Assembly (NCBI GenBank): GCA_030446015.1
Contig: JASUSO010000011.1
Span: 1-43,917 of the forward strand
Length of the DNA stretch: 43,917 nucleotides
Source of the DNA: Methanobacteriota archaeon
GTDB taxonomy: Archaea; Halobacteriota; Methanomicrobia; Methanomicrobiales; Methanoculleaceae
Direction of reading: 5' to 3'
The notes under the pieces are model-generated. The model was not told the DNA's origin. It saw only the letters and a program-made list of their open reading frames with translations, and did not search any database. Shown piece by piece: positions 1-43,917 of the stretch. Each line of letters opens with the position of its first letter. Within the stretch, counting starts at the first letter, position 1. Position numbers and translations under genes: made by a program.

Positions 1-2
1 TC

Positions 3-1406
3 GTCATCGGCGGGATCGAGGCGAGCCTCCGGCGGTTCGCCCATTACGACTACTGGTCCGACTCCGTCCGGCAGTCCATCCTCGCCGACGCGCCGGCCGA
101 CCTCCTGGTCTTCGGGATGGGCGAGCGCCAGGTGGTCGCGATCGCCGACCGGCTCGCGGCCGGAGAGAGGGCAAGAGACCTCACCGACATCCCCGGCACC
201 GCTTACCGGATAGAGAAGAAGGCCTGGCGGGAGATGGACCAGTCCGGCTACGTCGTCCTTCCGGGTTATCCCGAGGTGAAAGAGGACAGGTATGCCTACG
301 CGAGAGCGTTCGCGCTCCACTACAACGAGCAGGATCCCTTCCGGGGCCGGCCGGTGGCCCAGCCGCACCCGAAGACCGTCGTCATCCAGAACCCGCCGGC
401 GATGCCGCTCTCGTCCGATGAACTCGACAGGGTCTACGAACTCCCCTACACCCGGAGAGCCCACCCCTCCTACACCGAACCCATCCCCGCCCTCGAACCA
501 GTCAGGTTCTCGGTCGTCACCCACCGGGGGTGTTTCGGGGCCTGCTCGTTCTGCGCCCTCACCCACCACCAGGGCCGGATCATCCAGAGCCGGAGCGCGG
601 ACTCGATCGTCCGCGAGGTGGAACGGATGGCGAAGATGCCGGAGTTCAACGGGGTCGTCCAGGACGTCGGGGGGCCGACGGCGAACATGTACGGCATCCA
701 CTGCGGCCGGTGGGAGGCCGCCGGCACCTGCCCCGACCGCCGCTGCATCGACTGCCCGGCGCTCGACCGGAGCCACGAGGAGCAGGTCCGCCTCCTCCGG
801 CGGCTCCGGGAGATCCCGGGGGTGAAACGGGTCTTCATCGCCTCGGGAATCCGCTACGACCTAATCGGCCCTGAGAACCGGGAGTACCTTGCCGAGATCT
901 CTACCCACCACGTCTCCGGGCACCTCAAGGTCGCCCCCGAACACGTCTCGGAACGGGTCCTCGCCTGCATGGGGAAACCGCCCCGCGAGGCCTTCGACGC
1001 CTTCCGCGAGCGGTTCGAGGCGCTCCAGGAAGGAAAGAAGAAACGGCAGTACCTCGTCCCCTACCTGATGTCCGGCCACCCCGGCTGCCGGATCGAAGAT
1101 ATGGTCGAACTCGCCGAGTACGTCCGGGACACCGGCCTCTATACCGAGCAGGTCCAGGACTTCACGCCGACCCCGATGAGCATCTCGACGACCATCTACC
1201 ACGCCGGGCTCGACCCCTTCACCCTCAAGGAGGTCTACGTCCCGAAAGGCCGGGAGAAGAGGGTCCAGCGGGCGCTCATGCACTACCGTGACCCGGAGAA
1301 CTATCCTCTCGTCTGCGAGGGGCTCCGCGCCGCCGGGAGGGAAGATCTCATCGGCAGTGCATGGCGATGCCTCGTCCCGGCAAGACGGAAGAAGAAAAAG
1401 GCATAA
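3..1406 (+). CDS. YgiQ family radical SAM protein (5' partial)
   Basis: The open frame runs in from the window edge. In frame 3 the residues before the first in-window ATG (117) read [20 protein letters not shown], typical of YgiQ-family N-terminal halves, so the true start lies upstream and 117 is internal. The radical SAM cluster motif CxxxCxxC is seen as CFGACSFC (cysteines at bases 531, 543 and 552), followed by GRIIQSRS and a conserved Cys-rich CPDRRCIDC segment. The C-terminus ends in a basic tail (RRKKKKA). YgiQ proteins bind a 4Fe-4S cluster and SAM, but their substrate is not established. Family is sure, role unknown. Confidence 0.95.
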
Positions 1407-1409
1407 GAC

Positions 1410-1556
1410 TCAGCGCAGCGCCGAACCGACGGCGAACCCGGCGGCCATCGCAAGCGCCCCGCCCGGGATCCGGGGGATCACGAGCGTCGTCAACGCGAGC
1501 GTGGCCGCGAAGTTGGCTGCCGTTCCGGGGGTGAAGACGTCGCTTGCCATCCGCAT
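1410..1556 (-). CDS. Unrecognised short hydrophobic ORF, possibly a remnant
   Basis: About 48 residues reading MRMASDVFTPGT followed by a hydrophobic stretch (LALTTLVIP, GGALAMAAGFAVG) that could form one or two membrane helices. The frame continues upstream to 1682, but that part has odd composition and an imperfect internal duplication (WRSTAMRTAS against WRSSTMRMAS). I do not recognise a family. It ends next to the stop of the convergent radical SAM gene. It may be a small membrane protein, a decayed gene end, or not coding. Confidence 0.3.
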   Translation of the reverse strand: MRMASDVFTPGTAANFAATLALTTLVIPRIPGGALAMAAGFAVGSALR

Positions 1557-1711
1557 CGTCGAGGAGCGCCACTCATGATGAGGCGACGAAGGGAGCGCCA
1601 CCCGCTCCGCAAGGCCGCTCGCCGTCCGCATGGCCGTCGAACGCCACGGTCTCGTCTGTGATACACTCTTTCTGCAGGGCATGATAATCGATGATGGGGA
1701 GCGGAGATTAC

Positions 1712-1972
1712 TTATCTCCTATGGTCTGCGAAGATCTCCCGGATCCGGTGCATATGGTTTTGGTGGCATGAGGGGCAGAGGGCCATCAGGTTCCCGAGCG
1801 TATGGGGTCCGCCGCAGATCACCGGCCGCCGGAGGTCGAAATACGTTGATACGGCGTCAAGCGGTGCGCCGCACCCGGCGCACCGGTTGTCCTGCCGCCC
1901 AAGGACGGCCCGAACGGCCTCATGCGTGAGATACGCATCTCCGATAGGCACGTCGTCGAACTGTACCGGCAT
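1712..1972 (-). CDS. Small HNH-endonuclease-like zinc protein
   Basis: 86 residues. Two Cys pairs (CAGC near residue 32, CPSCH near 67-71) flank a His-containing segment, HTLGNLMALCPSCHQNHMH, which matches the zinc-stabilised HNH fold: CxxC, then H-x-L-x-N-L, then CxxCH. This is the usual layout of small HNH proteins, which nick or cleave DNA, although many small archaeal members have no known target. An AT-rich patch at about 2003-2013 lies 30 bases upstream of the ATG, consistent with a leaderless transcript. No restriction or mobile-element partner is adjacent. Confidence 0.75.
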   Translation of the reverse strand: MPVQFDDVPIGDAYLTHEAVRAVLGRQDNRCAGCGAPLDAVSTYFDLRRPVICGGPHTLGNLMALCPSCHQNHMHRIREIFADHRR

Positions 1973-2052
1973 AAGTCTCGCGTCCAGGCCTCACGCGGAG
2001 AAATTATTTTTCCAACCAAAATATCTTACGATTCCGCACCACTCTGCAACAC

Positions 2053-2059
2053 AAAAAAA
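2053..2059 (-). terminator. T-run terminator after the 2112-2387 gene
   Basis: A run of seven A on the + strand (seven T in the minus-strand transcript) lies about 50 bases past the stop of the minus-strand gene at 2112. Archaeal RNA polymerase terminates at such U-runs. Confidence 0.4.
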
Positions 2060-2111
2060 GGGGAGATACCTGCACCTCTGGCGGGGTGCAGTCGAGTCTC
2101 ACGCCCAACGT

Positions 2112-2387
2112 TCAGGGGAGCGGTCCAAGGCGTTCGACGGTCTCGTTCACGAGACCCAGCCCCGACTCCGTCAGGCTCATCAGGCGTTCGAGATATCCGA
2201 CTCCTGTTTCAAGCCACTCGAGGATCTCGCGGGCGAGCGAGAGCAGGTCGGCACCGAGCTGCGCGAGTTCCCCGACAGACTCCCGGACCGAGTCGAGCGT
2301 CTCGATCACGCTCTCCGGCGCGTCGAGCGGCGGGATGGCTGCGGCTAAAACGGCAGCGAGGAGCAGGACCGTGGCAATCATCCTCAC
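2112..2387 (-). CDS. Small secreted or membrane-anchored helical protein
   Basis: 91 residues with an N-terminal hydrophobic signal or anchor (MIATVLLLAAVLAAAIP), then an amphipathic, almost entirely helical remainder rich in Leu and Glu (VRESVGELAQLGADLLSLA), likely a coiled coil or helical hairpin. The GTG at 2387 is preferred over the ATG at 2381 because GAGGTGG sits at suitable distance upstream of GTG but none fits the ATG. No family recognised. It stands alone with its own T-run terminator. Confidence 0.6.
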   Translation of the reverse strand: MRMIATVLLLAAVLAAAIPPLDAPESVIETLDSVRESVGELAQLGADLLSLAREILEWLETGVGYLERLMSLTESGLGLVNETVERLGPLP

Positions 2388-2549
2388 GCCGCCACCTCAC
2401 TGGCCGGAACGCCGACGGGACGGAAGATAGACGAAGCGTTCCGCATACAGAATGGTGTAGTTACCGATCGCTATTAAGCCGTCCTCTCTGCGATTCCCGA
2501 AAAATAGCCGCCATACTCAGGAAGCAAAAGGGAAAGACCAATTAACCAA

Positions 2550-2570
2550 CATGCCGGATATTCCGGCATG
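2550..2570. promoter_or_regulatory. Palindrome overlapping the start codon of the AIM24-like gene
   Basis: CATGCCGGA-TAT-TCCGGCATG: 9-base perfect arms around a 3-base centre. The last three bases are the ATG start codon (2568-2570). An AT-rich stretch (AATTAACCA, from about 2540) is the likely TATA region, so transcription probably begins inside or at the end of the palindrome. That favours a DNA operator over an RNA hairpin. Function is inferred. Confidence 0.5.
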
Positions 2571-3254
2571 CAGTACGAGATCACCGGAGACAACCTGCAG
2601 ATGGTGACCCTCCGCCTCGCCCCCGGCGAGAGTATCTGCGCCGAGGCCGGCGCCATGGTCAACATGAGCGGGAACATGCAGATGACCACCAACATGAAGG
2701 GCGGACTCTTCAAAGGCCTCAAACGGATGGTGACCGGCGAGGGGCTCTTCATGACCGAGTTCACCCCGCAGGGCGGGGACGGATTCGTCTCGTTCGCCGG
2801 AAACGTCCCGGGGAAGATCTTCACCCTCGACCTTAACGGAAACGAGTTCATCGCCCAGAAGGACGCGTTTCTCTGCTCCGAACAGGGCATCGACCTCGAT
2901 ATCGCGTTCACGAAACGCCTCCGGTCGGGCGCGTTCGGAGGCGAGGGGTTCATCCTCCAGCGGCTCTCCGGCAGCGGGAAGGTCTTCCTCCACTGCTGCG
3001 GCGACATCATGGAGATGACGCTTGCGCCGGGTGAGGTGGTCAAGGTCGAGACGGGGCTCGTCGTCGGGTTCGAGAGCACCGTCGATTACAGCATAGCGCT
3101 CGCCGGCGGCGTGAAGACCGTCTTCTTCGGCGGCGAAGGACTCTTCCTGGCGACGCTGACCGGGCCGGGCAAGGTCGTCATGCAGTCGATGGATATCGCG
3201 AAACTCGCCTCCTCCCTGATACCCTACCTCCCCATCCGGAACTCGTCGGGATAG
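2568..3254 (+). CDS. AIM24 / TIGR00266 family protein
   Basis: 228 residues, the usual length for the family. It opens with the hallmark MQYEITGDNLQMVTLRLAPGE, followed by SICAEAGAMVNMSGN and repeated beta-rich, Gly-rich segments (GGLFKGLKRMVTGEGLF, FFGGEGLFLATLTGPG) that form the double-stranded beta-helix-like AIM24 fold. Biochemical function is unknown in prokaryotes; the yeast relative is a mitochondrial inner-membrane assembly factor. No signal peptide or membrane helix, so probably cytosolic. Single gene with its own promoter and a palindrome on its start codon. Confidence 0.92.
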   Translation: MQYEITGDNLQMVTLRLAPGESICAEAGAMVNMSGNMQMTTNMKGGLFKGLKRMVTGEGLFMTEFTPQGGDGFVSFAGNVPGKIFTLDLNGNEFIAQKDAFLCSEQGIDLDIAFTKRLRSGAFGGEGFILQRLSGSGKVFLHCCGDIMEMTLAPGEVVKVETGLVVGFESTVDYSIALAGGVKTVFFGGEGLFLATLTGPGKVVMQSMDIAKLASSLIPYLPIRNSSG

Positions 3255-3291
3255 GGGTAACCTGATAGTCCGCAAAACCCAAGATTAGGGT

Positions 3292-4326
3292 ATGACCTCC
3301 CCGACGGCGGATATCGTCATGGTGGTGCATGGCCCCGAGGCCTTCGATGCCGGCGACGTCGTCCGGCTGATCGACCTGCTCTCGCCCCGGCGGGTGCTGG
3401 TCGCGGGGGTGATGGCCCGGACGGCCGCCGAGGAGTCGGGGCTCCCGGTCGTCTGCACGGACGAACGGCCGAGCGTGGTGCTCGGGAGCATCACGGAACG
3501 TGCGTGCCTGGTCAACCGGGGAAAGACCCCGGAGTCCGGGCGGATCTTCGGCGAGATCGTCGCCGGCAGGCTCCCGGGGCTCGTCCACGTCGAGACATCG
3601 AGCGGCACCGTCTACTGCTGGGACCGCGGAGACGCCGCGCTCGCGGAGGAGATCGCACGGATTACGGGGTACGTCCTTGTCCGCACGGAGAGCAACGGCG
3701 CTCGCCGGGAGGGCGTGCGGGAGATCCGCGGGTGCCTGCCGGGGGAGGCAGTCTTCGTGAACGGGATCGTCATCGGGACCGCGACGGCGGAGACAGTCGT
3801 CCTCGCAAGCGAGAACGGAACCCTCCGGGCGATCTTTGGGCTCGACCCGAAACCGCACGGGTTTGAGAAGCTCCTCCGGGCAGGTGTTCCGGACATCCGG
3901 ACAGCCTGGTGCAAGAGCGGGCCGGTCCGGAAGGTTCCGCCCCGGCAGGGCGAGCGCGCCCCCCGCGGTGGCCGGGTCGCGGTCATCGACCACTGCGGTC
4001 ATACCCTCTACGGAGCGATCGGGGAGGGGGTCTGCGGCGTCCTTGCCGTCGGCGACGACACGACAGCCGTCTGCGGGCATATCTGCTCGCATGCCGGCAT
4101 CCCCGTCTTCGGCGTGGTTGACGGGGACGCCGACGCCATCGTGGAGCCCGGGTACGCTCCCGGGTCGGTGGTGGTCGAGGTCCTGGACGGGCGCGATGAC
4201 GACGTCGGGCGGGAGGTTGCGGCCGTCCGGGGTCTTGAAGCCAAATCGTGGGAGGAGTGGGTCGAGGAGATGCTCCGCGTCCTCGAAGGAAGGGTGCGAA
4301 TCGTCCTCGATCTCCGGAGAGTGTGA
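3292..4326 (+). CDS. DUF2117-like conserved archaeal protein
   Basis: 344 residues, soluble. It begins MTSPTADIVMVVHGPEAFDAGDVVRLIDLL, the His-Gly-Pro-Glu opening I associate with the DUF2117 proteins of methanogens. The C-terminal half has clustered Cys/His (DHCGHTLYG, AVCGHICSHAGIP), suggesting metal binding. No function is known to me. It is followed after two bases by the Nre repair gene, so the two are probably co-transcribed and translationally coupled. The domain label is from memory and only moderately certain; the gene itself is certain. Confidence 0.75.
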   Translation: MTSPTADIVMVVHGPEAFDAGDVVRLIDLLSPRRVLVAGVMARTAAEESGLPVVCTDERPSVVLGSITERACLVNRGKTPESGRIFGEIVAGRLPGLVHVETSSGTVYCWDRGDAALAEEIARITGYVLVRTESNGARREGVREIRGCLPGEAVFVNGIVIGTATAETVVLASENGTLRAIFGLDPKPHGFEKLLRAGVPDIRTAWCKSGPVRKVPPRQGERAPRGGRVAVIDHCGHTLYGAIGEGVCGVLAVGDDTTAVCGHICSHAGIPVFGVVDGDADAIVEPGYAPGSVVVEVLDGRDDDVGREVAAVRGLEAKSWEEWVEEMLRVLEGRVRIVLDLRRV

Positions 4327-4328
4327 TC

Positions 4329-5477
4329 ATGCGATGCGCCGAGTGTAAGGGGAGGGGGTTCTGCGGGCTTGAACGCTGCCCGATCATGAGCCGGTTCTAC
4401 GCGCAGCTCCCGGTCCGGCAGAGCGACCACTACCAGGGAGCAGCGCCGTCGGTCTTTGTGGGGAGTTACGGCTACCCGAAGGTCGCGGGCGGCCCGCTGA
4501 TGATCGACGACGCCGACCACCCGCCGGACTGGGTGGCGCGGGGCCTCGGGATCGAGGATATCGTGGGGCTCCGGGCGAGGACGATCCGCGGCGCCGGCGA
4601 GGCGAAGGACCTCTCCGGGAGCATCCAGGAGATCGCGCTCTCGAGCCTGCCGCTCGACGTGGAGGTCCGGTTCACGAGACCCGTCGCCTTCGACCTCCGG
4701 TTCGACGGGACGATCGCTCCGGTCGGGCTCACCGGCGCCATCAAAGAGATGGACATCCTCGGGAACGCCCGGGTCGACCGGGCGGTTGACCGGGCGACGT
4801 CGGACACCGATCTCTCCGCGACGGAGGCCTGCGAGGTGCTCCACACCTCGGGCACCGACGTCTACCGGATCACCCAGCTCCTCACCGCCGGGCTCCTCGG
4901 GAGCGAGAAGAAGCGGCATATCGTCCCCACCAGGTGGGCGATCACGGCGGTCGACGACACCGTCTCAAAACAGCTCAAGAAGAAGATCACCCGCTACCCC
5001 GCGCTCTCCGGGATAGAGGTCTTCTCCGCGGCGCTCTACGGCAACCATATCGTCTGCATCCTCGTCCCCGGCGACTGGAAGTTCGAGATGATCGAGGTCT
5101 GGGGGAAGCAGTCGCTCTGGGGCGGCGGGAGCGAGACGATCGCCGTGGACGGCGAAGGGCTCACCAAGTCCGGCTACTCCCCGCTCGCGGGGGCGTACTA
5201 CTCGGCGCGCCTCGCGGTCGCGGAGTACCTGGAGAGCGTTCGGCGCTCGGCGCGGGTGCTCGTCCTCCGGAACGTCACCGGCGAGTACTGGGCGCCGCTT
5301 GGCACCTGGGTCGTGCGGGAGGCGACGCGGAACGCCATGCGGGGAGAAAAGACCACATGCGCCGATCTCCGGCAGGCGATCGACCTCGCCTCCCGGCTGA
5401 TCGGGTTTAGCCACTGGCAGCCCCACAGCAGGCTCATCCCGGAACTCACGACGCAGAAGACGTTGTTTGACTTTTGA
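4329..5477 (+). CDS. Nre-family archaeal DNA repair protein
   Basis: 382 residues from ATG 4329; the upstream open frame to 4248 is overlap with the preceding gene. The N-terminus MRCAECKGRGFCGLERCPI has a four-Cys zinc-binding arrangement, and the body (SVFVGSYGYPKVAGGPL, NVTGEYWAPLGTWVVREA) is the conserved archaeal Nre core. The last residues are QKTLFDF, a canonical PCNA-interacting (PIP) motif QxxLxxF at the extreme C-terminus. In haloarchaea Nre proteins act in repair of mitomycin-type damage and bind PCNA through this motif. The start codon is two bases after the DUF2117-like stop. Confidence 0.92.
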   Translation: MRCAECKGRGFCGLERCPIMSRFYAQLPVRQSDHYQGAAPSVFVGSYGYPKVAGGPLMIDDADHPPDWVARGLGIEDIVGLRARTIRGAGEAKDLSGSIQEIALSSLPLDVEVRFTRPVAFDLRFDGTIAPVGLTGAIKEMDILGNARVDRAVDRATSDTDLSATEACEVLHTSGTDVYRITQLLTAGLLGSEKKRHIVPTRWAITAVDDTVSKQLKKKITRYPALSGIEVFSAALYGNHIVCILVPGDWKFEMIEVWGKQSLWGGGSETIAVDGEGLTKSGYSPLAGAYYSARLAVAEYLESVRRSARVLVLRNVTGEYWAPLGTWVVREATRNAMRGEKTTCADLRQAIDLASRLIGFSHWQPHSRLIPELTTQKTLFDF

Positions 5478-5515
5478 ATACCATAAGGTGCGAGTTGAGG
5501 AACCTTGGGGGGCCC

Positions 5516-5593
5516 TCACGCGAAGAACGCGAAGCCGCGAAGGGGGTTCCTCTCAGATGAACCGATCTTCGCGTCCTTCGCGGCTTCGCGTGA
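5516..5593. repeat. Dispersed inverted repeat, GCGAAG type, copy 1
   Basis: Left arm 5516-5542 and right arm 5567-5593 each contain three GCGAAG units (read as CTTCGC on the right) and begin or end with TCACGCGAAG / CTTCGCGTGA. The left arm differs at one base from 24088-24114. ACCGATCTTCGCG (5561-5573) recurs at 24225-24237. It fills the convergent gap between the Nre gene and DNA ligase and could fold into a strong hairpin. Confidence 0.75.
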
Positions 5594-5626
5594 GATTTAA
5601 TCGCTTTCCCTGCTGGCACGAGGTAC

Positions 5627-7273
5627 CTACAGAGACCCCTGCCCATTCTTCTGCCGGGCGTAGCGCTCGACGAGGGTATCGAGGGTCTCGGCCTCGTCGA
5701 CGCTCTTGTCCTCGCGCACCCGGACGAACCGCGGGAACCGGAGCGCGTAACCGCTCGCGTAGTTCGGGCTCGTCTGGATCTCGGAGTAGCCCACCTCGAA
5801 GACCACCTCCGGCTCGAGCGTCACCTCTTTTCCGGAGCGGGCAATCACCCTGTCCTTGAAGAGGGCGTAGAGGTCGGCCAGCGCCTCGTCCGTGATCCCG
5901 GTCGCAACCTTCCCGACGGGGAGGAGCCGGCCCTGGTCCTGCACCGCGAGCAGGAACGAGCCGAACGTCCCGGCCCGCCGGCCCTCGCCCCACTCCGCTC
6001 CGACGACCGCGAGGTCGAGCGTCTCGACGCCGGGTTTGACCTTCACCCAGAGCCGGCCCCGGACACCGGGGGTGTAGGGCGAGTCGAGGACCTTCACCAT
6101 CACACCCTCGTGCCCGAGGTCGAGGGCTTCGGTGTAGATCGCCTCCGCCGCGGCCGCGTCGGTCGCGAGGAACTGCGGAGCGACGTGGTCACGGAGCACC
6201 GCGTCGAGGGCTTTGCGCCGCTCCGCGAGGGGACGGTCCATCAGCGTCTCGCCGTCCAGGTAGAGGATATCGAAGACCCTCGGCACGAGCTCGATCTTCT
6301 CCATCATCGAGTCCACCTCGTGCTTGCGCCGGAACCGCCGGATCACGTACTGGAACGGCATCGGCCTCCCGTCGCGGACGGCGACCGCCTCTCCGTCCAG
6401 GATGACGTCGTGGTCGGTCGCCTCCAGGAGGAGGTTCGCGATGTCGGGGAGGCTCCCTGTGACGTCCTCCAGTCTCCGCGAGTAGATCCGGCAGACGCCG
6501 CCCACCTTGTGGAACTGGAACCGGCTCCCGTCGTACTTGTACTCGACCGCCACCTCGCCGTGCTCCTCAAGCTGGGCGGCGATGGTGCCCGCCTGCGCGA
6601 GCATCATCTTCACCGGCCGGAACGGCTCGATCGTCACGCGGGAGAGGGCGTCGGGGTCGCGCCGGGCGAGGAGGGCCACCTCCCCAAGATCGTTCATCGC
6701 CTGGTGGGCATGCTCGACCAGGCGGACGTCGACCTCGAACGCCTTCGCGACGGCGTCGCGGACGTTCCCTTCCCCCATCCCAATCCGGAGTTCCTCAAGC
6801 ATCAGCCGCGCGAGGTAGCGGCCCTCGAGCGGCCGGGCGTTACCGAAGAGGCGCTGGGCCACGCGGAGTTTCTCCCGCTGGGACCGCTGCCCCTCGGCGG
6901 CCGCCATCCGCTCGAGTTCCCGGTAGACCTCGATGAGGTCGAGTTCCTCGATGAAGAACGACGTCTGCTCCTTCCGCGCCAGGAGCCCCTCGACAGCAAG
7001 GCCCACGTCGCCGGTCGTGTTGATCGCCTCCCGGACGGTCTCCCGTTTCGTCCCGACGACGTAGGCCACGGCGTCGTAGAGGAGGTTCGGCCCCACGCCG
7101 AGTTTGTTGGTGCTCCAGTCGGGGAAGACCCTGCCCATGACGAACCGGACGAAGACGGGGAGTTCCTCGTCGTCGAGCCCGGGGAGGACGGCCGCAACCT
7201 GCTCGATCATATCGAGGCGCCCGGGAGTCCCTTCGAGGCGCTCGCAGAAGCGGGCGAACTCCAGAAATTGCAT
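5627..7273 (-). CDS. lig: ATP-dependent DNA ligase
   Basis: 548 residues from ATG 7273, chosen because GAGAG lies seven bases upstream; ATG 7279 and a longer frame to 7309 are alternatives. It seals nicks in duplex DNA using ATP. The catalytic lysine is in [14 protein letters not shown] (K246 from this start), followed by other nucleotidyltransferase motifs ([21 protein letters not shown]). The N-terminal DNA-binding domain and C-terminal OB domain complete a typical archaeal Lig of about 550-560 residues. It faces the Nre gene tail to tail across a repeat and may share a repair theme with it. Confidence 0.96.
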
Positions 7274-7376
7274 ACCCATACTCTCTGAAGTATTTCCCGG
7301 CGTGGTCAATCAACCCTTCTGTTCACTCGCGGCCGATTCGGCACGATTGATGTGGGGGCACCGCCTACTTCTATCC

Positions 7377-7610
7377 ATGCACCAGGATGAAGAAACAAAA
7401 GAGATGCTCCGCGACCTCATCTGGCTCAACGCCCTGATCGCAACGGAGCTCATCCAGATCACCGAGAACACCTCCCAGATCCTCCGGAACGCTGCTCCCC
7501 CGGAGTCCTGTATCGCTGAGCACGCGGCCCTCCGGAAGACGGCGCTCGAGATCGCCGACCGCTACAAGCCTGGCACGATGCTCCGGCAGCACGTCGCGAA
7601 GCACCAGTGA
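7377..7610 (+). CDS. Small helical protein of unknown function
   Basis: 77 residues from ATG 7377 (MHQDEETKEMLRDLIWLN). The longer frame upstream to 7104 runs antisense to ligase and is rejected. The protein is acidic and amphipathic with no signal peptide, and ends DRYKPGTMLRQHVAKHQ. It starts about 100 bases from the divergent ligase start. I do not recognise it; the composition looks like a true coding frame. Confidence 0.6.
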   Translation: MHQDEETKEMLRDLIWLNALIATELIQITENTSQILRNAAPPESCIAEHAALRKTALEIADRYKPGTMLRQHVAKHQ

Positions 7611-7616
7611 AAAAAA
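7610..7616 (-). terminator. T-run terminator after the small SdrD-type gene
   Basis: Seven consecutive A on the + strand give seven U in the minus-strand transcript, starting 15 bases after the stop at 7632. Confidence 0.45.
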
Positions 7617-7631
7617 GATGCGTGATCGCCG

Positions 7632-8120
7632 TCAGGCGGCGGCCGGCACCAGACCGGCATCCCTGACGACGAGATCCATCGTCTGAACCATCTCTTCTGT
7701 CAGGTCAACGGTGGCGGTGCCGTTCGCCGCATCGACGGTGCTCACCGTCTCCCCGGGAGCTCCCATGCCGGGGACGGTGAAGCCGTAGCCCTCCGGCGGG
7801 ACGACCTCGACGGTGTAGTTCCCCGGGGGAACGCCGCCAAAGATGTAGAGTCCTTCACAGGCGTGGGCGAACGTCTCCGCCGTTGCAACCTGTTCCCCCG
7901 AGTCGTCGAGGAGGTGGACGGCGACGCCGCTCAGGCCTCTCTCTCCGGGGTCCTGAACGCCGTCCGCGTTGGCATCCAGGAATACCGTGCCCCCGATCGT
8001 GCCGACGGTTCGCTCATACACTGCACCCGATTCGGGCTCCGCCGGGACGGCGGCGCCTGCCATCGAACCGAAGACGAACGCTGATACGATGACTGCTGTA
8101 AGAACGCTGATGTATCTCAT
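7632..8120 (-). CDS. Secreted single-domain SdrD B-like protein
   Basis: 162 residues from ATG 8120, which has GAGGT seven bases upstream (the frame to 8177 is not needed). Signal peptide MRYISVLTAVIVSAFVFGSMAGA, then one SdrD/Cna-B type domain: GTVFLDANADGVQDPGERGLSGVAVHLLDD with the Ca-binding-like DxNxDGxxDxxE loop, PPGNYTVEVVPPEGYGFT, and a C-terminal strand VVRDAGLVPAAA. These Ig-like domains act as rigid stalk modules in surface proteins. It is a close relative of the B domains in the larger protein downstream (8416-11070), so the two probably work on the same cell surface. No membrane anchor is visible at the C-terminus. Confidence 0.8.
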   Translation of the reverse strand: MRYISVLTAVIVSAFVFGSMAGAAVPAEPESGAVYERTVGTIGGTVFLDANADGVQDPGERGLSGVAVHLLDDSGEQVATAETFAHACEGLYIFGGVPPGNYTVEVVPPEGYGFTVPGMGAPGETVSTVDAANGTATVDLTEEMVQTMDLVVRDAGLVPAAA

Positions 8121-8265
8121 CCGGTTAACCTCGTCTGCCCGGACGCTCCGGGCGTGTAACCCCGGCGATACAGGCACTGTGCCTCCCGGCGCCGCTTTTT
8201 GGCGGCCTTCAGGATCTCAATTTTTCCCGATCCGGTACCGACCCCGGGGTCGGTTCCTGATAGGT

Positions 8266-8289
8266 ATAAAAATATATTAATATTTTTAT
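8266..8289. promoter_or_regulatory. AT-only palindrome upstream of the small SdrD-type gene
   Basis: ATAAAAATAT-ATTA-ATATTTTTAT, perfect 10-base arms, 146-169 bases upstream of the ATG at 8120 in an otherwise GC-rich gap. It probably contains the TATA box, giving a leader of about 120 bases. The rest of the gap 8121-8415 holds no credible gene. Confidence 0.45.
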
Positions 8290-8415
8290 CAAATCTGAGC
8301 AGATGACACGGAGCTTCTCTGACCCAAGCCGGCCGGGAGCAGGGAACCGTGCGGGTCAGATAACCATAGAACGAGCGCGTACCGCCCCCGCCGAACGCCG
8401 CCTCAGCCCTTCCGA

Positions 8416-11070
8416 TCAGTCGTCCTCGTCCCTGCCGTCGTCACGCCGGCCGTTCCCACTCACCGTATCCGGTCGTTCCCGGTCATCGCCTCCCTCTTGA
8501 TCGTCATTCTCCCCGGCCATGCTCCGGTCATCGTTCTCCCCATCGCCTTTTCGGTCGCCGGTATCGTCGTCTAACTCGCTCAGGTCATCACCGCTCTCCC
8601 GCACAGGTTCCCGCTCGCCGGCAGCATTGTCGTCATCGGCGGTCGCGTTCACCGGAGCCTCAGGACCTTCGGTCACGGCCGGCCCGCCCTGCTCGCCGCT
8701 CCGCTGCTCCTGCCCATCGCCTGTTCCGCCCCCGGCGGGAGCCTCATTCTCCGGCCCGCCGGACGGGGTGCCGGGAGGCGGGGTGAGAGAGAGGACCAGT
8801 CCCGCACTCCTGACGACCACCTCACCTCCGCCGACCGTGAACGGGGCGGTCGTCCCGGTCGAGGGGTCGGCGTGGCTGTCCCGGCCGGGAGTCGTAAAGA
8901 CGTAGTCGTCCGGCGCAGTGAACGCAACGGAGTAATCTCCGGGCGGGAGCGGGCCGAAGAGATACATGGAGAGGCGGCTGTCGTGGTACCGGGTCCGGGT
9001 CGATGCCGCCACGTTCCCGTCCGCGTCCAGGAGGCTGACCTCGACGTCCGTCAGGCCGGAGGTCTCGTCCAGGACACCGTCCCGGTTGTCGTCGCTCCAC
9101 GTCGTCCCGAGCACCCACCCGTAGGCCGCCGCCGGGGTTCCGGGCAGGACATTCCCGACGAGCCCCGCATTCAGGGTCTGCCGGCCGGCCCCGCCCTCGG
9201 CGAAGATCACGCCACCGTCGAGAGGGGCGGCGTGGTTGTCCTGACCCGGGACGGTGCAGGAATACCCGTCCGGGAGGACGAACTCAACGCCGGCGTAGCC
9301 GACGGAGGGGATGGTCCCGAACCGGTATGACCCGTCCGGGCCGGTGGCGGTGTAGTCAATCAGGGTCCGCTTGCCGATCAGCCGCACGTTGATCCCGGGG
9401 ATGCCCGGTTCATCGGGATCCCGGGCACCGTCACCGTTCAGGTCGTACCAGACCGCCCCCGAGAGTGAACCGTTTTCGGCGCCGCCGGTCTGATTATTGC
9501 CGTCGTCATCATCGCCGTCGTCGCCGGTCGGCGTCACGGTCGGAGACGGTGCAGCCGTCATCGTCGGAGACGGTGTGGGCGTCACCGTCGGAGACGGTGT
9601 GGGCGTCACCGTCGGCGTGGCCGTGGGTGTCGGAGTCACGGTGGGCGCAGGCGTCGGAGTCACCGTCGGAACTTTGGTCGGGGTCGGCGAGGGGGTCCCC
9701 GCCGGTGCCGTCACGACCGGTGACGGGGCGGCAGTCGCCGTTGCTGCCGGAGCCGGCGTCTTCTGGGAGACTATCGGTGCTTTCGAGGGTTTGGAGGGTG
9801 TCGCCGTGGGGACGGGCGTCGGGGTGGCGGTCGGTGTCGGTGTCGGCGTGGGCTCCGGCCCCAGTTTCATCGCCCAGGCATCCGTGTTCGCCGTCCCTCC
9901 GCGCACCGTGGTGTTGAACGTCCCTGCAAAGACGAACTCTCCCGGAGCGGACTCAATGAGCGATGATGCCGCATCACCGGGGTTTTCGCCACCGAACGTC
10001 CGACTCCATGCCACCGCTCCACCAGAGTCGGTCGCGACCAGCCAGGCGTCAGTATCGTCAACCCCGGGGTACGCCGTCTCCCCGGCGAAGAGGTAACCGC
10101 CGTCAGGAGTCTCGATGACGGCCGCCGCCGTCTCGTTCACACCGAAGTCGCCGTAGATCCAGTTCCAGACGATATCGCCATCCGGCGTGAGTTTGATGAG
10201 GAGGGCGTCGGTATCGACCGTCACGTTGTCCGGCCGCTCCGTGAACGTGCCGGCGACGAGCAGGTTGCCATCGGAGGTGTTGATCACCGCCCGGCAGGCA
10301 TCGTCGTCGGGACTGCCGAATGTCCTGTTCCAGACCTCGTTACCCGACCCGTCCAGCCGGACAACCCAGACGTCGGCCATGCCCGCTCCCGAGGACTCGG
10401 TGCTGCCGGCGACGACGAAGTCACCGCCGGGGATCCGGGTGACGGCGTTCGCGGCGTTCTCTCCCGCTCCGCCGAACGTCCGGTTCCAGACCTCATCACC
10501 CGTCTCGTTCACCCTGACCACCCAGGCCGAGGACTCATTCCCCTCCCGCGGTGCGATGGATCCGACGAAGACGTAGCCCCCGTCTTCCGCCTCGACGACC
10601 GCGGCTGCCGTGGCGTTGTCTTCGGGGCCACCGTAGGTCCGGTTCCAGACCTCGCCACCGGAGGGGTCGATCTCCACGAGCCAGGCATCGGTATCGGCCA
10701 CCCTCTCGTTCATGACGAGGGTGACGTTCCCGGCGAGGAGGAGGTTGCCGCTGCCGGTCCGGATGATGGCGTGCGCAGCGTCGCCTTCCTTCCCGCCGTA
10801 TGTCCTGTTCCACTCCTCGCCGCCGTCCGGCGCGAGCCGGATCACCCAGGCGTCCGTCTTCCCCTCACCGAACGACGCCGTCTCCCCGGCAAGGAAGAGT
10901 CCGGTGCCGCCGGGGTTGGGAACGGCCGCGTATGCCGCGTCGTACGCATCGGGTCCGCCGTACGTCCGGTTCCAGATAACCGCAGGATCCCCTGTCTGCG
11001 CTCCCGCGCCTGCAGCGAGCGCGAGTGCCGCGAGCAGGATGATCAATAACCAGGTGCCGCGTCGCATCAT
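8416..11070 (-). CDS. Large surface protein: beta-propeller, Pro/Thr stalk, two SdrD B-like domains
   Basis: 884 residues from ATG 11070 (AGGAGAGG just upstream; ATG 11067 equally possible). Signal peptide [22 protein letters not shown]. Residues about 30-405 hold seven repeats of about 55 residues, each starting near VWNRTYGG and containing GDAWVVRL-type strands, consistent with a seven-bladed propeller. Residues about 405-527 are a Pro/Thr stalk of [14 protein letters not shown] type. Residues about 533-645 and 648-763 are two SdrD B-like domains with [14 protein letters not shown] and [13 protein letters not shown] loops. A strongly charged, disordered tail rich in D, E, R and G ends the protein. 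No sortase or PGF-type anchor is evident. Five blades carry N-R-T glycosylation sequons at the same place. Probably an extracellular adhesin or S-layer-associated protein; ligand unknown. Confidence 0.88.
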
Positions 11071-11180
11071 GTACCTCTCCTCGTCTCCACCCCGGGGACG
11101 GCCCGATATCGACGAAGGCCGGGCCTCCGGCGGAGCCATCGGATCTCACGCCGCCGCGGGGTCTGCACTCCAATAGCGCA

Positions 11181-11194
11181 ATTATTATAATAAT
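11181..11194. promoter_or_regulatory. AT palindrome in the promoter region of the large surface protein
   Basis: ATTATTATAATAAT, a perfect 14-base palindrome 111-124 bases upstream of the ATG at 11070. It is the only AT-rich patch near this gene and the likely TATA region. The arrangement parallels the palindrome upstream of the smaller SdrD-type gene. Confidence 0.4.
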
Positions 11195-11302
11195 CTTATT
11201 TCAAAATCGGGCCCGGGTCTTCCCGGGCGTTCTCCCCGGGGGCACGACCACACTCCACAACCATCAATACGCTTATGAACAAATTCTTGATAGAAGACCC
11301 GC

Positions 11303-11818
11303 ATGAAACTCTTGCTTGCGATTGCACCCGAACGGTTCAGGGACGAGGAACTGGAGATCCCGAGACGCACCTTCGAAGAGGCCGGGATCGGCACCGATCT
11401 CGCCTCAACTGTCGCCGGCACGTGCACGGGGATGCTGGGATGCACCGCGGAGGCGACGATGACGTTTGACGACGTCGATCCCGACGACTACGCCGGGATC
11501 GTGATCGTGGGCGGCAGCGGCTCGCAGGAGCATCTCTGGGGAAGCAAACGGCTCCGTGATCTCGTCCGGTCGTTCTTCGAACAGGGCAAGGTCGTCGCCG
11601 CCATCTGCCTCGCGCCGGTCGTGCTGGCACGGGCAGGCGTCCTCGCCGGGCGGCAGGCGACGGTATACCCGAGCCCGGCGGCCGTCGCGGAGATGAAGAA
11701 AGCGGGAGCGAACCTCCTCGAGATCCCCGTCGTCGCCGATATGCAGGTCGTGACCGCGAACGGCCCCGGGGCCGCCGCACAGTTCGCCGACACCATCATC
11801 ACGAAACTGGAATGTTAG
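11303..11818 (+). CDS. DJ-1/PfpI family protein
   Basis: 171 residues, full length. Glu18 (ELEIP) and Cys102 in the nucleophile elbow VAAICLAPVVLARAG match the conserved Glu-Cys pair of the DJ-1/PfpI superfamily. The residue after Cys is Leu, not the His found in PfpI-type proteases, so this is more likely a redox or glyoxalase/deglycase-type member than a protease. No signal peptide. The stop overlaps the start of the next gene by seven bases, so the two are one transcription unit. Exact substrate cannot be told from sequence. Confidence 0.88.
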   Translation: MKLLLAIAPERFRDEELEIPRRTFEEAGIGTDLASTVAGTCTGMLGCTAEATMTFDDVDPDDYAGIVIVGGSGSQEHLWGSKRLRDLVRSFFEQGKVVAAICLAPVVLARAGVLAGRQATVYPSPAAVAEMKKAGANLLEIPVVADMQVVTANGPGAAAQFADTIITKLEC

Positions 11819-12525
11819 ACGACATGCGCACCGACGGCGTGAGCCCGGCGGACTGCACCCTGGTGATCCCCGCATACAACGAGGAGCGGAGGATCCGGTC
11901 GCTCCTCGACGACGTCTCGGGTTTTAAGGGCAAACTCGTCTTCGTCTGCGACGGGACCGACGCCACCGCAGAGATCATCGGCGCGTTCGCGGAGGCCCAC
12001 CCGTCGCTCTCCATCCGGTGCCTGACGTTTCCGACCCGGCTCGGGAAAGGTGGAGGCGTCGTTGCCGGCATGAAAGCGGCAACGACACCCTATGTCGGCT
12101 ACATGGACGCAGACGGTTCGACCGCGCTCTCCGAGATGGAGCGGCTCTTCGGCCGTCTTGCAACCGCAGACGGCGCCATCGGTTCGCGCTGGGTTCCGGG
12201 CTCGGTCCTCCCCGTGCGGCAGGGGCTCCGACGCCGGGTCGAGAGCCGGCTCTTCAACCTCATGGTCAGGGCGCTCTTCGGGCTTGATTATCGCGACACC
12301 CAGTGCGGCGCGAAGGTCTTCCGGAGAGATGCACTCAACTCCGTTCTCTCCTCGATCCGGTCGACCGGGTTCGAGTTCGACGTCGAACTCCTCTGGCGGC
12401 TGCGCCGGAACGGCTACCGGGTGGAGGAGGTCCCGATCACCTGGGAGAACCGGGACGAGTCGAAGGTGGCGACATCGGATGCGAAGGCGATGTTGTTCGG
12501 GATGATCCGGCTCCGGTTCGGGTGA
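11812..12525 (+). CDS. Family 2 glycosyltransferase, dolichyl-phosphate hexosyltransferase type
   Basis: 237 residues. The GT2 start CTLVIPAYNEERRI, LVFVCDGTDATAEI, the donor-site acidic motif YMDADGST, and GSRWVPGS are all present, and the acceptor part DTQCGAKVFRRDAL with GFEFDVELLWRL is typical of ALG5/DPM1-like enzymes that load a sugar onto dolichyl phosphate. No C-terminal membrane helices, as in short soluble DPM synthases. A role in N-glycan assembly on surface proteins such as the large sequon-rich protein nearby is plausible but inferred. The start overlaps the DJ-1/PfpI stop; ATG 11824 is an alternative. Confidence 0.88.
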   Translation: MLDDMRTDGVSPADCTLVIPAYNEERRIRSLLDDVSGFKGKLVFVCDGTDATAEIIGAFAEAHPSLSIRCLTFPTRLGKGGGVVAGMKAATTPYVGYMDADGSTALSEMERLFGRLATADGAIGSRWVPGSVLPVRQGLRRRVESRLFNLMVRALFGLDYRDTQCGAKVFRRDALNSVLSSIRSTGFEFDVELLWRLRRNGYRVEEVPITWENRDESKVATSDAKAMLFGMIRLRFG

Positions 12526-12617
12526 CACACGCTTCTTCTTCACGACAGCCCCGGCCCCTCCCCGCGCCGGAACGGATCGCCGGGTTTTAACGTTCTTCAG
12601 CCAAAGGATCTCTGCAG

Positions 12618-13580
12618 GTGAACCGGGTGATTGAGAAGACGGTCTTCGTGGAGGGGATCAGCGGTGGACTGCAGGTCGACGCGCCCTTCGTGGTGGATAC
12701 GGCGGAGCTCCGGGAGAAGCGGGGCGGCAAGTACATCCAGCTCGCCATCTCCGACCGGACCGGCCAGTGCGCCTGCAAGGTCTGGGGAACGGCGGATCAG
12801 ACCCCGGAGCAGATCGAAGCGTTCTACCGCGCGATCCGGACCGGCGAGGTCTACCGGATCCAGGGTTACGCGAAGGTCTTCAACGGAACCTGCGAGGTCA
12901 ACGTGAACGACGGGATCGGGCACTTCGCCAGTCCGGCGGCCCCCGACGGGCTGGACCCGTCCCTCTTCGTCTACGCGCCCGTCGACCGCGACGCCGTCCG
13001 GGAGTCGCTGGGCCGGATGGCCGCGAAGATCGAGGATCCCGGCGTATCCTCCCTCGTCTCCGCGGTGATGAACGGCACCCCGGGGTTCTTCGAGGCGCCC
13101 GCGGCAAAACGCCGGCACCACGCCTACATGGGAGGGCTTGCGGAGCATACCCTCGAGACCGCGGAGATTGCCCTCTCGCTCGCGAACACCATCGCCAGGG
13201 CGGAGATGGACACCGACGTCCTCCTCGCCGGGGCGCTCCTCCACGACGTCGGCAAAGCGTCCTGCTTCTGCCGCCGGGGGTTCACGTTCGTCGCGCTCCC
13301 CGACTACAGCCTCGTCGGGCATACCGCGATTGGGGCCGCGGCGCTGATGAAACACTCCGCCGGGGTCGATCCCGCGCGGTTCGCGCATATCCTCCATATC
13401 GTGATCTCGCACCACGGCCCCCACGGCGAGATCCAGCCCCGGACGCCCGAGGCGTGGGCGGTCCACTTCGCCGACAACACGAGCGCTACCCTCCGGAGCG
13501 TCTGCGACGATGCATGCGATCTCACGCCAGGAGAGGAGCGGCAGGGGGCACGGACGCGGCAGCCGGTCTATCGGTTCTGA
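12618..13580 (+). CDS. OB-fold plus HD-domain protein, YhaM-like 3'-5' exoribonuclease family
   Basis: 320 residues from a GTG start. An N-terminal OB-fold (KYIQLAISDRTGQCACKVWG, residues about 10-100) is followed by an HD phosphohydrolase domain with H177 (GLAEHTLE), the HD pair at 209-210 (GALLHDVGK) and HH at 265-266 (IVISHHGPHG). This is the architecture of YhaM, a Mn-dependent 3'-5' exoribonuclease, and of related nucleic-acid-binding HD proteins. Metal ligands look intact. The protein is soluble and lies alone between the glycosyltransferase and the copper operon. Whether the archaeal member degrades RNA or DNA is not shown by sequence. Confidence 0.85.
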   Translation: MNRVIEKTVFVEGISGGLQVDAPFVVDTAELREKRGGKYIQLAISDRTGQCACKVWGTADQTPEQIEAFYRAIRTGEVYRIQGYAKVFNGTCEVNVNDGIGHFASPAAPDGLDPSLFVYAPVDRDAVRESLGRMAAKIEDPGVSSLVSAVMNGTPGFFEAPAAKRRHHAYMGGLAEHTLETAEIALSLANTIARAEMDTDVLLAGALLHDVGKASCFCRRGFTFVALPDYSLVGHTAIGAAALMKHSAGVDPARFAHILHIVISHHGPHGEIQPRTPEAWAVHFADNTSATLRSVCDDACDLTPGEERQGARTRQPVYRF

Positions 13581-13711
13581 GAGATACCGCAGGCACACGG
13601 CGGCGTAAACCATATGCCGCTATATCAAAAATACCCCCAGTCTTGGACTGGATTCGACAATATCCCATTATTCTTTGAGTATAAGTGCTTTGTGATCCAC
13701 TCCGGGGGTAC

Positions 13712-13717
13712 AAAAAA
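13712..13717 (-). terminator. T-run terminator of the copper operon
   Basis: Six A on the + strand, immediately after the YHS gene stop at 13719 on the minus strand. Confidence 0.4.
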
Positions 13718-13718
13718 G

Positions 13719-13868
13719 TTACGACCCCTTCAGATACGCTTCGGGGTCGCGCTCGAAGAGCTTCTTGCACCCCGGGGCGCAGAAGTAGTAGGTCTTCCCC
13801 CTGTACTCGCTCGTGAACTTCGCCGTCGCCTCGTCGACGTCCATCTTGCATACCGGATCAACTGCCAT
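13719..13868 (-). CDS. YHS-domain metal-binding protein, 49 residues
   Basis: The translation starts [18 protein letters not shown] and continues with [16 protein letters not shown], ending EAYLKGS. The DPVCKM opening and the YYFCxxxCKxxF segment are the YHS-domain signature, with three Cys able to bind copper or another soft metal. The ATG lies inside the 3' end of the copper ATPase gene (11-base overlap), so the two are translationally coupled. YHS domains are often fused to or found next to copper ATPases, where they are thought to deliver or sense the metal. It is a complete domain despite its size. Confidence 0.9.
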
Positions 13869-16323
13869 AGGTCTCGACCTCCGATAAGATCCCTCTCTTC
13901 ACCGGAGGTATATATGTCTTGAGCAGCAGCGAGAGCGAGACGACCGTCACCGACGAGAGGGCCATCGCGAGCGCCGCAAACTCCGGCCGGAAGGTGATGC
14001 CGAAGAAGGGGTAGAGCACCCCTGCGGCGAGGGGGATGAGCGCGGAGTTGTAGGCGAACGCCCAGAAGAGGTTCTGCTTGATCCGGCTCATCACCTTCCG
14101 GGAGAGTTCGACGGCCGCGACGGCGTCGATGAGGTCGTCGCGGATGAGGACGATATCCCCGCTCTCGATGGCGACGTCGGTCCCGCTCCCGATGGCGATC
14201 CCGACGTCCGCCTGGGCGAGCGCCGGGGCGTCGTTGATCCCGTCGCCGACGAAGGCCACGACCTCGCCCCGCACCTGGAGGGCCCGGACCTCCTCGGCCT
14301 TCTCCTGCGGCAGCACCCCAGCGTGGACGTCCGTGATCCCGACCTCGCGGGCGATGGCGTTCGCCGTCCGCTCATTGTCGCCGGTGATCATCACGACCGA
14401 TAACCCCATCCGTTTCAGTTCCGCGATGGCGACCCGCGTCGTCGGCTTGAGAGTATCGGCGATGGCGATGATGCCCGCGAGACTGCCGCCTATGGCGACG
14501 AAGACCGCGGTCTTCCCCACGTCCTGAAACGCGGTCACCCGCACCCCGGCATCCGGCGGGACGGCGATGCCGCGCTCTTCAAGGAACGGCTGGTTCCCGA
14601 TGAGGACCTCCTTTTTCTCCACCACAGCGCTGACCCCCCGGCCGCCGAAGGTCGTGAACCGCTCCGATGCCGGGATGCCGACCCCGGCGCTCTCCGCCCG
14701 CCGGACGACCGCCTCCGCGAGCGGGTGCTGCGAGTTCTTCTCGACCGCCGCGGCGACCGCAAGCAGCAGGTCCTCCGGAACCCCGAGCGCGACGATATCG
14801 GTGACGTCGGGTTTCCCCCGGGTGAGCGTCCCGGTCTTGTCGAAGACGACCGCGGTAAGTTTCTCCGAGACCTCGAGCGCTTCGCCGTTGCGTATCAGCA
14901 GCCCGAGTTCGGCACCCCGCCCGATCCCGACGGTCACGGCGGTCGGAGTGGCGAGGCCGAGCGCACAGGGGCAGGCGACGACCAGGATGGAGATCAGCAC
15001 CGTGAGCGCAAAGAGGAGCGAGGAGCCGAACCCCACGTACCAGACCAGGAAAGCCCCGGCCGCGATCGCGAGGATGACCGGGATGAAGTAGGAGACCGCG
15101 ATGTCGGCGATCCGCTCCACCGGAGGCTTCGAGCCCTGGGCGTCCCGGACGAGCCTGATGATCTGCGCGAGTACCATATCCTTCCCGATCTTCTCGGCAC
15201 GGATCCGGAGCACACCGTTCACGTTCAGGGTGCCGCCGACGACCCCATCCCCCTCCGCTTTATCGACCGGGATGGGTTCGCCGGTGATCATCGACTCGTC
15301 CACCGAACTCTCGCCGCCGACGACCGTCCCGTCCACCGGCACCTTCTCGCCCGGCCGGACCAGGATGACGTCGCCGACGACGACCGCCTCGACCGGGACC
15401 TCGACCTCTTTGCCGTCCCGGATCACCGTCGCGGTCTTCGGGCGGAGCCCGATCAGTTTCTTGATGGCTTCAGACGTCCGCCCTTTCGCCCGGGCTTCGA
15501 GGTAGCGCCCGAGGGTCAGGAACGCCGCGAGCATCACCGCGGTCTCGTAGAAGTTGAAGTCAGGGGTGAGGACGATCTGGAAGGTCCCAAGGAGGCTTGC
15601 GCCGTAGGCGACGCCGATCCCCATCGCGTACATGACGTCCATCGTCAGCGCCCGGTTCCGGAGCGCGGCGGCCGCGGCCCGGAAGATGGGGGCGCTGACG
15701 TAGAGGAAGACCGGCAGGGTGATGACGAGCATGACGAGGTTCATGGAGACCGGGAGGGCTTCCATCCCCGGCATACCGAGGAGCATGTAGAAGAAGAGCG
15801 GAATGCTCACCGCAAACCCGACGACGAACCGGCGGAACTTGTCCCGGAGGTCTTCCTCCCGCATCCGGGCCTCGACGTCTTCGGGGACCTCCTCCTGAAG
15901 GCCGAGATACTGGTAGCCGGCATCTTCCACGGCGGTCCGGATATCCGCGGTCGTGACGAGCGCGGGGTTGTAGACGACGCGTACGTTCTCGTTTGCGAGG
16001 TTGACGCGGGCCTCGTAGACACCGTCGAGGTCGCCGAGCGAGGCCTCGATCACCTGAGCGCAGCTCGCGCAGACCATCCCCCCGACCCTGATGGTAGCCT
16101 CGTTCCTGACGACCTCGTAGCCGGCGTCCGAGACCGTCCTCTCAAGGTCGGCGAGGGTTGCCTTAGCCGGGTCGTATTCGACGACAGCGGTCTCGTTTGC
16201 GAGGTTGACCCGGGCATCGTGGACGCCGTCCCGGCCCTTGAGGGCGCGTTCCACGTTGAGCGCGCAGGACGCACAGTGCATCCCGGAGATCCTCAGTTCC
16301 GCCTTTCTCTTCTCCTCCGGCAT
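13858..16323 (-). CDS. copA: Copper-translocating P1B-type ATPase
   Basis: 821 residues from ATG 16323, which has GAGGTG six bases upstream (the open frame to 16383 is not needed). Two N-terminal heavy-metal-associated domains, with CxxC in GMHCASC (residues 14-20) and GMVCASC (82-88), precede eight predicted membrane helices. The transport motif CPC ([12 protein letters not shown]) is near residue 451, the phosphorylated Asp in DKTGT near 495, and the hinge [10 protein letters not shown] follows. CPC with two HMA domains indicates Cu(I), possibly Ag(I), export. It is co-transcribed with the overlapping YHS gene and diverges from the HEAT-repeat genes. Promoter: TATAAAAATCC on the minus strand near 16424-16434. 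Confidence 0.95.
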
Positions 16324-16423
16324 GATATTCACCTCGCCCTGTGCGGATAAAATACCTGCTCTCGCCGGCCCGTCTTCGCGCACCCCGTCCCGGGAGAGGC
16401 CGGATTCTCAATACGGCCTGCAG

Positions 16424-16452
16424 GATTTTTATACACAATATTATTATATTCA
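16424..16452. promoter_or_regulatory. Divergent promoter region between copA and the HEAT-repeat genes
   Basis: An AT-rich block in a GC-rich setting. On the minus strand GTATAAAAATCC is the likely copA TATA box. On the + strand ATATTATTATATT (from about 16438) is placed for the HEAT gene, whose GTG at 16489 is preceded by GAGGTGAT at 16477-16484. Confidence 0.5.
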
Positions 16453-16488
16453 TGGCAGGTTATATCGCCTCACTCTGAGGTGATTCTG

Positions 16489-17415
16489 GTGCAGAGACGG
16501 GATATTCCAGCAGGGGAAAAACAGTACGATGTCGAGCATCTGGCATCGAGGCAGGACGTCGACGGCCTGATCGAGGCGCTCCAGAGCGGCGACCCGGCCG
16601 TCCGCCGGAGAGCCGCCCTCGGCCTCGGCGCGCTCGGTGAGTGGCGGGGGGTGGATCCCCTCATCCGGGCGCTCACCGATCCGGTGCAGGACGTCCGGGA
16701 GGGGGCGGCGAACGCGCTCGTCATGGTCGGGACACCGGCGGTCGAACCGCTGATCGACGTCCTCGAAGGCCGCGGTGCTGCGGTCGGGTTGCCGCGGGAA
16801 GCATCCGGCGAAGGGCTGACACAGGTCGACCTCCTCGGGGGGCCCGAGGGGATACCGCCCGCGAAGAGGATGCTCCGGCACCATGGGGGCATCAGGCAGC
16901 ACGATGCCTTCGGCGGCCCGGAGGATATCAGGAGAGCGGGAGGCGGACGGGCCCGCGACAGTGAGGAGGGGCTCTCCCAGCACGACGCGTTGGGCGGTCC
17001 TGAAGATATCAGGAGATCAGGGGCCAGGATGGCGGTCGAAGGCGAGGAGGAGATCACCCAGCACGATCTCCTCGGCGGGCCCGGCGACATCGGGCCGAAA
17101 AAGATCCTCCGGCATCCTGAGATTGCGCAGCACGACCTCCTCGGCGGCCCGGAGGATGCAGAGGCGCACGAGGCCCTCTTCCCCGGTGCAAGGAAGGGAG
17201 GCGTCGTGACGGAGGGCGTTGTCCCCGGCACGGGGGTGCGGCGGGCGTACGCCGCCGTCATTCTCGGCGAGATCGCCGATCCGCGGGCGGAAGGGGCGCT
17301 CGGCCGGTCGATCTCCGACGCCGATCCCGCCGTCCGGCGGGCGGCCGAAGATGGGCTGGCACGGTTCCGGCAGAAACGGGGCGAGGCCACGCCCGTCCCA
17401 CCGGCGTCGCGGTGA
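16489..17415 (+). CDS. HEAT-repeat protein with a five-copy QHDxLGGPEDI insert
   Basis: 308 residues from GTG 16489, chosen because GAGGTGAT at 16477-16484 is an almost ideal ribosome site that overlaps the upstream GTG at 16480. Two PBS-lyase type HEAT repeats (VDGLIEALQSGDPAVRRRAA, VDPLIRALTDPVQDVREGAA) come first and one more near the end (RRAYAAVILGEIADPRAEGAL). Between them, residues about 112-223, lies a stretch with five copies of a QHDLLGGPEDI-like peptide spaced 22-27 residues apart. The tandem paralogue downstream has ordinary sequence there. HEAT repeats usually mediate protein binding; partner unknown. Likely an operon with the paralogue. Confidence 0.85.
   Translation: MQRRDIPAGEKQYDVEHLASRQDVDGLIEALQSGDPAVRRRAALGLGALGEWRGVDPLIRALTDPVQDVREGAANALVMVGTPAVEPLIDVLEGRGAAVGLPREASGEGLTQVDLLGGPEGIPPAKRMLRHHGGIRQHDAFGGPEDIRRAGGGRARDSEEGLSQHDALGGPEDIRRSGARMAVEGEEEITQHDLLGGPGDIGPKKILRHPEIAQHDLLGGPEDAEAHEALFPGARKGGVVTEGVVPGTGVRRAYAAVILGEIADPRAEGALGRSISDADPAVRRAAEDGLARFRQKRGEATPVPPASR
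16822..17157 (+). repeat. Five-copy peptide repeat inside the HEAT protein
   Basis: In the reading frame: QVDLLGGPEGI, QHDAFGGPEDI, QHDALGGPEDI, QHDLLGGPGDI and QHDLLGGPEDA. Linkers are 11-16 residues, polar and unlike one another, so the core is what is conserved. The invariant part is Q-x-D-x-x-G-G-P-x-[DG]. Confidence 0.85.
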
Positions 17416-17431
17416 TGAGGGGGTGAGAGCG

Positions 17432-18340
17432 TTGGAGCATGTGTTCAACATTGATCTGCTGAGGGCAGAGAAGAATATCGACGGCCTGATCGAGGCGCTC
17501 CGGAGCAGCGGCGACGGCCTGACACGTCAGCGGGCGGCCCTGGCGCTCGGGGACCTCGGCGGGCCTGAGGCGGTCCGGCCCCTCATCCGGGCGCTCGGCG
17601 ATCCGCTGACGGCGGTTCGGGAGGCGGCGGCGGACTCGCTCGCGCTGCTCGGGAGCCCGGCGGTCGAACCGCTGGTGGAACTCCTCGATAACCCGGAGGC
17701 GTCGGGGAAGTATGACGAGACGGCGACGACCGGCGAAGCACCGACCGTGACCGGGCCGGGCGGCCAGACCTGGGAGATCGAGACCGCAAGGGATCTCCGG
17801 CGGGTCTACGCGGCCGCCATCCTTGGCGAGATCAACGATCCCGCCGCGGTGGAGCCGCTCGTCCGGGCGCTCCGGGACAGAAACGACGATCTCCGGTACC
17901 AGGCGTCGGGGGCCATAGCGAAGTTCGGCCGCGGAGCAGTAGAGCCGCTCCGCCGGATGCTCGCCGACCAAGACCCGGAGATCCGGATCGTCGCGGCCGG
18001 CGCCCTCGGGGAGAGCGGAGATCCCTCGGCGGTCGAACCGCTCATCGAGGCGCTCCGGGACAGCGACGACGGCGTCCGGGGAGCGGCGGCGGGCGCCCTC
18101 ATGCGGATGGGCGATGCCGCGGTCGAGCCCCTCATCACGGCGACGAAGGACGCCGACCGGAACGTCCGGCTCTACGCGGCGGGTGCGCTCAAGTACATCG
18201 GCGACCCGCGGGCGATCGACGCTCTCGAAGACCTCGCCCGGAGCGGGGATGAGACCGAGAGGAGCGTCGCGGAGGACGCGATCGAGGCGATACGGATGGT
18301 CCGCGGGGAGGCCGCACTATCGCCGCCGACATCGCGGTGA
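17432..18340 (+). CDS. HEAT-repeat (PBS lyase type) protein
   Basis: 302 residues from TTG 17432, with GGTGA five bases upstream; GTG 17423 and GTG 17441 are alternatives. About seven HEAT repeats of 31 residues are readable (for example AVEPLVRALRDRNDDLRYQA, AVEPLIEALRDSDDGVRGAA), in two blocks separated by a short Gly/Thr-rich linker at the place where the upstream paralogue carries its QHDxLGGPEDI insert. The stop of the upstream gene is 16 bases away. No lyase partner or catalytic residues are seen, so a scaffold or adaptor role is inferred from the fold only. Confidence 0.85.
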   Translation: MEHVFNIDLLRAEKNIDGLIEALRSSGDGLTRQRAALALGDLGGPEAVRPLIRALGDPLTAVREAAADSLALLGSPAVEPLVELLDNPEASGKYDETATTGEAPTVTGPGGQTWEIETARDLRRVYAAAILGEINDPAAVEPLVRALRDRNDDLRYQASGAIAKFGRGAVEPLRRMLADQDPEIRIVAAGALGESGDPSAVEPLIEALRDSDDGVRGAAAGALMRMGDAAVEPLITATKDADRNVRLYAAGALKYIGDPRAIDALEDLARSGDETERSVAEDAIEAIRMVRGEAALSPPTSR

Positions 18341-18383
18341 TCCATCATTTTTCAGGAGAACCCGGTCGTAGCGAAGATGCTTT

Positions 18384-19634
18384 TTATCCCCTTCTCCGCA
18401 CCCGCACCGACTCCGCGTGGGCGTGGAGCCCCTCCGCGTCGGCGATCGTCTCCACCACGTCGCCGATGGCGTCGAGCCCCTCCCGCGTGATCACCTGGAC
18501 CGTCGAGCGCCGGCAGAAGTGGTTCACGTCGAGGCCGGAGTAGAGCCGGGCGTAGCCCGCCGTCGGGAGGACGTGGTTCGTCCCCGAGGCGTAGTCGCCG
18601 CAGGCCACCGCCGCGTAGGGGCCGACAAAGATCGACCCGGCGCTCCTGATCCGATTGATGACCGCAAGCGGGTCGGCCACCTGGATCGAGAGGTGCTCGG
18701 GGGCGACCCCGTTAACGGCCTCCACAGCCTCATCGATGTCGGCGGCGACGATGTAGCCGGAGTGCTCGAGGGCCTTTTCGATGATATTCCGCCGTTTCGC
18801 CTCCCCGGCCATCCGCTTCACCTCGGCGCCGACCGCTTCCGCGACGGCCGCATCGGTCGCGACAAGAACGCAGGCGGCGTTCGGGTCGTGCTCCGCCTGG
18901 GCGAGGACGTCGGCCGCGATGAACGTCGGGTTCGCCGTCCCGTCCGCGAGGATCGCGATCTCGCTCGGGCCCGCCGGGAAGTCGATCTCGGCCTCGTCGC
19001 GCAGGAGCATCTTCGCCGCGGTGACGTAAACGTTCCCCGGGCCGACGATCTTCTCCACCCGCGGGATCGACTCCGTCCCGAGCGCCATCGCGGCGATCGC
19101 CTGGGCGCCGCCGACCCGGTAGACCTCGTCGACCCCGGCGATGTCGAGCGCGACGAGCGTGATCGGGTTGACCGGCGGCGGGGTGCAGCAGCAGATCTCC
19201 GTGACCCCCGCGACCTTCGCCGGGATCGTGCACATCAGCGCCGTCGAGGGGTAGGCCGCCCGCCCGCCGGGGACGTAGGCGCCGATACGGGAGAGCGGCG
19301 TCGTCTTGACGCCGAGGGTGATCCCGGGCTCCACCTCCTGCAGCCAGAGGTCACGCCCGCGCTGCAGTTCGTGGAACCGGCTGATCCGCTCCTCCGCCTC
19401 CACCAGGTTCGCGACGAGCTCTGCGTCCACCAGGTCGTAGGCCGCCTCCAGTTCCTCCGCGCCGACGACGATCTCCTCGAGGTCGATCCCGTCGAACTTC
19501 TTCGTCAGGTCGATGAGGGCGGCGTCGCCCTCTGAGCGCACCCTCTCGATGATCTCGGAGACCGGTCCCTTCACCCGGTCAAGATCCGACCGCCGCCCGG
19601 CGATCCAGGTCTCGATATCCAGCGCCTGCCACAT
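18384..19634 (-). CDS. hisD: Histidinol dehydrogenase
   Basis: 416 residues, full length. It catalyses the last two steps of histidine synthesis, histidinol to histidine with two NAD+. Diagnostic segments: RIGAYVPGGRAAYPSTALM, VGGAQAIAAMALGTE, KIVGPGNVYVTAAK, DFPAGPSEIAILAD, AEHDPNAACVLV and NGVAPEHLSI, which carry the zinc and catalytic Glu/His positions of HisD. No other his gene is in the window, so it stands alone, as is common in archaea. Its start is about 145 bases from the divergent binding-protein gene. Confidence 0.97.
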   Translation of the reverse strand: MWQALDIETWIAGRRSDLDRVKGPVSEIIERVRSEGDAALIDLTKKFDGIDLEEIVVGAEELEAAYDLVDAELVANLVEAEERISRFHELQRGRDLWLQEVEPGITLGVKTTPLSRIGAYVPGGRAAYPSTALMCTIPAKVAGVTEICCCTPPPVNPITLVALDIAGVDEVYRVGGAQAIAAMALGTESIPRVEKIVGPGNVYVTAAKMLLRDEAEIDFPAGPSEIAILADGTANPTFIAADVLAQAEHDPNAACVLVATDAAVAEAVGAEVKRMAGEAKRRNIIEKALEHSGYIVAADIDEAVEAVNGVAPEHLSIQVADPLAVINRIRSAGSIFVGPYAAVACGDYASGTNHVLPTAGYARLYSGLDVNHFCRRSTVQVITREGLDAIGDVVETIADAEGLHAHAESVRVRRRG

Positions 19635-19727
19635 GAGGAAAAGGGTCGGCGGGCGGAAGCGTTAAGGTTTCGACCGCAGCCCCGCCGGGGAGGGGGATTT
19701 AGCGAGATCGGTTACCAAAATCAATTT

Positions 19728-19758
19728 GTTAACTATTATGAAAATAACTAAATATTTT
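19728..19758 (+). promoter_or_regulatory. Promoter of the first TupA-like gene
   Basis: GTTAACTATT (19728-19737) is followed by a TATA-like TAAATATTTT (19749-19758) about 25 bases upstream of ATG 19780. The spacing supports ATG 19780 and a leaderless mRNA, not the upstream TTG 19726 or ATG 19738. The same 10-mer GTTAACTATT occurs at 20815-20824 before the next binding-protein gene. Confidence 0.5.
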
Positions 19759-19779
19759 GTCGCCGGACTGCCCCGCCGT

Positions 19780-20712
19780 ATGGCACGAAGAACGTGGGTG
19801 CCCATTCTGGGCATCATGGTGATAATGCTCGCGGCCTGTGCCGCCACCGTCACGGCACAGGAAGCGGCAGACCCGGGAGTACTCCGGATAGCAACGACGA
19901 CAAGCCTCCGTGATACGGGCCTTCTCGACGAACTCGAACTGATGTACGAGAACACCTCCGATGTGGACGTGCAGATCACCGCCCAGGGGACCGGGCAGTC
20001 CCTGGACACCGCACGGCGCGGCGACGTCGACCTGGTGCTCGTCCATTCTCCATCGCTTGAGCAGCAGTTCATCGACGAGGGCTACGGCATCAACGAGCGG
20101 TGCTTCGCCTACAACAACTTCATCATCGTCGGCCCCGCATCCAACCCGGCGGGGATCGCGAACATGACCCCGGTCGAGGCGTTCCAGGCGATCTACGTCG
20201 CCGGGACGAACGATACCGCGGGCGTCGCCTTTGCCTCCCGCGGTGACGACTCCGGCACGCACACACGCGAGCAGGAGATCTGGGAAGCCGCCGGCTACAA
20301 CTACACCACCGAGATCCAGGACTCCGGGGCCTGGTACCTTGAGACCGGGAGCGGCATGGGTGAGACGCTGACCCTTGCCAACCAGAGGGAGGCCTACACG
20401 CTCTCCGACATCGGGACCTACCTCGCCCTCCAGGAGCAGCTGGACCTCGTGCAGCTCGTGACCGAGGGCGACCAGCTCATGAACCGCTACAGCGCGATCG
20501 CGGTCAACCCCGAGATGGCACAGGGCGTCAACGTCGATGAGGCCAACAGGTTCATCGACTGGCTCACCACGGACGAGACCAAGGAGTTCATCGGGAACTT
20601 CGGCGTCGCTGAGTTCGGCCAGTCGCTCTTCATCCCGCTCTACCCGCCGGAATGCACCGAGTCGCCGTTCAACTGCACCACCTGTTCGGGGGAGATGAAC
20701 GCTACGGCATGA
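19780..20712 (+). CDS. TupA-like tungstate-type ABC substrate-binding protein, solo copy
   Basis: 310 residues from ATG 19780. Signal sequence MARRTWVPILGIMVIMLAAC with a LAAC lipobox-like end, then the TupA-family opening LRIATTTSLRDTGLLDELE, the anion-site segments ITAQGTGQSLDTARRGDVDLVLVHSP and FASRGDDSGTHTREQEIWEAAG, and the C-terminal PLYPPECTESPFNC. These TTTS and SRGDxSGTH motifs are those of tungstate binders. The gene has its own promoter and no adjoining permease; it is followed by a close paralogue that heads a complete tup operon, with which it may share the permease. Phosphate-type annotation is possible in databases but fits less well. Confidence 0.88.
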   Translation: MARRTWVPILGIMVIMLAACAATVTAQEAADPGVLRIATTTSLRDTGLLDELELMYENTSDVDVQITAQGTGQSLDTARRGDVDLVLVHSPSLEQQFIDEGYGINERCFAYNNFIIVGPASNPAGIANMTPVEAFQAIYVAGTNDTAGVAFASRGDDSGTHTREQEIWEAAGYNYTTEIQDSGAWYLETGSGMGETLTLANQREAYTLSDIGTYLALQEQLDLVQLVTEGDQLMNRYSAIAVNPEMAQGVNVDEANRFIDWLTTDETKEFIGNFGVAEFGQSLFIPLYPPECTESPFNCTTCSGEMNATA

Positions 20713-20814
20713 GACGGGCGGCACGGTCCGCCCTTCTCTCCCGGTGGATGCAGCGATCCGGCACGGAGCTCCCTTTCCCCGGGGCGGCAGACGTACCGTT
20801 GACATCAAGCCTCC

Positions 20815-20830
20815 GTTAACTATTTATCAT
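20815..20830 (+). promoter_or_regulatory. Promoter of the first tupABC operon
   Basis: GTTAACTATT runs into the TATA-like TATTTATCA, 26-35 bases upstream of ATG 20856, fitting a leaderless or very short-leader mRNA. The 10-mer is shared with the promoter at 19728. Confidence 0.45.
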
Positions 20831-20855
20831 CGGTCTGTCATCCTGACGCGTTGTT

Positions 20856-21824
20856 ATGAGACCGAATGCGACACATCTGACGACAGGCATCCTCGTGATC
20901 CTGCTCATCTGCGCTCTCTGTGCGGGGTGCACGGGGACGGCGCCGCCCGGGGGAAACGAGACCCCGGCCGCCACGACCGCACCCGCCGGCGGAGGGAACG
21001 TCCTGCGGATAGCCACCACGACAAGCCTTGAGAACACCGGGCTGCTCGCGGAGCTCGAACGGGTCTACGAGAGCGAGACCGGGATGGATCTCCAGTTCAT
21101 CGCCCAGGGCACCGGACAGTCGATCGATTCCGGCAGGCGCGGCGACGTCGATCTCGTCCTCGTCCACGCCCCGGACCTTGAGCAGCAGTTCATCGACGAC
21201 GGGTTCGGGATCAATCCCCGGTGCATCGCCTACAACTACTTCATCATCGTCGGGCCGGAGTCCGACCCGGCTGGGATCGCGAACATGAGCCCGGTGGAGG
21301 CCATCCAGGCGATCTATGCGGCCGGGGCGAACAACACCGCGGGTGTTGCGTTCGTCTCCCGCGGCGACAACTCCGGCACTCACAACCAGGAGAAGGCCCT
21401 CTGGGAGGAGGCGGGCTACGACTACGAGACCGAGATCATGGACGCCGGGGCCTGGTACATCGAGGCCGGCAAGGGCATGGGCGACACCCTGATCCTTGCA
21501 AACGAGCAGCAGGCATACACCCTCTCTGATGAAGGGACCTACCTCTCGTTCGCGGACAGGCTGAACCTCGTCCCGGTCATCGCCGAGGGTGCGGAACTCC
21601 TGAACCGCTACACCGCGATCGCCGTCAACCCCGAGCGGCACCCGGGCGTGAACGCTGAGGGTGCTGCAGACTTCATCAACTGGCTCACCACGAACGAGAC
21701 GAAGCAGATGATCGGTGAGTTCGGCGCCGAGGAGTTCGGCAAACCGCTCTTTGTGCCGCTCTACTCACCCGAGTGTACCGAGCCGCCGTTCAACTGCACC
21801 TGTACCGGAGAGGTGGCCGGATAA
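20856..21824 (+). CDS. tupA: Tungstate ABC transporter substrate-binding protein TupA
   Basis: 322 residues. Lipoprotein-type signal MRPNATHLTTGILVILLICALCAGC, then a Thr/Gly-rich spacer and the TupA domain: LRIATTTSLENTGLLAELE, IAQGTGQSIDSGRRGDVDLV, FVSRGDNSGTHNQEKALWEEAG. The C-terminus SPECTEPPFNCTCTG matches the same Cys-rich tail of the solo copy at 19780. It captures the oxyanion outside the membrane. It is followed by permease and ATPase genes in the order tupA-tupB-tupC. Tungstate versus molybdate preference cannot be settled from sequence. Confidence 0.9.
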   Translation: MRPNATHLTTGILVILLICALCAGCTGTAPPGGNETPAATTAPAGGGNVLRIATTTSLENTGLLAELERVYESETGMDLQFIAQGTGQSIDSGRRGDVDLVLVHAPDLEQQFIDDGFGINPRCIAYNYFIIVGPESDPAGIANMSPVEAIQAIYAAGANNTAGVAFVSRGDNSGTHNQEKALWEEAGYDYETEIMDAGAWYIEAGKGMGDTLILANEQQAYTLSDEGTYLSFADRLNLVPVIAEGAELLNRYTAIAVNPERHPGVNAEGAADFINWLTTNETKQMIGEFGAEEFGKPLFVPLYSPECTEPPFNCTCTGEVAG

Positions 21825-21882
21825 GCCAGACGTCGGTGACGGGAGGGAGAATCCTGGACGTGGTGAGGGAGGCTGAGGGCGC

Positions 21883-22578
21883 ATGGTGAACGGGAACCCG
21901 ATCATCGAGGGGTTCATCGAGGCCGTCGAGCTCATCATCGCCCTCGACCCGCAGGTGGTGGAGATCACCATCCGATCGCTCTACATCTCCCTCACCGCCA
22001 CCTTCTTTGCCGCGCTGATCGCCCTGCCGCTCGGGGCGCTCATCTACTTCTACGATTTCCGGGGGAAGCACGCGGTCGTTTCGACGCTGCAGACGCTGTA
22101 TGCGCTCCCGACGGTCATCGTGGGCCTGATCGTCTTCCTGATGCTCTCGAACATCGGCCCTTTCGGATTCCTCCGCCTCCTCTACACCCCCGGCGGCATG
22201 ATCGTCGCACAGACCGTCCTCATCATCCCGCTCCTGATGGGGCTGACGATCTCGGCGCTCTCCGGGATCGACCGGGACAAACGCTACACGATCACCGCCC
22301 TCGGCGCGAGCAGGCTCCAGACGGTCACGACGATCATCGCAGAGGCACGGTTCGCGGTGATGGCCGGCGTCCTCCTTGGGTTCGGGCGGGCGATCGCCGA
22401 GGTCGGGACGGTGATGATCGTCGGCGGGAACATCCGGGGCGCGACCCGCGTCCTCACCACCGCGATCGCGCTCAACACATCGATGGCGAACTACTCCCTC
22501 TCGATCGCGCTCGGGATCATCCTTCTCGCGGTGGCGCTTGGGGTGAACATCGCCCTCTCGCTCGTCCAGCAACGGTGA
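21883..22578 (+). CDS. tupB: Tungstate ABC transporter permease TupB
   Basis: 231 residues, about five membrane helices (FFAALIALPLGALIYF, TVIVGLIVFLMLSNIGPFGF, MIVAQTVLIIPLLMGLTISAL). The cytoplasmic EAA-type coupling loop is the segment KRYTITALGASRLQTVTTII. It forms the membrane channel with the ATPase encoded four bases downstream. It closely resembles the second TupB at 33289. Start ATG 21883 follows GAGGCTGAGG. Confidence 0.92.
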   Translation: MVNGNPIIEGFIEAVELIIALDPQVVEITIRSLYISLTATFFAALIALPLGALIYFYDFRGKHAVVSTLQTLYALPTVIVGLIVFLMLSNIGPFGFLRLLYTPGGMIVAQTVLIIPLLMGLTISALSGIDRDKRYTITALGASRLQTVTTIIAEARFAVMAGVLLGFGRAIAEVGTVMIVGGNIRGATRVLTTAIALNTSMANYSLSIALGIILLAVALGVNIALSLVQQR

Positions 22579-22582
22579 TATC

Positions 22583-23659
22583 ATGACGGTCATCGAGGCA
22601 CACGGGATCAGAAAGGTCTACGGCACCCTTGAAGTCCTGCACGACGTCGACCTTTCGGTCAGCGAAGGCGAGATCCTCGCGCTCATCGGCCCGAGCGGGT
22701 CGGGGAAGAGCACGCTTCTCCGGCTCCTCGACCTGATCGAGCCCGCGAGCGGAGGGGAACTCTCGGTCTTCGGGATCGACACGGTCGCGGAACGCGGCAG
22801 GTGGCTTGACCTCCGCCGCCGGATGGGGATGCTCTTTCAGCGACCGATCGTCTTCAACTCCTCCGTCTACGACAACGTCGCGATGGGGCTCCGCTACCGG
22901 CGTGCTCCCTCTGGCGATATCGACCGGAAGGTGAAGGAGGCCCTCGAGGCCGTCGGGCTCTCCCGTTACATCAAGAGTCGGGCGACCGATCTCTCCGGCG
23001 GGGAGCAGCAGCGGGTGGCGCTCTCACGGGTGCTCGTGACCGAGCCCGAGATCCTCTTCCTCGACGAGCCGACGGCGAACCTGGACCCGGGATCGACCGC
23101 GACCATCGAGCGGATCGTGACGGGCTTAAACCGCGAGACGGGGATGACCGTCATCATCAGCACCCACGACCTGGCGCAGGGCCAGCGCCTCGCCCACCGG
23201 GTCGGGGTGATGATCGAGGGGACGATCGCCCAGACCGGGCCGTCCCACGAGATCTTCCGCGAACCGAAGGACCGGCGGATCGCACGGTTCGTGGGCGTCC
23301 AGAACATCATCCCCGGCCGGGTCGTCGCGCAGCGAGAGGGGTTCACCGTGGTGGAGGCAAAGGGTAAGGAGATCCTCTCGGCGACCCCGCCGCCCTCAGA
23401 CGAGGTCGAGATGATCGTCCGGGGCGAGGACATCTCCCTGCACCGGAGGGAGCCCGGCCACGATGAGGCGGAGAACGTCTTCCCCGCCACGGTCACCGCC
23501 ATCGATCCCACGGCACCGTTCGTGAACGTGACGATCCACTGCGGGTGCGATATCGTTGCGCTCGTGACTGCGAGGAGGGCGGAGGCCCTCGATCTCCGGG
23601 AGGGGATGGAGGTCTGGGTCTCTCTCCAGGCGAAGGCGGTTCACCTGATCCAGCGTTAA
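22583..23659 (+). CDS. tupC: Tungstate ABC transporter ATP-binding protein TupC
   Basis: 358 residues. Walker A GPSGSGKST (36-44), signature LSGGEQQRVALSR, Walker B ILFLDEPTANLDPG and switch His in IISTHDLAQGQ are complete. The C-terminal 120 residues (NIIPGRVVAQREG onward) are a regulatory TOBE-like extension, often anion-sensing in Mo/W importers. It begins four bases after tupB. It powers import. Confidence 0.93.
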   Translation: MTVIEAHGIRKVYGTLEVLHDVDLSVSEGEILALIGPSGSGKSTLLRLLDLIEPASGGELSVFGIDTVAERGRWLDLRRRMGMLFQRPIVFNSSVYDNVAMGLRYRRAPSGDIDRKVKEALEAVGLSRYIKSRATDLSGGEQQRVALSRVLVTEPEILFLDEPTANLDPGSTATIERIVTGLNRETGMTVIISTHDLAQGQRLAHRVGVMIEGTIAQTGPSHEIFREPKDRRIARFVGVQNIIPGRVVAQREGFTVVEAKGKEILSATPPPSDEVEMIVRGEDISLHRREPGHDEAENVFPATVTAIDPTAPFVNVTIHCGCDIVALVTARRAEALDLREGMEVWVSLQAKAVHLIQR

Positions 23660-23780
23660 AAGCCCTGAATCCGCATCAAAACCCTTTCCCTCCCGAATTC
23701 TGTTCCATCCGGGCCGACGACGCCGTCCTCGCCGTCGGGAATCTCCATCGCATTCTCCGTGAAGGCAACGGCGATCCACG

Positions 23781-24030
23781 TCATCCGTTCTTTTTCTTGA
23801 GCGAGAGGGGGAGGCCGACCAGGACGGCTGTCGCGGCGTTTGCCGCCACGATGGCGACATCCCCTCTCACCACACCGTAGGCGAACCAGAGCAGAACGCC
23901 CGCGAGGAGAACGATGAGCGTCGCGAGTGAGAGGTCGGCGGTTGAGCGCGTGGCAGCCACGCTCTCGCGGCCTGCGGCGCGAACGAGAGCGTCGTGAGCG
24001 AACCGGCGAGAAGACCGGATAAACTCCCCC
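23781..24030 (-). pseudogene. Frameshifted SemiSWEET-type transporter
   Basis: Two frames together spell one SemiSWEET. One frame (about 23946-24030) reads SLSGLLAGSLTTLSFAPQAA and continues RAW. Another (23781 to about 23960) continues RSTADLSLATLIVLLAGVLL then WFAYGVVRGDVAIVAANAA. The join falls within 23944-23965, where the frame must shift, and a start codon is missing: the 5' end runs into a run of eight G and then the repeat region. SemiSWEETs are three-helix sugar transporters that dimerise. A sequencing error in the G run or at the join could mimic this, but both a shift and a missing start are needed. Confidence 0.75.
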
Positions 24031-24078
24031 CCCAAAGGGGAAGTCGTCCTTCGCGTGAACTAACTGTTTCCAAGTGAT

Positions 24079-24302
24079 GATACGGCCTCACGCGAAGGAC
24101 GCGAAGCCGCGAAGTGCGACCTCCCCACAGGGGAGAGAGCGTGAGCACCGCCAGATGTTATGTGCGAGTGTTGGCAGGAATGAGAAATTATCAGGCTTCA
24201 GAGGAGAACTGCCAGCAATCCCTTACCGATCTTCGCGCTCTGCGCGGCTTCGCGTGAATTTACAGGTTCGGATAACAATATAGTCTCACGTGAGGCCGTA
24301 TC
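24079..24302. mobile_element. MITE-like element with 14-bp terminal inverted repeats
   Basis: GATACGGCCTCACG at 24079-24092 is matched perfectly by CGTGAGGCCGTATC at 24289-24302. Inside are the GCGAAG-type arms 24088-24114 and 24231-24257, near-identical to those at 5516-5593. The interior encodes no protein. No target-site duplication is evident. This element fills most of the gap between the SemiSWEET remnant and the MOT1-type gene. Confidence 0.6.
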
Positions 24303-24335
24303 GCTCTCGGGATGTCAAAAGTAGCATAGTATGGG

Positions 24336-25469
24336 TCAGGACGGGGACGCTCTCCCCTTCTCCCGCCACTTCTGCGCATAGGCGAGGATCATCCCTATGA
24401 TGAACGCAAACGTAAGGCCGATCACGAGGGTGAGGACGGCGATGACCGCCGTGACCAGGTAGGACTCCGTCTTCGCGCTGTGTTTCCCGAGCTCGATCGC
24501 CACGAAGACCAGGAGCGCGCCGAAGACGCCGAAGGGGATGAGGGTCAGGACCTCCGGCGGGGCGAAGGCAACGGCGAAGATGAGGATGAAGATCCCGGCA
24601 ACGATGTTCGCCCCGCCGGTCCTCGCGCCGAACCGGTACATCGCGGCAAGCCCCCCGGCGCCGTGGCACATCGGAAACCCGCCGAGCGGCGTCGAGACCA
24701 GGTTCATCGCCCCGATCGTCCGCGAGAGCCGGTCGGGGTCGACGCCCTTCTTCGGGAAGAGGTCGTAGGTGAGGAGGGACGTCGCGAGGATGGCGTTCGC
24801 GATCGTGAGCGGGATCTGCGGGAGGACGAGGTCCCATGTCCCGGCGATGAAATCGACGGGCGCGGGGAGGACGAGGGAGGGGACGGGCATCAGGCGGAAC
24901 GGCGGCATCCCCTGCGTCGCGATCCCGGCGCCAAGCCCGATAACGAGGACGAGCAGCGCCGAGACATCCGGGATCCGGGTGCGCTGCGACGCGACGAAGA
25001 AGACAAGGATGATCGCTATCGAGAGCGCCGCAACCAGAACGTCGGTGACGATGTAGCCGAACGACGTCTTGAGGAGGAGGAGGGCAAGACCCGCCTGGAC
25101 GCCCCGGATGACGCTCTTTGGTATCCGGTCCCCAAGCCAGGTCATCCCGCCGACGAGCCCGAGGACGAGGAAGAGCACCCCGACAACGATGCCTGAAGCC
25201 ACGATCTCGCCGGCACAGAGCCCTTCGGCGATGACGACCGCCCCGATCGCCTTCATCGGCTCGATGGGGATGGGCAGGCGGTAGTAGAACCCGGTGATGA
25301 TGAACCAGGCGGCGAGAAAGAGGAAGAAGTGGCTGACGTTGACGTCCGGGCAGACGATGGCGACACCGAGCAGGATGGGGAAGATGGTGCCGAAGTCGCC
25401 AACGGCTCCGGCGATCTCCTCGAGGGTGATCCGGATGCCGCCTCCCCCTGTTCCGGTGCTCTCCGCCAT
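24336..25469 (-). CDS. MOT1-type molybdate transporter
   Basis: 377 residues with ten or more hydrophobic helices. GAVGDFGTIFPILLGVAIV, LPIPIEPMKAIGAVVIAEGL and GGFPMCHGAGGLAAMYRFGA are the paired conserved blocks of the MOT1 family, SulP-related high-affinity molybdate transporters known from plants, algae and prokaryotes; the PMKAI and CHGAGG segments are diagnostic. It is a secondary carrier, thus a fourth import route beside three ABC systems. It diverges from modA across an AT-rich 172-base promoter region. Some sulfate transport cannot be excluded. Confidence 0.88.
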   Translation of the reverse strand: MAESTGTGGGGIRITLEEIAGAVGDFGTIFPILLGVAIVCPDVNVSHFFLFLAAWFIITGFYYRLPIPIEPMKAIGAVVIAEGLCAGEIVASGIVVGVLFLVLGLVGGMTWLGDRIPKSVIRGVQAGLALLLLKTSFGYIVTDVLVAALSIAIILVFFVASQRTRIPDVSALLVLVIGLGAGIATQGMPPFRLMPVPSLVLPAPVDFIAGTWDLVLPQIPLTIANAILATSLLTYDLFPKKGVDPDRLSRTIGAMNLVSTPLGGFPMCHGAGGLAAMYRFGARTGGANIVAGIFILIFAVAFAPPEVLTLIPFGVFGALLVFVAIELGKHSAKTESYLVTAVIAVLTLVIGLTFAFIIGMILAYAQKWREKGRASPS

Positions 25470-25641
25470 TGTCCAGCTCTTGTTATGTCTTGTTTCCTTT
25501 TTGTATTTTGGATAGGCGACCGGGGTATGCCATATTATTTAACCAAATCACCAACCCCATAAAATTAATCCTGTTAATTTATTTTATTTAATTTGATCTG
25601 ATCCATATACGTTTATTTTGCTTTTCTGAGAGATTATTCTT
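25470..25641. promoter_or_regulatory. Divergent promoter region between the MOT1-type gene and modA
   Basis: 172 bases, strikingly AT-rich against the surroundings. GTTTATTTTG (25611-25620) is the likely modA TATA box, about 25-30 bases before ATG 25642. CATATTATTTAACCAAATC and GTTAATTTATTTTATTTAA are further upstream. Because both flanking genes are molybdate importers, shared control by metal status is likely but inferred. Confidence 0.45.
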
Positions 25642-26457
25642 ATGAAAGCACACCTGCTTCTCATTACTGGACTGCTGATCGCAGCAACCGCCGCTTTCGC
25701 ATGCGGATGTACCGGAACTACCGCCGATACACCGGCGGAGACCGACACAACAAAACCCGAGCTGCTCGTCTACTGCGGCGCGGGCATGCGCGAACCGATG
25801 GAAGAGATCGCGGCGACCTTCACGAACCGGACAGGCATCCCGATCAACTTCATCTTCGGCGGGTCGAACACCCTCCTTACCCAGATGGAACTGACGGGGA
25901 TGGGCGACGTCTACATGCCGGGAGCAACCGCCTACTTCGATGCGGCCCGCGAGAAGGGGCTGGTCGAGGAGGAGCACCTGATCGTCTACCATGTCCCGGT
26001 CATCGCCGTCCCGAAGGGCAACCCCGCAGGCATCACCAGTCTTGAGGATATGGCAAAACCCGGGGTTCGGGTGGCGCTCGGCGACACCGCCACTGCCATC
26101 GGGGAACTGACCGACAAACTCCTGGCGAAGAACAACCTCCTTGATGACGTGAACAAGAACGTCGTGACCCGTTCCGGCACGGTAAACGAACTGCTGGTCT
26201 ACATCTCCATGGGGCAGGCCGACGTTGGTATCATCTGGGAGGATCTCTACGTGCCGGAGAAGATGGACCTCATCTACATCCCGAACGCTGACAACCTGGT
26301 CAAGATCGTCCCCATCGGGGTGCTGACGTCTTCAGAGCATCCCACTGAAGCCGAACAGTTCACCGCATTCGTCATTTCCGACGAAGGCAAAGAGATCTTC
26401 ACCCGGCACGGGTTCGTCACCTACCCAAGCGACACCTACGCGGATGTCAAACCCTGA
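25642..26457 (+). CDS. modA: Molybdate ABC transporter substrate-binding protein ModA
   Basis: 271 residues. Lipoprotein-type signal MKAHLLLITGLLIAATAAFACGC, then the ModA fold: LLVYCGAGMREPMEEIAATF, INFIFGGSNTLLTQMEL, GDVYMPGATAYFDAAREKG, PKGNPAGITSLEDMAKPGV and GQADVGIIWEDL. Ser/Thr-rich loops at the start of the lobes bind the tetrahedral oxyanion. First gene of modA - trmO-like - modB - modC. It differs clearly from the three TupA-like proteins in this window. Substrate could be molybdate or tungstate. Confidence 0.88.
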   Translation: MKAHLLLITGLLIAATAAFACGCTGTTADTPAETDTTKPELLVYCGAGMREPMEEIAATFTNRTGIPINFIFGGSNTLLTQMELTGMGDVYMPGATAYFDAAREKGLVEEEHLIVYHVPVIAVPKGNPAGITSLEDMAKPGVRVALGDTATAIGELTDKLLAKNNLLDDVNKNVVTRSGTVNELLVYISMGQADVGIIWEDLYVPEKMDLIYIPNADNLVKIVPIGVLTSSEHPTEAEQFTAFVISDEGKEIFTRHGFVTYPSDTYADVKP

Positions 26458-26483
26458 TAAAACCAGGAAAGGAGAGATGTCAC

Positions 26484-26987
26484 ATGGAAGTCACCTACCG
26501 GATCATCGGAACGATTCACTCGCCGTTCACTGACCAGGACACCACACCCATCCAGAGCATCTTCTCCGAAGCGGAGGGGACGATCGAGGTCTTCCCCGAG
26601 TATGCCGGGGGGCTTGAAGGGGTCGAGGGGTTCTCACACATCATCCTCCTCTACCACTTCCATCGGGCGAACGGCTTTAGCCTGCGCCAGCGCCCGTTCG
26701 TCGATGGCAGCAAAGAGCGGGGGATATTTGCCATACGCCACTTCAACCGCCCGAACCCGATCGGGATCTCCCTCGTCGAGGTCGTCTCCGTCGAGGGCAA
26801 CACCGTCCGCGTCCGCGGGATCGACGTGCTGGACGGCACCCCGCTCCTCGACATCAAACCCTACGTCCGCCAGTTCGACCACCGCGACGAGGTCAGGAGC
26901 GGTTGGGTCGACGCACGGCATATCGAGGAGGTAAAGGTCAGGAGTTTCTCGCCAAAGGACCTCCGGGAACATGAGGAGTCTTCATGA
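26484..26987 (+). CDS. TrmO/TsaA-fold (UPF0066) protein inside the mod operon
   Basis: 167 residues. TYRIIGTIHSPFTD, EGFSHIILLYHFHRA, the signature HFNRPNPIGISLVEV (RPNPIG at 89-94) and LDGTPLLDIKPYV define the TrmO/TsaA beta-barrel family. In bacteria TrmO methylates N6 of t6A37 in tRNA using SAM. Here the gene is embedded between modA and modB and overlaps modB by an ATGA junction, so it is translated with the transporter. A tRNA role or a metal/pterin-related role are both open. AGGAGAG precedes the ATG. Confidence 0.88.
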   Translation: MEVTYRIIGTIHSPFTDQDTTPIQSIFSEAEGTIEVFPEYAGGLEGVEGFSHIILLYHFHRANGFSLRQRPFVDGSKERGIFAIRHFNRPNPIGISLVEVVSVEGNTVRVRGIDVLDGTPLLDIKPYVRQFDHRDEVRSGWVDARHIEEVKVRSFSPKDLREHEESS

Positions 26988-27781
26988 ACCTGAAAAAACC
27001 CTCTTTTTTTCGGGCGGCGACCATCACGGTCGCTCTCCTCATCGCCATCTTCATTCTGCTGGTCATCCTCGGGGTGGTGACCCACTCCCCGATGGGCGTC
27101 TTCATCGAGTCCCTCTTCTCTGAGGAGATCCAGTTCGCCGTCCGGCTCTCGATCATCACCTCCGTCATCTCCACACTCCTCTGCATTCTGGTCGCCGTGC
27201 CGGTAGCCTATGCGCTCGCACGCTACTCGTTCCCGGGCAAGACAGTGATGAACATGCTGATGGATATCCCGATGGCGCTCCCGCCGCTCGTGGCGGGCGT
27301 GGGGCTTCTGCTCTTCTTCGGAGTATCCCCGATAGGTAAATCGCTTGCTGCGGCAGGGCTCACCGTCGTCTTTACACCGCTCGGGATCATCGTAGCGCAG
27401 TTCTTCGTGAACCTGCCCTACATGCTTCGAGTGACCCGCGCGACGTTTCAGAGTGTCAACCCCCGCTACGAGTACGTGGCAAAGACCCTCGGCTGCACCG
27501 ACGCGCAGGCCTTCTGGCGGGTCACCCTTCCCATGTCCTCAAACGGTCTCCTCGCCGGATCGGTGATCACCTGGTCAAAGGGAATCGGTGAATTCGGCGC
27601 CGCGCTGATGCTTGCCGGTGCAACGCGGATGAAGACCGAGACGCTCCCGCTCTCCCTCTTCCTGAACATGTCCATCGGAAAGCTCGAGTACGCCATCTCC
27701 GCAGCGACGATCCTCATCATGATCTCGATCGTCTCGCTATACGTCTTCGAGCGCTACGGCGGAGCCACGCACGTCTACTAG
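26984..27781 (+). CDS. modB: Molybdate ABC transporter permease ModB
   Basis: 265 residues with about six membrane helices (VALLIAIFILLVILGVV, LLCILVAVPVAYALARYSF, LPPLVAGVGLLLFFG). The EAA-type coupling loop is EYVAKTLGCTDAQAFWRVTLP with the conserved Gly. It starts within the stop of the TrmO-like gene (ATGA). Together with ModA and ModC it forms an importer of the molybdate/sulfate permease type. An internal T7 run near 27005 is within coding sequence, not a terminator. Confidence 0.93.
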   Translation: MNLKKPSFFRAATITVALLIAIFILLVILGVVTHSPMGVFIESLFSEEIQFAVRLSIITSVISTLLCILVAVPVAYALARYSFPGKTVMNMLMDIPMALPPLVAGVGLLLFFGVSPIGKSLAAAGLTVVFTPLGIIVAQFFVNLPYMLRVTRATFQSVNPRYEYVAKTLGCTDAQAFWRVTLPMSSNGLLAGSVITWSKGIGEFGAALMLAGATRMKTETLPLSLFLNMSIGKLEYAISAATILIMISIVSLYVFERYGGATHVY

Positions 27782-27790
27782 GAGGTACAC

Positions 27791-28849
27791 ATGCTTACCA
27801 TCGATTCGGTATCCAAGAGCCTCGGGGAGTTTACGCTCTCGAACGTCTCGCTCTCGATCGGAGACGGCGAATACTTCATCGTCCTCGGCCCCACAGGTGC
27901 AGGGAAGACGATCCTTCTTGAGACAATCGCAGGGATCTACAGCCCCGATGCCGGCAGGATTCTTCTGAACGGCCGGGACATCACGGACGTTCCCGCACGG
28001 GACAGGAACATCGGCATGGTCTATCAGGACTACATGCTCTTCCCGCACCTGACCGTTGAAGAGAACATCGGCTTCGGGCTGAAGTCCCGCCGCGCCGACC
28101 CCGTATTCATCCGTGGAAAAGTGGAGGAGAGCGCCGAACTCTTAAACATCAGCCATCTGCTCCACCGCTACCCGGGCACGCTCTCGGGCGGCGAGCAGCA
28201 GCGTGCGGCGATCGCCCGGGCACTGGTGATGGAGCCCGAAGCGCTGCTGCTGGACGAGCCGCTCTCCGCACTGGACGTGAAGACGCGTGAGAGCCTGCGG
28301 GTGGAACTCGCCCGGATTCACGAGGCAACCGGGATGACGATCGTCCATATCACCCATAACTTCGAGGAGGTCTTCGACCTCGCCGACCGGGTGGCGATCA
28401 TGCGCGGCGGCGAGGTGGTTCAGGTGGGAACTCCGGAGGAGATCTTCCGACGGCCGAACTCCGACTTCGTCGCGGGTTTTGTCGGGGTGGAGAACCTCTT
28501 TCGCGGGATGGGGTCGTCCACCGGGACGGTTGCGGTGGGGAATCTCCGGATACAGGTGGAGAACGCCATCAGTGGTCCCGTCTCCGTTGCCATCCGACCG
28601 GAAGATATCCTGCTGTCGAAGACCGCCCTGCCGGAGAACGAAAAGAATGTCTTTCTCGGTCGCATCGATTCGGTGCGGCCTAACGGGGGGCTGGTCAGGG
28701 TCTTTGTGAATACGGGGATCCCGTTCCAGGTGACGCTGACCCGGCAGGGGTTCGAAGAGGCCGGTATCGCCCCGGGCGATGCTGTTTACCTCGCCTTCCG
28801 GCCATCGTCAGCCCACGTCTACCCTTCCGGCGCTCCGGAAGAGGCCTGA
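27791..28849 (+). CDS. modC: Molybdate ABC transporter ATP-binding protein ModC
   Basis: 352 residues. Walker A GPTGAGKT (33-40), signature LSGGEQQRAAIARAL, Walker B ALLLDEPLSALD and the His switch in IVHITHNFEEV are complete. A C-terminal TOBE/MOP-type region (VAIRPEDILLSKTALPENEK to the end) likely binds the oxyanion and gives trans-inhibition, as known for archaeal ModC. GGAGGT sits upstream of ATG 27791, ten bases after modB. Last gene of the operon; it runs tail to tail against the MscS gene. Confidence 0.93.
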   Translation: MLTIDSVSKSLGEFTLSNVSLSIGDGEYFIVLGPTGAGKTILLETIAGIYSPDAGRILLNGRDITDVPARDRNIGMVYQDYMLFPHLTVEENIGFGLKSRRADPVFIRGKVEESAELLNISHLLHRYPGTLSGGEQQRAAIARALVMEPEALLLDEPLSALDVKTRESLRVELARIHEATGMTIVHITHNFEEVFDLADRVAIMRGGEVVQVGTPEEIFRRPNSDFVAGFVGVENLFRGMGSSTGTVAVGNLRIQVENAISGPVSVAIRPEDILLSKTALPENEKNVFLGRIDSVRPNGGLVRVFVNTGIPFQVTLTRQGFEEAGIAPGDAVYLAFRPSSAHVYPSGAPEEA

Positions 28850-28856
28850 CCACCCC

Positions 28857-29828
28857 TCACATCGCCTGTCCGGGTGGGACACCCCTCTCATGGGCTGCGC
28901 GTTCCAGGGGAGACGCCGCAAGTTCCGTCCCGGGCTCTTCCTCCAGTTTCTTCTCGTCAAGGAGGTCCTCGGCCTTCAGCCGTTCGACGACCCGTTCCAG
29001 GTACTCCGAGACGATCCGGTCTCTCTCGGAGATCTGCCGGATCCAGACCCGCACCGTCAGCCGGACCCACTCCTCCTTGATCGACGAGATCATGACCTTC
29101 GGCTCGAAGAGCGTGTTGCCGGCACGCGGGAGGTCGGAGGAGAGGCGCCCGATGTACGGGAGATCGAAGAGGTTCTGGAGGGCGGACCGCTCGGCCGGCT
29201 CGACATGGGTCAGGATCAGGGGATGGTCGCGCGCGGCGGCGATCGCGATCTCCTCCACCCGGGTGAGATCCGCGGTGACCGGGACGGCGAGCGGGATCGC
29301 GACCTCAAGAATCCCTGCGCGGGAGTAGTTGATGACCTTTGAGGTGATGATGCTCGAGTTCGGCGTGAGGATGAGGCCGCCGTCGAGCCCCTTGAGGGTC
29401 GTGGTCGTGAGGGAGATGTCCTGCACCTTTCCGGGCACGGTTTCCGGCCTCCCGCTGACGCTCACCCACTCCTCGAGCTGGATGGGGCGGTTGATCGTGA
29501 TCAGGACGCCCGCGATGACGTTCTGGATGATCTGGCGCGACGAGAAGGCTACGACGATACCGAGGATACCGAGCGATGCGGCAAAAGCCGTCGGGTCGAA
29601 GGCGAGAAAGTGCCGGGCGCTCGCGTAGCCCCCGCCGAGGATGACGGTATACTGCAGGATAGCCGCCGTCCACTTGGCCGCCCCCGGTGAGACCCGTCCG
29701 TCCAGCACTCGCCGGAGAAGCATGTAGGCAAGGTTGCCGAGGATGATAAGCCCGATAACGGTGAGGATGAACACGAAGAACGCGTCAATGCTTACCCCGC
29801 CGATGAGGAGTGGCTCGCCTGACTGCAT
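28857..29828 (-). CDS. Small-conductance mechanosensitive channel (MscS family)
   Basis: 323 residues. Three N-terminal membrane helices (FFVFILTVIGLIILGNLAYML, AAILQYTVILGGGYASA, and the pore helix FAASLGILGIVVAFSSRQII) precede the MscS beta domain (FNRPIQ-like INRPIQLEEWVSVSG, LKGLDGGLILTPNSSI) and a cytoplasmic alpha/beta vestibule. It releases solutes on hypo-osmotic shock. It sits in the Mo/W island on the opposite strand without an obvious functional tie. Confidence 0.93.
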   Translation of the reverse strand: MQSGEPLLIGGVSIDAFFVFILTVIGLIILGNLAYMLLRRVLDGRVSPGAAKWTAAILQYTVILGGGYASARHFLAFDPTAFAASLGILGIVVAFSSRQIIQNVIAGVLITINRPIQLEEWVSVSGRPETVPGKVQDISLTTTTLKGLDGGLILTPNSSIITSKVINYSRAGILEVAIPLAVPVTADLTRVEEIAIAAARDHPLILTHVEPAERSALQNLFDLPYIGRLSSDLPRAGNTLFEPKVMISSIKEEWVRLTVRVWIRQISERDRIVSEYLERVVERLKAEDLLDEKKLEEEPGTELAASPLERAAHERGVPPGQAM

Positions 29829-29855
29829 TGAGAGAGTAATTGGTGAGCGGGAGAG

Positions 29856-30212
29856 TTAACCTCTCCGTTGCGCCGCCTGGATCTCGAGCGCCCGGAGAAC
29901 CCCGGAACCCAGGACCTCCGCCGCGCGATCGCCGTGCCGCCCCGCCATGACCGCGAGGAGGCGCTCGGTGCCCGCGGCCGTGGTGGAGATGCCGACCCGC
30001 TCGATCCTGCGGATCAGTCCGTCCCGCTCCATCTCCCCGAACCGGGGAAGGACGTAGTAGTGCGGGATCCCGAGGTGCTCGGCAAGTTTCCGTGTCGTCG
30101 GGAACCGCAGCGAGATGCCGTCCGGGGAAAAACTGACAGTGACGCACCGGTCCTCTTCGAGGAGGATCCGGACGGCCGCATCGATTATGTCGTCGTACTC
30201 GTGTGTGGACAT
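29856..30212 (-). CDS. Winged-helix-like protein, candidate regulator
   Basis: 118 residues from ATG 30212 (MSTHEYDDIIDAAVRILLEE). The upstream frame to 30350 is antisense noise. A winged-helix pattern is visible: FPTTRKLAEHLGIPHYYVLPRFGEMERDGLIRRIERVGISTTAAG, where TTRKLAEHLGIPHYYV looks like the recognition helix region. No ModE-type ligand domain is present. Placed between the MscS gene and the small gene next to the MoSto-like protein, it is a positional candidate for local control, but this is inference only. Confidence 0.7.
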   Translation of the reverse strand: MSTHEYDDIIDAAVRILLEEDRCVTVSFSPDGISLRFPTTRKLAEHLGIPHYYVLPRFGEMERDGLIRRIERVGISTTAAGTERLLAVMAGRHGDRAAEVLGSGVLRALEIQAAQRRG

Positions 30213-30241
30213 CCGATCGTAACAGTACTCGTGTCCGGCGC

Positions 30242-30247
30242 AAAAAA
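30242..30247 (-). terminator. T-run terminator after the 78-residue gene
   Basis: Six A on the + strand, about 15 bases past the stop (30262) of the minus-strand gene and before the winged-helix gene. Confidence 0.4.
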
Positions 30248-30261
30248 GGGGGTCGGTCTGG

Positions 30262-30498
30262 TTACGCAGCTTCCGCTGCCTGCATCTCGCCCCGCTCTTC
30301 TTCGGGCATCTCCTCGAGGTAGACGATCTCCGCCCCGATGTCCTTTGCAATCTGTTCGAGCTCCACCTTCCGGAAGTGCGTTCCCTCCACCTTCAGGTGC
30401 TTCTCCTCGCCCTGCTCTTCGACGACGGCGACGACGCGGAACCGGGGCTGTTTGACGCCGGTACCGACTTTCTGGCGTTCACGTGCATAGATCTTCAT
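30262..30498 (-). CDS. 78-residue protein divergent from the MoSto-like gene
   Basis: From ATG 30498: MKIYARERQKVGTGVKQPRF, then RVVAVVEEQGEEKHLKVEGTHFRKVELEQIAKDIGAEIVYLEEMP and an acidic Glu/Ala-rich tail. It looks like a compact alpha/beta protein, soluble. I recognise no family. The longer frame to 30618 would cover the divergent promoter and is rejected. It shares a 92-base intergenic region, with a strong palindrome, with the MoSto-like storage gene, so co-control is likely. Confidence 0.7.
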   Translation of the reverse strand: MKIYARERQKVGTGVKQPRFRVVAVVEEQGEEKHLKVEGTHFRKVELEQIAKDIGAEIVYLEEMPEEERGEMQAAEAA

Positions 30499-30522
30499 CG
30501 TTTTCCCATCCCATACCAGTTG

Positions 30523-30540
30523 GTATATCAGCAGATATAC
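30523..30540. promoter_or_regulatory. Palindromic operator candidate between the MoSto-like gene and its divergent neighbour
   Basis: GTATATC-AGCA-GATATAC, perfect 7-base arms, flanked by TTG on the left and, after one more pair of bases, CAA on the right. It lies 25-42 bases upstream of the minus-strand ATG at 30498, right on the expected TATA position, and about 50-68 bases upstream of ATG 30591. A TATA-like AGATATTTAAC (about 30546-30556) serves the + strand gene. Confidence 0.55.
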
Positions 30541-30590
30541 ACCAAAGATATTTAACTGTTTCTCCCGCATATGAAGTAAGGACTGATACC

Positions 30591-31397
30591 ATGGCAGAAC
30601 GATTTGAGATGGAATCAAGGTTCCGCGGCGAGAGTCTGGTTCGGCGCGGCCTCCTCCGCGAGACCCGGACCGGGCAGCAGGTCAGGATCATGCCCGACCT
30701 GAACGTGATCAAGCTCGGCGGCCACGGGGTCATCGACTACGGGCGGGAAGTCCTCTTTCCCCTGATCGAGGAGATCGGTGAACTCTCCCGCACCAACAAG
30801 ATACTGGTCGCCACCGGCGGCGGTGTCCGGGTGCGGCACATCCTTGACGTCGGGATCGATCTCGGAATGCCGACGGGCGTGCTTGCGGAACTGGCGGGCA
30901 AGGTCAGCGAGCAGAACGCGATCATGATCTCGCTCCTCTTCTCGAAGTACAACGGCACCCGGATCCACACCGGCGATCTCCTAAATCTCCCTTCGCTGAT
31001 ATCCCTCGGGATGCTCCCGGTCGTGCAGGGCACCCCGCCCTACGGGCTGTACGAGCACCCCCCGAAACTCGGGAGCATCCCGCCGCACCGGACGGATACC
31101 GGAGCGTTCTTGATGGCGGAGGTCGTCGGCGCGAAGAACTGCATCCTCGGGAAGAACGTGGACGGCCTCTTCACCGAGAACCCGTTCGTGAACCCCGACG
31201 CCGAGTTCATCCCGGAGATCACCGCCGACGAGCTGATCGAGATGGAGATGGAGGATATGGTGCTCGAACCGATGGCCGTCGAACTCCTCCGGGACGCCGT
31301 CCACGTCAAAGAGATCAAGATCGTGAACGCCCATGTGCCGGGGAACATCACGAATGCCGTCAACGGGGAGCGGGTCGGCACCATCATCCGGGCCTGA
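30591..31397 (+). CDS. Molybdenum/tungsten storage protein (MoSto)-like amino acid kinase-fold protein
   Basis: 268 residues from ATG 30591, about the length of Azotobacter MosA/MosB (near 270). Amino-acid-kinase fold: VIKLGGH (39-45), ATGGGVR (74-80). Features shared with MoSto subunits as I recall them: PPYGLYEHPPKLGSIPPHRT (149-168) then DTGAFLMAE, NVDGLFTENP (189-198), AEFIPEITADEL, and VNAHVPGNITNAV with GERVGTIIRA at the end. True UMP kinases lack the IPPHRTDTGAF block. MoSto packs polyoxomolybdate or tungstate clusters in a hexameric cage using ATP. The Mo/W transporter setting supports this. One subunit only is encoded here, so a homo-oligomer is inferred. Confidence 0.85.
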   Translation: MAERFEMESRFRGESLVRRGLLRETRTGQQVRIMPDLNVIKLGGHGVIDYGREVLFPLIEEIGELSRTNKILVATGGGVRVRHILDVGIDLGMPTGVLAELAGKVSEQNAIMISLLFSKYNGTRIHTGDLLNLPSLISLGMLPVVQGTPPYGLYEHPPKLGSIPPHRTDTGAFLMAEVVGAKNCILGKNVDGLFTENPFVNPDAEFIPEITADELIEMEMEDMVLEPMAVELLRDAVHVKEIKIVNAHVPGNITNAVNGERVGTIIRA

Positions 31398-31413
31398 CTG
31401 CCTCAAGTCAACC

Positions 31414-31419
31414 TTTTTT
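31414..31419 (+). terminator. T-run terminator after the MoSto-like gene
   Basis: Six T, 17 bases after the stop at 31397, before the promoter of the TiaS-like gene. Confidence 0.4.
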
Positions 31420-31483
31420 CATTAACTCTGGAGAAGCCTTCTTGAACGTTGCGCACAGATCTTTACAGCACACGAGCGATTCC

Positions 31484-32182
31484 ATGACCATCTATCTTGG
31501 CATTGACGACACCGACACACGCGAGTCCCGGGGAACCGGACGGCTCGCACGCGCAATAGCAGCAGAACTCACCCGGTCGTACACGGTGACCGGGGTGACC
31601 CGCCACCAGCTCTTTGTCCATCCCGCCGTCCCCTACACCTCCCACAACAGCTCCGCGGTCATCCACATCCAGGATACCGGGAACGGGATCGCGGCCGACG
31701 TCTTCGCGGCGGCAAAGGAACTGATGCTCGCCGACTTCATCGAGGGGAGCGACCCGGGGATCTGCGTCGCCTCCGACTCCGCGATCAACGGCGACCTTAC
31801 CCGCTTCGGCCTCTCCGCGAAGACGAGCGTCGTGACGCAGGACCGGGCGCGGACGCTTGCCCGCGAGGCCGGAGTCCTCCTCGAAGGGCTTGGCGGCACC
31901 GAAGACGGCGTCATCGGCGCGCTTGCCGGGGTCGGGCTTGCGGCGTCGGGGAACGACGGCCGGTTCGTCCAGAAGGGAACGATCCGCGACCTCCGCGGCA
32001 CCCAGACGGTCGCCGCGATCCTCGCCTCCGGGGTCGACCGGGTGATGACCCGGGACGGGGCGGCGGTCGGGGAAGGCACCGTCGCACTCAAAAAGTTCCC
32101 GAAGCCAGCGTTCATCGGCGGGAAGGCAATCCTCTACGTCGAGGCGGACGGGGACGCCTACCGCGATATTGTGGTGGGCTGA
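31484..32182 (+). CDS. Free-standing TiaS kinase-domain-like protein
   Basis: 232 residues from ATG 31484 (a TTG at 31442 is less likely). MTIYLGIDDTDTRESRGTGR carries the GIDDTD motif (residues 6-11) of the tRNA-Ile2 agmatinylcytidine synthase TiaS kinase domain; HPAVPYTSHNSSAVIHI and GVIGALAGVGLAASGNDGRF also match that domain in order. TiaS itself is over 400 residues and has ferredoxin-like, OB and zinc-ribbon tRNA-binding parts, none of which is here. It is therefore probably an ATP-using enzyme with another substrate. It lies between the MoSto-like gene and the second tup operon. Confidence 0.75.
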   Translation: MTIYLGIDDTDTRESRGTGRLARAIAAELTRSYTVTGVTRHQLFVHPAVPYTSHNSSAVIHIQDTGNGIAADVFAAAKELMLADFIEGSDPGICVASDSAINGDLTRFGLSAKTSVVTQDRARTLAREAGVLLEGLGGTEDGVIGALAGVGLAASGNDGRFVQKGTIRDLRGTQTVAAILASGVDRVMTRDGAAVGEGTVALKKFPKPAFIGGKAILYVEADGDAYRDIVVG

Positions 32183-32243
32183 AGGCAGAATAAACAATAT
32201 TTCTTTTAAAAACTCGAGATGTAAAAACCATTAATTATATTAA

Positions 32244-32277
32244 GTTACCATTAACTCAAAACGCATCTCTTTAAATG
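32244..32277 (+). promoter_or_regulatory. Promoter of the second tupABC operon
   Basis: GTTA-CCAT-TAAC (32244-32255) is an inverted repeat of GTTA halves; TTTAAATG (32270-32277) is the likely TATA box 31-38 bases before ATG 32308. GTTAAC/GTTACC elements also occur before the other binding-protein genes. Confidence 0.4.
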
Positions 32278-32307
32278 CACATATGCTGATACTTCTCTCT
32301 GATACCT

Positions 32308-33231
32308 ATGTACAGACGAACAATTTTCGCCGTTGCGGCCGTAATGGTCGCTCTTCTGTTCATCTGCGGCTGTACCGGGACGACAACCGATCAGACTCCC
32401 GCAGAAAAGCAGCAACTCCGTATCGCTACGACGACGAGCCTCTATGACACGAAGCTCCTCGACCACCTCACACCGATCTTCGAGGAGAAGTACAACGCTG
32501 AGGTGCTGATCGTCTCCGGCGGAACCGGCAAGGCGATCGAGTATGGACAGCGGGGCGATGTCGACGTCCTGATGGTGCACGACCGTGCACGTGAAGATGC
32601 CTTCCTCGCCGACGGCTATGGTGTCAACCGGCGCGTATTCGCCTACAACTACTTCGTCGTCATCGGACCCGAGTCCGACCCGGCCGGCATCAAGGGCATG
32701 GGCCCCGTGCAGGCCTTCAAGACGATCTACGCTGCCGGCGAGAGCAACACCCCCGGTGTAACCTTCATCTCACGCGGCGACGCATCGGGCACGCACTCGA
32801 AGGAGCAGGCAATCTGGAAGGCTGCCGGATTTAACTACTCGACAGATATCCAGGGCAACGACTGGTACCAGGAGGCCGGGACCGGCATGGGTGCGACCAT
32901 TGCGATGACAAACGAGAAGCAGGCCTACGCTCTCTCCGACATCGGGACATTCCTTGCCTACAAGGGCGATGTTGACCTCGTAGCGCTCGTCGACGAGGGT
33001 GATGCCCTGCTCAACGTCTACTGCGCAATGCAGATCAACCCCGAGAAGTACCCCGACACCAACATCGCCCTCGCGAAGGAATGGACCAACTTCCTGATCT
33101 CTGACGAGATCCAGCAGGAGATCGCCTCCTTCGGTGTCGCAGAGTACGGCCAGCCGCTCTTCTACGCCGCCCAGAACGACTGGGAGAAGATCGGCGTGAC
33201 CGAAGCCGAAGTGAAGGACCCGGTCGCCTGA
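32308..33231 (+). CDS. tupA: Tungstate ABC transporter substrate-binding protein TupA, second operon
   Basis: 307 residues. Lipoprotein signal MYRRTIFAVAAVMVALLFICGC, then LRIATTTSLYDTKLLDHLTP, IVSGGTGKAIEYGQRGDVDV and FISRGDASGTHSKEQAIWKAAG, the TupA anion-site motifs. It is more diverged from the 19780 and 20856 copies than they are from each other, and lacks their Cys-rich C-terminal tail (it ends NDWEKIGVTEAEVKDPVA). It heads tupA-tupB-tupC number two. Confidence 0.9.
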   Translation: MYRRTIFAVAAVMVALLFICGCTGTTTDQTPAEKQQLRIATTTSLYDTKLLDHLTPIFEEKYNAEVLIVSGGTGKAIEYGQRGDVDVLMVHDRAREDAFLADGYGVNRRVFAYNYFVVIGPESDPAGIKGMGPVQAFKTIYAAGESNTPGVTFISRGDASGTHSKEQAIWKAAGFNYSTDIQGNDWYQEAGTGMGATIAMTNEKQAYALSDIGTFLAYKGDVDLVALVDEGDALLNVYCAMQINPEKYPDTNIALAKEWTNFLISDEIQQEIASFGVAEYGQPLFYAAQNDWEKIGVTEAEVKDPVA

Positions 33232-33250
33232 ACGGGCCACAACCCCACTC

Positions 33251-33257
33251 TTTTTTT
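33251..33257 (+). terminator. T7 run between tupA and tupB of the second operon
   Basis: Seven T, 19 bases after the tupA stop and 31 bases before the tupB ATG. It could be a partial terminator that makes the binding protein more abundant than the permease, a usual need in ABC importers. Inferred from position. Confidence 0.35.
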
Positions 33258-33288
33258 GCCTCCGGCCGATCAGAGATAGGTGTAGAAG

Positions 33289-33990
33289 ATGTACGAGATC
33301 GTTGAGGGGTTCCTGGAAGCAATCAGGCTCATCGTCACGCTCGACCCCAACGTGATGGCCATCGCCGTACGAAGCATCATCATATCGCTCACCGCAACGA
33401 TCATCGCCTCGCTGTTTGCCATTCCGCTCGGGGCCGCGATCAACTTCGGGACGTTCCCGGGCAGGAAGAGCCTCATCAACCTGATCCAGACACTCTACTC
33501 GCTCCCGACAGTCATCGTCGGGCTGCTGATATTCCTGCTCATCTCCCGCGTGGGGCCGTTCGGGTTCATGCGGCTGCTCTTCACCCCGACCGCGATGATC
33601 ATCGCCCAGACGGTCCTGATCATCCCGATCATGACCGGCCTTACGATCTCCGCGCTCTCGGGGGTCGACCCGGTGATCAGGGATACCCTCCGGTCGCTCG
33701 GGGCAACAAAACTCCAGTTCCTGACAAACGTCATAAAGGAAGCGCGGTTCGCGATCCTCGCGACCGTCGCGGTCGGGTTCGGGCGGGCGATATCCGAGGT
33801 TGGGGCGGCGATCCTGGTCGGCGGCAACATCGCCGCGGCGTCGTTTGCGAGTTCGACCCGGGTCCTGACGACCGCGATATCGCTCGAGACCTCGATGGGG
33901 AACATCTCCCAGTCGATCGCACTCGGGATCGTCCTCCTTGTAATCGCCCTCGGCGTGAACCTCGCCATAGCCGCGGTGCAGCACCGGTGA
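33289..33990 (+). CDS. tupB: Tungstate ABC transporter permease TupB, second operon
   Basis: 233 residues, about five helices (SIIISLTATIIASLFAIPLG, PTVIVGLLIFLLISRVGPFG, AMIIAQTVLIIPIMTGLTIS), with the coupling loop IRDTLRSLGATKLQFLTNVI. It is collinear with TupB at 21883 over its whole length, with an extra AAASFAS insertion near residue 183. The GTG of GGTGTAGAAG precedes the ATG, and tupC follows after four bases. Confidence 0.92.
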   Translation: MYEIVEGFLEAIRLIVTLDPNVMAIAVRSIIISLTATIIASLFAIPLGAAINFGTFPGRKSLINLIQTLYSLPTVIVGLLIFLLISRVGPFGFMRLLFTPTAMIIAQTVLIIPIMTGLTISALSGVDPVIRDTLRSLGATKLQFLTNVIKEARFAILATVAVGFGRAISEVGAAILVGGNIAAASFASSTRVLTTAISLETSMGNISQSIALGIVLLVIALGVNLAIAAVQHR

Positions 33991-33994
33991 TACC

Positions 33995-35071
33995 ATGATC
34001 GAACTCGAAAATGTCTCAAAATACTTCGGCGACACCCGGGTGCTCGACGGCGTCACCGGCAAGGTGAACCGGGGAGAGATCTTCGCCGTCATCGGCCCCT
34101 CCGGGTCGGGGAAGTCGACCCTGCTGCGCCTCATCGATCTCCTCGATACCCCGACGGGAGGGACGATCCGGGTGGATGGCACCGATATCCACACGGAGCA
34201 TGAGAAGAGCCTCTCCGTCCGGAGAATGATGGGGATGGTCTTTCAGAAGCCCGCCGTCTTCAACGCGACGGTCGCGGAGAACATCGCCGTCGGCCTCCGG
34301 TTCCGGGGGGCGGATAAAAACAAGATCGATGCCCGGATCAAGGAAGCCCTCGATCTGGTCGGCCTTGGGGGTTACGGACAGCGGCGGGCAAGGACGCTCT
34401 CGGGCGGAGAGATGCAGCGGGTGGCGCTTGCCCGGGCGATGGTGATCGAGCCCGAGATCCTCCTCCTCGACGAACCGACCGCGAACCTCGACCCGGTCTC
34501 GGTGGCGATGATCGAGGACCTGGTGGTGCGGATCAACCGCGACCTCGGGACGACGATCGTCTTCTCGACCCACGACATGTACCAGGGCCAGCGGCTCGCC
34601 CACCGGCTCGGGGTGCTGATGAACGGGGTGTTTGCGCAGGTGGGGACGCCGCGGGAGGTCTTCACCCTCCCGGCGAGCCGGGAGGTCGCCCGGTTCGTCG
34701 GGATCGAGAACATCGTCGAGGGCGTCGTCGTCAGCGAGAACGGCACCTCGGCCGTCGATGCGGGGGGTATCCGCATCCGGGCACGGTCGCCGTTCGGGGC
34801 GGGGGAGGCGATCTGCCTCTGCATCCGCTCGGAGGACATCCGGATCGCCCCGGCGATCCGGGGAAGAAGGGTCTTTGACGGGAACATCCTCCCCGGCACC
34901 GTGACCTCCGTCGTGCCGCGCGGGCCGTTCAGCAAGGTGACGGTCGACTGCGGGTTCTCGCTCTCGTCCATCCTCTCCTGGAAGAAGGTGGATGACCTGA
35001 ATCTCCGGGAGGGAAGGGAGGTCGTGGTCTCGTTCTCGCCGGAGTCGGTTCACGTCGTCCGGCGGGAGTGA
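33995..35071 (+). CDS. tupC: Tungstate ABC transporter ATP-binding protein TupC, second operon
   Basis: 358 residues, same length as TupC at 22583. Walker A GPSGSGKST (34-42), signature LSGGEMQRVALARAM, Walker B ILLLDEPTANLDP and IVFSTHDMYQGQ are complete. The C-terminal region (IENIVEGVVVSENG onward) is a TOBE-like domain. Last gene of the island, followed by a T7 run. Confidence 0.93.
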   Translation: MIELENVSKYFGDTRVLDGVTGKVNRGEIFAVIGPSGSGKSTLLRLIDLLDTPTGGTIRVDGTDIHTEHEKSLSVRRMMGMVFQKPAVFNATVAENIAVGLRFRGADKNKIDARIKEALDLVGLGGYGQRRARTLSGGEMQRVALARAMVIEPEILLLDEPTANLDPVSVAMIEDLVVRINRDLGTTIVFSTHDMYQGQRLAHRLGVLMNGVFAQVGTPREVFTLPASREVARFVGIENIVEGVVVSENGTSAVDAGGIRIRARSPFGAGEAICLCIRSEDIRIAPAIRGRRVFDGNILPGTVTSVVPRGPFSKVTVDCGFSLSSILSWKKVDDLNLREGREVVVSFSPESVHVVRRE

Positions 35072-35120
35072 TGACTGCCGGGTGTTCACGAGGATTGCAA
35101 CAAAATATCGCCCTTCACGC

Positions 35121-35127
35121 TTTTTTT
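35121..35127 (+). terminator. T-run terminator of the second tup operon
   Basis: Seven T, 50 bases after the tupC stop. A short inverted sequence (GAAGCCAGATGGCTTC, about 35135-35150) follows. Confidence 0.45.
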
Positions 35128-35224
35128 ACAACGCGAAGCCAGATGGCTTCTCAAATCCGCCTGCGCTCGCATCTCTCGTGAAGCAACGGGCATGCCGGGG
35201 ACGGGGCAAGCGGCCCGGCCCGGC

Positions 35225-36601
35225 TCACTCTTTTGCCGCAAGGTGCTTTCGCACCTCCACAAGGTGCCGGTCCAGCCGCCGCCGGAACTCCGCGGGATCG
35301 ATCGCCTGCGCCTCGTGGCCGCGGAGAGTCAGGATCCGGTCGGCCTGCGCGATCAGGATATCGAGCGACGAGGCGGCGAAGAGGATCGCCGTCTCCCCGA
35401 GCGCCTCGCGCCGGGTGGCAAGCAGGGTCGAGAGCGGCGTCACCTCGCCGCTCTGGAGGCAGCCCGGCACCAGCAGGTTCATCGCGGAACGGTCCTCGTC
35501 GAGGAGAAGAAGCGGCGATGCGGCCCGGAGCGCGGCCTGGATCTTCTGCGCCATCACGAGCGATCCGCTCCCCCAGCCGTAGGCCACCCGCGGACTCCCC
35601 GTCAGCCCCGGCGGGAGGCTCCCAAAGAAGAGGCTGACGTCTGCTCCGACCAGTTCCTGCTCGTTCACCTCCGCCCGGGTGACCCCATTGACGCTGACGA
35701 GCAGTTCCCGCCCGTCCCCCGCGGCGTGGTCGTCCTCCCCTGCGACGACCGCGTGGAGGAAGGTGCTCTTCCCCTCGGCGTTCGAACCCGCGACCGCGAA
35801 GACCTCCCGGCGCCGGAGACCGAGGCCGGTCACAATCCGGCCGCTCCCGGCAAGTTCCACCTCGACCGGGTCGAGTTCCGCCGGGCAGCGGAACGGGACG
35901 TGGACGCCCTCCTTCGGCCCCGCGATCCGGTGGTGACACCGGAGCGGGGTGAACCGACGGGCCGGGCGGGTGCCGTCGGCGATGAACGCGACGAGACCCA
36001 TCCCCGGCAAGGCGCGCCGGAGTTCCTTCTGGTCGACGGAGAGGTCACGCGCCGCGGCAAGCTCCCCGGCAGGCACCCGGCGCACCACGCGGTCGAGAGC
36101 ATCGAGGAGGGCCGAAAAGCAGTCCGCGACCTCCCTGACCGCGCCCGGCACCGGCGGCCCGGGATACGGGAGGGCGCCCCTGACGACGAGCCGGAGGGCT
36201 TCGCCGTCGATCCGGTTATCCCCATCCGGCCGCCAGAGGTCGGTCCCGATAGCGCTCCGGGACGCGACCAGCGTGACCGGCTCCACGTTCGGCAGGCAGT
36301 GACGGGGATGCTCCGTCCCTGTCCCGGCGATCGGGCCGAGGTCCCGCTCGACGGGGACAACCGCCTTGATCGCCTCGATCAGCACCCCGGCAGCCCCGTC
36401 CGCACCGGGACCGGACGCGCCCGGCGGGGCCGGGAGCAGCACCGGGAGGCTGAACCGGAGCGCCGTCGTATCGAGCGACCGGACGAGGTAGGTGTTGACG
36501 AGAGGTCTCATCCTCTCCCAATCGATACGTGCCCGGCCACCGGCAAGACCCGGGACGACCCGGCCGACCACCCCCTGCCAGGACTCCTCCGTCGTGCTCA
36601 T
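35225..36601 (-). CDS. ABC-class ATPase of the COG3044 type
   Basis: 458 residues, soluble. GTGTEHPRHCLPN and the nucleotide-binding GSNAEGKSTFLHAV, then LLLLDEDRSAMNLLVPG and TPLSTLLATRREALGETAIL, are the conserved blocks of a small group annotated predicted ATPase of the ABC class. The Walker A (GSNAEGKST) is a G-x4-GKST variant with Asn-Ala-Glu. No transmembrane partner is encoded, so it is not a transporter ATPase in the usual sense; a nucleic-acid or RNA-related role has been proposed for the family, not shown. It is convergent with the second tup operon. Confidence 0.85.
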   Translation of the reverse strand: MSTTEESWQGVVGRVVPGLAGGRARIDWERMRPLVNTYLVRSLDTTALRFSLPVLLPAPPGASGPGADGAAGVLIEAIKAVVPVERDLGPIAGTGTEHPRHCLPNVEPVTLVASRSAIGTDLWRPDGDNRIDGEALRLVVRGALPYPGPPVPGAVREVADCFSALLDALDRVVRRVPAGELAAARDLSVDQKELRRALPGMGLVAFIADGTRPARRFTPLRCHHRIAGPKEGVHVPFRCPAELDPVEVELAGSGRIVTGLGLRRREVFAVAGSNAEGKSTFLHAVVAGEDDHAAGDGRELLVSVNGVTRAEVNEQELVGADVSLFFGSLPPGLTGSPRVAYGWGSGSLVMAQKIQAALRAASPLLLLDEDRSAMNLLVPGCLQSGEVTPLSTLLATRREALGETAILFAASSLDILIAQADRILTLRGHEAQAIDPAEFRRRLDRHLVEVRKHLAAKE

Positions 36602-36697
36602 CCGCGCTCACCAGAGATTGGAGCCCCGGATCCTAAGGCTCTTTCTGCACGCCGCCATCCCCGGTCTTAAATATCCACGCAGCCCACCATTTCTACA

Positions 36698-37483
36698 ATG
36701 CAACTGACAGTCCTCGCCAGCGGGAGCAAAGGAAACTGCACCTATCTCCGGGGGGAGCGGGGTGCGCTGCTCATCGACGCGGGGCTCTCCGCTCGCGAGA
36801 TCCTCCGGCGCCTCGAAGCCGCCGGGGGAGACGCAACGCTCGTCGAGGGGATACTCGTCACGCACGAGCACATCGACCATATCCGGGGCGTCGACGTCCT
36901 TGCACGGAGGCTCGGGGTTCCGGTCTACGCGACCGGCGGGACGCTCGAAGCGTTCACCGCGAAGTGCGGGGGAACGGGCGTGAAGGTCCGGCGGTGCCGG
37001 TGCGGCGAGGCGTTCTCCGTCGGCGACTTCTCGGTCGAGCCGTTCGCCGCCTCCCACGACGCCCGGGAGCCCTGCGGGTTCTCTATCGCCGAAGGCGACC
37101 TCCGCATCGGCTGCTGCACCGATACCGGCACCGTCACCACCTCGATGTTCGATACGTTCGCATCCTGCGACGCCGTCCTTCTCGAGAGCAACCACTGCCC
37201 GGAGATGCTCGAAAACGGCCCGTATCCCGCCTACTTAAAGAGCCGGATACGGTCGAAGCGCGGACACCTCTCAAACCCCGACGCCGCCCGCTGCCTGCAG
37301 AGGCTCGCCGACCGTATCCACATGGCGATGCTCGCCCACGTAAGCGAGATCAACAACACGCCTGAAAAAGTGCTCCTCTCCGCCCTCGAAGGGCTCGGGC
37401 TCTACTCGGACCAGGTCGGGGTCGCCGTGGCGCCCCAGGACCCGGGGGCAATGCACCCGGAGTCCTACGGCTTCCGGCTCTGA
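36698..37483 (+). CDS. Metallo-beta-lactamase-fold hydrolase, YycJ/WalJ-like
   Basis: 261 residues. LTVLASGSKGNCTYLRGE is the YycJ/WalJ-type start, THEHIDH (55-61) is the two-metal HxHxDH motif, and GFSIAEGDLRIGCCTDTGTVT, LLESNHCPEML and LAHVSEINNTPE carry the later ligands. These enzymes are predicted nucleases or phosphodiesterases; the bacterial homologue is linked to DNA replication or cell wall control, which does not transfer to archaea directly. Two metals are expected. Stand-alone gene. Confidence 0.92.
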   Translation: MQLTVLASGSKGNCTYLRGERGALLIDAGLSAREILRRLEAAGGDATLVEGILVTHEHIDHIRGVDVLARRLGVPVYATGGTLEAFTAKCGGTGVKVRRCRCGEAFSVGDFSVEPFAASHDAREPCGFSIAEGDLRIGCCTDTGTVTTSMFDTFASCDAVLLESNHCPEMLENGPYPAYLKSRIRSKRGHLSNPDAARCLQRLADRIHMAMLAHVSEINNTPEKVLLSALEGLGLYSDQVGVAVAPQDPGAMHPESYGFRL

Positions 37484-37486
37484 GGG

Positions 37487-38746
37487 TCACGCCCGATAAA
37501 TGGTGCAGACCATCCCGATCACCGTGCCGGAGCCGTCGGCGATCGGGTCGCCGGAGACGCGGACGGCCTCTCTCGACCCGTCTCTCCTCACGAGTTCCGC
37601 GACCCCTCCGTACTCCGCCGACCGGCCCTCTCCCAGAACCTCCCGAGAGAGGAGCTCCCGGAGATCGGTGTCCGGAACGATCGACCAGATCGCCTTCCCG
37701 GCCAGGGCCTCCTGCGTGTAGCCGGTGAGGCGTTCGGCCGCCATATCCGCGATAACGATCGTTCCAGCGGCGTCGGTGGTGATCCTCGCCTCCCCGGACC
37801 CTTCCGCCCCCGGCGCGCCCAGTCCTACCGGGGAGTCCAGCCACTCCTCCGCGGCTTTACGCTCGGTCATCTCGATGTAATAGAGCAGCTGCTCAAGCTG
37901 CTGGTTCGCGCGCTCGAGCTCGGCGGTCCGCTCGGCGACGAGCTCCTCCAGGTGCTCACGGTGGCGGTGCAACTCCTCTTCCGCCTTCTTGCGCTCCGTG
38001 ATCTCCCGGATGATCACCATCAGGTGCATCTCCTGGAGCGGCATGACGCGGGCCTCGAAGTGCCGGATCTCGCCGGCATCCATGCGGCTGAACTCGAGGG
38101 GCGGTGCAGGGGTATTCGCCCTGACGGCCTCCTGCAACGCATCCGATAACGCCTCGCCAACCCCGGCGGGGAGCAGATCCTGCACCCGCCGTCCGAGGTG
38201 AGCACGGGTGATAAACGGCGCTTCCGCGAGCCTTCCCACCCTGACATCGAGGATCGTGCCGTCGGCATTCAACCGGATGAAGAGATCGGGGAACGCCTCG
38301 ATCACCGCCGTCAGTTCAGACGTCGCCTGCCTGAGGTTCTCCTCGGTCAGGACCTGCTCGGTGACGTCCCGGACGGCGAACAGGACATAGCCGCCCTCGA
38401 CCACCGCCCGCCGGAGCTCGATATCGCGCACCCTGCCGTCCCGGCAGACCACGCTGGAGACCAGGCACTCCCTGGCGCCCAAAAAGAGTTCCTCTCCCGC
38501 CCCCTGCACCTGCCGGCGGTACGCCGGGTTCGGGTGGGCACGCTCGTACCAGTGAGCGAGCGTCGGGACATCCTCCAGGGTATACCCGGTTATCCGGGTG
38601 AACGCCGGGTTCAGGTACCGGCCCCGGCCCTCACAGTCCACCAGAACAAGGCCGTCCGGCGCTTCGCGAAGGATCGAGAGGCAGGTATCCGCTCCAAGGT
38701 CAGGCGATTCCCGGGCGCCGTCCCGGGTTGTCTTATTTCCCGTCAT
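37487..38746 (-). CDS. PAS-domain sensor protein without an output domain
   Basis: 419 residues, no membrane helix. Three PAS-type domains: about 22-132 (GLVLVDCEGRGRYLNPAFTR), 146-260 (FPDLFIRLNADGTILDVRVG) and 318-419 (ITTDAAGTIVIADMAAERLT), with a coiled-coil (HREHLEELVAERTAELERAN) between the last two. There is no histidine kinase, GGDEF or DNA-binding domain; it ends with PAS3. Such proteins in methanogens probably signal through a separate kinase or by dimerisation. It faces the MBL gene tail to tail, three bases apart. Confidence 0.9.
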   Translation of the reverse strand: MTGNKTTRDGARESPDLGADTCLSILREAPDGLVLVDCEGRGRYLNPAFTRITGYTLEDVPTLAHWYERAHPNPAYRRQVQGAGEELFLGARECLVSSVVCRDGRVRDIELRRAVVEGGYVLFAVRDVTEQVLTEENLRQATSELTAVIEAFPDLFIRLNADGTILDVRVGRLAEAPFITRAHLGRRVQDLLPAGVGEALSDALQEAVRANTPAPPLEFSRMDAGEIRHFEARVMPLQEMHLMVIIREITERKKAEEELHRHREHLEELVAERTAELERANQQLEQLLYYIEMTERKAAEEWLDSPVGLGAPGAEGSGEARITTDAAGTIVIADMAAERLTGYTQEALAGKAIWSIVPDTDLRELLSREVLGEGRSAEYGGVAELVRRDGSREAVRVSGDPIADGSGTVIGMVCTIYRA

Positions 38747-38822
38747 CGTAACCGGTCCTCCACGGCATATCTGGTTATTCGGGCCTGCAGGCGCCGCTCA
38801 TAGGAGGTTTTTCCTTTAGAGC

Positions 38823-38882
38823 TAGATATATGCATCGTTTTGTCTCTCACCGCTATTTTCGAAATTAACCGATTTAACCGAT
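38823..38882 (-). promoter_or_regulatory. Promoter region of the PAS gene with tandem direct repeat
   Basis: On the minus strand ATATATCTAG-type sequence (about 38823-38832) is the likely TATA box. Upstream of it TTAACCGAT occurs twice without a gap (38865-38882, + strand reading). A regulator binding a tandem site is plausible. The rest of 38747-38996 shows no credible gene. Confidence 0.35.
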
Positions 38883-38996
38883 TATCCTGACAATCCCCCG
38901 CATTCAGGAGCCGTTTTGAAGCTGCCCGGGATCCCGGAGCAGGAATGTGGGCCTCCCGCCGGAGAATCCGCCCCTGCACCACGACAACCATCTTCG

Positions 38997-40172
38997 TCAC
39001 TCCCTGATCCTCAGAGCCTGCATGCAGTACTGATCCACGGACGTGAGGAAGACGGACCGTGCGCGTTTCGCCCGCTCTTCGTCCCCTTCGATGAAGTCGC
39101 GGAGGATATACTCCAGCGCCGTAGTGTAGTAGTCGCGCCCGGGAGAAGCCTTCTTCGCCTCTTCAAAGCAGAAGTAACTCTCCGTTTTGTGGTTGCACAT
39201 GACCTCGAAGGCGGCATCGAGCACCAGGAGCAGGTGACGGGGAAACCCCTTCAAGATCGCCAGTTTCCGGAATGTCGCATACGACCTCGGCTGAGACCCG
39301 AGGATCGCGAGTTTCATCCCATAATAGAGCGGTTCGAGATCATTCGGGAACTGCTGCATCATCTGTTTGACGACTGCGGCGGCGGCGCTCCCGTTGCGGA
39401 GTTCAACACGGGCGTTAAACGCTTCCGCGAGGAAGAACCGGTCGTCCGAGAACCGCTCCGTTGCATGAGCAAGGAGGTAGTTGCGGCGCTCGATCTCGCC
39501 GTCATCCTTCGTTTTGGCGATAGCGATGCGGTAGAACTCCGGTTCGCTCGGGAACCAGGTGAACGCCAGGTCCAGCATGAACCAGAAGATTGCATTCAAC
39601 CGGCTGTCTTTGCGATTGAAGAGCCGAAGGCGGTTGAGCGGGGCACGGGCACGCGCGAGGTTCAGTATCTCCTCGCGGGCGTGCAGTTCCAGGTCGTCCG
39701 GGCGAAGTCTCGACTTCAGGTTCTTCGCAAGGGAAAGGGCGTAGTAACAGTAGGCGATTGCAGCGTGGATGCGCCCGTCATAACCCTTGTTGGGAGTCAG
39801 GTAATCGATCGCCTGGTAGTAGTTGCTGGCGTCGATCAACTTCAGTGCCACGATCACATCGAGCGCCGCCCGCCCCTTGCGGCGCCGCTTGTTCCCCATG
39901 GCGTGCCGCAGCACCTTATCGAGAAACTCCGGGGTCGGCGCTTCGCGCCTGGCGTTGATAAGCGCAGACGCGGTCGCATCGATGAAGTCGTCGTAAGTCT
40001 GGTCGTCGAGCTCGGGAAACATCTTGTCGAGCGTGGCGGCAACGTGCCCGAAGAAGACCGGGAGGTTCCCCTCGACCTGTTCGGTGTTCTTTGCGATGTA
40101 ATCGTCCATGGTAGCCCGGAGCTGCTCGAGTCGCCTGTTCCGGAGCGCCTCTGGCTGCCACGCTTCTTCCAT
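38997..40172 (-). CDS. Unrecognised alpha-helical protein, possibly TPR-like
   Basis: 391 residues, soluble, almost wholly helical. Segments such as IHAAIAYCYYALSLAKNLKS, FYRIAIAKTKDDGEIERRNY and YYTTALEYILRDFIEGDEER resemble degenerate tetratricopeptide helices. No catalytic motif is evident. I recognise no named family. The start ATG lies 24 bases from a strong palindrome (40196-40217) that overlaps its expected TATA position. Single gene. Confidence 0.75.
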   Translation of the reverse strand: MEEAWQPEALRNRRLEQLRATMDDYIAKNTEQVEGNLPVFFGHVAATLDKMFPELDDQTYDDFIDATASALINARREAPTPEFLDKVLRHAMGNKRRRKGRAALDVIVALKLIDASNYYQAIDYLTPNKGYDGRIHAAIAYCYYALSLAKNLKSRLRPDDLELHAREEILNLARARAPLNRLRLFNRKDSRLNAIFWFMLDLAFTWFPSEPEFYRIAIAKTKDDGEIERRNYLLAHATERFSDDRFFLAEAFNARVELRNGSAAAAVVKQMMQQFPNDLEPLYYGMKLAILGSQPRSYATFRKLAILKGFPRHLLLVLDAAFEVMCNHKTESYFCFEEAKKASPGRDYYTTALEYILRDFIEGDEERAKRARSVFLTSVDQYCMQALRIRE

Positions 40173-40195
40173 ACCCGTATTGGTGGAGGGTCGAA

Positions 40196-40217
40196 GAGAT
40201 ATTTGTTGTTATATCTC
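40196..40217. promoter_or_regulatory. Palindrome in the promoter of the 391-residue gene
   Basis: GAGATAT-N8-ATATCTC, perfect 7-base arms, 24-45 bases upstream of the minus-strand ATG at 40172, on the likely TATA box. The remaining gap to 40451 holds the TATA-like AACGTTTATCC (about 40401-40410) of the thioesterase gene and no other gene I can support. Confidence 0.45.
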
Positions 40218-40451
40218 CCCGGAGCCTCTCTCGACCGGAGAAGAAGTTAGACACCGTAGATACCGCGTTATGCGGAGGGAACGCCGGGAAAGGCGCTCAT
40301 GAGGCGGGGGCGCAACATGACCCGTCGCCGGGGCTCCGGGCCCCTCTTTGGAAGACAGGGAATGAAACGAACCAAAACCTGTATCCGGAACAGGTACGCA
40401 TAACGTTTATCCCGATTGGCTCCAAACCCACCGGAAGGCAGGTGTGGTCAC

Positions 40452-40862
40452 GTGGGCTACATTGACGAACTAAAACGTGTAGGGAGGGACGCAAACCCCT
40501 TCTTCACGCTGATGGGCATAGAGGTTGAAGAGTACGGCGACGGGCGCGCACGCCTCAGCATGGAGGTCCGGCCGGATATGCTGAACGGCGCCGGGTGGCT
40601 CCAGGGCGGGATGTACGTGGCGCTCGCCGACGAGGCGATTGCGCTTGCACTCTACACGCTCCTTGCCGAGAACGAGCGGATCGCCACGATCGACGAGCAC
40701 ACCAGTTTCATAAAGGGCGTCAACACCGGGAGGATCGTCGCCACCGGGCGGGTCGTCCGCAAAGGCCGCCGGGTGGCGTTCGCAGACGGCGAGGTCAGGT
40801 GCGCGGCGGACGATACGCTGCTTTCCCGGACGTCGACGTCGTTCGCGGTCATCGAGGGGTAG
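40452..40862 (+). CDS. PaaI-type hotdog-fold thioesterase
   Basis: 136 residues from GTG 40452 (MGYIDELKRVGRDANPFFTL), preceded by a suitable AGGTGTGG. DMLNGAGWLQGGMYVALADEAIALAL is the hotdog helix with the catalytic-loop region, where PaaI enzymes read HxN..GxxHGGxxxxxxDxA; here the acidic Asp in ADEA is present and the usual His-Gly-Gly is Gln-Gly-Gly. It probably hydrolyses acyl-CoA thioesters; substrate unknown. It stands just upstream of pyrG with no operon link. Confidence 0.88.
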   Translation: MGYIDELKRVGRDANPFFTLMGIEVEEYGDGRARLSMEVRPDMLNGAGWLQGGMYVALADEAIALALYTLLAENERIATIDEHTSFIKGVNTGRIVATGRVVRKGRRVAFADGEVRCAADDTLLSRTSTSFAVIEG

Positions 40863-41000
40863 CACCGGGGCGCCCCGTCCAGCGATGCGCCCTTTGCGCC
40901 GGGAGGAATTTCCCCGGGACTGCTGGAACAATACATTCTCAATACCCGAGATCACATACATAAGATAGAGCATCCGGCACAACCGGAGGGGAACGAGAGC

Positions 41001-42590
41001 TTGAAGTATATCGTTGTAACCGGCGGCGTCATGAGCGGGCTCGGGAAAGGCATAACCACCGCATCCATCGGCCGCCTCTTGAAAAACCGCGGCTACCTGG
41101 TAACGGCGGTGAAGATCGACCCGTACCTGAACATCGACGCCGGCACCATGAACCCCGCCCAGCACGGTGAAGTCTTCGTCCTCTCCGATGGGGGGGAAGT
41201 CGACCTCGACTTAGGCAACTACGAGCGGTTCTTAGACATCAACCTGAAATCGATCCATAACATCACGACCGGCAAGGTCTACCGGAACGTCATCGAGAAG
41301 GAGCGGCGCGGGGACTTCCTCGGCGCGACCGTCCAGATCATCCCCCACATCACCGACGAGATCAAGCACTGCATCAGACGCGCGGCGCTGGAACCTGTCA
41401 ACGGCGGTAAGGTTGCGGACGTCTGCATGGTCGAGGTCGGCGGCACCGTCGGCGACATCGAGAGCATGCCGTTCCTCGAGGCTGTCCGGCAGATGCACGG
41501 CGAACTTGCACCGGACGAGATGATCCTGGTTCACGTCACCCTGGTCCCGATGGACACGATGGGGGACTTCAAGACCAAACCGACCCAGCACTCGGTCAAG
41601 GCGCTCCGCGAACTCGGGCTGCAGCCCGACATCATCGTCGCGAGGAGCAGCGACGTGATCGGGCCGCAGACAAAGAAGAAGATATCCACCTTCACCGATG
41701 TCCCGGTAAAAGCCGTCGTCTCCGCAAAGGATGCTCCCGACATCTACCAGATCCCGATGGAACTCGAGAAGGAAGGGCTCGCGGACGTCGTCTGCAGTTA
41801 CCTCTCCCTTGAGAACCGGGAACCCGATCCCGCGTGGTACCGGGTCGTCTCGAAGGAGTACACGAACCGGGTGACGGTTGCCATCGTCAGCAAGTACGGG
41901 ATCGAGGACGTCTACATGTCCATCAAGGAGTCGCTCAAGCACGCCGGGAGAGCGCTCTCCACCGAGGTGAACATCCGCTGGCTGGACGCGGAGACGTTCG
42001 ATCTCCGAGACCTCGCCGACGTCGACGGCATCCTGATCCCGGGCGGGTTCGGGAAGCGCGGCATTGAGGGGAAGATCCGGGCGATCCAGTATGCCCGCGA
42101 GAAGAAAAAACCCTTCCTCGGCCTCTGCCTCGGGTTCCAGCTCGCAGTGATCGAGTATGCGCGTCACGTCCTCGGCATCGAGGACGCCACGAGCGAGGAG
42201 ATGGGGGAGGGGACGCACGTCATCGCCATCCTCCCCGAGCAGGAGGGCGTCAGCGATCTCGGGGGCACGATGCGCCTTGGGAACTGCGACGTCACCCTCA
42301 AGGAAGGGACGACTGTTGCCGGCCTCTACGGCAAGACGGCAATCGTGGAACGGCACCGCCACCGCTACGAGGTGAACCCGGAGTTCATCGCCGAACTCGA
42401 AGGCGCCGGGCTTGTCTTCTCGGGCACCTGCGGGCCGCGGATGGAGGCCTGCGAGATCCCGGAGCACCCCTTCTACCTCGCGACGCAGTTCCACCCCGAG
42501 TTCAAATCAAGCCCGACAAACCCCTCCCCACCCTACGTCGGCTTTGTAGAGGCATGCAAGAAGAATAAATTAACATCAGAGGTCAGGTGA
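41001..42590 (+). CDS. pyrG: CTP synthase
   Basis: 529 residues from a TTG start that follows GGAGG by a normal distance (40986-40990). It makes CTP from UTP, ATP and glutamine. The synthase half begins [20 protein letters not shown] (P-loop at 10-17) with [19 protein letters not shown]. The glutamine amidotransferase half has the nucleophile Cys376 ([15 protein letters not shown]) and the His-Glu pair in [12 protein letters not shown]. It is the first gene of a run with GMP synthase, nine bases upstream of it. Confidence 0.98.
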
Positions 42591-42599
42591 AACAGAAAC

Positions 42600-43517
42600 A
42601 TGGTAAACGTCGAGAAGTTCATCGAGCGGGCAGTGAGAGAAATACGCGATGCTGCCGGTGAGGAGAAGGTCGTGATGGCGCTCTCCGGCGGTGTGGACTC
42701 GTCGGTCTGTGCGGCGCTCGCGACCCGCGCGATAGGCGACCGCCTCGTCCCGATCTACGTGGACACCGGCCTCATGCGCAAGGGTGAGACGGAACGGATC
42801 CGATCGCTCTTTGCCGACGCGAACCTCCGCGTCGTGGATGCCGCGGACGAGTTCTTTGAGGCTCTCGCGGGCATCACCGACCCCGAGGAGAAACGCAAGG
42901 CCATCGGCGAGAAGTTCGTCCGGATCTTCGAGCGGGAGGCGAAGCGGACGGGAGCGACGATGCTCCTGCAGGGGACGATCTACCCCGACCGCATCGAGAG
43001 CGAGGGAGGCATCAAGAGCCACCACAACGTCGGCGGTATGCCCCTCGACATCGAGTTCAAGGGCGTCATCGAGCCGCTCGCCGACCTCTACAAGGACGAG
43101 GTCCGCGAGGTCGCCGGCGGGCTCGGACTCCCGGCGGAGATCCAGCACCGGATGCCCTTCCCGGGCCCGGGGCTCGCCGTTCGGGTGCTCGGCGAGGTGA
43201 CGAAGGAGAAGATCGCGATCGTCCGGGAGGCGAACGCCATCGTCGAGGAGTGCCTGGTGGAGCAGTACCGCCCCTGGCAGTGCTTCGCGGCCCTCATCGG
43301 GCTCGGGACCGGGGTGAAGGGAGACGTCCGGCTCCACGGCTGGATCGTCGCCGTCCGGGCCGTCGGGTCGCGGGACGGGATGACCGCCGACCCGCTGCTC
43401 CTCCCCTATGAGGTGCTGTCGCGGATGGCGACCCGGATCACCGCCGAGATCCCCGGCGTCGCCCGGGTCGTCTACGACGTCACCCCGAAACCCCCCGCGA
43501 CGATCGAATACGAGTGA
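42600..43517 (+). CDS. guaA: GMP synthase subunit B (ATP pyrophosphatase)
   Basis: 305 residues. The PP-loop SGGVDSS (29-35) and the C-terminal dimerisation part ([30 protein letters not shown], ending PPATIEYE) give the XMP-amination half only. In archaea the glutaminase half is a separate protein, not in this window. It turns XMP into GMP using ATP and ammonia from the partner. It sits between pyrG and argD with gaps of nine and four bases, likely one mRNA. Confidence 0.97.
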
Positions 43518-43521
43518 TATC

Positions 43522-43917
43522 ATGGCAGAAGATTCACGCGTGCTTGATGCACGCTATTATATGCCCGCGTTTAGCCGGACGATGAAGATCGTCCGCGGCG
43601 CGGGCTCCCGTGTCTGGGACGATCAGGGGCGCGAGTATATCGACTGCGTGGCGGGCATTGCGGTCTGCAGCACCGGCCACTGCCACCCGAACGTCGTCGA
43701 GGCGATCTGCAAGCAGGCCCACGAGCTGATCCACTGCTCGAACCTCTACTACATCCCGAACCAGGCAGAGCTCGCGGAGAGGCTTGTTGAGATCTCGGGG
43801 CTCTCGAAGGCATTCTTCTCGAACTCCGGCGCGGAGGCGAACGACGGCGCGATCAAACTCGCCCGCGTCCGGACGGGACGAAAGAAGTTCGTCGCGTTCA
43901 CCCACGGGTTCCACGGC
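43522..43917 (+). CDS. argD: Acetylornithine aminotransferase (3' partial)
   Basis: 132 codons are in the window; the gene continues past its end. It begins MAEDSRVLDARYYMPAFSRT, with VWDDQGREYIDCVAGIAVCS and FFSNSGAEANDGAIKLAR, the class III PLP aminotransferase pattern; SGAEANDGA is the PLP phosphate-binding segment. The PLP lysine lies beyond the window. The YYMP and GIAVCSTGHCHP details fit acetylornithine rather than ornithine or 4-aminobutyrate aminotransferase. ATG is four bases after the guaA stop. Confidence 0.9.
   Translation, partial: MAEDSRVLDARYYMPAFSRTMKIVRGAGSRVWDDQGREYIDCVAGIAVCSTGHCHPNVVEAICKQAHELIHCSNLYYIPNQAELAERLVEISGLSKAFFSNSGAEANDGAIKLARVRTGRKKFVAFTHGFHG

Follow-up and report, generated by a model that had tools for sequence, protein, structure and literature searches.

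The window analysed here, a stretch of 43,917 nucleotides from a Methanobacteriota archaeon of the Methanoculleaceae, carries at 30591-31397 on the plus strand a gene for a 268-residue protein of the amino-acid-kinase type, and this locus raises the question whether the product is a uridylate kinase or a single-gene-type homologue of the molybdenum storage protein MoSto, and what such a homologue might do in a methanogen. MoSto (MosA/MosB), the cage protein in which Azotobacter vinelandii stores molybdenum or tungsten, consists of two homologous subunits, assembled into an (alpha-beta)3 hexamer. A MoSto study of 2019 stated that no homologues were known in databases (PMC6448029). In our literature search, no paper linking MoSto with archaea was found, and storage is unmentioned in a 2018 survey of Mo utilisation.

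The reading frame is open from an ATG start that is preceded by an AAGGA ribosome-binding-like stretch. Genus relatives of 82-94% identity have the identical start methionine at 30591, and an in-frame GTG alternative at 30483 would overlap a divergently transcribed small gene. Three blocks that a sequence-only reading had named as MosA/MosB-like, IPPHRTDTGAF, PPYG..EHPP and VPGNIT..GERVGTII, were all found in the translated frame. By phmmer search of all PDB sequences, the protein matched MosB with 1.9e-62 (214 bits, residues 8-268) and MosA with 2.3e-46 (162 bits), and the top match to a UMP kinase was 43 bits in the C-terminal part only. The homology to A. vinelandii MoSto is full-length, at an identity of about 43% for MosB and 36% for MosA. 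AA_kinase was the sole Pfam match. Alignment identified the MoSto-specific insert PPYGLYEHPPKLGS, located before the IPPxRTD block as in the A. vinelandii protein, and UMP kinases lack PPYGLYEHPPKLGS. The AlphaFold model (pLDDT 90.9) showed the same fold as MosB, with a TM of 0.90 at 1.6-1.7 A, and a TM to UMP kinases of at most 0.70.

A divergent UMP kinase would be compatible with the Pfam AA_kinase match, with a weak match to the UMP-kinase equivalog TIGR02076 (61.9 bits versus the cut-off of 158.05), and with the annotation that relatives carry. Archaeal PyrH (TIGR02076) shares with the window protein the amino-acid-kinase fold and a glycine-rich nucleotide site, but the identity is about 19-23%, and the window protein has the MoSto insert and lacks the UMP-kinase residues, matching 1 of 9 UMP-kinase-diagnostic columns. 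Among the columns diagnostic for MoSto, as defined by two-gene MoSto proteins, 20 of 28 were matched. For phylogeny, 59 MoSto proteins in a quick tree and 38 in a careful one were analysed together with archaeal and bacterial UMP kinases. Both trees fully supported the split between MoSto and UMP kinases. In the careful tree, the window protein grouped with MosA and MosB, apart from the true UMP kinases by a split supported at 100/100. It belonged to a mainly archaeal clade (100/100), nested in a single-gene clade (98/98) that also takes in Chloroflexota and Deltaproteobacteria, and the proteins of two-gene loci, whether of MosB or MosA type, were located outside the latter. Because long branches connect MoSto and UMP kinases, the branching order at the MoSto root is left unclaimed. 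Constraining the window protein to the archaeal UMP kinases was rejected by the AU test (p-AU 0.002). In addition, a separate PyrH above cut-off was present in all 31 genomes checked, including the window's own, where the true PyrH is encoded at G000:C6:19571-20233 (272 bits). On the grounds of tree, AU test, fold model, diagnostic residues and separate PyrH, UMP kinase identity was ruled out as extremely improbable, and the assignment to the MoSto family was borne out by sequence, fold model, tree and AU test alike. The product of 30591-31397 is a MosA/MosB relative, despite its nucleotide-kinase look.

The forecast that such a protein is likely to be misannotated as uridylate kinase agreed with the records of Azospirillum plasmid homologues, of which 8 of 10 are named 'uridine kinase' or 'uridine monophosphate kinase' and 2 of 10 'molybdenum storage protein subunit alpha', the labels being those of these bacterial records only. 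Misannotation of the relatives of the window protein as uridylate kinase is plausible.

Functional residues were mapped with the MosA sequence of chain 2ogx_A as reference. Lys41 of the window protein corresponds to the ATP-site residue Lys45 of MosA, which is invariant in all groups aligned. Among the MosA residues that hold the Mo8 and W3 clusters is the three-fold histidine His140. The Mo8 cluster is held by MosA Glu129 and His156 (PMC4504029). In the alignment, none of the ligands Glu129, His140 and His156 is kept in the window protein, in which His126, Leu136 and Gly152 stand at these positions. The three positions vary across the family outside Azotobacter: the Glu129 position is occupied by Glu in 5 of 10 bacterial homologues, and neither MosB nor any further bacterial homologue in the alignment has His140 or His156, indicating that the set is a trait of Azotobacter MosA rather than of the family. 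As judged from the alignment, the cluster ligands of the window protein may differ from those of MosA; His45, Asp129 and Glu155 are candidate residues common to the archaeal members, as mostly are His166 and His248. Since the ligands are unconserved, cluster binding by the window protein is not evident from its sequence.

The amino-acid-kinase fold, the conserved ATP-site residues and the unconserved MosA ligands might also be expected of a kinase or ATPase of W/Mo cofactor metabolism with a small-molecule substrate, a descendant of the MoSto lineage that does not store metal, and a second kinase-like gene of TiaS type adjoins the locus. This reading is regarded as improbable, given that the MoSto-specific insert and the N-terminal segment are conserved, that the UMP-kinase-specific residues are lost, and that metal storage is what the sole family member characterised so far carries out. 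We consider instead that the window gene probably encodes a subunit of an ATP-dependent store of the MoSto family for tungstate or molybdate, composed of one subunit type and a small accessory protein.

Three Mo/W transporters had been read next to the gene from sequence alone. Transporters are indeed present, but the count was too low, at least four systems (TupABC twice, MOT1 and ModABC) being encoded; within about 16 kb, the window contains ModABC, a MOT1 permease and two tup clusters, which between them have three TupA genes. The tup cluster linked to MoSto lies downstream on the plus strand, and encodes a TupA-type tungstate-binding protein (32308-33231; NF041772, 188 bits, below the cut-off of 400), a TupB-type permease (33289-33990; NF041773, 158.6 bits, below cut-off) and a TupC/WtpC-type ATPase with a TOBE domain (33995-35071). 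The second tup cluster, also on the plus strand, consists of an extra upstream TupA (19780-20637), TupA (20856-21824), TupB (21883-22578) and TupC (22583-23659). The MOT1-type molybdate permease is encoded on the minus strand (24336-25469; PF16983, 1.4e-51), and is followed by the plus-strand mod cluster (25642-28849) of ModA (25642-26457), ModB (26984-27781) and ModC (27791-28849), with matches to TIGR01256 (modA) and TIGR01581 above cut-off. A TrmO-like gene (26484-26987, plus strand; PF01980) separates modA from modB in the window, as it does in many relatives, which is an unusual place to find a tRNA methyltransferase.

In 24 genomes, both genes were located on one long contig; TupA was 15 kb or less from MoSto in 18 of them, against about 0.32 expected (Poisson value 1e-25, which overstates the independent events because the genomes are related), and farther away in the remaining 6. 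The PyrH control gave 0/23 in the identical test. In two archaeal genomes outside Methanomicrobiales, a TupA gene of the same orientation as MoSto begins about 150 bp downstream of it, and Tup genes also adjoin single-gene MoSto in Chloroflexota and Deltaproteobacteria. In contrast, the two-gene mosBA loci examined, the gene arrangement of A. vinelandii MoSto, contained only ModA- or ModB-like genes and no Tup genes. Genes for formate dehydrogenase or Moco biosynthesis are close by in some MoSto loci. The strongest genomic link of archaeal MoSto is with the tungstate (Tup) transporters, not with those for molybdenum. TupABC has been described as highly specific for tungstate (PMC11980592); as the TupA matches are below the NCBIfam cut-off, their specificity for tungstate is putative.

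A store mainly for molybdenum, as in Azotobacter, would overlap with the store for either metal proposed above, which leaves the metal open. Membership in the same family and the adjacent ModABC and MOT1 genes are in its favour, but TupA is the most widely conserved linkage. Moreover, nifD was absent from the window's own genome (90% complete), and MoSto was not positively associated with nifD among Methanomicrobiales: of the 42 genomes with nif, 24 had MoSto, as did 129 of the 190 without. A store primarily for molybdenum is judged rather unlikely. After the nifD search, a link of MoSto to nitrogen fixation was dropped.

A single gene for MoSto beside Mo/W transporters in a methanogen, as the sequence-only reading had it, was confirmed, but it is no one-off: MoSto was detected in 153 of 232 Methanomicrobiales genomes (96 of the 135 good ones), and bacteria are members of the same clade. 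Outside Methanomicrobiales, a phylum sample of 393 genomes gave 9 more archaeal genomes with MoSto, from four families. In a public genome collection, the single-gene type was found in archaea, Chloroflexota, Acidobacteria and Deltaproteobacteria, and two-gene mosBA in a Deltaproteobacteria/Myxococcota MAG, Flavobacteriales, Cyanobacteria, Bradyrhizobium and one Azospirillum plasmid, both lists being lower bounds drawn from the best 80 of 203 relatives. Viral contigs were searched without a match. Two subunit genes, as in A. vinelandii, are not the archaeal pattern, since nearly all archaeal genomes carry one gene and tandem copies were observed in a single genus only. In that genus (g14; loci L035, L036 and L195), the unit of MoSto and small gene is duplicated in tandem, each copy having its own divergent small gene, and a two-subunit cage may have been reached here independently. 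Four Desulfuromonadota MAG contigs (L120, L121, L133 and L134) carry an archaeal-type MoSto of about 65% identity, accompanied by the small gene in three of the four; unless the contigs are misbinned, these copies were probably acquired from methanogens.

The small gene (30262-30498, minus strand) encodes 78 residues, and is transcribed divergently from MoSto at a distance of 92 bp. No match to the protein was found in Pfam or NCBIfam. In the 232 Methanomicrobiales genomes, both genes were present in 151, MoSto alone in 2, the small gene alone in 4 and neither in 75, counts that come from related genomes and include shared descent. In the phylum sample, the small gene accompanied MoSto in all 67 MoSto genomes, and three further genomes, all 70-85% complete, had the small gene alone. 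Profile searches of loci detected it in 69 of 70 archaeal MoSto loci and, with varying positions and orientations, in 26 of 38 bacterial single-gene loci; none was found in the 9 two-gene mosBA loci, a further difference from the A. vinelandii system. A search of plasmids with the small protein gave none. Chance neighbourhood is excluded by the co-occurrence in Methanomicrobiales together with the proximity in differing orientations in bacteria. The near-perfect co-occurrence of the 78-residue gene with single-gene MoSto is new here, and its family is a near-obligate companion of single-gene MoSto in archaea and bacteria. As this conserved protein accompanies it almost without exception, the window MoSto is not a lone component.

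In an alignment of 55 sequences of the small family, four residues were invariant (R6, R8, P18 and R43), three of them arginines, and H41 and E46 were nearly so; the invariant arginines suggest that the protein perhaps binds an anion. Its model consists of three strands and one helix at weak confidence (pLDDT 69), and fold search with this model gave no significant relative in PDB. The intergenic region shared by the two genes (30499-30590) has counterparts in 108 divergent pairs, with a median gap of 93 bp, and includes at 30513-30526 the palindrome ATACCA-GT-TGGTAT (ATACCA-N2-TGGTAT), which is found again within the genus and, in part, in other families, and is a possible operator. Such a palindrome in a promoter region that serves both divergent genes would be compatible with a small gene that regulates MoSto expression, or is linked to it otherwise, instead of being part of the store, as would the lack of a fold match for the small protein. 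The predicted three strands and helix are, however, unlike a common DNA-binding family; a regulator need not belong to one, and we judge this role possible but doubtful. Within the window, the exact ATACCANNTGGTAT palindrome occurs only at the MoSto/small-gene site. Genome-wide counts were barely above those of the reversed control, with no enrichment elsewhere, and a second exact match, the only further one genome-wide, lies near a sulfhydrylase-like gene. A regulon defined by ATACCANNTGGTAT was rejected on these counts.

Directly downstream of MoSto, an ATG at 31484 starts a plus-strand gene (31484-32182) for a 232-residue protein resembling the kinase domain of TiaS. As in TiaS (tRNA-Ile2 agmatinylcytidine synthetase) and methanogenesis marker 11, an N-terminal kinase-like domain with a GIDDTD motif is present, but the neighbour is a stand-alone protein with matches below both family cut-offs (NCBIfam methan_mark_11, 5.9e-13; TiaS, 7.3e-8). 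The gene adjoins MoSto in most Methanoculleus loci, many Chloroflexota, one Acidobacterium and several Deltaproteobacteria. Its co-occurrence with MoSto (both in 101 genomes, MoSto alone in 52, the TiaS-like gene alone in 12, neither in 67) is looser than that of the small gene.

Either W or Mo is needed for the first step of CO2-dependent methanogenesis, and we know of no mechanism by which methanogens buffer these metals. In the store proposed here, the adjacent Tup, Mod and MOT1 transporters would deliver tungstate or molybdate to the cytoplasm, where MoSto subunits of a single kind would form a cage, by analogy a hexamer, into which the oxyanion would be pumped. Loading would be powered by ATP at the retained amino-acid-kinase site, the oxyanion would be condensed into an oxide cluster inside the cage, and the metal, once released, would serve the pterin cofactor of formylmethanofuran dehydrogenase and formate dehydrogenase. 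The divergent 78-residue protein would be an obligate accessory, whose invariant arginines perhaps bind the anion or the cage. For the window protein, we infer cage formation, the stored metal and ATP dependence by analogy with MoSto; the preference for tungsten, the accessory role and the destination enzymes are likewise putative. In a wider form, which we put forward tentatively, methanogens, Chloroflexota, Acidobacteria and Deltaproteobacteria would share a two-component tungstate store, independent of nitrogen fixation, made of a homo-oligomeric MoSto-type cage and a dedicated partner that is about 65-95 residues long and belongs to an unclassified family; a third component, the TiaS-type kinase, would be optional.

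Intracellular storage of tungstate or molybdate has also been proposed for the Tub/Mop TOBE proteins, such as Tub of Eubacterium limosum, likewise in organisms with Tup transporters (PMC11980592); their TOBE fold is unrelated to MoSto, and the TOBE domain PF03459 gave no match in the window MoSto or its small partner. The present findings suggest that methanogens and several bacterial groups have a metal-storage system that has been overlooked. If this is true, a protein known for metal storage in nitrogen fixers occurs widely among anaerobes, most of which fix no nitrogen; there it is concealed by names such as uridylate kinase and is accompanied by a protein family absent from Pfam and NCBIfam. 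A single-subunit MoSto would offer a simpler cage for biological polyoxometalate chemistry.

Several other neighbours were observed. A winged-helix-like small protein is encoded on the minus strand at 29856-30212, without a family match above cut-off; a similar gene lies beside MoSto in other archaeal loci, as seen from a cluster of neighbouring genes and from a similar protein in locus L184. In Chloroflexota (L066, L073, L080, L085 and L062), an HTH protein starting with MPRPRK, a weak match to NCBIfam PRK04217, is encoded beside MoSto. Near this protein, L062 and several other loci have a GntR-type regulator with a C-terminal domain like that of a molybdopterin biosynthesis protein (PRK14498 match). 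Farther upstream in the window, the plus-strand gene at 16480-17415 encodes a HEAT-repeat-like protein, in whose middle part a QHDxLGGPEDI-type motif is repeated.
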